From the NCBI GenBank assembly GCA_022478985.1, contig JAKSZP010015876.1, forward strand, positions 1 to 64,000: 64,000 nt of DNA. Reading direction: 5' to 3'. The stretch comes from Massospora cicadina (Eukaryota > Entomophthoromycota > Entomophthoromycetes > Entomophthorales > Entomophthoraceae). The number at the start of each line of letters is the position of its first letter. Position 1 is the stretch's first letter. Below the pieces are notes generated by a model. The model was not told where the DNA came from, made no database searches, and worked only from the letters and a program-made list of their open reading frames with translations. The position numbers were made by a program, and so were the translations under genes. Shown here one piece after another: positions 1 through 64,000 of this stretch.

Positions 1-813
1 AAAGGCCAGAAACTGTTAAACCAGGAGAATGAGCATCCTCCATGCCTCACCCACCCTTGGAGGTTGCCCAGTAAGACTTTCAGTTGCCCTCATTGAATCC
101 ATTTAGTTTGGTATAGGGACCTTTGATACATAATTTGATTTTACTATCCTCACAGAAATCATAGGCCGCCCTTCCTACAAGTTGTTAGAATATTATGCTA
201 CTAGCATTTTTGGAACTTTCAAAGAGTTGCAACAAGCCCATACTGGAAGCCCAGTCTTATTCCAATTAAAAGAATTTATAGCAGTAAATGGGGTATAGGT
301 AATAATTGCTTTAACTGTAAAAAACATTTAGTACTAAAAAACTATTACTTAACTTTAGGTAATGATAAGAATAGTAGTTTTGGGTATGATAGCTACTGTA
401 TAATAAACAAGATGGACATTATATTTAAAAGTGTCATTTTATTGTAAGATCATAAAAGAATATAAAGGTAAATAATCTAATATTCTAATATTTATAATAG
501 TATAAAGTACTGGTGGTGTTAGAAAAAAGGTGTATGTTTAAATCAAATGATTAGCTAATAAATAAAAGTATATAAAAGGTATTTTAGAAATGAAATCATT
601 TATCCTCTTAATATAAACCAATATAATTTATAATTTAGTTACTTTAACTATATTATTAGTTATACATGTAATATATTGCCTTGAGTGAATTTCTAGGTAT
701 AAAAATAATACTAAAATATAGATTATTATATGCTTATAGTCACAGATGTAAGCTTGTATAAAAAATTACTGCATTTAAGGATAATAAAGATTTAAAAACA
801 TTGTATTTTAATT
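1..813. other. Leading AT-rich stretch, possible coding trace at 1-300
   Basis: The first 300 bases are less AT-rich than the rest and give short peptide-like reading (for example around 170-290 on the plus strand) without a start, motif or clear family, so this is at most the end of a decayed element. From about 300 to 813 the sequence is strongly AT-rich with no supported gene. A run of T on the minus strand (A-run at 794-798) lies just past the 3' end of the tRNA-Gln gene and is a plausible RNA polymerase III terminator. Confidence 0.3.
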
Positions 814-885
814 AGGTCACGCCGAGGATCGAACTCGGATTACAGGAATCAGAATCCTGTGTGCTAACCATTACACTACACGACC
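814..885 (-). tRNA. tRNA-Gln (anticodon CTG)
   Basis: Read on the minus strand the 72 bases fold as a complete cloverleaf: acceptor GGTCGTG pairs with CGTGACC (two G-U pairs), the D arm carries the A box, the anticodon stem CAGGA/TCCTG closes loop TTCTGAT giving anticodon CTG (glutamine, CAG codons), and the T arm CCGAG-TTCGATC-CTCGG carries the B box. The discriminator base is U, as usual for eukaryotic tRNA-Gln. No intron and no encoded CCA. Transcription is expected from the internal A and B boxes, ending in the T-run at about 794-798. A Helitron-like element begins 24 bases upstream of its 5' end. Confidence 0.95.
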
Positions 886-908
886 ATGTTTGTAAATTAT
901 ATGTATAA

Positions 909-1953
909 TCTACTAAATAAAAAAAATAAACTGACGTACTAACTCATTGACTGACATCTGAAACCCTTGAATCTGATAGGTTAATCTATTTGGGTGAGTG
1001 GGTGAGAATTGGTGAATATTATCTAATAATTTTCCAAATTGCTCACCTGAAGCTAATCAAGTCAGATAAGTTTAATCTATTTGGGTGCGTGGGTGAGAGT
1101 TGGCAAATATCTACTTAAAACAGATTCACTGACGTATTCACTGACTGACTGATATCTGAAACCTTCGAGTCTGATAAGTTTAGTCTATTTGGGTGAGTGG
1201 GTGAAAATTGGCAAATAAGATCGACTCTGAAACTATCGAGTATGATAGGTTCAATCTATTTGGGTGAATGGGTGAGAATTGGTGAATATTATCTAATAAA
1301 TAACTAATTGCTCATCTGAAACTCAACAAAAATCAGTATTAGAGTTTAAGTAACTTAAGTAGTTAGGATAATCAGTTCACCAGCCATGAGGGCAACAGCG
1401 AAGCTGTTAGTTCGAGTGGCTCGAGAGTAGTGCTGGCACAGCCTATAGGCTACAATGTGAGCTTATCATCTGATAAACTTTAAATACTGTAGCGAAGCAT
1501 GGGTATCTGGATGTTAGGGTTATAAATTTTAAAAACCTGCCTATTTTGGTTCACCTAATTAATAAAATACTTTTGGCAAGTTAAGTAGAAGTTGATTTTA
1601 GTAGTTTGGAAGATATGTCACATACTCAATGATTTTAAGTATAAAGAGATGATTTGGGTAGCAGTTTGGCATTATTTGATTTATTCGATAGGTTTATTTT
1701 GTTTGGCCGAGTGGTTGATGGCTTTTGTTTGAATTGATAGGACACAGTTTAGCTTTGAGGGGTGATTAGTTATTGGTTGTTTTGATAATTTCAGTTAGGT
1801 TTGCCTAAGTGTGGTTGGTGGTTTTTGGTTGATTCGATTGAGCAATTAGATTTGGCTGAGTGGTTTTGTTTGTCTATAATATAAAATCTAAATTAATAGA
1901 TTGAAAATCTTTAATTTTATAGACACCTTAGCGAAGCACGGGTAAACGGCTAG
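909..1953 (+). mobile_element. Non-autonomous Helitron-like element H1, copy 1
   Basis: The element starts TCTACTAAATAA after an A and ends GGCTAG before a T, which is the Helitron signature (5'-TC, 3'-CTRR, insertion between A and T, no target duplication). About 10-20 bases before the end, 'gcgaagcacgggt' can fold into a short imperfect hairpin. Inside are about four diverged units of roughly 85 bp built on 'aatctatttgggtgagtggg'. A second 5'-end-like sequence starts at 1110 (TCTACTTAAAAC...) and an internal 3'-end-like sequence lies at 1485-1516, so the copy looks composite. There is no Rep/helicase coding, so it would need an autonomous partner. Copy 2 at 36821-37745 has matching ends. 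Orientation is taken from the termini. Confidence 0.8.
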
Positions 1954-2059
1954 TAGAACATAAATGTAATGTTTAATATTAATCAAATATATATTAATTT
2001 TTAATAGAAAAAAAGTGAATACTTTTTACAAAGTGTATTTGTAAGAGGATATACTGGAG

Positions 2060-2336
2060 GCCTCATTAATGAAGAAAGCCCCCAATTATACCTCCTTCTG
2101 CCGCATGTCGCTGATGCCCCAACCACTATACTGTCCGCCATGGTCCACCAACTAAAGTGGGCACTGGACAAAAGTTTCCCCAAAGCGTCCTCACCTTCTA
2201 ATATGGCTTCCTAGGCTGATAACTTAGGGTCTATATTAGGAATTTTTTTATTTCTAATAATCCCTTTATTTAGCTCATTCACAAATAAAGATGCATGGTG
2301 GCTCACCCTTTTGAGTTGGGCACCACTAGTGCTAAA
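2060..2336 (+). mobile_element. Retroposon Rp, 277-bp copy with 17-bp target duplication
   Basis: The body is flanked by the exact 17-bp repeat AAGAGGATATACTGGAG (2043-2059 and 2337-2353) and ends in ACCACTAGTGCTAAAAA, a short A-rich 3' end as expected for target-primed reverse transcription. A homologous module lies at 42866-43148. Both copies give a similar peptide on the plus strand (LYLLLPHVADAPT here, LYLLMPHAADAPT there) reaching the 3' end, so the region was probably coding in the parent element. I do not recognise the protein family. The same 3' end recurs in much shorter insertions elsewhere in the window. Confidence 0.7.
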
Positions 2337-2350
2337 AAGAGGATATACTG

Positions 2351-2398
2351 GAGATTGGTGTATCCTCCCATTAGGTTAGAACCACTTGTGCTAAAAAT
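2351..2398 (+). mobile_element. Rp, strongly 5'-truncated copy (about 48 bp)
   Basis: Directly after the second target duplication of the 277-bp copy comes a segment ending GAACCACTTGTGCTAAAAA that matches only the last ~45 bases of that copy. It is followed at 2399-2410 by a third copy of the target, GAGGATATGCTG (one mismatch to 2339-2350). This reads as a second insertion at the same target, truncated at its 5' side. Confidence 0.65.
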
Positions 2399-2613
2399 GA
2401 GGATATGCTGCATATTTAATATTATATTTGTATTGGTTCATGACTAGAAACATCTATCATGTTAGCTCTAAGTTTAATAAATTGCACTTTAGTTTAACAT
2501 TTTTTACTATAAAATTCTATTTTGCAGTTAGAAATACTCTAAATTTCCATTTCTATCCTTATTATAAATTAAAGCAGTTGGCTTTTGTTTTTATTATATT
2601 AGATATTTTTTTA

Positions 2614-2749
2614 AAATATTCAAGGTGGGTTGACCTTGGGACAAATATAACATCAATAATTTTTTCTAGCTAGTACAGGTTTCAAACTTAAACCTGCACT
2701 AAAACCTGCACTAGGGTGGAAGCACTTTTACCTGCCAGGTTAACCACCC
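2614..2749 (-). mobile_element. tRNA-derived SINE-A, copy 1
   Basis: On the minus strand it begins AAGGGTGGTTAACCTGGCAGG (A-box-like) and continues to a degenerate B box near 2680-2700, then a tail ending GGTCAACCCACCTTGAATA followed by T/A-rich sequence. It is flanked by TTAGATA-type 15-bp repeats (2599-2613 and 2750-2764, 14 of 15 identical). A small internal duplication of 'aaacctgcacta' is present. Copies 2 and 3 lie at 32414-32550 and 35622-35759. As a SINE it would depend on a LINE for mobility. Confidence 0.75.
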
Positions 2750-3180
2750 TTAGATACTTTTTTATATATCTAGATTTATGATAGGTAATGTATGGGTTAG
2801 ATATAGTATATAATAAATGCCCTTCAAAATCTTTATAATTTTTTTAGTTTGTCCACTGTTAAAAAACTATGAATCAATATAGGAGTTTGTGCTAGCTACC
2901 TAAGTTTGTTGTTTGCATCATCTAGAATGTAAAATATTATTCCAATGTGGTCCTATATTCCTTGTACTAAAATATCATTATTATATTTTGACTATTTAAC
3001 CATGAGGCAGGGATGAATATTTTTCTTGCCTTAACATCACTTTTATAAATTAAAAGTGAAACAAAACATGTTTAGAGAGGATAACAGCTCACATGTTAGA
3101 TACTGCACTAGAAAAGAGCAGTTGACCACAGCCTAAATATTAGCAAAAGTAGGACAATCCACCCATCAGTATTAAGCATA

Positions 3181-4640
3181 AATATATGGATAGCCTGCTC
3201 ACACTCAGTTTTAAGTAAAGTCAATTTGAATTACTCCATTATGGATAGCAAATCTTCTAGGAGACTTTTTGCCAAAATTATAACCAGTGCTATTGATAAT
3301 GGCAACTTATTGAATTCAATTGAATTATCATCTGCTCCCACATCCAACGTGACAAATTTTTTTTGTCAAATTCAGAGGTACAAACTCTGGTGACTAATAC
3401 TATCACCCAGCAGGATGTAAGGCAGAAACCATTAAAATAAAGTCATCATCCGTTGCCAATAGTAATCTATAGGAGAAGCTGCCATAGCAACAGCCAGCCA
3501 GGATCCCCAACAGATTTTCACCCAGTTCTGAACTTTAGCTACCTGGTCAAACGCTCCAAATAAGAAAGTGGGGTTCCCACCTGCTAATGAATTAAACACT
3601 AACAATCACTCAGATTTTCAGGGGTCTACCCACACTGGACTTACCAAATATAATTCAGTGTGAGGTGCAACAAAGACAAGACTGTTAGTGCCAGAAACTT
3701 CCTATGACATCGATTGATCCACATGCTCAACAATTAATTTATCAGGCAAAGCTCCAATAAAGTTACAGTCAAGTCAGATCTGAATCCAAAGGGTCTGACA
3801 GCCAATCAACTTTGGCACAAATTAAAAGTATCAACAGATGGATCTAAATATGTTGCCATGGCTCTAGCGTTATTGATGCAACCCAAGTTGCACCCATCAA
3901 GTACATACCAGTCTAAAAGTACATGCTCACACATAGAGGCATATCCTCCCCTGATATTAAACAATGGGAGGCACTATAATTCTTGTACCACATGGCCATC
4001 CAGTAAATTATGAAGGAGATTACTCCTGAAACTGCTGACCTTTATCATGAGCACAAGTTCTTGCTGGTACTACAAATGATGGCTTAAGAATCAGATCTCA
4101 CTTAAATAAGTATCTTCTTAAATTGTCCCAAATCTGTGATGAACGGGGTCTCTCCACATTGCCACAAAGCAGTTGGGCAAGAGGGCCCATGTGAGGGCCC
4201 ATGGGCAAGAGAGGGCCACTGTGGTGAGGTCCCTCATCCATTGGCTTGTTGAGCAGCTTAGATATCCCTGGAACACTGTAAGGATGTTGCTCGCACTGAG
4301 GAGGGCAGTTTGGACTCCAGAGAGAGCATACAGAGAGGCGAAAGCTCTGTCAAAATCTGAGGAATGGTCCATGTTGCTTCACTCAAAAATCCACAATTCA
4401 TCTTAAGATCTCAAATAAATGATTTCAAAAATTCAAAATCTTATTTTCGATTTTTAAGGTTTTTATTGTATATATTAGATGAAGTTGTCTTAAACACCTT
4501 TGCTTGGTTTGTTTTTATATTAGGGAATGGGGGATGTGGGGAAATTGGACCCCGCAGAGGTCACAGGTGGCGGGCTATCCATGGGCCTATTTTGAGAATC
4601 TTGGCCTCTGATATTCCCATCTAGGCATGTTCTAGACCGT
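3181..4640. other. Decayed coding-like sequence of unknown origin
   Basis: From about 3240 to 4110 the plus strand gives peptide-like stretches broken by many stops, with a base composition like the decayed gag and pol remnants elsewhere in the window; no motif allows a family call. Around 4140-4400 open frames exist on both strands with no recognisable content. 2765-3180 is plain AT-rich sequence. I see no supported gene here. Confidence 0.3.
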
Positions 4641-4759
4641 TCGTTGAGTACCCATGGCATTACAGAAACTTTTCAGCATATATTTTCATTTGTTGAGGAT
4701 GAATCAGAACTTGTCTCGACCTTATCACCAAAATTCCCATTTTTGGGATAATTCATCTG

Positions 4760-4989
4760 GTAGCCCCTGATTTGCTGGGCTGCCCTTTGCCATGGCTCTC
4801 AATAATTTTGATGAGCGGCTGATTTGGCTTGGCAGCTCCTGATTCATTGAGCTGCCCGATGTCATCATTTCCTCTTTTGGTGTTATTTGGCTTGGCAGCT
4901 CCTGATTTGCTGAGCTTCCGATGCCATGATTCATGCCGCTTCCATTTTTGGCATAATTCAGCTTGGCAGCCCCTGATTTGCTGGGCTGC
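4760..4989. repeat. Four regularly spaced hairpin repeats
   Basis: Four near-identical inverted repeats start at 4760, 4831, 4894 and 4965, spaced 63-71 bp. The cleanest, at 4965, has arms GGCAGCCC and GGGCTGC(t) around loop TGATTTGCT; the others read GGTAGCCC/GGGCTGCC, GGCAGCT/AGCTGCC and GGCAGCT/AGCTTCC. The sequence before units 1 and 4 (CCATTTTTGG.ATAATTCA) is also repeated, so this is a diverged tandem array. Confidence 0.75.
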
Positions 4990-5265
4990 TCTTTGCCGTT
5001 GCCAATCTCTATGCTTGGGACCTCAGAATTTGGGTTGGCGGCCTCTAATTGGCCTGGTCGCCATTTACATCGACCTTTTTCACCTTTGCCTCAAGGTTTT
5101 ATTGATTTTGCAGCATCTGATTCAACAGGATGCCATTTTTGAGGGTCGTTGCCCTTGAGCCCTACGTTTTTATGTAAATAGTGCGTGGTACTATTAGCTG
5201 CAATCCCCGCCTTAGGGGGGTCAGGGCTATCTAGTGGTCAGGCAGCGCCTTGACTGTCACAAAAT

Positions 5266-5480
5266 CCACAATGATGAAGCCCTGGAAAGAATGAAGCTCC
5301 CAATTGATCACTGCATGGTGTAAGCCACCATCCATGAGGATATAAATCCTGATGACTCTAAGGTCTGGCTCAAATCCAGAATTTACCTCCATTATGCCTT
5401 GTAGTATTAAAAAGCCAGAATTTCCTATAAGTTTGCTCTTTCAAACAAAAGATCAAGGCTTTCACTGTAAGTCCGTGAGA
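5266..5480 (+). pseudogene. Fragment of LINE ORF1-like protein
   Basis: The plus strand reads DEALERMKLPIDHCMV, a stop, then ATIHEDINPDDSKVW. The minus-strand segment near 13640-13730 reads EDALEWMKLPLKHKLI, a stop at the same point, then AAIQEDLKPADVKTW. The two are clearly homologous, so this is a detached piece of the same unknown ORF in opposite orientation. Nothing in it shows enzymatic function. The ORF1 assignment is inferred from the second copy lying upstream of a LINE. Confidence 0.5.
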
Positions 5481-6129
5481 TCGCCCCTCTCTGCTTAAAC
5501 CAAATGGCATTCCCATTCCCTACAAAAAAGGATCCAAGAAGGGCAGCCGTCTCTCTTGTCTCTTAGGGCAACCTCAGCCATGTGGTATACAATTTTTTTT
5601 ATAAAAACTTCATACTTTATTTGAAATTTAAATTAAGTAAAAAAGTAAGAGGGGAGGGAAGAATAAAGTTGATTCAGCTGAGGTTAAAGGACTGGGAATT
5701 CAGGCTGCTAGTTTCCTAGCACCTCTGATCATTGCTGGTTGTTGATCACCATTGCTAGCCACAGTTCTAGCGTTGATGGGCTTACAGGCCATTCAATCTT
5801 GAGTTGATTTGTTGCTTCATTGCATATGGCAAGCGATCCGGTGGAAAAGCCAAACATGTGGCTTTATAGCGCCCAGAGATTAGTTTTAAGAATTTCAAGA
5901 TCTTCCAGAGCTGATCAGAAATAATCTGAATGGCCTTCATTACCAAACTTTTGTGATGGGGCACTCATTGTCAAGACTCTTTGCAATGAGAGCTGAGTGT
6001 ATCACCCATACACAATAATGGTAGATGAAGGCTTGTAGTTGGATTAAGGCTGTTCTCAGGGCTTTTGTGGAAAAAAGGTCCTGCAATGGATGCATTTTTA
6101 TCAGCAATTGTTCACCTGAAAGGATGTAT

Positions 6130-6480
6130 TGCATTATTGACTAATACTTTTTGAACATGGCGCATTCATAATATTGATGGCCAATATCTGCTTCCAGTTT
6201 GGCGCATACTGGGCACTCCTTGTGCGGGTAGTCTGGTCCGTTATGCTTACCAGATTTAAATGTGCAGTGTAGGATCTGCCAGGTGACTGACCATTGTTTT
6301 ACCATTACTAGTCAGGGAGTTGAGGCCCAAAATTAACTCCTTTGTTTGGTAGTTGGTGTCATGAACTTCAACTGCCCAGGCATTCAGAATTTGTGGTTGA
6401 GTGGGTGGGTTGCTTCCAGGTTTTGGAAGCAGATCCTCATATTCAATCAGAGTCAATTTGTAGTAAATTTTAATTGTCTT
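6130..6480 (-). pseudogene. LINE A C-terminal region with CCHC zinc motif
   Basis: Around 6150-6230 the minus strand encodes ECPVCAKLEADIGHQYYEC, a C-x2-C-x8-H-x4-C motif, like the one at the end of LINE1 ORF2 (C-x2-C-x7-H-x4-C). Such motifs near the C-terminus are common in several LINE clades. Short open stretches on either side (5940-6134 and 6256-6456) are parts of the same decayed ORF. Confidence 0.65.
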
Positions 6481-6849
6481 GGTAGCGTATTTGTGGACGA
6501 TTCAATTGCGCTCCTCCCAGTTCTTTGTGGAAATAATCGCAATTATGGGCCTCAACATCCCTAAGAATTTGGTCAGCATCCTGATCCACTAGTTTGAACG
6601 ACCATCCACCCAGGTACACTTCCCAATTGCACAGTTGCCAGTAGTATGGGGTGCCTTTTTGGGAAGGAATTTAAGGGTGGTTTGCTATCCATTTGCGCAT
6701 TGATTATGGGTAGACTGGCTCCTGAAGGCCCTGAACTATAGCCTAGTTCACATTCCAAGCTAGGGTCAGGCAACACATGTGCGTCTGTGTTATTCTAAGG
6801 AACAATTTGGCCCAGATCTGATGAGCGTGGGATTTGAGATCCAGTAGTC

Positions 6850-8500
6850 ACATGTCCTCTTTGCTCTTTGGTTTGGACAGGGTCTCTAGGGCTATTGGAG
6901 CTGCTTTTGCCTTGAAACATAGGAAGGTGTGGATCATTGTCCTAATCTTTTTCTCTAGGTTTGGGATCATTGGAAGCATGTGGGTGACATAATATAGCTT
7001 AAAGATGAATATGTTGATGGCCAACACTTTCTCTTCAAGGCATAGGCTTGCACTTTTCCAGCTTGCCATTTGGACCAACAGACTCAATAGCACCTCCTGT
7101 TCAGTTTCCAGTACCGCTGTCCCTCTGTCATTAAAGAATATACTGAGGTATTAGATCATCTGAGAGTTCTGGATTGGTGTTGTGTCAGTCAGTGAGCTGA
7201 AATTTGGGACGCCAATCCTCATTAATGAGGTTTTTTCCAAGTTGATCTTCACATTTGATGCTAACTGGTATGGTCTAGGAGCTCCTCAGCACCTTGAAGA
7301 TTAGTCAGTGAACTGATACCTAATACCATGTCATCCACAAAGACCATCATTTTTAGTGGTATTTGGTTAGAGTGGACTAATAAACAGAGTTTGTGTCTGC
7401 CACAGTCAATAGAACATTTGATGCAAAGTTAAACAGGATTGGCAACATGGAATTGCCTTGTCAGAGACCCTGGTCAACTGGAATATCATTGGTTACAACA
7501 TTGGCGATGATTAATTTGGTGATCAGGCCTGAGTACAGCATTGATATCCATGATCTAAAAGATTTAATACCAACTGCCTTTAGCGCCACAAGTTGGAAGG
7601 ACCACAATACCCAATTGTATGCCTTCTCCATGTTGAGGAACATGAGATAGCCCTGTTTGGATCACCGCATGTCCTGCAGCACGTTTTGGACTGTATTTAT
7701 ACTGTCTCAGATGCTTTGGCCCTTGATAAACCCATTTTGGGCCTTATGCAGCATATGTGGTGCTGTTGAAATTAGCTGATTTGACAGAATGTGCATGAGC
7801 AGCTCTTAGTTGGCATTGGATAGTGTGATCAGACATTAGTTCTAGAGTTGGCGTTGGAATCCCTTTTTGTACAAGAGTACAATTTGGGTCTCTTCGCCTC
7901 CCAGGATTTGTTGTCTGTTTTGCAAGAAGTGGTTGAAGAGTGATTTGAGCTCCAGTGCAATGCGGTCACATAATGCACTGTAAACTTCTACTCACATGTT
8001 ATTGGGGCCTGGTACTTTCCTCTTCAGCAATTATTTTAGCTCATAATTGACTTCATTAGTAAAATGTCAGCGTACAAGCTAGAAAGATCTTCTGGAATAC
8101 AGGCCCTGAGTGCCAGCTTGGCCAGGTCAATTAAGGCTTCTGTCACCATTTTGCTCATCTCTCATTGGTGGAATATCTTGCCGCAGAACTGTTTGATTTT
8201 TAGCTTGGTGTTTCCAGGTCCGTTGTTACTTCCCCTGTCACCATCTCTATCTCGCATATCTTATCCTTGGTTATAATTTCCTTGAAGTGCACCAGGCACT
8301 CCATCGGTCATCATCCCCACTAAGCTCTGGTATTGATAGGTAGAGTTGATCCATTACTTCAAGTCTTGCTTTGCCATTAAAGTCCTGATACTGTTTATGA
8401 GTTGTTCAGTACTCGCTCCACCATTCTTTGCTGTCCTGCTGGGCGAGATTTAAACTCTACAGTGCATTTTTCAGCTGATTTGCGGCAGCAGTTTACTTTT
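6850..8500 (-). pseudogene. LINE A reverse transcriptase region
   Basis: The stretch 7461-7643 reads EKAYNWVLW (the 'KAFD' region, with the expected aspartate lost) and SWISMLYSG...VDQGL leading into the RQG motif. Further down, near 7331-7350, MMVFVDDMVL is the catalytic FVDD motif. Thumb-like sequence follows at 6848-7093. Frameshifts separate all of these, so the enzyme is dead. Confidence 0.8.
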
Positions 8501-8679
8501 AGGTAGTCGCCTTCTCAAACTTTATACTATTATGCCTAATCTTATCTTTGATATGGACCCATCTTTCCAGATGATCTATCTTTTGTGTTGATCTAGATAT
8601 GTGACCAGTTGATCAAGTCCCACTTCTAAAGTCTGGCACCACTCCCCATCCTCAGCGTGGCTGGTGCCAACTGCCATTC

Positions 8680-9215
8680 TCAGTTCCTTGGGGGCTTGTC
8701 CAGATCAATTTCCACACGGATGATCATGTGGTCACTCTCAACATTTATAATGACCTCACTGTTAGACGTTAGCGGCTTGAGTTCAGATGAGACCAGTATG
8801 TAATCCAGGTGCAACCCAGACTGTGGGGATCCAGCGGAGTCATATGACCACTGTATTAGGTTGGCTGGATTGTCATCATCCTCATTGATTTTGAGGTACA
8901 TCCCCAATCTGACTAGGTATTCTAGCATCTCATCAGCCTTACAATTGGGACTTTCATTTGTTGGGAACTTATACCAACTTTCATTTATACAACAGTTCAG
9001 GTCTCCTGCTATAACCATCATCGCCTCAGTTGGTACTTCCAATAAATAATTCCAAATAATTCATTTTTGTGGGGCTTTGGTGGGACGTAGATCGCCACCA
9101 CACAAAGGCTCTTTCCAGTTTCCCTATTCATAGTGGTTGCTATAAAGATCCTTCCAGTGTGAGTTTCCTCCACAAATACCAAGTCTATTGTCTTGTTCAG
9201 TGTGAAAATCGCCAC
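8680..9215 (-). pseudogene. LINE A endonuclease domain (EEP/APE type)
   Basis: Two overlapping open stretches carry the characteristic motifs in order: LVFVEETH (the glutamate-containing QETH-like motif), VVAIYVPP, VIAGDLNCC (GDFN-like), LDYILVSSEL, and ESDHMIIRVEI (SDH motif). In active LINEs this domain nicks the target to prime reverse transcription. A frameshift between 9018 and 9042 separates the halves, so the domain is broken. Confidence 0.85.
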
Positions 9216-9849
9216 ATGATATGTCCAGAGGGCTTAAAAGCCTATTTGGTGGGACCACGGGTGGTTTGTCACATTGCAGTTCAAGCTTGGCACCATCTCC
9301 TTTTGGATACCTGCTTGTGTTTCCAATATTAAAATTAGGTTAATATTATTTTTTGTTATAAAGTGATGAGTCTTCCACATTCTCATTTGTATAATTTACA
9401 TCACCTGAACATTTGTAGTTGCAATCTTCATTTCTGGCTGCTCAACCCATGGGTATGAGGTTTGGTATAATTTTCTGGGTTGTGCATGGAATCACAGATG
9501 GAATTTTGATTACTGATGGATGGGATCACGAGGATGGGCGGGGGGTGTTATTTAGCTTTTGGGGGTCTGTTGGTCAGAATTGGGATATTGTTACCGTGCA
9601 TTTTGTGCACCAGGAATTCAGTCTACATCCTTATCTACCTATCAATGGATAATGGGAATAGCTTTATTACCAGCTCTGGGGGTTCCTTTTTCCCTACTGG
9701 TGGTGTGGCAGATTCTCTCTCAACCATCAATTGGTTTCCTACCCCATTGTTATATTTTTCAGTGGAACTAGCTTATTTTGTTGAGTTTTGATCATTTAAA
9801 TTTTCCAATTTCGTTGAATCAGTTGTTTGTTTGGTGGTCTCCTTGTTTT

Positions 9850-11880
9850 TATTCACTGACAATTTCTGATTTGACCTCTTGTTTTCTTTCAACTTGTCAG
9901 GATTTGCTTTTAATGTATTAGCTTATTGCGCTGCCTGTCCCTTTTTAAGATTTTTTTGGGTTCACCTTTTGCCAACATTTTTCTTACTGGATTATCCATT
10001 CCTCCTGGGATGGGCGTGGCACGATCAGTTTGGGACTTGTTCTTTTGTCCATTTTGTAAGCTTCAGGATTTGGGCTAATGAAGGGCTCATCATCCGCTTT
10101 GGGTCATTTGGATGCTTCTTGCTCCCATGCTTCCCTGTGGGAGAAGTCCAACTCCTGTTGATGGTGCTTCATACCCATGACCTCCATTAGGTTACGTGGA
10201 ATCCACTCCTTGGCCTTTGGTCAAAGAAAGATTTTCATCTTACTTTTGTGACCCTGACAATGGGGTCATATTTGTACTCATGGGGTCTTACCTTTTTGAT
10301 AATGTATTGTGCCATTGTGTGGCGGTCTGATAGCGGAACTGGCACACTTGTTTCACATCCTCTTGCTTGACGTAAATGAATCTACTTAATCCAGGCAGGT
10401 ATATGAATAAAGGCATGGATATATTATTTGCCTTCATCCACGGCACTGGTTCATAGAGTGCTTTGATGGTTTGAGGGAAAAGGCATTTTGCAATATAATC
10501 ACCGCCAGATTTCCAGAATTCTTGTACCTCTCCATAATATGACAATTTGGTCTGGATCGCTTCATGCACCCATTCCCTCTCTCAATTAATCAGGAGATTT
10601 TGGAATGTCGCCCATTGTGTGGTCTGGTTCACATACTTAGTCAGCTCCATTCATAAGTAGACTCCCTTATATTTGATGCCAATCTCAAGGAGTTTTTTGA
10701 CCTAGTTTTACCTGGGATTGCTATGTCAATATAGCCACATTTGGGTACCCACTGATGGTTGAAGCTCCCACCTGTCAGCACCTCATTGAGCTCCTGATAA
10801 ATCGACATTATCAGGTCAGACCGCTTCTCCTATACCAGCTGCAAGTGGATTCAGATTGCATCCTTCAGATATGATTTGGGAGCCTAGAAGTCCATGAAGA
10901 CTCCACTTATCAGTTGGCAGATGTATTTGATATGGTTCCCTGCCCTTTTCCATGTGTTTTTGTCAGTTTCAGCTGCTGCTGCGCTGTACAACTTGGATTT
11001 CAGATTAGATTTGGGTAACTCAGTGGGGGTCTTCCCTTTAATTGTCCATCTTAATGATTTATTAAGGCTGAACCACCAATTGAGGAATACTTCGACATGG
11101 CATATGCTAATTCCTTGGCGCTTGATGTTTCTGACCATTTGTGCGCCAATCTCTAGGTTTTTCAACTTGAAGGCATCCATTGGTGAAAATCACAGCTGAT
11201 ACCATAGGAGGGCGGATTCTGGCCCACACATTGGGTGCAGGTACTTTTGGAGGGCTTCCAGCATAATTGAACTACGCTGGACCATACCCTTACTATTACA
11301 CTGTTCCATCAACCATCCATAAAAATTTACACCATGGCAGCTGGTACTCCCACTTTGCACCATTGGAAGGATTATGATGGGGAAATACTTTGGTGACATA
11401 TGGAGCAGCACTAATGGTTCTAGGAAGGATTGTTTCCAGTCCCATATTGTTTTGATTCAGATTCCCACTTTAAGCCATTTTTTTTTTCAGATCAGGGGTC
11501 ATAACCCCTTTCATCACTGTTTCCAGCTGAGTTGAATTTTCATGTTTTATCCATTGTTGAGCTGACATGGGGTAAACCCCACAGCATCCTAATCTGCAGC
11601 TTTGGCCAGTATGGTAAAGTTGCACCAAATTTTTTATTTTGTGACAGAGAACGTCCAGCCCCAGAGAGTTTTTTAAACAGCTTCATTACTCCAAGATCTG
11701 CCAACTCTCAAACTTGATCAATACTGGTTCCCACACAGAACCAGTACTTCATTTCAAATGGGGTGAATCCATAGGTGGACCAGTTGATGGACTCTTCCAG
11801 TGACCAATCCTGGAAGGGCCCCACTCCACTGCCTTCTCCTTTGTCCATCCCATTTTCATCAAGTCAGTTGCGGTGGTGTT
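9850..11880 (-). pseudogene. Unidentified coding remnant upstream of LINE A (ORF1-like)
   Basis: Several minus-strand open stretches (10288-10569, 10884-11180, 11190-11411) separated by stops lie directly upstream of the LINE A endonuclease, followed by a lysine/glutamate-rich part around 9850-10200. Position suggests ORF1 of LINE A, but no RNA-recognition motif or CCHC knuckle is visible, so the assignment is positional only. Confidence 0.4.
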
Positions 11881-12099
11881 GAGAATTTTTATTCTAAATA
11901 ATAGGTGACTTTATTAGTGTTCCAGGCCAAACGTTATGAAGACTGCTGGCCCTTGCTTTTTCACAATAATTGGTGACTTTTCCTTATAAATTTTCAGGGC
12001 AACCTACCAACCCAGCAGACCAACAACTTCTCCTTCTGGGGGAACAACCACTTGTTATGGCTCAGAGGTCCTCTTTTGCTTGTCCAACAATTGTGGTTC

Positions 12100-12300
12100 A
12101 GTGGCCCATAACGACTCCCTCAGTGTTTCTCCCCTTCAATCTTTTCAGTACTTCATTGTTGCTGCTAGTTGCCCAAGTTCCTGAAGGGTTTCCATCTAGG
12201 TCAAGGTTGGGAGTTGGTTGTACCAACCACTCAGGTGTTTTAACCCAGCATATAACCTCTGTGGATCTAGAGTCCCACATCTACAAGCTAAGCTAACCAC
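12100..12300 (-). mobile_element. Possible tRNA-related SINE head
   Basis: On the minus strand from 12300 the sequence ACAGTGGTTAGCTTAGCTTG resembles an A box and is followed about 45 bases later by GGGTTAAAACACCT, a weak B-box-like sequence. No target duplication was found and the region also carries a 60-codon open frame, so a fortuitous match is possible. Confidence 0.25.
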
Positions 12301-12569
12301 TGTTAACTAAAAACTTAATGAAGATGGGAAAACAAATATTATGTATGAAGATTTGAGGATTTATGTATATTTTTATTAGGAGAGAGATCAAATTATATAT
12401 AGGCATATCTTTCCTGTCCATGTCATTGGCATTTATTGCCAGCATTGTCAGCACTCACTGGCGATTCTCCCTTCTTTAGCATTCATCAGCACACTCACTG
12501 GCAATGCTCATCATCCTTGAATGTCCATGATTATGTTGATCTTTGAATCATGATAATCCAAATTAATTA

Positions 12570-13150
12570 AGTATATTGAAATCTTTGGCATAAGTTGCCA
12601 GTGTCAAATTAAACCAACATGCTGTCAGGGATTATTCCCAATACTCTTGTGAAGTCAAAATATATTTTAACTTATTTAATTAAAAGAATTTATTTGACAT
12701 CCTCAGCATAAGTCACCGGTGTTTAATTAAACCAAAATTCTGTCAAGGATTATTCCTGATACTCTTACAAAGTTGAAATGTGATTCACTCAGAATAAGTT
12801 GCCAGTATTCCAAATTAGACAGCAAATTCTTAATCAAGTGATTGATAATGAATACTTCAGCTTTTATGCCAGAAAATTTCACAATCATCTTCACATGGAG
12901 TTGGCATCAGAATAAAATTCTGATGAACTTAAATGATTAGTATTAATGATTTTGACATCCTCAGCATAAATTACTGGTGTTGAAAATGACTGAAAACTCT
13001 ATTGGGATTATTTCCCAATATTTTTGGCATCAATTTTATGTAATTCGTTACTTTTTGATAATATTAATTATCTTGACATCCTTGGCCTCAGTCACTGGTG
13101 TTATGATGCACTAATTTCCTATAGGGAAGATCCCCAATACTTTCTTGATC
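12570..13150. repeat. Degenerate minisatellite, unit roughly 120 bp
   Basis: The block 'tgacatcctcagcataagt' followed by 'accggtgt', then 'gattattcc(c/t)' and 'aatactctt', recurs in diverged form near 12578, 12697, 12790, 12951 and 13074. No coding sequence is supported. The neighbouring 12310-12570 has short internal similarity ('cactggc.atgctcatc') but no clear unit. Confidence 0.5.
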
Positions 13151-13261
13151 CTGCAGATCAAGACAGCTCACCCAACCAAATGGGGAGCATGAATTGGGGT
13201 ATTATCATTAAATAATGAATTAAAATTAGCAAACTAATTGGCAATCATTCTCAGTTAATTA

Positions 13262-13990
13262 CTATAATAATTTCATTAATATGTGAGGAATATCACCTGG
13301 TAAAAATCCAACTGGTGGCCAGCAGGATATGGGTTTATGACCAGTGTAAGGCCTTGGTGGCCTTGAAACTGGCTGCAATCCATGGCAGTGCCTCCTCTGG
13401 GGAGAACGAGGTATTGTACCATTACAGTGCAGTATTGACTGTAATGGTATGTTGAGCCCATCCAAGGGTGGTCAAAATGTTTGGGAACCATTTCACATAA
13501 TTGATTAATTCAGATGGGTTTAGACATGAGCTCCTGATGGCCTGGGTGAATTTCGCTGGTATTCCAGCCTTATTGTACTCCATTTAATTAAGGAGGCCAA
13601 TGCTAGCCACCATCCATGTCTTCACATCCGCTGGCTTCAAGTCTTCCTGAATGGCAGCTTAGATTAGTTTGTGCTTGAGGGGGAGTTTCATCCACTCCAG
13701 GGCATCCTCAGTTCAGATCCTTTACAATTTGAAGAACATTGCCATGTTGAGTGATATCTGGGTGCCAAGGTAGCGTTTGGCGGCCCCAGCAGAAAATTTA
13801 TGATCCTGCCATATGGATGCAATGGTGGGTGTAATATTCTTTGAGATCCACTGCATCACTGTTGAGTACAGGAATTGCAGGGTCTCCCATTACTTAACCC
13901 TTTCAGTCATATTCAAAAAAATCATCCGTTCTTTGGCCTTAAATTTGGCATAAATTTCTTAGCTGGCGTTCACTTTTTTTGTAAGCATTT
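13262..13990 (-). pseudogene. LINE ORF1-like remnant
   Basis: Minus-strand peptide stretches run from about 13990 to 13262. The central part is the homologue of the plus-strand fragment at 5266-5480, including a shared in-frame stop. This could be the N-terminal part of LINE A ORF1, separated from the rest by the minisatellite and SINE-like sequence at 12.1-13.2 kb. No domain is recognised. Confidence 0.4.
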
Positions 13991-13994
13991 TGGT

Positions 13995-14125
13995 CTTGTC
14001 CATAACATAATTATCTAGTAGATTTGGTCTTTGTCCATAACATAAATTTTTGGTAAATTTGGTCCTTGTCTATAACATAATTTTTTGTTAAATTTGGTCC
14101 TTGTCCATAGCATAAATTTGGGTAA
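13995..14125. repeat. Tandem repeat, about 38-bp unit, 3-4 copies
   Basis: The unit 'cataacataaatttttggta' + 'aatttggtccttgtc' repeats three to four times with small changes. There is no coding content. Confidence 0.75.
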
Positions 14126-14334
14126 ACTTTGAAATAAAAACATGTTACAAAAAGTAAATTTAAAATTAATTTTTTTTGTTTATTATGATACTTTTCAAAG
14201 CAGTCAACTGCACACAAAGTAACTGAATATTTTTCACAGGCCATCCAAACACTTTTCATTTTAAAACTCAAGATGCAATATATATATCCTTCTGTTATCC
14301 AGCTTTACAGGGAAATATATAACACTAAAGCTTG

Positions 14335-14527
14335 AATGCATATATGCATTTTTAGATTTACATGCCCGTTGGTTTTTGGATGCATATATGCGTTTTTAGA
14401 TTGACTGACTCTTTGGTTTTTAGACGCATATATGCGTTTTTAGATTTACATACCATCAGTTTTTAGATGCATATATGCGTTTTTAGATTTGCATCACCCC
14501 CATTTTTTAAGTGCATATATGCATCAA
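14335..14527. repeat. Tandem repeat with palindromic core TGCATATATGCA
   Basis: About five units of roughly 45 bp, each with a GCATATATGC-type palindrome followed by 'gtttttagatt' and a variable spacer. The array ends only about 35 bp before the left LTR of E1. Confidence 0.8.
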
Positions 14528-14561
14528 ATGATTGAAAAGGGTTAATTTAATGAGAGGATAC

Positions 14562-15990
14562 TGTCATGGAAATGGTAGAAGAAGTTTAGACTGGCCTGCC
14601 AGTCAGGATGCATAAGCACCCAAAAAGCAAGCCAGAATTCCAGAGGCATTGCTGACCAAATGACGTTATATGGATCAAGGCATTGGGAAATGACAAATTG
14701 TTGGTGTAACACAACAGTGAGTATGATCCTGACGACAAACCAAAATAAGCCCACTCCCTTCCCAGGGGTCTTGCTGCAGGGGGTGGGATCACAGCGATAG
14801 TTTCAATAATTTCATCAGCATAGGGAGTCATTTCAACTGGGGAGACAAGGAGATGAATTCTCTCTTGCAGTTGGTGGACATAAGGCCACAAGATCCCCAT
14901 GTACTGTTGACAGAAGTTCATGATAGCGGGGTTATAGAGCCAAAAGTATTTGACTCTCTGAATCCAATCAGCAATGGAGGGGGCATAGTGACCACAAGTA
15001 CTGGTAGAGCCCATCTGGTATATGGACCAACAGGCCACCAGGGAAACACCATCAGGGATGCGGTCAGAGGGAACAATCCAATAAAGAAATTGATTGGTTT
15101 TTTCAGGCAAAATTTTATTGAAGGAAAAGAAAGAAAATTGACCAACAATTTTCTCAGTGCAATGCAACTGATTGTAAAGTGGTTGATTGGGGTAGTGACA
15201 AGCCAGGATTGGGGCCCTCAATTTTGACCTAACTGGCGAATTATTTGGTAATGGGCGGGTTTATTCCCTGGGAACTAACATCAAAAAACTTGGCGGCGGG
15301 CTGAGTCACTGTTGTTTGACCTTGAATGTCGAAACTGAGGCTCAGCTGCATTTCTGATGGTTGGAGCAAAGGCGTTTGGCCCAATGAGTGACAGGAATCC
15401 CCCAAGGCCACCCCACATAGGGGCAGGTCCATTTGGTTGGTAATGAGTTTGGGACGCCCAACCCACCCGCACTCAGTCACTGGGCCATTCATTTGATCAG
15501 TGGCATTGCATTGTCTGCAGCGCCCAAATTATCCATGGGGGACTTTGAACCCTTGTCAATGATGTCCAATGTTATAGCTTGCCCATTGAGGATGATCCTT
15601 GACAACTTTGGTAGGGAGGTGATTTGTTCAATCAGCATATTGGTCAAATTGAAACCGTTGGGCGTTCTGGCTGATAACTCAGTCTTCATGCCTTTCCAGC
15701 CATTTGAGATCCAAACATTGGTCAGATTGCCACTCAAATTAGATCCAATTAATTTTAATTCAACATTCTCAGTGCAGATTTCACTGATTCCCTGTAACAG
15801 TTCTACTGAGGTGGGTTTGGGTACTGGGGGTGGAATCCAAAGTGGAAGAGATGTTACCCAGCGCTCATCTACTATGCGAGCAATATTGCCCTGAGTAATG
15901 AGGGGTACCACCATCCTATTCAGTGCCTTCTTACTCAGAAATGGGATAATGGCCCAATCAACAGCCAGGGGACGTTCCCCAGGACTTACA
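14562..15990 (-). repeat. E1 3' LTR (1429 bp)
   Basis: On the minus strand it begins TGTAAGTCCTGGGGAACG and ends TTTCCATGACA. It matches 20764-22190 over its whole length with scattered substitutions and small indels. The pol frame enters it and continues 166 codons; further frames within it are described separately. Confidence 0.95.
14586..15221 (-). CDS. LTR-resident open frame, 211 codons
   Basis: An uninterrupted minus-strand frame in the 3' LTR. Residues of roughly 60-110 (ADWIQRVKYF...QQYMGILW) match a frame in the E2 LTRs (NWAYYAKILL...QKDIGILW and VNWVYHVKYL...QQDISILW), so at least that section was under coding constraint. The E1 5' LTR copy is broken by a one-base change into 20991-21422 and 20788-20994. 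The last ~55 residues lie in a different frame from the conserved 'EFWLAFWVL' segment, so the true product probably included a frame change here. No known domain; several stretches are hydrophobic. Confidence 0.45.
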   Translation of the reverse strand: MRAPILACHYPNQPLYNQLHCTEKIVGQFSFFSFNKILPEKTNQFLYWIVPSDRIPDGVSLVACWSIYQMGSTSTCGHYAPSIADWIQRVKYFWLYNPAIMNFCQQYMGILWPYVHQLQERIHLLVSPVEMTPYADEIIETIAVIPPPAARPLGREWAYFGLSSGSYSLLCYTNNLSFPNALIHITSFGQQCLWNSGLLFGCLCILTGRPV

Positions 15991-16730
15991 TTACCCTTTC
16001 CTTTTTCCAGAGGAAGGACCCCGCCAGTGGGAAACTGCATCAGGGCCACATTCTTATGCACCTTGGGTAACTTGATTGCCATAATCATCACAACTTTTTT
16101 TTTGGGGGGGGGGCAGGGAGCATCGGGGTGGTATGTGTGAAATGCTTTGACCAGATACATGCAATTTGCACAATTGCGCGCTTTGACCCAACTGTTTTCA
16201 TAGGCCGGATACCCTTTCCAGGCCATGAGATATTGTACAGAACGTAGGGATTTCTGGGATGCCAGGATAGCCTCTACTTCGGCTTCTTCACCATTTTCAA
16301 TGACAATCAGTTCTGGTTCTGTGGGAATTGTACCCTTGAAGGGCGACAGCTGGGAAACCTGGAAAACAGGATGTTGCTTCCAATGTGCAGGGAGCTTCAG
16401 TTGGAACGCCCCTTTCCCCAGTACCTCCTCCACCAAATGGGGACCTGAGCGTTTACTAGCAAATTTGAGGGAAGGGGCTTGAATTTTTAAGTGACAGGTA
16501 TCAAGCATGATGCAGGAACCCACCATAAAATCGTGACCCAGAAGATGCTTACAATCTGCAAACTGCTTGTAGTCATCTATGGCTTTAGTGAGGTGTTCCC
16601 GCACTAAGGCTTGAGTCAATCTGATATGGGCAGCGTGGTCCGCGGCATCTTGAACCTCTGGCTGCAAGCATGGTCTGACCAAAAGTGAAGGATTGTAACC
16701 CAACGTTGCTTCATAAGGGGAAAACCCCAT
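15489..16730 (-). CDS. E1 integrase C-terminus, chromodomain and LTR-encoded extension
   Basis: This 413-residue open stretch begins in the integrase C-terminal region (the start Met is only the first in the open interval). Residues ~95-135 are the 'GPHLVEEVLGKGAFQLKLP' module typical of chromoviruses; residues ~151-200 are a chromodomain (EVEAILASQ, VQYLMAWKGYP, NSW), which in this family steers integration to histone marks. Residues 241-247 (LEKGKGN) are encoded by the polypurine tract, and from about residue 247 the frame continues inside the 3' LTR to a stop at 15489. The extension, with VDERWVT-LPLWIPP, is conserved in E2. Its function is unknown. Upstream parts of pol are broken. Confidence 0.8.
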   Translation of the reverse strand: MGFSPYEATLGYNPSLLVRPCLQPEVQDAADHAAHIRLTQALVREHLTKAIDDYKQFADCKHLLGHDFMVGSCIMLDTCHLKIQAPSLKFASKRSGPHLVEEVLGKGAFQLKLPAHWKQHPVFQVSQLSPFKGTIPTEPELIVIENGEEAEVEAILASQKSLRSVQYLMAWKGYPAYENSWVKARNCANCMYLVKAFHTYHPDAPCPPPKKKVVMIMAIKLPKVHKNVALMQFPTGGVLPLEKGKGNVSPGERPLAVDWAIIPFLSKKALNRMVVPLITQGNIARIVDERWVTSLPLWIPPPVPKPTSVELLQGISEICTENVELKLIGSNLSGNLTNVWISNGWKGMKTELSARTPNGFNLTNMLIEQITSLPKLSRIILNGQAITLDIIDKGSKSPMDNLGAADNAMPLIK

Positions 16731-16739
16731 GGATGCGTG

Positions 16740-17690
16740 GGTCCCATTATTGTAAGCGAACTAGGTGAGAGGGAGGTCATTGGCCCAAGTATCCTGCGCA
16801 GCTGCAGCATAGCAACGCAGGTACTGTTCAAGGACTTGATTGACCCGCTTGGTCTGCCCATTGGACTGAGGATGATACGCCGTGGATCAACAGGGGAATA
16901 TTTTCAGAATTGATAGGAGTTCACTCCAAAAGTGCGCGGTGAACTGTGAACCACAGTCGCTGATGATCTCCTGGGGAGACTAAGCATCAAAAACACATGG
17001 CGTATGAAAAGGTGGGCAGTTTCTTCCAACATTATTGCAGAAGTACAAGGTATAAAAAGGGAAAAATTTTGTGAAGCGATCCACCACTACCATCACCACT
17101 GTGAACCTGTTAAAACAGGGGAGCTCAATGATAAAGTCCATGGACACCGATATCCATGGGCCCTCCGCCTGTTGTTAGAGGTGCAGGAGGCCATTTTTCC
17201 CGGAGTAATCCTACTTAGCCCTGGTGCAAGTAACACAATCAGCAATCCAGGCCAGAACCTCTTTAGTCAGACCCGCCCAATTGAAGGTCCTCTTGATCAA
17301 ATTGATGCATTTTTTGTTGCCAGGATGTCTGACTGTGGGGGGATCATGATGTGCATGGAATACCTCCAGTCAGAAGGAGGGGGGAACCCAGATGCGAGAC
17401 TGAAAGTAAATGAGTCCCACCTCTAAGGAGTATAGGGAATGTTTGTGACTCAGGTGAGCCAACTGCTCAACCAACTCCACGCCCTCAGGGCAGGCCATTT
17501 GACTGGCCAAAACCTGAGCCACTAGCGGGGTGTCAGGAGCCAAAGCAACGGATGAGATGATGGGGGGAACAATTGAAAAAATTTGGGCAATAGGAATCAT
17601 GGTAATGAGGTTCACTTCCTCAGGTCTGAGGAACAGTGGGCGGGGCTGCAGCTTAGGAAATTGGGAAGTACATTGAGCGCACCTTTTATG
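16740..17690 (-). pseudogene. E1 integrase core
   Basis: In minus-strand frames broken by stops and shifts: C-x2-C of the zinc-binding region (CVTCTRAK), SVSMDFIIELP with the first catalytic Asp near 17130, VVVDRFTKF, SDCGSQFTAHF with the second Asp near 16940-16970, and [22 protein letters not shown] with the catalytic Glu near 16810-16880. The DD-E triad is visible but the frame is interrupted at several points, including by the junction with the SINE at 17707. Confidence 0.85.
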
Positions 17691-17707
17691 AATTTTTATT
17701 TAAAGTT

Positions 17708-17993
17708 TTAAATTTATTCAAGGTGGGCCGACCTGGGGATGATACCGCACCAATTAGGGAAGTGAAGAAAATGGGAAAGGAGGATAAAACCCAGAAAACC
17801 TCCATGCACAGCATATATGATAGGCCAGGAACTCCATGGACTGCCTTTGCTATTTGCTATCTCAGTTTGGGGCATTGGTGCGCAAAACCAACACAGTCAA
17901 AATTATCCCCTACCCAAAGTCCATTAGTGGGATCAAACTCGGGAGGCAGTGGTAGAGGGTCCATATTCTACCACTGGGGTATCCTCCCTTTTC
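17708..17993 (-). mobile_element. tRNA-derived SINE-B inserted in E1 RNase H
   Basis: The 286-bp body is flanked by the exact 12-bp repeat TTATTTAAAGTT (17696-17707 and 17994-18005). On the minus strand it starts with a tRNA-like head (A-box region ACCCCAGTGGTAGAATATGG, B box GAGTTTGATCCC) and ends with a tail GGTCGGCCCACCTTGAATAA followed by ATTTAAAA. The tail matches SINE-A and the LINE1/LINE2 3' ends. Removing it restores the frame FNFK/KFIKGALNV of RNase H, matching E2 (NFKYEFIKGALNV). A second copy is at 39440-39737. Confidence 0.88.
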
Positions 17994-18005
17994 TTATTTA
18001 AAGTT

Positions 18006-19210
18006 GAAACTGCACAGGTCCCAATAGGTTTGGGCTTGCCAATGCGCCAATTTTTGGGGTTTTCAAAAATACAAAAGGGCCTGGTGATCTGTACGGACTG
18101 TTAATTCATGTTGTGCGCCCTGCAACAGATACCACCAATATGTTAATGCCCATGTGACTGCTGCCAATTTCTTGTCATAAATGGCCCAAGACTTCTCTGT
18201 GGCCGTGTACTTCCAGGAAAAGTATGTGACTGGATGTTCTAAACCCTCATGCTACTGAAGCAACACCCTCCCACTGCTATCAATGAGGCATCACATGCAA
18301 CAATATATGACTTAGTGGGATCAGCATGCTTCAAAATGGGAGGAGACATGAACAACTCTTTGATTGATTTGAACGCCTGCTGACACTTGGGTGTCCACCA
18401 AAATGGTACGTTTTTTCCTGTAAGGGGGTGGAGCGGTGTGGTCAGCTGGGAAAGTGCCAGGGAAATTTTTTTTAAAAAATGATGGTTCCCAAGAAAATCC
18501 AAAGTTGTTTTTGCATAGTCAGGGTTGGCCATTCTTGGATTGCGTCTAACTTGTTGGGGGGGATTGCATAACCATCTTTGAGGATGAGGTTCCCAAGGAA
18601 GGTAACCTCCTCCTTATAAAACTTGCATTTGGAAGACTTGACAAACAAGCCTGTCTTATGTAAGGTGGCCACCACTGCTTCCAAGTCAGTAGCATGTTGT
18701 TCAGGAGTTGGGGAGTGAACCAGGATATCATCAATGTATGCAACTGCACAGGTAAACAGGAGGTCACCCAATACATTTTTGATCATATGTTGAAATGTAG
18801 AGGGAGCATTTTTCAGCCTGAAGGGCATAACACAGAATTAAAAAATTCCACGATTTGTCCATATTGCTGTTAACCATTCCTGCCCTTCCATTACCTGAAT
18901 TTGGTTGAAGGCGTTCACCAAATCAGTTTAGAGGATACATGGGATTTGGCGATTGCCTGGCTGATTATCTGCTCCAGAGGCAGGGGGTAGGGATCAGAAA
19001 CCATTATTTTGTTTAAATGGCCATAATCCACGCAGGGGCGTAGAGCACCATCCGCTTTTTGGTGAAGAGAATGGGGGAGGCAATGGGCGAGGTCTCCTTG
19101 AACAACCATCCTTTTCTCAGCATATCATCCAACCAGGTATTGAGTGCAGCTTCTTCCTCCGCTGTATGGGGATACAATGGACAGTTGATGTTCACCAACT
19201 CCACGGTTGT
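18006..19210 (-). pseudogene. E1 reverse transcriptase and RNase H
   Basis: Minus-strand blocks in order: INCPLYPHTAEEEAALNTWL, DGALRPCVDYGHLNKI near 19030-19060, PFRLKNAPSTFQHM near 18800, the catalytic YIDDILVHSPT near 18715-18745, CKFYKEEVTFLGN near 18600, the connection PLTGKNVPFWWTPKCQQAFK, and RNase H start YIVACDASLIAVGG near 18270-18310. The blocks sit in different frames and an in-frame stop follows the palm N-terminus, so the enzyme is not made as such. The remaining RNase H part continues past the SINE to about 17640. Confidence 0.88.
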
Positions 19211-19478
19211 TCAAAACCCACAATTGAACCTAGTGTGTGGGGCAGGTGATCTGCCTTTTCCAAGTTGAAGATTCTCCGATAGTGCAATAAGCTCTTAGGA
19301 AAATTGGCCGGAATGCCCACAGGAGTGACTAGGGAAGTGATAAAACTGGTTCCTTGTATCTTTTTAAGGGTGTCAATCAAGGTAAATTCTCCCTCCAGAT
19401 GATCATTGGTAAACGACAACATATTAGACTCCAAGTGAATCTTAACATGTTGTCAGCGCCACCACCCCACACCTAAGA

Positions 19479-19832
19479 TCACCGAAACACCAGGTTCAGC
19501 ATGGCCAAAAAATAATCGCAGAAGCTGAACTGGTGGATTGAAAAAGGTACCAGTTGGTGAACAACATACGAGGTCTGGGAAGCAAATGAGGCCACCATCA
19601 CTGAGGGACCCACATCCATTTCCAGCTCTAATTGTTGAGCCAACTCAACACTCATGAAGTTTCCTGCAGCTCTGGTATCCACCAGGGCCTCAAAGGAAAC
19701 ATGATGCAAACTGACACTGATCTTCATGGGCAATAGAAAATAAGCAAAGTTTTGTTTATTGGAAGCTTTGACCAACTCTTTTGCGACTGAAGAAATAACT
19801 GGCATATTGGGGGTAAGGTAGGGGGCTTTCAC
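19479..19832 (-). pseudogene. E1 aspartic protease with altered active site
   Basis: The frame reads VSFEALVDTRAAGNFMSVELAQQL. The Asp-Thr-Gly active site has become Asp-Thr-Arg, while the related element E2 keeps DTG (FEALVDTGTMGNFMSLELA). A retroviral-type protease with this change is expected to be inactive. It lies between gag and the RT as normal for Ty3/gypsy. Confidence 0.8.
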
Positions 19833-19839
19833 CAGAGTG

Positions 19840-20380
19840 AATATAGGGAGTACAAGGGTGAGGGAAATGACTTCCTACATCTGGGCCATAACAGACTCAT
19901 TTATAGGTGACTCTGTATTGACCAACTCAGACACAGAGGTTATGACAGGATCAGTACCCAGATCTACCGCTAGTTTGGAGATAGGCGCGTCATCTGCGTC
20001 TACTTTGGGTAACCAGATCATAAAATTTCCCTTTTGATGATGGGTAACATGGCGGGGAAGGCATTAATGGTGGTCGCGGTAGCACATAATGATATACTGA
20101 TCCTTGGATGGTGGACCAGGCCTTGTGATGAGTGGAACCTGAATCCAGCCTGATCTAAAGACTGCCTGAAGCATATTAATAGAGAGACCCAACATGAGGG
20201 CCAGTTCACGGAAGGTAGAGATCAAAGAACCCAGGCTAGGAGCCTCAGCTATGGCATAGATCAGTCTTATAAGTGGTTTGATTGTGACACAGGGGGTTTC
20301 AGGGCAGCTGACATGACAGCCATCAGTGGGGTGGGGTCTCCTGCTTGTGAGGAGGAGCGCAAAAGGCCTGTAACCCAATG
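19840..20380 (-). pseudogene. E1 gag distal region
   Basis: Minus-strand fragments such as SLGSLISTFRELALMLGLS align by position with the E2 segment at 26200-26330 (MVSLVAAFHEQPQRLIFLE). The upstream gag frame ends in KPPVSQSNHL at 20267, overlapping this one in another frame. No CCHC knuckle is seen. Confidence 0.5.
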
Positions 20381-20956
20381 GCGGGCATCCCCATCCACAG
20401 CATCCAACAACGCAAGCCCTTGTTGGGTATGCAATAATATGGAAGCATTGTTAAGTGCAATAGCTGTATGCATTTTCACCTCAGCGAGCGCGTCAAGGAC
20501 TTGATTGGTGATCTCCCAAGAAGGGACACTCAAGCTTCCTTCTGGGCTAGTGGAAGGAGGAGGATCCGCAATCTGTACTGCTTGGGTGGATTGAAGAAGA
20601 TTTTCCAAGGTAGAGCAGATACTTCTCCCAAAATCAGAAATTGACCAAACAAACAACAAACAGCAAACTACTGATTGCACATTCATTTGGTACAGGGTAA
20701 CCACTGCAGTGCCCAGTTTGAAGAACAAGGCGGAAGTGGCTGGAAACAATGGCTGGTCGATTATGTCATGAAAATGGCATAAGAAGTTTAGACTGGCCTG
20801 CCAGTCAGGATACGTAAGCACCCAAAAAGCAAGCCAGAATTCCAGAGGCATTGCTGACCAAATGACGTTATATAGAACCAGGCATTGGGAAATGACAAAT
20901 TGTTGGTGTAACATAACAGTGAGTATGATCCTGACGACAAACCAAAATAAGCCCAC
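20267..20956 (-). CDS. E1 gag-like ORF starting inside the LTR, membrane-type N-terminus
   Basis: The 229-codon frame starts at 20956 in the 5' LTR, leaves the LTR after about residue 64, and continues into the internal region with no stop or untranslated leader. The first 107 residues hold four hydrophobic stretches (about 3-16, 34-48, 70-88, 93-107); the rest includes LLDAVDGDARHWVTGLL, which could be gag-like. E2 has the homologous segment WLAFWVLLHPNWQASL...AAVVTLYQMNVQSVV, so the frame and hydrophobic character are conserved between diverged elements. A different start upstream is possible. Membrane insertion is inferred from composition only. Confidence 0.6.
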   Translation of the reverse strand: MGLFWFVVRIILTVMLHQQFVISQCLVLYNVIWSAMPLEFWLAFWVLTYPDWQASLNFLCHFHDIIDQPLFPATSALFFKLGTAVVTLYQMNVQSVVCCLLFVWSISDFGRSICSTLENLLQSTQAVQIADPPPSTSPEGSLSVPSWEITNQVLDALAEVKMHTAIALNNASILLHTQQGLALLDAVDGDARHWVTGLLRSSSQAGDPTPLMAVMSAALKPPVSQSNHL

Positions 20957-22190
20957 TCCCTTCCCAGGGGGTTTTGCTGCAGGGGTGGGATCACAGCGAT
21001 AGTTTCAATAATTTCATCAGCATAGGAGTCATTTCAACTGGGGAGACAAGGAGATGAATTCTCTCTTGCAGTTGGTGGACATAAGGCCACAAGATCCCCA
21101 TGTACTGTTGCCAGAAGTTCATGATAGCGGGGTTATAGAGCCAAAAGTATTTGACTCTCTGAATCCAATCAGCAATGGAGGGGGCATAGTGACCACAAGT
21201 ACTGGTAGAGCCCATCCAGTATACGGACTGACAGGCCACCAGGAAAACGCCATCAGGGATGCGGTCAGAGGGAACAATCCAATAAAGAAATTGATTGGTT
21301 TTTTCAGGCAAAATTTTATTGAAGGAAAAGAAAGAAAATTGACCAACAATTTTCTCAGTGCAATGCAACTGATTAAATAGTGGTTGATTGGGGTAGTGAC
21401 AAGCCAGGATTGGGGCCCTCAATTTTGACCTAACTGGCGAATTATTTGGGAATGGGCGGGTTTATTCCCTGGGAACTGACATCAAAAAATTTGGCAGCGG
21501 GCCAAGTCACTGTCAGTTTGACCTTGAATGTCCAAACTGAGGCTCAGCTGCATTTCAATGGTTGGTGCGATGGCATTTGGCCCGACGAGTGACAGGAATC
21601 CCCCAAGGCCACCCCACATAGGGGCAGGTCCATTTGGTTGGTAATGAGTTTGGGACGCCCAACCCACCCGCACTCAGTCACTGGGCCATTCATTTGATCA
21701 GTGGCATTGCATTGTCTGCAGCGCCCAAATTATCCATGGGGGACTTTAAACCCTTGTCAATGATGTTCAATGTTATAGCTTGCCCATTGAGGATGATCCT
21801 TGACAACTTTGGTAGGGAGGTGATTTGTTCAATCAGCATATTGATCAAACTGAAACCGCTGGGTGTTCTGGATGATAACTCAGTCTTCATGCCTTTCCAG
21901 CCATTTGAGATCCAAACATTGGTCAGATTGCCACTCAAATTAGATCCAATTAATTTTGATTCAACATTCTCAGTGCAGATTTCATTGATTCCCTGTAACA
22001 GTTCTACTGAGGTGAGTTTGGGTACTGGGGGTGGAATCCAAAGTGGAAGAGCTGTTACCCAGCGCTCATCTACTACATGAGCAAGATCGCCCTGAGTAAC
22101 AAGGGGTACCACCATCCTCTTTGGTGCCTTCTTGCTCAGAAATGGGAAAATGGCCTGATCAACAGCTAGGGGATGTTCCCAGGACTTACA
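20764..22190 (-). repeat. E1 5' LTR (1427 bp)
   Basis: Same ends as the 3' LTR (TGTAAGTCCTGGG... ...TTTTCATGACA). On the minus strand CTATTTAAT near 21370-21380 is a TATA-like candidate. The gag-leader frame starts inside this LTR and crosses its edge at 20764 without a stop. Confidence 0.95.
20788..22115 (-). pseudogene. Coding frames in the E1 5' LTR
   Basis: The 5' LTR carries the same frames as the 3' LTR: 21690-22115 is the 141-codon LTR copy of the pol C-terminal extension (VDERWVTALPLWIPP), here detached from pol; 20991-21422 and 20788-20994 are the two halves of the 211-codon LTR frame, split by a frameshift. In the 5' LTR the first lies upstream of any likely transcription start. 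Confidence 0.5.
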
Positions 22191-24180
22191 GACATACCGC
22201 AGTGCACTAACATGTCCTTATGGATGGAGTATACCTCATTGGGGCTCTAGTCAACAACTTGACTGCAGTTGAGGTTTCAGCCCCTTCTGGCTGCACTTTT
22301 AATTTTTGGATAAACTTTTCTGGGCATCCAATTCTTTGGAAATGGTTCCAAATACTCCTCCATACCTGTTGAGAGATCCCTGATGGTTCACTCAGTCATG
22401 CAGATCAACTTTAGGCTGATTTTGCCCCCTTGTTGACTGATATTTGTTATGATTGTCCACAAGGATTCACTAAGTTTTCTTTGGTTCAAATATGGTCAGG
22501 AATCATCCTCCCTGTCAGATTCTGGTGGTTGACTCAAAAATAAACCTTTGACAACCATCAGATTGGGCCAATTATCCTTTCAACGCTTAAGCTCCGCCTA
22601 TTGTAATCATACAATATGGGCAATCATCTCAATGACAATCCAATTGAGTATTTTATCTGGTGGTCAGCCCAAATATGCTCACTTAAAATGGCCAATTTTT
22701 AATGCATCAAATCTCAACAATTGGTCCCAATTATCAAAACACAATCAATTTAATTGTATACAAAATAATTTAGAGATGACCCAAAGTTAACATCTGAAAA
22801 TTCCGTGGACTTCAGATGAATGTGAACATAATCAATTTCCTACCTAAGTGCAAAATTTGTATGTCAATCTGCATAATTGGCATGATAGCACTTGCGTGGA
22901 CTGCCCAAAAGGGGTTACCTAGTGTTATCAAGGAAGAGGCCTGCCAACGTCCTGATTAGGGGTGTGTCATTTACTTCAATTGAGGCTAAAATTTCACAGA
23001 AGGTGTGTTTCATCAGTAGTATGACGAAACTGAAATCCAGAAGATCTTAGGACAATTTTGCATGTTTTTATCACAATTTTTTACCTAAAATCCTCCCAAT
23101 TTTGAGAGTATTTTTCAACCAATGAACCTGAGAAAAGGTTTCAGTTGTAGGCTGAACTGAGTGGCAAAATAGCTGTTAATTTTGTGCTTTAATGTGGCCA
23201 GGAGATGCCCTAGAGTTATAAATACCAGCGCCTGGCCTAATGAAAACTATCAAAATAAATAGCTTATATTAAAGTTGTATTTGATTTATCCTTTTTCTGG
23301 TTTTTTATACTAATAATAACCTAGGAGAAGTGTCAACAAACTGGAAAGACCAAATCCCCAGTTTGTATAATCCTTTCTCAGAAGAAGTTCCCAATTACAA
23401 AGGAAAAATTACGCTTGAAATTGGCCACAAGAGTTGAGGTGAATTTAATAGGCCTAGTGAGTTAATAGATGGTCCAAATCCCATAAACTACAGGCACTAT
23501 CAAGGATCAACCATTAGAACTTCAGCTTAAATAGATGTGCAGGATAACAATTTCCAATCAAGAGATCCTCTGATTTTGACACTCCCCCTGACTGATATTT
23601 GTAAGGACTGGTCCCTAACATTTTGTCAAGTGATTGAGTCAAGTGTCATCAGAGATTTTCTTTGTCCCAGTCAAAAACTTTTTTTGTGTTGACCTGATGA
23701 TCTGGTCCCTGAATTTTGTGGTTATTTAGATTTGGACTATTATCTAACCAAAACTTCATTTAGATTTTTGAAAAAAAATTCCCTTCAGGGCTCAATCCCC
23801 TCCCCTGATTGAGGTTCAGTGGGGAATATCCCTGATGCCGCTGTTCTTGGTATTTCTTTGTGCACCCTGAGCGTGTCATCTATCACTTGGTTTTCAGCAG
23901 AAACTAATCCTGTGGAGTCAGTTGTATTTACCGTTCTTTGTCATTGGGTTCTTAATTTTATTTGAGCATTTTTTATTGTGTGTGTTGTCACCAATTTGTT
24001 ATTGTTTAAGAAGTTATGAGTTAAGCAATTATCATTATTGATTGAGTGGTGGCCTTTGTCAATGGGAAGTCATCTAGATGGAGTGTCCATCTTAATGTAC
24101 TTTTGATTAATTGTGTATTAAGCATAAGCAAGCCATTTGTTTCTTTGTGCTTAGCACAGTCGGGCAGAAGGACTATAGGT
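22191..24180. other. Intervening repeat-derived sequence between E1 and E2
   Basis: No intact gene. Around 23220-23330 a TATA-like 'ttataaatacc' followed by 'aataaatag' about 45 bases on suggests the promoter/polyadenylation part of an old LTR, but its ends and a partner were not found. The remainder gives short frames without motifs. Confidence 0.3.
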
Positions 24181-24189
24181 ACTAAGTAG

Positions 24190-25706
24190 TTGGCTGTGGG
24201 GTACTGCTCTATAGGTGCAGTATCTCACTAGCAGGCGGGATGTTCTTCTTAGTTTTGTACTGGTCACTTTTGAACTTAAAAGTGAGCTTTGAAAGAGAAT
24301 GTGTAGATAAGTGATAGGTAACAGCTATCCCTCTGGTAAACCCCCCACCTGTCCCCACAATTACCTCCACCAAATTAGTGCAAGAATTGAGGAAATTTGC
24401 GCTGAAATACTTGAAATTTGGCATCCCCATGGGACTAAAGGTCCTTATGAAGTCAATGGCAATGAGCCCTAGAAAATAAGGTCCAAGAGCTCCAAACCCT
24501 CAGTAACAAAGCCCAATGGGCGTCCACATTTGGTAAATGGTGTTAAGTGTTGAATCCTTGGCAAAGCTCGCCAATGGCATTAGGACATTGGGAAATGTTG
24601 TTTCCAGTTTGAAACCCACCCTAAAAATATTGGGAACAAATCCTAACGGGCGTTTACCTTCTAAGAAGAATTGCCTAATGTCAAATCTTTGGTGTAACTC
24701 GCCATTGGCAATGGGCCATCATCAAAAGTTGCTACCAGCTTGTACCTTACCCACAAATATCAAGACCTTTCTTCAATAAGTCCCGCTTGTTCAAATGGAC
24801 TTCAAAGTGATGGGTGCAGGTGGGTTTAGCACCCCAAACCCGCTCCTGACCTCTTGGGACTGCCCCTACATGGGGTGACCTTGAAAGGTTCCCATTGCCC
24901 ATCAGATGAGATGCTGTTACACTAAGGGCCAAAACTTCAGTAAAACCAACAGTGACTTGGCCCACCGCTGACTCCTTCAAAGGCAGTTCAGATTAATTCA
25001 TTTTCCCCCTCACTTAAAGTTTGCCAGGTTAGGTCAAATCTTGAGGTCCCAATCCCATGCTTTCCTAAGCTATTCCCCAAATTGATTGTCTATTTAAGCA
25101 GTCATAACACACTGAGGAAATTGATGGTTAATTTTTCTTATCTTACAATTCATTAAACTTCTTCTTCTGCTCTAATTTGTTTGTTTGTTTTAATTTTTTT
25201 CTTTGATGACCTCCTGAAACACCTCCAATGTGGCCTCATGGGCCTTTCATCAACTGGGCAATCCCAGTTTTGCTAGTAATTCTAGCTCATACAGTAGTCA
25301 ATTGGGCTTATTATGCTAAAATTCTCTTGAAACTCTTCCCAATTGCAGAGACTATATGTCAGAAGGATATTGGTATCCTATGGGCTCAATTATTATAACT
25401 ATAGGCGAGGATACGCCCCCTCACCCAGGTGATTACAACCAGATCCCTTACAGGGATCTCTGAAATACTCAATACAATCTTGAAAGACCCAATCCTAGTC
25501 CCACTGGGTCTGGAGCCATCACGTCCTGGTTTTTTGTAAGGTTCCTTTTTACGCTCATGGTCCGCCAGCCCTCCTTTGTAATCAACTTATAATATACCAT
25601 ACCGTCATTTGAGTGGCAATGTCTCTGGCAATCTGGCTCGCCTTTTGGGTGCTTTTGCATCCCAACTGGCAGGCCAGTTTAATGATTATTTGCCATCTCC
25701 CTGACA
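24190..25706 (+). repeat. E2 5' LTR (left edge approximate)
   Basis: Matches 30163-31845 from about 24300 onward (for example 'gaggaaatttgcgctgaaat' at 24382 and 30368). The first ~110 bases are too diverged to place the edge. It ends CCTGACA at 25706; the internal region begins TAATCAACCATCCATTG, very similar to the E1 start TAATCGACCAGCCATTG. Confidence 0.75.
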
Positions 25707-25954
25707 TAATCAACCATCCATTGTTTCTGGCAATTTACGCCCTCCTTGTGGAGATGGGTGCTGCAGTAGTTACCCTTTACCAAATGAATGTACAGTCAGT
25801 AGTCTTCCTTATGTTGTTTGTTTGGTCAGTCACCGATTTTGTGAGCAGCTCTCAGATAGCTTTGGAGGGATTTCTCCATGGTAGCATGGCCCCATTTCCC
25901 ACTAATCTCCCCAAAGCTCACCCTCAAGTAGAGAATCCAGGTGTTCCTTCCTGA
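25613..25954 (+). pseudogene. E2 membrane-type gag leader
   Basis: Homologue of the E1 leader: WLAFWVLLHPNWQASL and AAVVTLYQMNVQSVVFLMLFVW. The frame again crosses the LTR edge (25706) without a stop. Further hydrophobic coding lies upstream in the LTR in the same strand but broken by stops. The frame ends at 25954 in a Pro/Ser-rich stretch. Confidence 0.6.
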
Positions 25955-26141
25955 GATGTTGCAAATCGGGTCCTCAATGCCCTTGCCAAGGTGCAAATGT
26001 AATCTGCAGTTACCCTGAATGATGCCGCTTCATTGAATTTTTTTCAGCAAGGTGTTGCTTTTTTGGCTGCGGTGAAGGTGAAGCTCATCATAGGATGCAA
26101 GGTCTTCTATGTTCTGCTATTTGGGCAGGTGACTCTACCTC

Positions 26142-26927
26142 TTGTTGCAGCGGTATCAGAAGCTTTTAAAACCCCTTTACCTCGTTCAGAACGTTTGTTC
26201 CATTTACTCTCTTATTGCTAAAGACCCTAGCATGGTCTCTTTAGTTGCAGCCTTCCATGAGCAGCCCCAGCGCTTGATCTTCTTGGAGATATGCTTCAAG
26301 CAATTTTCAGATCTTTGTTGGATTCTGCCTCTGTTCATCATGAGGTTTGGTCTACCCCTATGGGGACAGTGGATCAAATGTGCAAGGCAACAAATTCCAT
26401 CAATGCCTCTCTCCGCCATCTTTCACCCTCAAGTTGGAAACTTTATGATTGGGTTGACCAACGTGGCCTCAGATCCTAATACTGTTGTTGAATCAGTATT
26501 GGTATGGGTTCCAAGGGAAGATGCTGCCCTTGCACCTGAGTTGTTTTATCCTAGTTTCCCTATCAGCGAGTCAATGGAAGTCCATCCCAAAAAATACAGG
26601 TCCCAACTCCTTGCTTTCCCCAATTTTGCTCCCTTAAAAGACCCTGATCTTCCCCCTGATTTTCTTGCAATTTCTTCAGTGTCAGCAGAAATGACCTTAT
26701 TGGCTAATAAACAGAATTACGCCTACTTTATATTGCCAATAAAAATTAGTATCATAGTGCACCAGGTGTCCTTTGAGGCCTTAGTTGACACTGGAACAAT
26801 GGGGAACTTTATGAGCCTAGAGTTGGCCCACCAGCTTGACCTTAACCTGTACTTAGGTTCTGTGGTGATGGTCGCTTCATCAGCTTCCCAGCCATCATAC
26901 AAAGTACAGTGCCCAGTACCTTTCTAA
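26142..26927 (+). pseudogene. E2 gag distal region and aspartic protease
   Basis: A 261-codon open stretch. Its first half is unrecognised gag sequence; near residue 205-225 it reads FEALVDTGTMGNFMSLELA, with the intact Asp-Thr-Gly protease motif, followed by VVMVASSASQPSY matching E1. The upstream and downstream joins are broken, so this is a remnant of a gag-protease polyprotein. Confidence 0.75.
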
Positions 26928-26963
26928 GTTCACTAGTTTAGTTTTTGCATCTGTTTTTCTGCA

Positions 26964-28520
26964 ATGCCTAACCTCATGTTCCTGTTAATTTTGGGTGTGG
27001 GCTGGTGGCATCAGCAGCATGTAAGGATTCATCTTGAGTCTAATATGCTATCATTCTCCAATGGTCAGATGAAGGGCAAGTTTTCCTTGCTGGATACTCT
27101 TACTAAAAAAATTTCATGGATCAGTTACTTCCCTTGTTTCCCCGCGGGCCTCCCATCAGATTTTTCAAAAGTGTTGATGGGTGATCAGAGTATTTTGATT
27201 CTGAGAAGGTGGACCATCTTCCTCCACATACAGAATTTGATTTGGGTTTTTGGACAACAGTGCAGGTAGTGAGCATAAATTGCTCACTGTACCCACATAC
27301 TGCAAAGGAGGAGGCTGCCCTCAATGCATAAATTAATGACATGCTTAAGAAGGTCTGGTTGTTCAAAGAAACATCCATGGTTGCCTCTTCCATCATTTTT
27401 GCCAATAAGGCTAATGGTTTCCTTCATCCCTGCATAGATTATGGCCACCTTAATAAAAATCACGGTCAATGATCCCTATTCACTTCCTTTGGAACAAACA
27501 ATTGGCCAATCAATTGCAAATCGCATGTGTTCTCAAAACTTGATTTAGTTAATGCCTTTGATCAGAATTAAGTGATGGAAGGTCAGGAATGGCTTACCAC
27601 AATCTGAATAAAACGGGGCATATTCCAATTTTGAGTGATGCATTTTAAACTAAAGAATGCGTCAGCCACATTTCAAAGGATGATCAATAGTATGCTGGGT
27701 GATCTCCAGTTCACCTGCGCGGTCACATATATTGACAATATCTTAGTAAACTCCCCTACTTATACAACACAAAAAGGACTTGGAGGCGGTAGGGCTATCT
27801 TACATAAGGCAGACCTGTTTGTTAATCCTTCAAGGTGCGAATTTTACAGGGAGAAAGTTACCTTCTTGGGCAATCTCATCTTAAGATGGGTACGCCATTT
27901 CCCCAGCAAACTGGATGCCATCCGCAAATGACCAACTCCAACAACCCAAAAGCAATTGAGAAGCTTCTTGGGTACTAAAATTTTCTTAAAAAATTCTCTC
28001 TGCTCTATCCCAGTTAGCCGCCCCACTTCACCCACTCACAGGTAATAATGTCCCCTTTTGTTGAATGACTGAGTGCCATCAAACATTTAAGTCAATTAAA
28101 AAGGCGTTCTTGTCACCCCCATCCTAAAATATTCAGACCCCTCCAAACCCTATGTTGTAGCATGTGATGCATCATCCATTGTGGTTGGGGCTGTCTTGCT
28201 TCAGGAACACAATGGGTTGGAATATCCGGTTGCCTACTTTTCCCACAAGTTTTCTCACACTGAACAGTCCTGGGCCATCATTAATAAGGAGCTAGCAGCC
28301 ATAGCGTGAGCCTTAACCCATTGGCGGTATCTCTTGCAGGGCGCTCAGCATGAGTTAACAGTGCTCATGGATCACCAAGCCCTTCTTTATTTCTGCAAGC
28401 TACAGAAGTTAGCACACAGGCAGGCCCAAACCTACCATAAATTGTGTATCTTTAATTTCAAGTATGAGTTTATAAAAGGTGCGTTGAATGTCCTTCCTGA
28501 CTTTCTAATTTGAAACCCCA
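26964..28520 (+). pseudogene. E2 reverse transcriptase and RNase H
   Basis: Blocks in order: INCSLYPHTAKEEAALN near 27275-27325, CIDYGHLNKN near 27435, FKLKNASATFQRM near 27645, YIDNILVNSP near 27730 (catalytic YIDD changed to YIDN), FYREKVTFLGN, then RNase H YVVACDASSIVVGAVLLQE near 28150-28210, HWRYLLQGA and NFKYEFIKGALNVLPDF near 28460-28505. The second catalytic Asp of RT is lost and frames shift repeatedly. Confidence 0.85.
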
Positions 28521-28600
28521 CACATTGTCCTGCAGACTCAGATGAGGAGGATCTGGTCACAGTCATTCACCCCACCCAAATCTTATATATTGTTTCTCTC

Positions 28601-29780
28601 ATGGTTTTAACAGCAGATTTAGTTCCAGATGCGCCCCTAATCTCCCAGGTTTTAGCAGCGCAAATGGACTGTGCGGAAGGGTGGACCTTCTGTATTAATT
28701 GTCCCTCCCTGCTCAAAACTTTCCTTGTATTCTTTGGCCAAGGGCCTCATTCAATTTCAGTTGCAGTTTTGAGTCTCTCCTCTTCTTTGAGCCAAAGTGA
28801 TATAGGCTCATCACAATCCTTTGCAGTTGGACATCCAGCAAATAAGAAGTGTATTGACTTAATCAAGCATTCCTATAATTGGGTGAACTTGTCAAAGGAT
28901 GTTCAAATCTGTATTGCAGACTATATAACTTGCGCGCAGGCCAAGCCAGACTGGTCTGGAAGGAATAGTTTTCCTCACCCCTTACAGCAGGCAGAGGGTC
29001 CATGGACATTGGTGTCCATGAATTTTATCATTAAACTTCCCAGTTCTAATGGATTTACAGCAGTGATGGTGGCTGTTGACCGCTTCACAAAATTTTCCTT
29101 ATTCATACCATGCTCTTCCACTATTACTTCTGAGGAAACTGCCCGTCTCTTTATACACCATGTATTCTCGAAGTTTGGCCTTCCCCTAGGAGATTTTCAG
29201 CAACTGTGCACCCCAGTTCACAGCTCATTTTTGAAATAATCTCTTGGTAAAATTGAAGATTGCGCCCTGTCATTCCACTGCATACCATCCCCAGTCCAAT
29301 GGACAAAGTGAATGGGCTAATCAAATCCTGGAACAGTACCTGCAGTGCTATGCTGCAGCCGCTCAGGATACCTGTGCCAATGACCTTCCTCATGCTCTGT
29401 TTGCATATAGTAATGGAATTCATGACTCCAACAGTTTTTTCTCATATGAAGCAACCTTGGGATACAACCCCTCATTTTCAGTTGGACCATGCCTTTGCCC
29501 AGAGGTAACAGCCACCGCTGACCATGGCCAGCATATTTGGGCCGCACAGTCCTTGGTTTGGGAGCACCTAACTAAGGCTATAAATGAATACAAATGGTTT
29601 GCAGATTGGAAGCATCTCCCAGCGCATGAAATAAAAGTGGGTTTATATGCCATGCTCAACATATGTCATTTGTGGATGCAAGTGCCCTCTCATAAGTTTG
29701 CAAGTAAACGCTTGGGTCCCCACTTGGTGGAGGAAGATTTGAGTAAAGCCACTTTCCATTTGAAATTGCCACATCACTGA
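28601..29780 (+). pseudogene. E2 integrase
   Basis: Open stretches carry the zinc-binding C-x2-C region (ITCAQAKPD near 28930), VSMNFIIKLP (the first catalytic Asp replaced by Asn) near 29015, VAVDRFTKFSLF, FSKFGLP, then in another frame [22 protein letters not shown] with the Glu near 29280-29340, and GPHLVEEDLSKATFHLKLP near 29715-29770. A deletion/frameshift near 29190-29240 removes the 'SDRG' region. Confidence 0.85.
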
Positions 29781-29801
29781 AAGCGACACCCAGTCTTCCA
29801 T

Positions 29802-30776
29802 GTGTCTCAGTTGTCCCCATTCAAAGGGGCAATCCCCTCAGATCCAGAGCCTATTTTGATCAAGGGTGCAGAGGAGGCTGAAGTGGAGGGCATTCTGGCT
29901 TCCCGCAAACTCGGAAATCTGTCCAATATCTTGTCACTTGGCAAGGCTATCTGTCTTACAAAAACAGTTGAATCAGGGCCCAAGATTGTGCAAACTGCTT
30001 GGAGCTGATCGAGGCTTTTCATGCCACCCACCTAGAAGCTCCACGTTCTCCCCCAAAGATTGCTACTTTAATGACAATCAAGTTTCCCAAGGCCCACAAA
30101 AATGTGGCCTTCACTCAGTTACCCAGTGGTGGCGCCCACCCTTTGGCAAAAGGGATGGGTAATATAAGTCCAGGGGGAGTGTCCCCTCTGCCTAGACTGG
30201 GTGGTGTACCTGTTCTTTACCAAAAAGAGTCTGAGAAGGGCAACTGTCCCTCTCATCTCAAAGGGCAGTCTTGCTCATATGGTAGATGAGAGATGGGTAA
30301 CAGCTCTCCCTTTAAAGATCCCACCATCTGTCCCCACAATTGCCTCCACCAAATTAATATGGCAAATTGAGGAAATTTGCGCTGAAATATCTGAAAGCTG
30401 GCACCCCCATGGGTTTAAAGTCCTTATAAAGTTGATGGTAATGAGCCCTCAACATCAAGGTCTGGAAGCCTTAAACCCTCAGCAACAAAGCCCTAATGGT
30501 CATGCACATCCAGTAAATGGAGAATCAAGTGGCAAATTATCAGCAAAACTCACCAATGGCATTAGGCCATTAGAAAATGTTGTTGGTTTGAAAACTGCCT
30601 CAAAAGCATTGAGGACAAAGCTTGATGGGCATGTACCTTCTAAGAAGAATGTGTCCAGGGTCAAATTCTTGGTTAAACTCACCAATGGCATTGGGCTATT
30701 GGGAAATGTTGTCACCAAACTTGGAACTTACCTCAAAAATGTTGGGAACAAAGCCTTATGGGCATGTACCTTCTAA
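29802..30776 (+). pseudogene. E2 chromodomain and LTR-encoded pol extension
   Basis: The chromodomain (EAEVEGILASRKL, then a frameshift, SVQYLVTWQGY) spans about 29866-30010. The next frame runs FPKAHKNVAFTQLPSGG, AKGMGN over the polypurine tract, and then into the LTR. From 30201 a 191-codon frame reads VPLISKGSLAHMVDERWVTA, the same extension as in E1, and continues with tandem KLTNGIRPLENVV-like units. In E2 the join is frameshifted. Confidence 0.65.
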
Positions 30777-31845
30777 GATAAATGTGCTTAATGTCAAATC
30801 TTTGGCAGAACTCAACAATGGTGTTAGGTCATTGTTGAAAGTTGCTGCTAACTCAAACCTCTTCCCTCAAATATTAGAATTATCATTCAATGAATCTCGC
30901 TTGGCCAAATGGATGCCAAAGTAACTGGGTGCAGACAGGTTGGGTATCCTGAACCCATTTCTGAACTCTTGGGACTGCCCTTACATGGGGTGGCCTTGGG
31001 AGGTTCCCATTTTCCATTGGGTGAGATGCCATTGCGCTAACTATCAGAAACATGGTAAAACTGCAATTTGGGCATCTGAGGTTGAACTGACAGTGACTCA
31101 GTCCTTTGCGACTCTTTTTAAAGTTGGTTCAAATTATATATTTCCCCTCACTCAAAGTTCACTGGGTTAGGTTGAATCTTGAGGGCCAAATCTCATGCTT
31201 TTCTAAGTTATTCCCCAAATTGATCATCTACTAAGCATTCATAACACAATGAAGAAATTGCCAGTCATTTTTTCAATTTACCATTCATTAAAAAATCTCC
31301 CTTGTTTCCATTATAATGATTTACTTCAAATTTTTATTTGCCAAACTCCCTATGGTAATAACAATGTGTCCTCTTAGGCCCCATATTGGCTGGGCAATAC
31401 CAGTTATGATAGTAACTATAGCTCCTGCTGCAGTTAACTGGGTGTATCATGTGAAGTATCTATTGGAATTCAACCCAATTGTTGAGGACATCTGACAGCA
31501 GGATATCAGCATCCTGTGGTCCCAACTGTTTTCTCTCTGAGCAAGGCTCCACCCCCTCACCCCCATTTATATACCAAGTTCTCATATGAAGAGTCCTAAA
31601 TTGTCAAATCCAATTGTACAACTCCCTGCATCAAGACCCACTGGGTCTGGAGTTGCAATAGCTTGGTTCCTTTCTGGGTTCCTTTTTACACTTGCAGTTC
31701 ACCAGCGCTCAATCATCACACATCTCCATGCACAAGTCAACATTATTTGAGTGGCAATGCCTCCGGCATTCTGGCTTGCCTTTTGGGTGATTATATATTA
31801 TGACTGGCAGGACAATCTAAACTTTATCTACCTTTCTCCCTAACA
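30163..31845 (+). repeat. E2 3' LTR
   Basis: Starts TATAAGTCCAGGGGGAG (E1: TGTAAGTCCTGGGGAAC, so the first G is mutated) and ends TTTCTCCCTAACA at 31845. It contains three tandem units of about 129 bp (30530-30870), two of them visible in the 5' LTR, and a frame encoding hydrophobic peptide WAIPVMIVTIAPAAVNW near 31390-31450. Confidence 0.8.
30530..30870 (+). repeat. Tandem repeat in the E2 3' LTR, unit about 129 bp
   Basis: Three diverged units, each with 'aaactcaccaatggcatt' followed by 'ggaaatgttgt' and 'gggcatgtaccttctaagaa'. Translated in the plus-strand frame each gives ~43 residues of the form LTNGI-LL-NVV...PSKKN. At least two units are present in the 5' LTR near 24550-24760. Confidence 0.75.
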
Positions 31846-32413
31846 GCTAGTAGCAACAGGCTTAATCTAGCAAGAAAAGTGATTACACTTGATAGTGATT
31901 AAGGAGAAAGATAGCACTATGATAGAAGGTGGAAAGGGAATGACTGCTCTTAAAAAGTGCCCAGGGAAGAGGGATGGAACTATAAGGGAAATGAGCCAAT
32001 TGGGATATAACACAGTAAGGAAACAAATTGTGAGTTGAGGGATTGCATTAGGATGGGCAAAGGAGCTAAATATATATGAGGAATCAACACAAGAAAAAAC
32101 AGATCTTGGAAAAGGGGAACTGGGGGTTGTGTGCAGAAGTCTGTCTTCCCAGATAAGTCAATATTCCTGAGGAGGTTTTCTGATTAATGCAAGAGGTTTC
32201 AACTGCCAGCAGTCTATTATAACTAATTGAAACCCCAAAACCTGGTATAAACAAAGAGGAAAAGGATAACTGGAAAAGTTTTTGTAGGCATAAAAACTAA
32301 ACCTAAAGTTAAATTATAGTTAATACTATTCAGGAAGAAGCATCAACATAATCATTAGACCTTGGCTGCAACATGAAAAATCAAGAAATTGATACTTAAT
32401 TACACTATATAAA
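31846..32413. other. Short decayed coding trace and unannotated sequence
   Basis: Around 31900-32200 one plus-strand frame reads GGKGMTALKKCPGKRDGTIRE and on through LGYNTVRKQIV, broken by stops; it has the look of a DNA-binding or transposase N-terminus but I cannot name it. The rest shows nothing recognisable. Confidence 0.3.
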
Positions 32414-32550
32414 AAAGTAAATGAGGTGGGTTGACCTTGGGACAAATATACCACACCAAGTTTTTTAGCCTGTGCTGGTTTTGAATCTGTTTTTAATCAA
32501 AACCCAACTCAGAGTGGAGCAGGAACCACTCCGCTATGCTACCACTCCTC
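32414..32550 (-). mobile_element. tRNA-derived SINE-A, copy 2
   Basis: A 137-bp body flanked by TAATTACACTATATAAA (32397-32413) and TAATCACACTATATAAA (32551-32567), 16 of 17 identical. The minus strand starts GAGGAGTGGTAGCATAGCGGAG (A box) and ends GGTCAACCCACCTCATTTA. The B-box region (GATTCAAAACCAG near 32490) is degenerate. Confidence 0.82.
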
Positions 32551-32567
32551 TAATCACACTATATAAA

Positions 32568-33516
32568 GAGCAAACAATATTGTTTAAATAATAGACCTAG
32601 GGAAATTTGGTCAATTTGGGCTTATGGTACTCCTTGGCCAAGTAGTAATGAGCTGGTATCTATGGAAATTGGCAATCCAACATAATTTTGTAAGGTTGAG
32701 GGGTCTCTAACACTTGCAAACTTAGGGCAAAGCATCCCCACTGTCTCAGTGCCAACCCCAAATTTTGCATAAAGGTTAAAAATTCTTATAGCTAGAAGGT
32801 TAATACTAAGATTAGTAAGCAATGGAATATCTAAAGGTAGCATAAAATTATAAAACTAGCATTAAAAATCTGATAAATCAAACATAGAAATAAAGAATAG
32901 TAAAATATGTATGCAACAAGGTAAAATCCTTATCTAGTAAGAAATATATTAATTGACTTAAGAAGTTTTACAAAATTATTTATCAAACATTAGGGGAGCT
33001 CATCATCTCTGATTTATTGCTAATTAAAGCCCATTATATAAATAAAGTTAAATATTTTACAATAACTACATTTTGAATGCAAATGGAGTGCAGCAAATAG
33101 ACCTAAATACCGCAAATTTAGATAATATTTGTAGATAAAAATTAAAACTTAAATTTTATCTAATAAGATTTGAATATATACAAATTTACAGCCAATAGAA
33201 CGTAAAATGCTAGCTAACAAATAATAAGATTAAATTAGCGGTTGAGATACTAAATAGAAAAGCGACCTCATCAAGTATATTTAAAATTTAACACTTGAGT
33301 TAATTTACATTTTTTATCAATTTCTTTAAAAAATTTAAGTACATGACTAAATTAGACAAGGATATATTACTTTGATTAGTCCTTAAATTAAGTATATATA
33401 ACATGTTATATGCTATAGAGCTAAAAAGATAGTATGCAAAATGTCATTTAAAATTTGCGGAATTATGGACTTATTTTGATAAGCTTTTAAATGAAGTCGA
33501 GTTCGTAAAGCTGGAT
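32568..33516. other. AT-rich intergenic sequence downstream of the cyclophilin gene
   Basis: Very AT-rich with no supported gene, repeat or RNA. The short minus-strand frame at 32622-32843 shows no motif. Confidence 0.4.
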
Positions 33517-34816
33517 TTATGTAAGAGAGCCACAAGAAATGATCGTTATTGGTAACAAAGGAGAATCCCCCTGAAGCGTTGGTACATCGGAGAGCTCTTG
33601 TAGTATCTCAAATCCTTTTGTGACTTCACCAAAAAGAACGTGCTTTCCATCAAGCTTGGAGAATCTTTTAGATTCTTCCTTCTGGGCACCATTAGCACTT
33701 GGAAGAGTAAAGAAAAATTGGGAAGAATTTGTATTTTTTCCAGAGTTGGCCATTCCAAGTTGACCTGGCTTGGTAAATCTGAGTGCTAAGCCACCCTTTT
33801 CGTCATTAAATTTCCCCCCAAAGATGGAATCACCACCACTACCATCCCCTTAAAAATTCAGTAAGTCTTTTTTTAGTACTAGATGGTAAAATTCAGTAAG
33901 TCTTCATGTCAACTTACCTCTTGTAAAATCACCCCCTTGTATTATAAACCCAGGTACTAGCCTGAAAAATCGACACATTAAATAATGCAAAGGTTTCTTT
34001 GTTAATTTAGAGACTCCCTTATCGCCCTTGCAGAGATGATAGAAATTTTGGCAAGTCTTTGGGCAAATCTCATCGAACAGTTTAATTTCCAATTTCCCGC
34101 CTGGTAGTGGTTTAGGCGGAATGAATTGAATAGTCCCTTTTTCGCTAAAATCTGGATAATTTGTAACCATCTCGTTTAACATATCAATCTTTTCTTGATC
34201 AAGCTGCTGATTCTCACAGCCTTCGATTATCCAACCTGCGTGTTGTGCGATAAATTTTTGCCCTAACTCATATGCTGCTACCTCTTTTTGATGCTGGCCT
34301 AAATTCCCCGATTGCAATTTCTAAGAAAACTTCCATCATTCTAAAAGCAAATATATTACAGGTTAGAATTACCAAAAATTAAGCAAAACACTAAGGAGAA
34401 ATAAAAATAAAGTGAGAAAAATCTTAGATCAAGGATAGAAGTTGAAAGCAGACGGAATAATAAAAAGCTCTTAGTTTGGTGTTAGCTTAGATAACAACAT
34501 AGATAATTAAACCCAATTAAAATCTAGTTATTTTAACATTTCAAGCATAAAACTTTCAAGCTACAGATGAAATCTAAAGCTGGATATTAAGAATAACCAA
34601 TCGCAGTAACAATATAATATCACATACAAAATAAATAAAACAAAGTTAACTGTTCGATAAGATGCAAAATAAAAAACACTCGCAAAATAATAAATGAAAT
34701 ATGACTTGGTTAACAATAAACTGTTTAATGAAAATAGAAATAATTAGTGAAAGGGGTATAAAATTTGGATACAAGTGAAGCTTTTAGAAAATAAATAAAA
34801 AAAGGTATAACTTACC
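33517..34816 (-). CDS. Cyclophilin-type peptidyl-prolyl cis-trans isomerase (spliced)
   Basis: Three exons are supported: one ending at 34816 (start not determined; reads [16 protein letters not shown]), 34320-33918, and 33848-33517. Introns are 34815-34321 (GTAAGT...TTAG, phase 0) and 33917-33849 (GTAAGT...TAAG, phase 1). The cyclophilin fold is clear: [48 protein letters not shown] and [14 protein letters not shown]. The Arg, Gln and Asn-x-x-x-Gln-Phe active-site elements are kept; the Trp that binds cyclosporin in CypA is replaced (KLDGKH). About 85 residues precede the domain. Cyclophilins isomerise prolyl bonds to help protein folding. The frame is intact, so this is the best candidate for an expressed host gene here. 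Confidence 0.9.
33870..33887 (-). mobile_element. Micro-insertion of Rp 3' end in a cyclophilin intron
   Basis: Eighteen bases, ACCATCTAGTACTAAAAA on the minus strand, lie between two exact 17-bp repeats AAAATTCAGTAAGTCTT (33853-33869 and 33888-33904). The inserted sequence matches the last bases of the Rp retroposon (ACCACTAGTGCTAAAAA). The event added 35 bases to the intron, which is now 69 nt and would have been 34 nt before. Confidence 0.75.
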
Positions 34817-35072
34817 TTATGGTAAAAAGCTAAAGAGCATTTACATGTCCTAGCCGGATATCTCAAAAACTTCTGTAATGTTTTATCTACTGTAATGCTG
34901 TGATATCATCTTTGTCTTATCATTTACTCATTTAAAAGAAGATAACTGAGATAGATTACTTGATTGGTTGGATTGGCCTATATTGAAACTGAGCAACAGC
35001 AACCTGATGGCTTATAGAAATAAATTTAATATTAATTTGAAGTCTGCATTTAGATAAAAGTGATTTAACACT

Positions 35073-35110
35073 TTCGTCGCTGTCACCCAATATGGGTGAC
35101 GGGCGACGAA
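35073..35110. promoter_or_regulatory. Strong inverted repeat about 260 bp upstream of the cyclophilin exons
   Basis: TTCGTCGC-t-GTCACCC, loop AATAT, GGGTGAC-gg-GCGACGAA: 15 base pairs in two perfect blocks. It is unusually GC-rich for its surroundings. It may be a two-sided protein-binding site or part of an old element; the sequence alone does not decide. Confidence 0.5.
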
Positions 35111-35450
35111 CACGAACATATTAACGAACAATTTGTGGGTTTAGGATCGCTAATAATAAATTCAAATGTAAAGTCTTAAATGAAATCAAAGGGCAAAAAA
35201 CTGCCTAAAACCACCATCGGAGCTAAGAAGGGATACGTAAGAAAATGGCGCGCAAAATGAAGTTCCTATCTATATAGGGAGAGGATACAAAATAAAAATA
35301 TTCAAATTATAATAAACTTTTTATCAGTTTATACTTATGATAATATAATCATATTATATTACAGTTTATTATGGTATTCATTAAAACAGTTCAAATACAT
35401 TTGTGGTGATTTTGGAAAATTAGGACAATCAATGTATACATATATATAAA
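35111..35450. other. AT-rich upstream region
   Basis: No gene recognised. It holds a small GC island 'atggcgcgc' near 35245 and long A/T tracts. Confidence 0.3.
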
Positions 35451-35454
35451 TCAT

Positions 35455-35815
35455 TTTATGTATGTATGTTTGTTTTATTTAAGGCAAGGAGACCAGGGGA
35501 CCCTTCTTGCCGATAGTATGCACGTTTGTATGTATGCATGTTGTATGTTTTATTCGAGGCAAGGTTTTCTCTTTTTTTCTTTTTTTTGCATGTATGTATG
35601 TATATTTATTCAAGACAAGGGATTTAAAAAAATTATTCGAGGTGGGTCAACCTTGGGACAAATATACCACACTGAGAAGTTTTCTAGCCAGTACAGGTTT
35701 CGAACTCAAAACCTGCACTAGGGGTGGAAGCAGTTTTACCCGCTAGGCTAACCACCCTTGTACGTATGTTTTATTCAAGATAAGGGGACCATGGGACCCT
35801 TATCGACATAAAAAT
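35455..35815. repeat. Diverged tandem units 'tgtatgttttattcaaggcaagg'
   Basis: Units near 35457, 35530, 35592 and 35760 share TGTATGT-TTTATT(C/T)AAG(G/A)(C/T)AAGG. Two of them extend into 'ggggacc..gggaccctt'. The third and fourth flank the SINE-A copy, so they may be both repeat units and its target duplication. Confidence 0.55.
35622..35759 (-). mobile_element. tRNA-derived SINE-A, copy 3 (best preserved)
   Basis: The minus strand starts AAGGGTGGTTAGCCTAGCGG (A box TAGCCTAGCGGG) and has a good B box, GAGTTCGAAACCTG, then a tail TGTCCCAAGGTTGACCCACC + TCGAATAAT. Imperfect 26-bp repeats flank it (35596-35621 and 35760-35786). An RNA polymerase III internal promoter is therefore plausible. 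Confidence 0.82.
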
Positions 35816-35992
35816 AAAAGGCAGGATAAAAAATGGAGCAAAATTGCTAAAAAAAACCCGATTTAACCTCTAGCATGCTAGACTAGGTTCCCCTAGCATA
35901 GCTGAGGAGGAAGGGGGGCGAATTGGGTGTTTGAGGGATCGCGCCAGAGCAGATAAAAATGGAGTAGGCGCATCACCTGAATGTGGTTCCTT

Positions 35993-36474
35993 GTATGTAT
36001 GTATGTATGTATGTATGTATGTATGTATGTATGTATGTATGTATGTATGTATGTATGTATGTATGTATGTATGTATGTATGTATGTATGTATGTATGTAT
36101 GTATGTATGTATGTATGTATGTATGTATGTATGTATGTATGTATGTATGTATGTATGTATGTATGTATGTATGTATGTATGTATGTATGTATGTATGTAT
36201 GTATGTATGTATGTATGTATGTATGTATGTATGTATGTATGTATGTATGTATGTATGTATGTATGTATGTATGTATGTATGTATGTATGTATGTATGTAT
36301 GTATGTATGTATGTATGTATGTATGTATGTATGTATGTATGTATGTATGTATGTATGTATGTATGTATGTATGTATGTATGTATGTATGTATGTATGTAT
36401 GTATGTATGTATGTATGTATGTATGTATGTATGTATGTATGTATGTATGTATGTATGTATGTATGTATGTATGT
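35993..36474. repeat. Perfect (GTAT)n microsatellite, about 120 units
   Basis: 482 bases of uninterrupted GTAT. It reads open in nearly every frame (Met-Tyr-Val-Cys or Thr-Tyr-Ile-His repeats), which is a consequence of the period and not evidence for a gene. It sits at the 5' side of an H2 Helitron-like copy; other H2 copies have only a short imperfect version at that place. Confidence 0.98.
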
Positions 36475-36820
36475 CGAAGACACATTATCTCTTGAAAGAA
36501 TAAACTAAAAATCACCAGATTAAGCACAAAAATTCTATAAATTTAGGGAATAGTCATAGGCTATTTTTCAAAAAAATTATACAAATTTATATAAAAGTTA
36601 TATTTAAGAATGAAAAATGATTTAGAGCTTTTACCTTATAGTAAAAAGCTTAAGTGCATGATATATGTCTTTCACCCACCAGGTAAATGTACCATTATTA
36701 TAGGTAATGACTAACTGATTGTTCATACTGTGCCAATGTTGTGCCTTTCTAGAAATTAATATAAATAATATCGATCGGTTGATTTAATTGGCCAATCTAT
36801 ACTAAATTTACTGATCACCA

Positions 36821-37745
36821 TCTACTTAATAAAGCACATTCACTGACTGACTGACTGATATCTGAAACCTTTGAGTCTGATAGGTTCAATCTATTTGGGT
36901 GAGTGGGTAAGAATTGGCAAATATTATCTAATAATTCACCAAATTGCTCACCTGAAGCTAATCGATTCTAATAAGTTTAATCTATTTGGGTGAGTTGGTG
37001 AGAATTGGCAAATAAGATCGTATCTGAACTTATCAAGCCTGATGGGTCCAATCTATTTGGGTGAGTGGGTGAGAATTGGCGAATATTATCTAATAATTCA
37101 CCAAATTGCTCACCTGAAACTCAACAAAAATCAGTATTAGAGTTTAAGTAGATTAAGTAGTTAGGATAATCAGCTCACCAGCCACGAGGGCAACAGCGAA
37201 GCTGTTATAGTCCAAGTGGCTTGAGAGTAGTGCTGGCACAGCCTATAGGCTACAATGTGAGCTTAGCATCTGATAAACTAAATACCGTAGCAAAGCACGG
37301 GTATCTGGATGTTAGGTTTATATATTTTAAAAACTTGCCTAATTTGGTTCACCTATTTAATAAAATACTTTTGGCAAGTTAAGTAGAAGGATTTAGTAGT
37401 GTGGAAGGTATGTCACGTACACGATGATTTAAATATATAGAGATGTTTTGGGTAGCAGTTTGGCATTATTTGATTGATTCGATAGGTTTATTTTGTTTGG
37501 CCGAGTGGTTGATGGCTTTTGGTCAAATTAATCGGACACAGTTTAGTTTAAGAGGTGATTAGTTATTGGTTGTTTTGATAAGTTCAGTTAGGTTTACCTG
37601 AGTGGTTGGTGAATTTTGGTTGATTCGATTAAGCAATTAGATTTGGCTGAGTGGTTTTGTTTATCTGTAATATAAAATCTATATTAATAAATTGAAAATC
37701 TTTAATTTTATAGACACCGTAGCGAAGCACGGGTAAATTGGCTAG
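36821..37745 (+). mobile_element. Non-autonomous Helitron-like element H1, copy 2
   Basis: Starts TCTACTTAATAAAGC after A36820 and ends TTGGCTAG before T37746, with the hairpin-forming ACCGTAGCGAAGCACGGGT just upstream of the end. It shares the body of copy 1, with about three 'aatctatttgggtgagt' units and an internal 3'-end-like sequence at 37283-37315. The flanks read GATCACCA|TCTACAATAATTC once the element is removed, and a nearby tandem unit (about 37767-37830) preserves the intact version ATCACCATCTACAATAATTC. Confidence 0.82.
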
Positions 37746-38362
37746 TCTACAATAATTCATTTTAAATCTAGTTGATTTAATTGGCCAATCTATAATAAAA
37801 TTACCAATCACCATCTACAATAATTCATTTTAAATCTATTAAATCTAGTCGATTTTATTGGTCAACCTATGCAAAAACAATCCACATCCATAATCATTTA
37901 AGCTCGTCAGGTATGATCTCATACTTTGAACTTACCCCCCAGCCATAGGACATATACCTTCAAAAAAGTACGAGATTCTAATGCCAATCGTATATTATTT
38001 CGGGTGAGCATTTTGGTTTTATTCGTTTATATTCGTTTAATTTGCTAGGTTTATAGGTTTTGATAAGCGGTTTGTAGTTTTTGGTTGATTTAAAAGTTCA
38101 AAAATCGGTTTTGGTTGAGTGGTGGTTGGTGTTTTTGGCTGATTTGATGGGCTCAATAGTTTCAGATAAGTGATTGATGGTTTGGTTAATTTAGCAGGCT
38201 TAAGTAACTTTGGCTAAATGGTTGGAGGTTAGAATATCCAATAGGTTTAACAATTTCTGGATTTATTGATAGCCATCTACCAATATAAAAATTAAAACAA
38301 TTGATTATAATCACCTGGTAAATTATAAACCCAAGCAAAGGTGGGGTTACTTGACTAGCTAG

Positions 38363-38650
38363 TTATATAAAACTAAACTACGAATTTTACCCAATCAAAT
38401 CATCTCCATAATAATAAATAAACCCGAGCAACACTGTGTTATCCACTAGTACTTACTAAATTAATGGTCAGATACTAGACCAATACTTACAGAAGTAAAT
38501 TGGGAGCTAAGGAAGCATCATCCTTTTTTGAAAAATTTAGGCATCGGAATTGGTCCTGTAGTTTTTAGAGTTATGTGCGAACAAATATAGAAAAAAAAAC
38601 AAAAAATATATACAAGTCGAATAAAGAACCCTTCTTTTTCAAAGTCGGTT
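38363..38650. other. Intergenic sequence before tRNA-Thr
   Basis: AT-rich, with nothing recognised apart from the expected T-run terminator (minus strand) at 38651-38656. Confidence 0.4.
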
Positions 38651-38656
38651 AAAAAA

Positions 38657-38729
38657 TGCCTCCTAGCGGAATCGAACCACTGACCTTCCCCTTACTAGGG
38701 GGACGCTCTGCCATCTGAGCCAAGAAGGC
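38657..38729 (-). tRNA. tRNA-Thr (anticodon AGT)
   Basis: On the minus strand: acceptor GCCTTCT/AGGAGGC, D arm GCTC-AGATGGCA-GAGC, anticodon stem TCCCC/GGGGA around loop CTAGTAA with anticodon AGT (threonine; the A would be read as inosine), T arm AGTGG-TTCGATT-CCGCT, discriminator A. There is no intron. Six T residues follow directly (38651-38656), a standard RNA polymerase III terminator. Confidence 0.96.
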
Positions 38730-38860
38730 TTGTATTTTTATTTTTTGTATAGACTTTTGTTTTATTAAATAAACCAGCTTTAAAAAAATTGAGTTATAGC
38801 TGCTTACAATATAATTCTTTATGATTTTATGAAACCCAAGATATAAATGACCTGAATGTC

Positions 38861-38879
38861 GGACCATCTAGTACTAAAA
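38861..38879 (+). mobile_element. Rp micro-insertion upstream of tRNA-Thr (plus orientation)
   Basis: The sequence GGACCATCTAGTACTAAAA lies between exact 16-bp repeats AAATGACCTGAATGTC (38845-38860 and 38880-38895). It consists of the Rp 3' terminus plus two extra bases. It sits about 130 bp upstream of the tRNA-Thr 5' end. Confidence 0.75.
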
Positions 38880-38903
38880 AAATGACCTGAATGTCACTTC
38901 TTT

Positions 38904-38917
38904 TTTTAGTACTAGAT
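38904..38917 (-). mobile_element. Rp micro-insertion upstream of tRNA-Thr (minus orientation)
   Basis: ATCTAGTACTAAAA on the minus strand, bracketed by exact 17-bp repeats CTGAATGTCACTTCTTT (38887-38903 and 38918-38934). Its left repeat overlaps the right repeat of the neighbouring micro-insertion, so the two events are stacked. Confidence 0.75.
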
Positions 38918-39195
38918 CTGAATGTCACTTCTTTATTCATATAATATAACGTAAATGAATGTTTAAAGGATAATCAGAGAGTTTTTATAAATTAAATTAC
39001 CTTTAGATTAAAACTGCTTAACATGATTGAGTATTTAGAGTCTCTTTATATTTTATGTGTTACTTAGTAATTATCTCTCCTGCTTATAACTTGAGATCTG
39101 ATTCTAGTAAAACAAGAAGAAACCAAGATATAATATAAGATGTAAAATGATCGTTATTACTCAGCTCTGATATAAAAAGTATTTATCTAAATTGA

Positions 39196-39300
39196 CATAT
39201 ATCATATTAAGCTGTTAACTGGGTGTAGGTGCACACATGTAACCACAAGCTTTTGGATGAGTATTAGATGTCTTAACAGGTTCAAAACCTGTTCTGGCTA
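39196..39300 (+). other. tRNA-like fragment, possible SINE head
   Basis: A region with a weak A-box-like sequence near 39210 (GTTAACTGGGTGTAGG) and a good T-arm-like hairpin ACAGG-TTCAAAA-CCTGT near 39278-39296. It does not complete a cloverleaf. It is probably the head of an old SINE. Confidence 0.3.
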
Positions 39301-39439
39301 AGACAAACATTGTTTCATCCAATCCTTCTTATTATTATTGAATTAAAGATATGAACTTAATAAAAAGTAAAATTTGGGTGATTGTCATGCAGTGTGGTTC
39401 CTACATTTGCTGAATATTTTAAAGAAATTATATCAAGCT

Positions 39440-39737
39440 GTTAATACCATTAGTTCAAAGATTATGGTAAAATACTGCTTCTCAAGTTTGATCCTGGTAG
39501 ATGAACTTTGGGTAGAGGCAATTTATAACTTTGTTGGTGTTGTGTACCAATGTCCTAAACTGAGATAGAAAATAGCAAGGCAGTCTATGGAGCTCCTGGC
39601 CTCTAAAAATATCTTACATAAAGGTTTATAATAATTTTGGCCTCATTTTCCATTGATAATAATTTTTTCTATAATCCCATTAGTCAGTGAGGTATTATCC
39701 TCAGGTTGGCTCATCTCAAATAGACAAAAAGGTTGTG
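39440..39737 (+). mobile_element. tRNA-derived SINE-B, copy 2
   Basis: It matches the SINE-B in E1 along its length: B box CAAGTTTGATCCTGG near 39485, then 'gaactttgggtag', 'caatgtcctaaactgagata' and a tail GGTTGGCTCATCTCAAATAG. Imperfect target-like repeats GAAATTATATCAAGCT and GAAATATATCTAAGCT flank it. It is older than the copy in E1. Confidence 0.7.
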
Positions 39738-40130
39738 GAAATATATCTAAGCTTAGCTTTTTTTGTTCAGATAAATTCATGTCTTACTTTGTGCTTATTA
39801 TATCATAGTATGCTTGAATTTTAGACCCAGTATGGGTGGAAGGTGAGTCACTAGGGTGTACAACTACTAGCCTGAAGGATGCAAGTTTTATCCTGCCATT
39901 TGCACATTGATCAGGGTGTCAGCTAAAGGTTCCTACTGGCAGTTGGTAGGTTTAACAACATAAACACCTAATCCATGATATAACCAGAAAAATTTAAGCC
40001 CCAATCAAGATATGAAAGAAGTTTGTTATAACTCTGTTCAGTTTTCAAATAAAGATCTTTTTCTTCATTTCATTTTCTGGTGATGTCTGTCCCCTGGTTA
40101 GCTTGCCTCAAACCTTAATATATACCATTT
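39738..40130. other. Unannotated sequence with a possible SINE scrap
   Basis: Near 39840-39905 'gagtcactagggtgtacaac' and 'gatgcaagttttatcctgcc' resemble worn A- and B-box regions. There is no supported gene. Confidence 0.25.
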
Positions 40131-40364
40131 TCCTTAAATTTCAACATTTTGCATTTCAATTTTAATATTTTAAAATTCAGTTTTAACATTTTGTATTTCA
40201 ACTAAACATTTTACTTTTCAATATCAATATAATTTTTGGCAATAGTTTTATTTTTCCTGCTGAAAAAGAGGTAATAATATTATTGTCTACTCTTTTTTTC
40301 TATAAAAATATTTACCTATTCTTTATTAAATTATAATATATAAAAAGAAAACACTGATGCTGAG

Positions 40365-40378
40365 ACCAACTAGTGCTA
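40365..40378 (+). mobile_element. Rp micro-insertion (about 14 bp)
   Basis: ACCAACTAGTGCTA plus part of an A-run lies between exact 17-bp repeats AAAACACTGATGCTGAG (40348-40364 and 40379-40395). This is the shortest insertion of this type in the window. Confidence 0.75.
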
Positions 40379-40639
40379 AAAACACTGATGCTGAGGAAAT
40401 TAATGATTCTATAACTATAACTAGATACAATACAATTACTAATGCTAAATGCCTTAGCCTTATTTTATCAGTTTATGAATAAGAAAAGACTACAAATGAA
40501 GCTGCTTATTTTTAGAAGTAAACTATAATACTGCAAGAACTATAACTTCTATTTATGAATCAAGTTATATTATATAAAATATATAAAGGTGGAAGTGAAA
40601 AAAGGGTGCTTAATCAAGCTCATACAGAAAATATTGAAG

Positions 40640-41200
40640 TTTGGTCACTTTTAATCCACAAATAACTTTGAAGGAGATCAAAGAAACATTGGAGGCAAAA
40701 GAAATTTTTTTAAAATAAATTTCAAGCATTAATAAATATATCCATGCATTACAACCTATAATAAAGTTATCCCATCAAGAATTAAATAGAGTAAATAATC
40801 CTAAAATGATTTTTTGAGAAAAGAGTATGCCCTTTAGTTTTTTTACACTTATATGATGATTATTTCAAAGCTATTTTTATTGGTGAATATTCATTTATTT
40901 TTATCTCAATCATAGCCAGGGAAGCTTAGAAGAGGAACACATGCCATTGTAACTGTTCCAACAATGAGGGGTAGGTTATTATCTTTAATTGCTAGTATGA
41001 CTATTATGCTTATGTTATTAAAAAACTATTGCTCATTCAACAGTTAATAGTGATATATTTTCTGATTATTTACATAACTTTGCTCTTACATATATAGTAA
41101 AAAACATCTGCATGGAATGTATCTTATATTAGACAACACTAGAATTTATAGAAGGCAAGATCTAGTGAGAAACACTTCATTACTTAATTTGAGTTTAAGT
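40640..41200 (+). pseudogene. DDE-type (Tc1/IS630) transposase remnant
   Basis: Frames broken by stops show a helix-turn-helix-like NPQITLKEIKETLEAKEIFL near 40655-40720, then RGTHAIVTVPTMRGRLLSLI near 40935-40995, which is the region before the second catalytic Asp in DDE_3 transposases, and near 41120-41165 a sequence resembling ILDNTRI, the Asp-Asn motif. It is dead as a gene. Confidence 0.6.
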
Positions 41201-41639
41201 TTTTATCTCCAAATTTATATAGCTATATCCAATTGAAAATATCTTTTTAAAGATAAAAATGGAGTTAGATCAAAGTTAATAAGTGGTGCAAGTAAATTGC
41301 TATTAGACTTAATTGTAGAGGAGAATGCCACTGTTTCAGCCACTGATAGTACAGAATATTTTAGATTTAGTCATAAAAATATTACATATTATGCAGCTGA
41401 TTTTCCCTATGCTCATCATTAAAAATGCTTTATAAATGTATTTCTTATAATTGATAGATTTAATATTTTTAAAATATTTTTTTACCAAAAATTATCATGT
41501 GATTGAAATAGAATATATTAAAATTGATTTATAGAATGTTGAAATTAAAATAAAAAAATGTTGAAATTGAAATGCAATTTGAAATCAAAATGCAAAATGT
41601 AGATAAAAGTATGGATTTGTCTTCCTGCCCCCAACCTCA

Positions 41640-42812
41640 ATGAAATCTGGCGCAGCTTTCAAAACAGCAGCCAATCAAACTTTTCAAAACTTTAGAAATT
41701 TTAATGATTCTAATGGATTAAGGAATTCTGAGTCAATGGCTGAAACAGTTTTGACAGAGCTGCTGTGGTCAACTATTCACATCCAATCAGGTTCTGTGAT
41801 TGCACTAACCTCAGTGGCTGGCTCAGCATTAGTTGAGTTAAATCCATTTGAGTGTCTCAAATGGCTCAATTATAATGTCAGGTCATTTAAAATGAAGCCA
41901 GATTTTGCTTTGGAGGAATTTTTTGTTGAACCTCCTGATATGTGCCCCCACCATTTTGTGCTAAAGATACACAGTGCATCCAAAAAGTTCTGGGACTAAC
42001 GTTTTAAAGACATAACTTTACAAATAAATAAACTTTCTTTTATAATAATTTAACATACAACCTTTCCCTCTCTATACATATTTATATTGCTAAAACAATT
42101 GTTAAAAGGTATGCACATAGTTCCTATTTTGTATAACTATGTTTAAACCAGCTATCACATTTTTCTTAATTGTCTCTACTTTATCAAAAGGATGAACCTT
42201 CAGTGCCACCTTCAGATTAGAGAACAGAAAGAAGTCAGATAAAGCCAAATCTGGTGAATAGGGTGGATAATTATAATCTGAAGGTGGCACTGAAGGTTCA
42301 TCCTTTTGATAAAGTAGAGACAATTCAGAAGAATGTGACAGCTGGTTTAAACATGGTTATACAAAATAGGAACTATGTGCATACCTTTTAACAATTGTTT
42401 TAGCAATATAAATATGTATAGAGAGGGAAAGGTTGTATGTTAAATTATGATAAAAGAAAGTTTATTTATTTGTAAAGTTGCGTCTTTAAAACGTCAGTCC
42501 CAGAACTTTTTGAATGCACTGTGTAGCTATCCAACTTTCAAAAGTATCAATAAAATAGCAATTGAAGCAGCTGCTGCCCCTGCCAACACTCTCCTCCATC
42601 AACTCCTTCATAGGGAGATGGAACCACTTGTTGAGGATATTCCTATATCTAATTTTCCTTATAAGTTTGATGAAGATGCAAAATACAAAATTGAAGAACT
42701 TGCATTTGGTGTGAGCTGCACATGCATCAACATGGCAAAAACTTCATTTTTGATCCCAACTATTTTCAAACCTGCCAGTGTATCAAGTCATTCACTTTTA
42801 TGCCTGCTTTAA
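41640..42812 (+). pseudogene. Unidentified ORF split by a fold-back mariner
   Basis: Before the mariner (41640-41969) the frame reads 110 codons (MAETVLTELLWSTIHIQSG, ALVELNPFECLKWL); after it (from 42526) another frame reads KIAIEAAAAPANTLLHQLLH, PLVEDIPISNFPYKFDEDAK to a stop at 42812. Removing the mariner does not rejoin the two in one frame, so there is also a frameshift, or they are separate. I do not recognise the family. The Rp-like module follows at 42866, so this may be the body of the parent retroposon. Confidence 0.4.
41970..42523. mobile_element. Fold-back mariner-type element
   Basis: TA duplications (41968-41969, 42524-42525) flank a 554-bp element with ends CACAGTGCATCCAAAAAGTT and its inverse. 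The left arm (to about 42203) and right arm (from about 42287) are near-perfect inverted copies, each ending the same transposase C-terminus (ETI-KNV-AGLN-VIQNRNYV). The centre carries, on the minus strand, PPYSPDLALSDFFLF, the mariner motif with the third catalytic Asp. Two transposon 3' halves are thus joined head-to-head; it is non-autonomous. Confidence 0.85.
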
Positions 42813-42865
42813 TCACTTTTACTAAGCATCAACTTGCTCAATATGTTGAGTAAAGGATACCATTA

Positions 42866-43148
42866 GCTTTTTTAACAGAGATAAAGCCCACACCTATACC
42901 TCCTTATGCCCCATGCTGCTGATGCGCCAACCCCTATTTTGTCCACAATAGTTAGCCAATTGAAGTGGGCACCAGATAAAAATTTCCCTAAAGCTTATTT
43001 GCCTTCTGATATGGCTTTCTAGGCTACTAGCTGAGGTGCCATGTTGAAAATTTTTATTAATGATAATCCCTTTGTTTGGCTCCTTTGCAAATAAAGTTGC
43101 GTGGAGGGCTCCCCTTTATTAGGTTGGGTACCACTAGCGCTAAAAAAA
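42866..43148 (+). mobile_element. Rp-related 3' module, second long copy
   Basis: Matches 2060-2336 over its full length and ends ACCACTAGCGCTAAAAAAA. It keeps the peptide YLLMPHAADAPTPILSTIV...WAPDKNFPKAYLPSDMAF with few stops. No 5' target repeat was found adjacent, so this copy may extend further upstream (perhaps to about 41605). Confidence 0.65.
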
Positions 43149-43599
43149 GAAATGTAAAATGTTGAAATCAAAGGAAAAATGGTATAATTTAAAATCAATA
43201 TATGTATGTGTGTTGGTATGAGAAACATTATCTCATATTCAAATGAACAAATTTACTAAACTTGGCACACATACTTTATAAATTTTGGTAATGGTAATAG
43301 GCTATTTTCAAAAAACGTATATTAATAGTAATAAAATTATATATAAAATTGAAAGAAAGTGTTAGATATGATAGTGATTGTATATCATTTAGGCAGAGCA
43401 TTTCTGATATTAATCGATTTAATTTAAAAGGTTCAAAAATTTTGATAAGTAGTTGGTAGTTTTTGGTTGTTTTATAAGTTCAGTTGGTTTTGACTGAGTG
43501 GTATTTGGTAGTTTAAGGTTAATTTTATGGGCTCACATGTTTTATTTAAGTGATTGATAATTTAGCTATATGACAGGCTCAACTTTTTTCTAAGTGGTG

Positions 43600-43965
43600 T
43601 CATGAAACCAATGAGATTTCCAATTTATTAATAGATGCTCTCTTTATGTCTTATCTCTATTGCTATATATTCAATTTCAGCTGATTTTCCTTTGTGACCC
43701 AAAATTTTATTTTCCTTTGCAATTTTTTATTGGTCAGATATAAAAGCCTGTTTTAATTTTTAAAAAGGTATCAAAAATACTTTATATATACTTTCTTCTG
43801 GAGCTGTTTCTCAGGTTTAATACCCACCACACTGATATTAATATTTTGGGCCAAATGCCCTCCTGAAAAAACTGACAATCAACATGACTGATCAACCAGA
43901 ATTTTTGAGGTATCACCTGAACCACAGGTCATAATCAATCTGGTAATCCCAAGCCTTACATGACA
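43600..43965 (+). repeat. E4 5' LTR (366 bp)
   Basis: TGTCATGAAAC ... TTACATGACA. It includes 'agatataaaagcctg', a TATA-like sequence, near 43736-43752. Confidence 0.8.
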
Positions 43966-43989
43966 AAGTGGTGTCCTGCTAGGGACAAC

Positions 43990-46600
43990 CACAGAGCCTA
44001 GAACCAATGTACCTACCAAACAAGTAACTTTCATCTACTTTATGAAAACTTATGCCAAGCATCATCTTGAGAAGGTTAAGCATGGACACATTGATAAGTG
44101 GTTAAAGAACTATAACACTTAAGGAGATGACTATCGAGTAAGCTCCCAACAATATTTTTGAGAAATGGGCAGCCTGCTTACTGTAACTGTTTAAAAATTG
44201 CACAGCACTAACCTGCCTTTCAAATCTTAGATCTAATGACAATCTTTTACCAGAAAAATTTAAAATTTTGGCCTTTTAGCTCCACAAAAAGTTCCGTTGG
44301 CTTCACATCCAGAGTTTATGAGTATCAGCAAATTTCTACAAAATTTGAGGCCATATAGGACTTTGGGGATAGATTATCTACTGGCAGTAAGGAATTCAAT
44401 CAGCAATTCCTCAACTGTTTCCTTGATGCCCCTGAAAACCATTACCTTGATGCAGTATACCTGGCATAACCAACTTGTATGGATCAACCCATTGCTGTTT
44501 GCTGAAACTATGCAAGAGTGGTGACCTTCTACAAAAAGCAACCCCAAAATTCTGCTGTCATAAATTTAGACGCTTAAGATTTGGATGCCTCCAACACCAA
44601 AGTTATTTAAAAAATCCCCAACATTAAGCCATTCTTGGAGGTTAACTAACAAACATATGCCCTCACTGAGCAAGTTTAGCAATTAACCATGTTGGTTTAA
44701 AGGAAATGGCCCTGCAACAACCTTTAATGCTCTAATTATGGCATATATGGAGCATAATTTCCACCAATGCCAATCCCTTGCGTTCAGTAACAGATAGTCC
44801 ATCTGGGTAGATGGTGCCCTTATCAAGGAGAACAAAAAACCTGGGCCACGCCACCTATCTCAAGACCTGCCAACTTGCCTCCTCCAGCTTTCCAGTATAA
44901 TCCTCCCTATCCTAGAATGCCATGCAACCCATGATTGAGGATATCTTAACAAAAACCCTTACACCAAGATCAATATTTGGGTAAAGTTCCCTCAGACAAA
45001 TCTGACCAGATGGCCTTACTTTTGGAGGAATACACTGCCAAAAACAAAGGATTAAAGAAACTACAAGATTAAATGTTACCCACAAAGGCCTAAAGAAAGT
45101 AAAGATTGATGAAATACTGAATGCTAAAACCCCAAAAGCACCTGAAGCTAAAGTAGTTTCCCCTAAATTCCTGAAGAAAATGAAGATAAATAATTTACTG
45201 AATGCTGGATCCCCAAGAAGCTCAAACCCCTGGAATCCATACAGAGAAATGTGTTAAAGATCCCTGAGTCAAATCAACCACCCAGGAATTGTTTTTACTT
45301 TAATTTTTCCTCAAGCATCAAAACAAATCAAAGGAAAATGATAACCCACAAACCCAAACCCTATCATCCAAAAACAAGTCTCAACTGCCCTTATCACATC
45401 AACCTGACCAGCCAACCAGTTCTGAATTTTTCCCATCAGTACCCCTTACATTACTTTGTATTCATCCCTATCTCAACCAATTATTTACTATCAACCCAAG
45501 GGAATTTTCACCACTAAGATTTTGAAGAATACTATCATACAAGTATCCCTCAGTAATTTATGCAAGTTGAGCCCTGCTTTTTGTCAAGTTTAACATTACA
45601 CCATTGACATTAAGTGACTCTGAAACGCTAACCAGAAGCCTAAACCCTTTTCACCAACCAAGGAGCACCCTGAACTCTTTGATACCTCTTTGGATATACC
45701 TTCCCAATCATCTTGGATTTAGGATTCTCTGCTAACATTGTCACTAAAAATTTCCTGCTTGATATTGGCTATGAAGATATCCTCCAAAGTGAACTTGTCT
45801 TCCCGATGTCTGGAAGCTCCTAACAGTCCTGCTGCAGCCAGGTGTTTAATTTGCTTGTCAAGAATGCCAGAAAAGTATGATACTATGATTATGTTGTTTT
45901 TAATCATGATTATTTCCTGATGCTACTATGCTGACAAGCCCTCACACATTCAGAATCCTTGCCAACTATGAAATTGACCAGTGGTACACACAAACAGAGC
46001 AGGGTTTGAAGACGTTACCTATCAGATACCTATGCTCCATCAGCCTCAGACCAACCACCTGATCAAACTACCTCATACTTATGCACAAAAGTTTTCTTGA
46101 AAACTTAAATTTGAGAATCTCCCAAATCAGGAGTATGGGGAGTTACCCCAATTAGCACAGAAGTACAAAGTCAAAATAAATAAAAGCTGAAGATGCAGCC
46201 CCTTTACCAAACTGGGACAACACCAAATTGATGTCACAACACAAAATCAATCGCTCAACATACCTAACAACAACCTTCAGCTTTTGAACACTTAGTTGAG
46301 ACCAAGATCCAAATGAGACCAGCCAATGAGCTGCGCGCCCCTCTGAAAAGCTCTGGACTTTTCCAGTAGAAATGGCGACCAAGAAGAATGCCTACCTGTT
46401 CCATTTAATTGCTAACTACCTCAGTGTCTAAGGGCAAGATAAAGTACCATCCACTGTCAATTCCTCCCTGGATGATAACAAATGGCCTGGCTGGAAGATT
46501 TGACAGGGAAAACAACAGTTGTCACTGGTCGCGCCTACCAAGTTATTGGAAATTAAACCTGACACTCTCCTTACAAATTTTTGTTTGGAGTTACAAATAG
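43990..46600 (+). pseudogene. E4 gag, protease and RT remnants
   Basis: 44297-44524 gives a gag-like stretch (SHPEFMSISKFLQNLRPY) followed in another frame by FLDAPENHYLDAVY. Near 45690-45800 ILDLGFSANIVTKNFLLD resembles a retroviral protease active site with the Gly-containing triad altered. Near 46090-46210 LAQKYKVKI...KLGQHQID resembles the start of RT. All are broken. Confidence 0.5.
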
Positions 46601-46766
46601 ACCAACTTTATTACTCAGCAATTAGCCAACCATATTTTTGTTGATCAAACTTGAAATTCTACCCAAAAAATCCTACAGGACCATAATTTCATCATGGACA
46701 ATTTAGTTAACTGTCTGAGACCTTCAGCCTCAACTCCAGGAAATTACATGAAAATATTAAGGGGAG

Positions 46767-47144
46767 TGTCATAAAAACTGCTAATATTGCTAATCCATAG
46801 GAGGGTGTTCCATCCCTTGCCTTAGACCTATCAGCATTAAATTCACTTTCATATAATTTTACTTTGAGACCCTAAAATTCACTTTTACTTTGCAAAATTT
46901 TTAAAGGATCAGTTATAAAAGCCTGCTTTAAATTTTATGATAAAATATAAAAATACTTTTCATATACTTTGTCCTGCTGTTGTTTCTCAGATTTATCCCC
47001 ATCATACGGATACTGATATTTTGAGCCAAATGGCCTCCTACAAACACCAACAACTAACAACTGACATGACTGATCAACCAGAATTCTGAGGTGTTGCCCA
47101 AACCTCAGTTGTGATCAAACCTGGATTCCCAAGCTTTAACAACA
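46767..47144 (+). repeat. E4 3' LTR (378 bp)
   Basis: TGTCATAAAAAC ... TTTAACAACA, with 'agttataaaagcctg' near 46911-46925 matching the TATA-like site of the other LTR. Confidence 0.8.
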
Positions 47145-47875
47145 GTGGTTGGTAGGTTTATAATGATTCAATAGATCTGGTTTTTTCTTAAACTTACAAA
47201 TAGCCATTTTCTATTATTAAAATTAATTATTAGTATTATATGTTAAATTTTAAACCACAGGCAAAGCTAGTTAAACAGGATACTGACAATCAAAACGGCC
47301 AAAAATCTTTATACAAAAATCATTCTGTATATTTATATATGGGACACACTATCTCATGAGCAAATAACCAAAAATCACTAAGCTTGGCACAAGAACTCTA
47401 TAAAGTTTGGGAATGGTAATATGCTATTTTTAATAATATCATATAAAACTTAATAACTGTTCTATATAGGATCTAAAACATATATGATTTAATGGTAATT
47501 ATATAGCAATTTGGCTGAGCATTTTCATATTCATTTAATTTGATAAGTCCATAGATTTTGATAAGCAGTTGGTGTTTTTGGTTGTTTTTAATTTCAACAA
47601 TTGGTTTTGGATGAGTGGTAATGGTCTTTGTCTGATTTGATAAGAGATTAGCATTAGCTAAATGGTTAAAAAGTAAATAAATTCATAGTTTAAATTAAAT
47701 CTGGGTGAGTGGTTGATAGTTATTGGTTAATTTATATAAATTAATTGGTTTAGTATTGAATAGTTGATGATTTAGATAACTTACTTTTCTTTCTCGTTGC
47801 AATCACTTTTGCAACCTATTCAATTCAAGACTGAATCTAGTTTGATAATCTCACAGAGGAGATTAGTCTGCGCCC

Positions 47876-49320
47876 ATGTCAGGGAGCAGTTGGGCAAGCA
47901 AGGTAAGAGGAGCAGGTGGAAGGCCCACGGCCTCCAACATTCGAAAACGCCCTGGAGAATCCAGCGGAATAGACAAAAATCTTAAAAACTGGCAGTCACA
48001 ATTTCCCTGGAGATACTCACATGGCAAGCATGATGCAACCAGTACATTAACACGCCACACTTCCAACCACTTTCATCGGTGGAATTCAGAGTCTGCGTGT
48101 ATCTGGACATCCAAAAAATGGCCTTATGGGAAAAATTTTGTGAAGATGTACACAAAATTTTCACCCAACCGCGGTGTACGTTGCACCTCACTCCATGTCA
48201 TGCGGTTGGCTGGACCTAGGTTTTGAAAGCAAAAAAGCAGCAGATGAGGCTGCAGCGGTGTGCATAGTGGTCAACCTCCCCAAAGGGCAATGGGTCATCG
48301 AAACCAAATGCACCAGATGGACAAAATCAAACCAAATTTTCCTCACATTTGACTTTTTGCCTACTACAGTAAAATGTGACATTTTGGAACAACACCTGAA
48401 AGATGGTCTCACCATATACAGCGAAATACAATCTTTCAAAATGCAATGCTTCACGCTGATGCCACACCTGTGCACCAACAAAGCCATCGCAGTTCTGACC
48501 CCAACTGAGGAGATCACAAAAGACCTAACCCAGATCCTGCACTCCACTTTTATTGATATTGCAGGGCATACCACACACCCAACCCAGGTGACCGTGGACA
48601 GCGCGCCCCCCATTTGCACCCACTGTGATGCATTCAGCCATAAGGTGCATGTGTGCCCCATCAAGGAGGGCATCACATTCCAAGAGCACCCCTCAGTGGC
48701 CATGGCCAATGGAGAGGCGCACTACAAACCAACCGCAAGCACCAAGGAGGCTTTCCCGTAGGGAGCACAAGGCTGCTACCTATTGGTAAAGCCTATCTCC
48801 CCGCAAGAATGGAAGAAGGCCAAGCAGGCTCATAGGGCTGCAGCCAAGGAAACGGCCAAGGCCACCACTGCTATCCCACACTCACAACGCCAGGAGGACA
48901 TGGAAACCTTTGTGGTGGAAGCAACTTGGGAATCCATCAACCAATCAGATTGGGAAGCCCATGCCAAGTGGGCCACTCAATCCGAGGATCTGATAGAAGA
49001 CTTGATCTCACCCAATTGTTGCACCCAAGCCCCAGTTGAAACTGACTTGGGACCTATCTCAACTGAAAATTTTTTTTTTTGACCCACTCAACGGTGCACC
49101 AAACTCATCTGCACTGCAAAAAATTTTTCTGACGTCGGGAAAACAAAAAGTGAAGGCCAAAGCCAATGTGACTCTTTCCGCAAAAATCAACAAAAACTCT
49201 GATAGTGTTGCTGCTAACACCTTTGCTGCTGTGAAAGCCCATGGGGACCTTGAAGAGGCTGGTGGGCCTGGGGCCCACCCCCTCACACCTAAGGTGCGAT
49301 GGGAGAAACCTTCACTTTAG
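47876..49320 (+). pseudogene. LINE1 ORF1 (nucleic-acid-binding protein)
   Basis: The frames 47876-48226, 48174-48761, 48783-49082 and 49036-49320 are consecutive parts of one ORF separated by shifts. Near 48615-48656 it encodes CTHCDAFSHKVHVC, a C-x2-C-x4-H-x4-C zinc knuckle; the N-terminal part is basic (RKRPGESSGIDKNLKNWQSQ). LINE ORF1 proteins coat the RNA in the particle. The C-terminal part is rich in Lys/Ala. The last frame overlaps the ORF2 start by 22 bases. Confidence 0.75.
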
Positions 49321-52300
49321 GGATGTTGAATATCGCTGGGCTCAAGGCCTCCCTATCCCAGGCTAGGAAACTGAGTTTTTTACAACACAATTTATCCGTA
49401 TATCCTGGCCATCCAGGAGTCCCACTGTCCACAAGGTTCCGAGAAAACTTGGAAAACAATGCTCCTCCCATCCCTATCCTTTTGGTCAAAGCACTGTGGG
49501 GTGCTAATTTGGAAAAATAATTTTTTCAAATTCGTATCCTCAGAAACATTCCTAAATGGCCGAGTGCTCATCATCACCTTCTCGTGGGCTGATGTAGCAC
49601 ACGCAATTGTCAACATCTATGCCCCAAACGGTGCACATGAGCATTGGGAATTTTTCTCATCAGTCAAATCCCTCCCACTACCCCCTGATTCTTTCCTAGT
49701 TGGTGACATGAACTGTTGGCTAACCTCACCAACGACTGGTGGCCTCCCTCACCCCACGCCCCACAGGGTCACATAGAACTATGCATTCTAAAGGCCACCC
49801 TTGGGTTAATGGATGCACTGCCATGACATGCCCCGCTGCTCAAAAACATATTGCATCCCCACATCCACAACAGCCAATTAAGGTCCATGACCCACATTGA
49901 CCTTATTCTAACGCCAGCAAAATTCCAACCCCACATCTCCCACTTCAAAACAACAAAAATGGAATTCTCTGACCACTGACTGGTCTCGATAACCTACCAC
50001 CTGCCTGTCACAGTTGCTAAGGCCCCACATTGGTGCAAAATCCGTCCCCCTGAGCTCGCGTTGCCAGGATTTTCCATGTGGGTGGAAGAGGCAACTTTGG
50101 CAAAAAGTTTGTTGCACTATTTTGCGCGGACCCCATTTCCACATGGGCAACTTTCAAAGAGGACACCATCTGCCACTCTCACCATCTCTCCTCCAGATGC
50201 TCATGAGCCACATTGGCGGTTATCTCGCACACTCTGGCAGAATTGGTACACTTGGAGTCCAACATTCCAGCTACAGGATACAGCCCTGCATGGGGCTGGA
50301 AGTGGGCAGAGGCAGCCGCCCACCTCAACGCACCCAAAAGGCAACACAAACATCAGGTTTGTGTTCAATACAGGGCCACACACATCACAAAAGGTGACAA
50401 GTGCACCGCATAATTCTTTAAAAATTTTTTTGCACCATGCCAGAGCGTGGCCTGCACACAGGTGCAAAGATTGGATAATTCTATTGCGGATACACTGGCT
50501 GAAGTGGCAATCAAAAATGCAAAAATATTACTCCGAGTTGTACCGAGACAAACCAATTCAGCCGGCTGAAGTGGCAGAATTTCTCAACCGAGCTCATATC
50601 CGCACCATTTTCCAATACCCAGAAATAATGAATTTAATTACTCTGAACGAATTATGGACAGCCATTTGCAGTGCGCCAAACTGAAAATGCCCAGGCCCAG
50701 ATGGCATTCCATATGAGTTCTACAAAAAATATTACAAATATATATCCCTACTTCTGCTTGCCTCACTTAACAAAGCCTGTTGGAAACGCGCCTCCTACCA
50801 GGAGGACATAAGGCCTTTACTGTCACACTCTTCAAGAAAGGGGATAAGCTTGACTTAGCCAACTGGCGCCCCATTTCTCTAACAAACACAGACACCAAAA
50901 TTTTAACAAAAATTATGGCTAACCAATTAGGGACTGTAGCATCTGCCACCATCTCCCCAGAACAATTTGGTTTCATCACCAGAAGGTCAATTTGGGATAA
51001 CGTGCACTCTGTGGCTAAAGTATGTCAGTCCACAGCCTCTGGGGCACTTGTATTCTTGGACCAACAAAAGGCCTATGATAGAGTAAACTGGGAATACCTA
51101 AGGGCCTTCCTCCATTAATTCCGCCTACCCCCTCGCTTCATCAACTGGGTGATGCTGCTCACAGAATCTGCAACAATGGCAGTATGTGGCCCTGGCTTCC
51201 TAACGGAAGTAGTCCGCCCTCAAAGGGGCTTGCGACAAGGGGACCCCCTCAGCCCACTCTTATACAACTTCAGCCTTTACCCACTACTGCGAAATGTGAA
51301 TGCCCAACTCACTGGGGTCCATGTGCCAGGCCAAGCCCCAGTCAAGATGTTGGCATTCGCAGATGATTGTGTGGTTGGGGTGTCTAATAATCAATTTGCA
51401 CGCGCGCTTGAAGCTCTCATCCAGGAATATTCCCGGGTAAGCAACGCGGCACTGAACGCCACCAAAACTGAAATCATCCTCCTTGGTTGGTTTCAGAACT
51501 GCTGGGCCCCAGCAATTAGTTCCCAACCTGGCCCATCTGCTCGCCCATGTCCAGGCCTTACTAACTCAACACACACCGCTCCACTGGTGCTCCCTTTTAT
51601 GCCAAGTCCTACCATAGGACTGGTGCGCCATCTGGGTTTGTGGATGGTGGCAGGCGGATACGCGTCAGCAGTAATGGAGTGCCATATTCTGGACAACGTG
51701 ATGAAGCGAATCGCCTCTCTCAGAGCCCACCTTACTTCCCTTACTGGCAGGGTTGTTTTAGCCAACTCTATGCTCCTATCCAAAGTCTGGTTCAGAGCCC
51801 ACGCCATCCCCTTCTCCCCAAGCTTATTCAAATCCTTGTATGCCTTGCTGCAAGGATGGCTTTGGTCAGGCCGCCCTCCACCAGTGCAGCTAGAGGTCAT
51901 GTTTGGCCCTTATCATCATGGTGGCATGGGCCTTCTTGACTTCAAAGACCATGCTGCCAAGATCCTGGGCATCTGGATCGCGGCCATCACCGCTCCTACA
52001 CTCCCATCCCAACACTGGTCCCGCGCAACCCACTCCAACTTCTCCCAAGCCTTGGGCCTCAACAATCCATTGAACCCCCACTCCCCTGATGAAATACCTC
52101 GCATCACACACATCAGCCACAGGTCCTCACGGGACAAAAACTTACTACAAAGGAATACTACTCTCCATGTGGAGCGCAGAGTGGAGAATTTGTATTAGTG
52201 GACATACAACCCAAAGAGGCCGCCCCTCTCCTCAGTTCACACAAGAGGTACAGGGGCTACCCATCCATGATGGCATGATCCCCATTTGGCCCCATGTCCT

Positions 52301-52925
52301 ATCCAGGGTGGACTACCTGGACATGATGGACATCCCTTATTCCATTGAGACCCAAAAAACAATCTGGAAATATGTACATCACCCTCTGTTGCAGCCTCAA
52401 GTCCACTCCCATGTGTGGCGCTGCCTGAGGTGGGTGTATCGTACAGCTGAGCGCTCTAACGCTTTACACTCATCCTGTGTCATGTGCGGCCAGTATGGAA
52501 CGCTGTTCCACCGCCTGGAGAAGTGCCCCACCTCTAAAGTGATATGGCGCAAAGTTCAACGTCTGCTGGGCCAGGATCAAACGCATCCCTTCAGTCTGTC
52601 AAGAGATATGTTTGCTCTATCAATGGCATCCTCCCTTCCACCCTCCCTCCGTGCTCTGGTGGTTGCAATCGCCATGTGGACCATCCACACGATTGTCTTA
52701 GATGCCATCGCAGGCTCCACCCCCACCCTCCCAGAAACTGTCCACAGATTCCAGTCTCATTTGGTGGACCACTTTCAAGCGTGGATGTTTGGATACCTCC
52801 CACCGCGTTGCCAACAGCTGGTCTCCTCCTGGTTCCCAGTCTGGTTCATCAAATCAGACCCCTTCCTCCACATGTGCGCAATAGTGGCTACAGCCCCTTC
52901 ACACGTTCCCTCCCCCTCCCCATAA
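49299..52925 (+). pseudogene. LINE1 ORF2 (endonuclease and reverse transcriptase)
   Basis: Endonuclease motifs: LGMLNIAGLKAS near 49315, LAIQESHCP near 49405-49435, VNIYAPNG near 49610, FLVGDMNCW near 49695. Near 49970 the SDH motif is present but followed by a stop. RT: PGPDGIPYEFYK near 50700, LANWRPISLTNTD near 50860, DQQKAYDRVNWE near 51060, RQGDPLSPLLYNF near 51235, KMLAFADDCVV near 51345-51375. The C-terminal part (52089-52925) has CVMCGQYGTLFHRLEKC near 52480-52530, a C-x2-C-x7-H-x4-C motif. At least three frame breaks occur. Confidence 0.85.
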
Positions 52926-53404
52926 GTGGCGTTCCCGCTGGCAACAAAAGATAGCATCGCTTCTCTGGGGTGCCTCCCCTGGTACTAAGTTTATCTGTCC
53001 TGAGTCATATTCGGAAGTGTCTGTCCCATGGTCAGCCTTCCTCACAATAAATTTAAAATTTAAAATTTAAAATGAGTTAGATAACTTGATAGGTTTTATT
53101 GAATTTGGCCAAGTGGTTGGTGGATGGTTAATTCTTTAGGTTTAATGGTTTATGAATTTATTGATGGCCATATACCGATATAAAAATTATAATAATTGAT
53201 TAAATTCATCTAGTAAGTTATAAACCCAAGCAAAGCTGGGTTACTTGATCAGTAACTTTATTATTTTAGAGCTAGTAAGAATTCATGGTTTATAAGTACA
53301 CATTAATATGAGTTTATTTTTATTTACATATAATGTAAAACCCTTATTTGCAAGAACTGTAAAATGACCATAGTATCAGGTTTTTATAAAAAGACAAATT
53401 TTAT

Positions 53405-54781
53405 AATGAATTAAAATTTAAATTTATTTGAGGAAGGCTAACCATAGAACGGACACTTCTAAAAGTATCAAAAACAAAACACCAAGAAACATAGGGGCGC
53501 TCCAAAGGAGCTGAAGCTACCTCCTGTTGCCAGAAGGGCTGCCAGTGGAAGGAAGAGGTGGAGTGTCAGGGGAGGCCTGGGCCAAAACTGAACATGAATG
53601 AAGGAATGGATCTGATGAGAGGAGCCAGATGGGGAACCAGGATGACACCAACTGGTGGTGGCAGGATGGAAGGTGGCCAAACAACAAAGTTTGGAAGTGA
53701 TCCATAAGGTGAGAGTGGAAGCGATGAACAGCTTCACAGAGGGTTGGGGTAGTGCCAGAAAATGCATCAAGGACAATAGTGTGGATCTTCCATAACACTA
53801 TTGCAATAATTAGGGTATGAAGAGAAGGGTGGATAGGGGAAGTCATGAAAAAGGTGAAGAATTTCTTAGAAAGGCTGAAATTGTGTACTTGCTCCTGGCA
53901 AAAGAGGCGCTTAACATCTCACCAGATCGCCTGTGATGGCAGTCAATCTTCCAAGTGATGGACTAATGACCAGTACTGACCACACACAATCCATAAAGAC
54001 TGAGAGGTATTGGACCACTCAGCAGTCCAGTACACCTTTCTCAGGCATCTCCATACATGGGCGCAAATCTGTGATTGTATCAGAGGATGGTGTGTGTACA
54101 GCCAAATGTACTTTTTGGTCTCCAGAGAGTATGATGTCCAGCCTGTCAAGGTAGTCCACACAGGCAATGATGGGGGGACATTGGGGTACTAGGTTGTTCA
54201 AAATGACTTGCCCATGGACTTCTTGCTTGAAACGGAGATTAGGGTGACCCCTCTGGGCGGTGTGTTTACTGATGCTAATTCTCCACTCAGCGCTTCGCAT
54301 AGAAGGGAAGAGTTCATTTGCAGTGAGGAGACGTCCCATGTGGGCCTGCAGCAGAGGGATGAGAGGCCAGACAGTTAAGTAGAGAATGGGGGTGGGTAGG
54401 ATTGCAGAGGCAAAGGGTGTGGGAAAAATTGGAGTGGTCCATGCGTGACCAGTGCTGGTCTGAGATTGTGGGGTGGTGACTGCAGCGATCCAGGTGCTAA
54501 GTATTTTGGTGGCATGGGCCTCAAAGTTGAGCAGGCCCATACCACCACTATGGAGAGGACCAAACATGACATCAAGGCGCACTGGGGTAGGGTGGCCTAA
54601 CCAAAGCCACCCTTGTAGGAGGGCATATAAAGAGGTGAAGAAAGAGGGGGAAAAGGCGATGGCATGGGCCACAAACCAGACTTTTGACAGGAGCATAGAG
54701 TTGGCAAGCACAACCCAGCCTGTGAGGGTAGACTATTTTGCTCTGAGAGAGGTGATGAACTTAGTGACATTGTCTAGGATT
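53405..54781 (-). pseudogene. LINE2, 3' part (same family as LINE1)
   Basis: Minus-strand frames (54019-54711, 53943-54167, 53517-53846) match LINE1 ORF2 C-terminus: ANSMLLSKVWF, GWLWLGHPTPVRLDVMFGPL, VWRCLRKVYWTAE. The 3' end reads TGGTTAGCCTTCCTCAAATA then AATTTAAATTTTAATT. E3 cuts it at 54781; the LINE resumes at 60190. Confidence 0.85.
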
Positions 54782-55415
54782 TTTCAGGGACTGGTGTACT
54801 ACTGGCCTGGTTGGGGGTAGCTAACCAAGAGTTAGCATAATCAAGGGGTTTAGCCCAGTATGAAAAGGTCACTAGAGGTGTCCAGGTATAAGGAATGGTG
54901 GGTAAGCTGGTATTGGAGTTGCTTATAGATATGGATTTAAAAGGGGAAAGTTGGAAGTGAGTTTCTTGTAGGCTGGGGTAGTAGATCGGTATTAAAAACA
55001 CTTTAGTAAATAAACTTAATAGTGTTTGCATTATATAGAAAATTTTTATTGGCCTCAAAGATTAACCAAATGAATGCCTTGGTTTTATCTACCATCCAAC
55101 ATCCTGGACTTACCTAAGCTTTATTGATTTTAAAACAGTGCACTATTCTTCTCTGGAGCTTATAGGATTGCAATTTGCATGTGATTTTGAAAGGCAGTGG
55201 GAATCATCTCAGTCTCATTGTAAATTTGGTTTGGTGCGATTAACTGACTCAATATTATTGCAATTGAGGGATTTAAATGATTATTCAAACATTTCCATTA
55301 CAATTATTAGTATGATATGCAATTATTCGATCTAACTTCATAACATATCCTCTTTATCTGATAAATGATGTATTTAGCCTCACGAATTCCACTAACGTCA
55401 GGATTTACCCTGACA
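54782..55415 (-). repeat. E3 3' LTR (634 bp)
   Basis: Minus strand TGTCAGGGTAAATCC ... CCAGTCCCTGAAA, where the last bases show one change from the expected ACA. It matches 59554-60189. Confidence 0.88.
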
Positions 55416-55479
55416 TCATCCCCCACAAAGGCTGAAGCTACCTGTGAGGCCTTCTTCTTCCATTTATTTAACGGCTTGC

Positions 55480-56670
55480 CTGCATTCTTTAGGTTTTCCT
55501 CAGGCTCCCAAGTGCTCTCTTCTGCAGGATGTCCAGCTCACTTAACCAGGTATTGCACTTTCCCACAATGCTTACATCTGCCAGTATTAGCCTCTACCTC
55601 ATACTCTGTATCTGGACCATCAACCAGAGGGGGAACGGCGTTTTTAACTCTCTGATGGGGCAAGGAACTTCCATCCTTCTTGTACAAGAGTGATCTATGA
55701 AAAACATCATGAACCTTCCATCCTTTGGGTAGAGCAACTTGGTAAGCAACCTTCCCAATGACCTCCTTTACTAGAAAAGGTCCTAAATGCAAAAGGGCAA
55801 GTTTCCGGCATGGTACATCCAAAGGAACATTGCGCGAATACAGATAAATCTCACTTCCAACTTCCAATGGATTCCCAGGTACTCTTTTATATATGCAAAA
55901 TACTTATAAGTCTGCACTGCTCGAGTTAAGTTTGCTAGACATAATGCATGGGTCTGGTGGATTTACTTCAGAAAATCTCTTCCTGATGGGTTATCAGCTT
56001 CAGTTGTTAGTAGCAAATTCCAATTTACATTGTGACCATAATTTTGCTTTGAATGGTGACATTCCAATGGAGGAATGATCTAAAGTGTTATAACAGAACT
56101 GGGCCATATGCAAAAGCTCAACCCAGTTGTCCTGCTCCTCATTAACATAGCATCTCAGGTACTGCTCCAGACCTGATTAACTCTCTCTGTTTATCCATCA
56201 ATCTGCGGATAGTATTAGGTGAATAAACATCTCTTGATTCCAAGGCCAAGGAGCTGTTTCCAAAAATTTGATGTGAATTGATGCCCTCTGTCTGAAATCA
56301 CCTCCTTGAGAGTACCATGATGCAGGAATATACTTCTCAAAAATGGATGAGTTATCTCTTTAGCTGTGACATTGATAGTAGTTGAGATAAAATAATCCAT
56401 TTTAGTGAATCTATCTACCACCACCAATACTGCATTGAATCCCTGGGAACGGGGTAGCTCTACTATAAAATCCATGGATATTGACTCCCATGGCTTTTGT
56501 GCAATGGATAATGGTTGTAATTGTCCTTCAGGAAGTTCTCTAAGAACTTTAGTGCACCCACATACCTCACATCCTGCCACATATTTTAAGAAGTCCCCTC
56601 TAAGGTCAGGCCATCGGTAATTTCTATGAATAAGTTTTATCATTTTATTCTTTCCAGGATGTCCTGCCAT
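55480..56670 (-). pseudogene. E3 integrase and chromodomain
   Basis: 56215-56670: GHPGKNKMIKLIHRNYRWPD, CEVCGCTK (zinc region), SISMDFIVELPRSQ (first Asp), VVVDRFTKMDYF, EVISDRGHQFTSNFWKQL (second Asp). A stop follows before the catalytic Glu region. 55538-55867: GPFLVKEVIGKVAYQVALP, HDVFHRSLL, then TEYEVEANTGRCKHCGKVQY, the first strand of a chromodomain, continuing in another frame to about 55480. Confidence 0.88.
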
Positions 56671-56672
56671 GC

Positions 56673-58300
56673 CTATATCATGGTGCTCGCGTATGACTTT
56701 CTAATCTTAAAGGACCTTCTGGTACATAAAAACAACCTTTCAAGAATACTGACTGACCCTTCAATGAGTAACCCTTTTTTGTACCATATACTGGTTAGGT
56801 TTTGAATGAGATCATTCTTCACTTCCTGACAGAAAGCATCATCGTTCTGAACATCCAAAATTTCATCCCCATGGCCCACTAGTACAAGATGAGATAATAA
56901 TGCAGCGGGGTCCTTAGTCTTCAGAAGCACCTGCATATTAAACTCAGTAATTTCCACCTCTGCAGGTATCATGTCAGGACGGCGGCTAAGGAAATCTGGA
57001 ACCACATTAATTTTCCCAGGCTTGTAACCAATGTCCAAGTCATAATCTGCCAGAATAAGTGCCCATCAGGCCTGATACTGGTTTAATTGCTGTGGGGTGA
57101 AAAAGTAAGTTAAATTCTTATGGTCTGTCAAAACTTTCACTGGGTACTTTGCCCCACACAGTTACCGCGCCAGTGCTTTAGACATTGAACAACGGACAAC
57201 ATCACTTTGTCATAGATAGGATAGTTGCATTCCGCTGGGATAAATTCCTTGGAATAGTAAGCTATGGGATGCAGCCTACTATCATCCCCCTCCTGCAACA
57301 AAACTCCCCCAAGAGCGTATCCTGATGCATCAGTTTCAACCATGAATGGCTTTTCATATTTGGGCATAGAAAACACTGATGCAGAAACAAAGGCTGCCTT
57401 CAAGTCAGAAAAAGCTTTTTCCGCCACCTGAGACCATTTATATGGAACATTTTCTGATGTAGGACAGGTAAAGGGTAATGCAATAAAAGAAAAGCCTTTG
57501 ATAAAATACCTTCAAAAGTTTGCCAAGCCTAAGAAACTGCAAATATCCTTCCTGCTATTAGGTGTAGGCCAAGATGTGATGGTATCCACTTTTCTAGGTG
57601 CCATGGTGAACCCATTCCTTCCCACAACATAACCAAGGAACTCGACTTCCTCCTGCGCAAACTCACATTTTGATAGCTTTACATGCAAGTTGTACTTTCC
57701 AAGATGCTCAAAGACCAAGTTAAAGTGCAGTAAGTGTTCCTCCTGCGTCTTACTTTAAATGAAAATGTATCAAGGTAGGCCACACAGAAGTGGTCCGTGT
57801 AACCACCCAGCACCGCATTAATCTTCTGTAGAAATGTGCTAGGTGCGTTGCACAACCCAAATATCATCACCAGATATTCAAAAAGCTCAAATAGTGTCTT
57901 AAATGCTGTTTTCCACTCATCGCCTTCTTTTATCCATATCTGGTTGAAATCATCCTTCAAGTCAACTTTTGAAAATTGTAGCTCCAGACAATTTATCACT
58001 CAAGTGATCAGCATCAGGTAAGTGATACCGGTTCTATGTGGTTATATCATTGAGCTTCTGGTATTTTATACATGGCCATAGTCCTCCAACCTTCTTACTA
58101 AAAAACAACAAGGGTGATGAACAGGGAGAGCAGGACACTTGTATGAACTCATTCTCAAGCATTGTGTCCAGGTATTCTCTCAGGGCAATTTATTCCCTCT
58201 AATTGCAACTGTAAATATATTCATGAGTGGGCTTCTTCCCTTCTAGTAAATCAATTGAGTGATCAAAGGATCTATGAGCTGGTAATTTCTTAGCCTCCTC
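56673..58300 (-). pseudogene. E3 reverse transcriptase and RNase H
   Basis: RT: LELQFSKVDLKDDFNQIWIK near 57960-57990, FGLCNAPSTFLQKINAVL, FCVAYLDTFSF near 57770 (the catalytic YLDD altered to YLDT), CEFAQEEVEFLGYVVGR near 57640. RNase H: PFMVETDASGYALGGVLLQE near 57290-57345, AYYSKEFIPAECNYPIYDK. Linker: DIGYKPGKINVVPDFLSRRP near 56980-57040. Frames are broken and the second catalytic Asp of RT is lost. Confidence 0.87.
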
Positions 58301-58599
58301 CTCTTCAAACAAGGAAGCCCATTTTTAGAGATACTCAGGAATCTTTCCTTTGCAAGGCTCCAATGGACCACCTTGAGAAACTATTGTAGACATTTCCAGA
58401 CCTTTATGCCCTTCCAACACACACACATTGAGTTTATCTATAATTTTAATTGTGATAGAGTTCTTTACATAATTGTGCTGGAGTTCAACCTGTGTCCATC
58501 AAGGATATTTTAAAATTACAGGATGAGTTGAATTACGCAGGACCCAAAACTCAACTTTCATTTCACTTACCCAAAACTTTAAGTTAATGTGACATGAGC

Positions 58600-58810
58600 A
58601 ACGGTAAGCTAAAGGCTGTTCACCATTTCCTAAGGTCCATTATTATTGGTTTCTTTGCATGAAAGCCCAGTTTCTTAACTACATGCTCTGAGATGAAGTT
58701 CCGTGAGGCCCCACTGTCCAGAAAAGCCATAATTTTAAATTCATCTTTTCAGAATTTAAATTCAAAATTAATACTGGATAAGACTGCATATCATTTTTTA
58801 ATGAGAAAAC
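58600..58810 (-). pseudogene. E3 aspartic protease
   Basis: Near 58669-58745 the minus strand reads FKIMAFLDSGASRNFISEHV, with the Asp-Ser-Gly-Ala active site and flanks of Ty3/gypsy proteases. Surrounding sequence is stopped or frameshifted. Confidence 0.75.
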
Positions 58811-58989
58811 GAGAGTCTGAGGTTTTCACTTATGGTACTTCTGTTCCTAGCATTCTCTTGGTCTGCTAATACCCCATATTAGAATCTAGGTGACCTTAAT
58901 AACTAAGTTTAAGGGTAGCGTGATGGGGTGGTTTCTGATCAAATCTGCTAAGCGACCTTTAACCCTTGTCTAATATAAATTGCTTCCAT

Positions 58990-59431
58990 TTACTCGTCTA
59001 ATTCTGCCCTCTGAAAGTTCTCCAAGAACTTATGAGTATATACCAAAATGGTTTGACCTTCCTGTTGAAGGTTCATCAAGGCAATCCTTGCCTGTAGTGT
59101 AATGTCAGTGCAGGTCGCTGCAGCTAACAACTGGTCTTTGGATGCTCCATAATCTTCACACAAATTCTCATTCTCTTCTAAGGCACTTATAAACCAACCC
59201 AGAGCACACCAGTGAGTTGTGAGCCCACTGCCATAATTTTTGTGCATCATCTGAATAGGTATCAAGATAAGCCCTAAAATATGCCCCCAACAATGTAAGA
59301 CCAACTTTAACTTCATCTAAGGTTAGTCTCTTAGGAAAGGGGACTTTAGGGCAAGTCATAGGTGTATAGTTGGCAACACCCGCTGTTTGCATATGACTGG
59401 GTCCTACTGCTTCTTTATAAAGTTGTTTCAT
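58990..59431 (-). pseudogene. E3 gag
   Basis: Two overlapping frames: 59168-59431 (PKVPFPKRLTLDEVKVGLTL...YLDTYSDDAQKLWQWAHNS) and 58990-59316 (KDQLLAAATCTDITLQARI...KFLENFQRAELDE). Order and content fit the capsid region of a Ty3/gypsy gag. They are offset by a frameshift near 59200. No CCHC knuckle was found. Confidence 0.65.
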
Positions 59432-59553
59432 ATTAATTTAAAAGTAAAACCATCCAAACCAATAATTGGTAACTTTTCCTCAACAAAGCAAGTATCAAAT
59501 ATCCTAATAATAAAACGCGGTGGGATGTTTATCATAGATTTTGGCGGCCAAAT

Positions 59554-60189
59554 TGTCAGGGACTGGTGTGCTACTGACCTGGTTGGGGGTAGCTAACCAT
59601 AAGTTAGCATAACCAAGGGATTTAGCTCAGTATGATAAGGACACTAGAGGTGTCCAGGTATAAGGAATGGTGGGTAAGCTGGTATTGGAGTTACTTAAAG
59701 ACATGGCTTTAAAAGGGGAAAGTTGGAAGTGAGTTTCTTGTAGGCTGGGGTAGTAGATTGGTATTGATAACACTTTATTAAATAAACTTAATAGTGTTTG
59801 CATTATAAAGAATATTTTTATTGAACGCAAAGATTAACCAAATGAATGCCTTAGTTTTATCTACCATCCAACATCCTGGACTTACCTAAGCTTTATTGAT
59901 TTTAAAACAGTGCACTATTCTTCTCTGGAGCTTATAGGATTGCAATTTGCATGTGATTTTAAAAGGAAGTGGGAAACATCTCAGTCTCCTTGTAAATTTG
60001 GTTTGGTGCAATTAAATGACTTAATATTATTGCAATTGAGGTAAATTAAATGATTAATCAAACATTTATCACTACAATTATTCATTTGATATGTAATTAT
60101 TCGATCTAACTTCATAACATATCATCTTGATCTGATAAATGATGTCTGTAGTCTCAGGAATTACACTAATGTCAGGATTTACCATGACA
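59554..60189 (-). repeat. E3 5' LTR (636 bp)
   Basis: Minus strand TGTCATGGTAAATCC ... CAGTCCCTGACA. The internal region begins ATTTGGCCGCCAAAATC, the likely primer-binding site; the tRNA primer was not identified. Confidence 0.88.
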
Positions 60190-61775
60190 GATATGGTTCT
60201 CTATTACCAATGAGGTGAACCCTCCTGCCTCCAGCCACACTCCCAAATGGTGCACCAGACCAGCAGTGGGTCTTGGCATAATATGGAGTACAAGCGGGGA
60301 AGTATGGGGTGGCCAAGTCAAGCAAACCAGAGAGCTAGCTGCTGAAGTAGGCTGACTATGGGGCGCTGGTGACCAGCAGGCTTGGTACCAGCTGAGGAGG
60401 ATGATTTCAGTTTTGGAGGCATTAAGGGAGGTGTTACTGACCCTGGAGTAAATTCTGGATATTTGCCTCCAGCGTGCATGCATCTTGGTTGTTAAAACCA
60501 CAACCACACAATCTTCAGCAAATGCCAGCATTTTAACTGATGCTTGGCCTTGCACATGGACACCAGCAGGCGGGCATTAATTGCGTAAAAGTGGGTTGAG
60601 GCTGAAGTTATACAAGAGTGGGATTAAAGGGTCCCCTTGGCAAAGACCCCTTTAAGGGTGAACCATTTCAGTGAGAAAACCAGGGCCACGCACAGCCATT
60701 GTGGAAGACTCTGTGAGCAACATAACCCAATTTATGAGCTGGTATGGGGTGCAATTTGTGGAAGCAGGCTTTGAGGTAATTCCAGTTGACCCTATCATAA
60801 AGCTTTTTGTTCGTTTAAGTACACAAGCGCCCCAGTAGCCGTACATTGGCAAACATTGTATATGGTGTGTATATTGTTCCATATTGACCACTTGGGTAAA
60901 ACTGAACTGCTCATAGGAGATTACTTCAGAAGCAACTTCGCCTAGGCGGTTGGCCATAAATTTTAGTAAATAATTATTATCTGTATTAGTAAGTGATATG
61001 AGGCGCCAGTTCACCAAGTCCAGATTATCCCCTTTCTTATACAGCGTTATCATGTAGGCCTCCTAGCCCCCAGGAAGGAGGCACGTTTCTAAAAGACATT
61101 TGTTCATTGAAACAAGTATTAGTGAGGAGAAATAATTAGATTAATTTTTGTAGAACTTATATAGAATCCCATCTGGACCTGGGCACTTCCTCTGCGGCGC
61201 ACTGCAAATAGCATACCAGAGTTCATTATAAGTGATTAAATTCATTAACTCTGGGTATCAGGAAATGGTGTGGATATGTGCACCATCAAGAAACTCATTA
61301 ATTGTGGAAGTTTTAACTAATTTGGTATATACAATTTAGAGTAAAAGATTCAACCTTTGACTGCCACATTGGCTGGAGTGTCTGCAATGGAGTTTTCCAG
61401 CCATCTCACCTGTGCACAGGCCAAGCACTATCACAGTGAAATTTTTTTTTTGGAAAAAGTAGGTGGAGCATGCATCAACCACTGTTATATTTTTTGCCTT
61501 GAACTGAACACAAACGCAATTCTTGTGTTGTCTTACCAGTGCGTTGAGATGAGCAGACACTTCTTCACACTTACAACCCCAAGCTGAGCTGTACCCTGCA
61601 GTAGAGACATTAAACTCCAGATGGTCCACTTCTGCTAGTGTGCGCTTAATGCCTGCCGAGGCAGCCCAAGAGCATCACAATGAGACGTGGCATGCCTGAA
61701 CGTGGTGTTTGCTTTGAAGGCTGAAAAGGTAGAAAGTGGATCAGCACAGAATGGTGTGGCGAACTCCAGATGTTG
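60190..61775 (-). pseudogene. LINE2, 5' part (RT region), truncated
   Basis: Minus-strand frames match LINE1 ORF2: 60652-61053 (KKGDNLDLVNWRLISLTNTD, MLLTESSTMAVRGPGFLTEM), 60172-60555 (KMLAFAEDCVVV, the FADD motif changed to FAED), 61336-61629 (EFNVSTAGYSSAWGCKCEEV). Similarity fades at about 61775, inside the region between endonuclease and RT, so this copy is 5'-truncated or cut there by E5. Confidence 0.85.
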
Positions 61776-61779
61776 AGAA

Positions 61780-62300
61780 TCTGCTATGACTGGACAATAA
61801 GCCCTTAATATCTACGGCGGAATGGCAAGGATCTGCCAACCATGATGACTATTTACAATTATTAATGCGCCTTGAGATGAGGCAATAATGGGTTAGAAAG
61901 GGTTGTTATTGGATCTTCTCTAAATAAGGCGATAAGGCAATGTCAAAAGTTGATAATATTAATTAGATTGCCTTAAACTAAGGCGAGAGAGAATTTAAGA
62001 ATACCATACTCTTCCTGAACCAATGGGAGGATATGGCAGAATCAAATAGTCTAAGCCACAGAAGCGGTATTGTCCAAAGTCGCTGATATATAAGTGAATT
62101 GAGGCAATTGAAGTAAATCTGTTGTTAATAGGATTGAGAGTGCAAAGAAGAAGGAATCTGCTTATATTAAAATAAATAAAGTACTACGGTAGGATCCTAT
62201 TGCTTCATATTTTTATTATATCTTTAATTTGTTCAGAGGACTGACGATCCTCACATTGTCCATCCATTGTTTGGTGGGTTTGATCTGTGTAACCCTTACA
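61780..62300 (+). repeat. Probable 5' LTR of E5 (left edge uncertain)
   Basis: A TATA-like 'tatataagtgaattg' near 62088-62102, 'aataaataaagta' near 62180 and an end at ...TGTGTAACCCTTACA (62300) directly before a gag region are what an LTR would show. The partner LTR lies outside the window. Confidence 0.5.
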
Positions 62301-64000
62301 GAGTATCCCAACGGTGTTACTAAAAGATTATAACAGTGATGATCACTATAGGGGCCAATTGATCGACCACTAAAAAATTAAAATCTACAGTTGAAGGCCA
62401 TGTCACTCATGTCTGCTTTGACGGGGAATTTCATGACACACTGCACCAGCTGAATATGCAGAACTCAAACTCGCTTTAGATGTGGTGCTCAAAAAACAGG
62501 ATGTGCTTCTTCAGGAGTGGAAAGATGTTATGCACCAGCTTGACAGCACGTTTAGTCAAATGCAAATTCTTGGACAACAAAACAAGCAACTTGCTAATTG
62601 CTTGGATGACACTATCAATCAGCTGCATTGCGCAGAGCATAAATTGAATGGTAATTCCCAGCCCCCTCATTAGAAAGAGTGTGAGCAACAAGGGACTGCT
62701 TGAGGAGAATTGTATGATGCAGAATATGACGCTAGCATGAGCTACTACACCCAGGAGGGCAGCTCTGGAAATGGTTACAAATTGGAGAGCCAATTCACCC
62801 AAGTGATGGCAGTACTGCACACAAAGAGGCCTACATTATCTAAAAATCAGTGGACAACCAAATCTCTGCTAGGACAGCTCCTCAGCGAGAGACCGCTTAT
62901 AGATCTTAACCCATTCCTCAGTAAACCCCAAAAAATAATGGTTATGAGTGGGAGGAGGAGGTCTGTATTGATAAGCTTCTTCCGTTTGATTGCAATGTGA
63001 ATATCCACAGTTTCTTAAAATGGTTTGAGTTTTCAGTGGAAGGTACCTCGGATTGGCATAAGGCTAAACTGTTAATATCTGCCTTGGATGTTGGGAGTGC
63101 CGATCAAGTCACATGCTATCTTCCAAGCAGCTCCAGTACATACCAAGAAGTAAAGAATACTGTGCTGCAGCTGTTTGGGGGTACCAAAAAAATGTTGCAG
63201 CAAAAGGCTGAATTCTTGACTAATGGGTTCCACCATAATGAGACCCTCACGGCGTTTGCTGACTGTTTTACAGTGGAAGCTCATGTGCTAATTGGGGTAG
63301 GCGTTCTGGCGGAAGCTGACATGTGAATCACAATGACTCCACGGTGAAACCATACCATGAGCTTTACATTGTCATGACTCCAATATTGGACGATGATGTA
63401 CCTTTACTCAAAATTGTTCAGTTTCTGCGCCATCTGTCCAATACCTTCCCTCCACCCAATACAGAGTAGAAACATACTGACGCCATTGCCAGACCTTCTT
63501 ATTTGGGGGAACTCTCCCATCCTGCCCATATTCCACCTAGTAACCCCCAGCTTTATTATAATCCTGCGCCTCGTCCTTGGCCAAGTTGCCCCCAGCAGTT
63601 TGACTTCCACTCTGGCCTTATTTATGAAAATCATCAGCAACACAACTACCAACCAAAACCAAATTACGCTGAGCGTCAGCAATCATCCTATCAACCTAGC
63701 CCTGATTATGCTGATCATCAACAACCAAACTATTGACCCAGCCCCTTTTATGAGAACCAAGGATGCAGCCCCTACGGGGTTAATTGCTTTGAATGCAGTC
63801 ACCCTGGTCACCTTGCACAGAGTTGCCCTAACTGTTAATTTTACTACGTGCAGCAGTATCAATACTACCAGGGAAAAGATAAAGCGGAATAAAGTTTGGA
63901 CTCTCTACCTCCACTATCCAAACCCCAAACGGCCCACCTGAATCAATTATAGTATATCCAGTGGAAGTCCCTCAATATGATGATGGGACCTTATACCAGC
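62301..64000 (+). mobile_element. 5' part of LTR retrotransposon E5 (cut by window end)
   Basis: Gag coding begins about 100 bases after the presumed LTR and the window ends before protease or RT. The internal region begins GAGTATCCCAACGGTG, the likely primer-binding area. Confidence 0.65.
62400..63860 (+). pseudogene. E5 gag
   Basis: The frames 62482-62673 (LLQEWKDVMHQLDSTFSQMQ, coiled-coil-like), 62710-63000, 62997-63326 (FLKWFEFSVEGTSDWHKAKL, then VKNTVLQLFGG, capsid-type) and 63503-63736 (Gln/Asn/Tyr/Pro-rich) are successive parts of one gag. Near 63790-63830 it encodes CFECSHPGHLAQSC, a C-x2-C-x4-H-x4-C zinc knuckle for RNA binding. Stops at 62673 and 63000 and shifts break it. Confidence 0.78.

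Follow-up and report, generated by a model that had tools for sequence, protein, structure and literature searches.

The genome of Massospora cicadina contains very short insertions that consist of the 3′ terminus of a LINE and lie between target-site duplications (TSDs). These micro-insertions have a constant 3′ end and clustered 5′ ends, they are abundant in the assembly, empty paralogous sites exist for some of them, and their terminus is also that of a long LINE copy carrying endonuclease and reverse transcriptase (RT) domains. The best explanation, and in our judgement very probably the right one, is that target-primed reverse transcription in most cases breaks off in the final 45 nt of the LINE RNA and is yet completed with a normal TSD.

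Micro-insertions in a 64-kb window

The window, that is, the whole stretch of 64,000 nt that was analysed (contig JAKSZP010015876.1), was scanned without reference to any motif for perfect direct repeats of at least 12 bp with gaps of 6–60, excluding low-complexity repeats and a TGTA array (about 121 perfect copies at 35992–36474). Four of the 16 repeat pairs obtained enclose the terminus CTAGT(A/G)CTAAAA, each between perfect repeats of 16–17 bp (Table 1), and the majority of the remaining 12 are within repeat arrays. Two of the four, with overlapping duplications and opposite orientation, had been described in the initial annotation as inserts of 14 and 19 nt with TSDs of 16–17 bp at 38845–38934, and both were recovered exactly there; those at 33853 and 40348 are additional. 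When up to one mismatch is allowed, the window has nine matches to the terminus, compared with a mean of 0.76 in shuffled sequences. All five exact matches are bracketed by a duplication, the fifth being that of a 277-nt insert.

Table 1. Positions of LINE-derived insertions and related copies in the window
Feature	Position	Strand	TSD (bp)	Insert (nt)	Sequence and remarks
Micro-insertion 1, left TSD copy	38845..38860	+	16		perfect repeat AAATGACCTGAATGTC
Micro-insertion 1, insert	38861..38879	+		19	GGACCATCTAGTACTAAAA; equals the LINE 3′ terminus
Micro-insertion 1, right TSD copy	38880..38895	+	16		second AAATGACCTGAATGTC
Micro-insertion 2, one TSD copy	38887..38903	−	17		perfect repeat CTGAATGTCACTTCTTT; overlaps the right TSD copy of micro-insertion 1
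Micro-insertion 2, insert	38904..38917	−		14	ATCTAGTACTAAAA; minus-strand terminus
Micro-insertion 2, second TSD copy	38918..38934	−	17		CTGAATGTCACTTCTTT again
Micro-insertion 3	33853..33904	−	17	18	insert ACCATCTAGTACTAAAAA; within an intron of the cyclophilin gene
Micro-insertion 4	40348..40395	+	17	14	insert ACCAACTAGTGCTA; sister subfamily
Longer insertion of a related family	2043..2353	+	17, perfect	277	insert at 2060–2336
Older insertion	2334..2410	+	17, imperfect (2 mismatches)	43	insert at 2351–2393; target common with the 2043..2353 insertion
Longer copy of a related family, 3′ part	42883..43145	+			ends in CTAGCGCTAAAA; no duplication found within 320 bases

The terminus of micro-insertion 1 also ends the LINE copies L003, L005, and L014. 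Besides the pair at 38845, a second case of stacking is seen at 2043–2410, where GAGGATATxCTG occurs three times and an older 43-nt and a newer 277-nt insertion share one target. Micro-insertion 3 lies in an intron-bearing cyclophilin gene, whose exons encode a protein with 75% identity to an Entomophthora muscae protein. By subtraction, and with inferred exon ends, this insertion would have lengthened the intron from 34 to 69 nt, 34 nt being the length after removal of the insert and one duplication (33840–33930, minus strand). The insert includes TACTAAAA, which resembles a branch-site word. Micro-insertion 4 (ACCAACTAGTGC) derives from another subfamily, of which no long form was found.

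In the initial annotation, the inserts were equated with the 3′ end of a full-length retroposon termed Rp, and this attribution has to be revised. In the window, the long retroposon copies (2326 and 43134), which are 77% alike, read ACCA-CTAGT, unlike inserts long enough to include this site, which read ACCA(T/A)CTAGT. The three inserts with CATCTAG or ATCTAG match a LINE family other than that of these copies, present elsewhere in the genome. The copies were rejected as the source, one base of the inserts being missing from their terminus; they belong to a related family, a relative rather than the parent of the inserts. Three pieces of the ORF of one related copy (41620–43020) gave no Pfam family, and the one piece searched gave no homologue. 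An inverted repeat whose arms of 255 nt show 96% complementarity is inserted in the ORF of this longer copy at 41965–42528 and looks like a foldback DNA element. LINE ORFs in the window carry an RT domain; a second LINE, with an RT domain and a tail of AAATTT repeats, is located at 48174–53075. The blocks 14557–15656 and 20759–21857, 95–97% alike and about 6.2 kb apart, are perhaps two LTRs of one element.

Abundance, target duplications, and the source LINE

Words of the terminus and of the sequence upstream of it were counted by exact match in the 1.47-Gb assembly. The 13-nt terminus TCTAGTACTAAAA is present in 37,178 copies, compared with 169 for its reversed control, and ACCANCTAGTRCTAAAA in 33,167 copies compared with 3. 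The reversed controls gave 0 for the 24-nt word GGTTGGGACCATCTAGTACTAAAA (12,143 copies), for CATCGATGAATCCCCC, an upstream word without the terminus (6,725 copies), and for AATAAACATCGATGAATCCCCC, the latter word extended by AATAAA (2,207 copies). All these counts are of exact matches and are lower bounds, and as a series they overstate truncation because longer words also lose copies through point mutation.

Direct repeats accompany the motif far more often than random positions. When all 79 distinct CTAGT(A/G)CTAAA sites in the sequences analysed were examined for a TSD within 80 bases, 65 had one, compared with 12 of 3000 random anchors (another random-anchor set gave 8 of 1500); anchors at CTAAAA scored in 9 of 211 cases (seven family members and two in L038 repeats) under a faulty filter, and the random anchors are the control relied on. 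Long copies are among the 14 sites with no TSD in that range. The 65 TSDs all differ in sequence, 47 of them are perfect, 56 begin with AA, and their length is 12–23 bp with a mode of 17. In a target logo of 38 sites, the bases before AA are T-rich; A is absent from the base preceding the TSD, in part as an artefact of repeat alignment. The variable TSD length at 65 of the 79 sites is that of LINE insertions, as is the combination of a constant 3′ end with 5′ truncation at varying points.

Insert lengths were taken from 57 of 100 listed ACCANCTAGTRCTAAAA places, all on contigs at the head of the list. Included were the first 30 places, 20 of the following 22 (contigs 2–3; two with ACCACC were omitted), and the last seven (contig 7). 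Because places were chosen by list position, they do not form a random sample. The set comprises 37 inserts of 14–33 nt and 11 of 40–54 nt, both classes with a flanking repeat, together with six long copies and three short inserts for which no TSD was found (L027, and L065 and L069, examined within stretches of 149 bases). Ten of the 11 longer inserts reach the CATCGATG region or nearly so. At L053, the eleventh, the repeat is only 10 bp and the 41-nt insert matches the LINE over only about 19 nt, and several inserts have 5′ bases absent from the LINE (e.g., L008, L009, and L077). Furthermore, at ten extra places where the 13-mer is not preceded by ACCA, nine have a TSD, with eight inserts of 12–21 nt and one of 44 nt. 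A sample independent of the motif, 17 stretches with 164,575 bases in total, was scanned in the motif-blind manner for perfect repeats of at least 13 bp and gave 14 pairs. Seven of these have gaps of up to 40, and six of the seven end in the terminus or in one of its variants (L033, L035, L038, L039, L043, and L044) while L041 does not. Clustering of terminus sites is not significant: a neighbour within 1.2 kb is present at 6 of the 100 listed places, compared with 3.1 expected (P = 0.08).

For 38 sites, the insert and one duplication were removed and a collinear paralogue spanning the junction was sought in the sequences analysed. Six of the sites have such an empty counterpart, in which the target is present once; these are paralogous repeats and not other strains. 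The clearest case is L020, which is 87% identical to L034 over 317 bases, identical across the junction, and matched there by one target copy. The 42-nt insert at L016 has a counterpart rated good at another place in L034 (81%), and L008 and L017 have paralogues at 76–77% plus weaker ones. L023 (66%) and L028 (72%) have weak paralogues only, which alone are not good evidence.

The long copies L003, L005, L014, and L015 are 95–99% identical over 1.3–1.5 kb and have an identical terminus. The copy at L039 (minus strand) is 4,069 nt long with a perfect 17-bp duplication at both ends; Exo_endo_phos (PF03372) and RVT_1 (PF00078) score above the cut-off in this LINE and zf-RVT just below it (27.3 vs. 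27.5 bits), and a piece of it shows 96% identity, over 25% of its length, to an M. cicadina protein. With an AP-type endonuclease, a reverse transcriptase, and the common terminus, L039 has the features of an autonomous source; the micro-insertions come from a LINE with endonuclease and RT domains. In L015, around 1456, a long LINE copy lacks about 116 nt adjoining the tail, perhaps as a result of a template jump. LINE expansion in the M. cicadina assembly is mentioned in an earlier report (PMC11105155).

Insert ends and possible origins

The stops are clustered: most inserts extend up to about 33 nt and a second group is found near 42–47 nt. Of the insert starts at 65 sites, 52 are 2–15 nt before CTAGT (29 of these at 5–8), two at 19–20, and eleven at 28–34, the last group starting mostly at (A)CATCGATG. 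This second class begins directly after an AATAAA word and at an 8-nt palindrome, on the AATAAA/CATCGATG boundary. In the genome-wide counts, two thirds of the matches are lost between the 13-nt and 24-nt words (37,178 to 12,143), and a further two thirds disappear when the six bases AATAAA, about 45 nt from the end, are added (6,725 to 2,207). The latter drop does not come from point mutation, since six bases at the 1–5% divergence of long copies would cost at most about a quarter. No insert at the 57 sampled sites ends between 55 and 300 nt. One of the six long copies is 510 nt, four are longer than about 1.3 kb, and L052 is known only as longer than about 300 nt; intermediate inserts of 277 and 309 nt occur in related families.

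The tail is predicted to fold as GAUG-UCCC...GGGA-CAUC, followed by UAGUACUAAAA. The short class ends in the 3′ part of this predicted stem-loop, and the second class just past its 5′ base. The stem-loop is hypothesized from its position and not from its energy, because fold energies do not exceed those of shuffles (z = −1.53 for the 81-nt tail and 0.28 to −1.32 for six shorter tails). At this position, five of six tails, two of which are near-identical, can form a stem, while the 43134 copy folds otherwise; the family tail alignment has four rows only. The 3′ stem-loop may cause the stops, and it is perhaps the recognition element of the RT itself.

In the reading favoured here, each micro-insertion would represent a retrotransposition event that ran to completion but inserted almost nothing of the element. 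The AP-type endonuclease of the LINE would nick a T-rich site before AA, and the RT would prime at the 3′ terminus of the LINE RNA, CTAGTACTAAAA. It would then copy about 12–33 nt and halt in the 3′ part of the predicted terminal stem-loop, or alternatively copy the whole stem-loop (about 42–47 nt) and halt just past its 5′ base, short of AATAAA. Insert 5′ ends would thus be RT stops, and the short cDNA would be joined at the other side, probably by host end-joining, with a normal target duplication of 12–23 bp (mode 17). Target-primed reverse transcription that halts after a dozen or so bases and still completes integration was already suggested in the initial annotation; the excess of repeats, the empty sites, and the abundance support it, and it also fits the constant 3′ and variable 5′ ends, the long LINE copy with endonuclease and RT, the common terminus, and the 17-bp TSD. 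Beyond this, the LINE RT may have an abortive-initiation phase, in which it must melt its own 3′ recognition stem-loop and mostly fails, and the cell completes the integration. Abortive target-primed reverse transcription at the recognition stem-loop, followed by ordinary end-joining, is proposed on the basis of the stem-loop binding of stringent-type LINEs and the limits that NHEJ sets on ZfL2-2 length, and we regard the chances for and against such a phase as evenly balanced.

The sharp start of the second class at (A)CATCGATG, right after AATAAA (6,725 vs. 2,207 copies), is also what the 5′ end of an RNA would give, as if LINE transcripts yielded processed 3′ fragments of about 17–25 and 42–47 nt that are copied end to end. 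However, the short class is spread across more than ten start positions, and long copies, including L039 with its 17-bp TSD, have the same terminus; such short templates seem unlikely. Another possibility is that the RT works normally, no structure is involved, and host end-joining intervenes at a very early point, sealing the site at random lengths. Indeed, ZfL2-2 insertions made in DT40 cells are shorter owing to NHEJ factors (PMC2666801). But the loss of matches is not smooth, with the two-thirds drops at 13–24 nt and within six bases near 45 nt, and the interval of 55–300 nt is empty at all 57 sampled sites while related families do have inserts of 277 and 309 nt, and we consider this account quite improbable.

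The inserts are very short and fairly uniform in size, as a miniature DNA transposon or chance repeats might also appear. On inspection, however, the inserts have neither the terminal inverted repeats nor the fixed TSD length of MITEs and DNA transposons: their 5′ ends vary, their 3′ end is constant, and the TSDs range from 12 to 23 bp. Chance repeats are excluded by the reversed-word and random-anchor controls, and an origin other than retrotransposition is extremely improbable. Nor do the inserts fit SINEs, which have internal Pol III promoter boxes: on inspection, those of 12–33 nt consist almost only of LINE tail and are too short for two boxes.

Relation to known LINEs and significance

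Severe 5′ truncation is already ordinary for LINEs. The insertions described here resemble 5′-truncated insertions that human L1, zebrafish ZfL2-2, and other LINEs make by target-primed reverse transcription in the common 3′ end, the 5′ truncation, the TSD, the target near T/AA, and a source with endonuclease and RT. They differ in that the sampled products are mostly 14–33 nt with a second class near 42–47 nt, in the concentration of truncation points within the final 45 nt, and in their number, which by extrapolation amounts to tens of thousands of copies. Stringent-type LINEs (ZfL2-1, ZfL2-2, and UnaL2) need a 3′ stem-loop bound by their own protein, and a Tad1-clade pair is mentioned beside them; in the part of this source available, no stops at the stem-loop are described (PMC4176376). 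The Massospora tail is likewise common to related families and has a predicted stem-loop adjoining the terminus, but its fold is not statistically significant and recognition by a protein is putative. Table 1 of PMC4859970 lists a human disease insertion comprising 6 nt of Alu plus a 40-nt A tail, and this case demonstrates that integration can run to completion once a few nucleotides of the element have been copied. It is one event, with a long A tail and a target deletion of 1.4 kb, whereas the Massospora insertions form a routine class that has TSDs and short runs of A. In the literature searched, no description was found of a LINE that mainly produces inserts of a few dozen nt or fewer, with TSDs, tens of thousands of copies, and two stop clusters; most subscription papers were outside the reach of this search, so a report may exist.

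Insertions of 12–47 nt are likely to be missed by repeat annotation and would be mistaken for small indels. If LINEs routinely complete micro-insertions, integrations are underestimated by counting recognisable copies, which here are the six long ones among 57 sampled sites. Micro-insertions also alter genes, as in the case of the cyclophilin intron. The presence of two stop clusters makes the cause of 5′ truncation directly testable on one 45-nt RNA tail. If the abortive-initiation reading is true, tens of thousands of footprints of 12–47 nt (by extrapolation), each adding about 30–65 bp with its TSD, would represent a major unannotated class of small insertions made by LINEs and would record, on the scale of a genome, where the RT stops in vivo.
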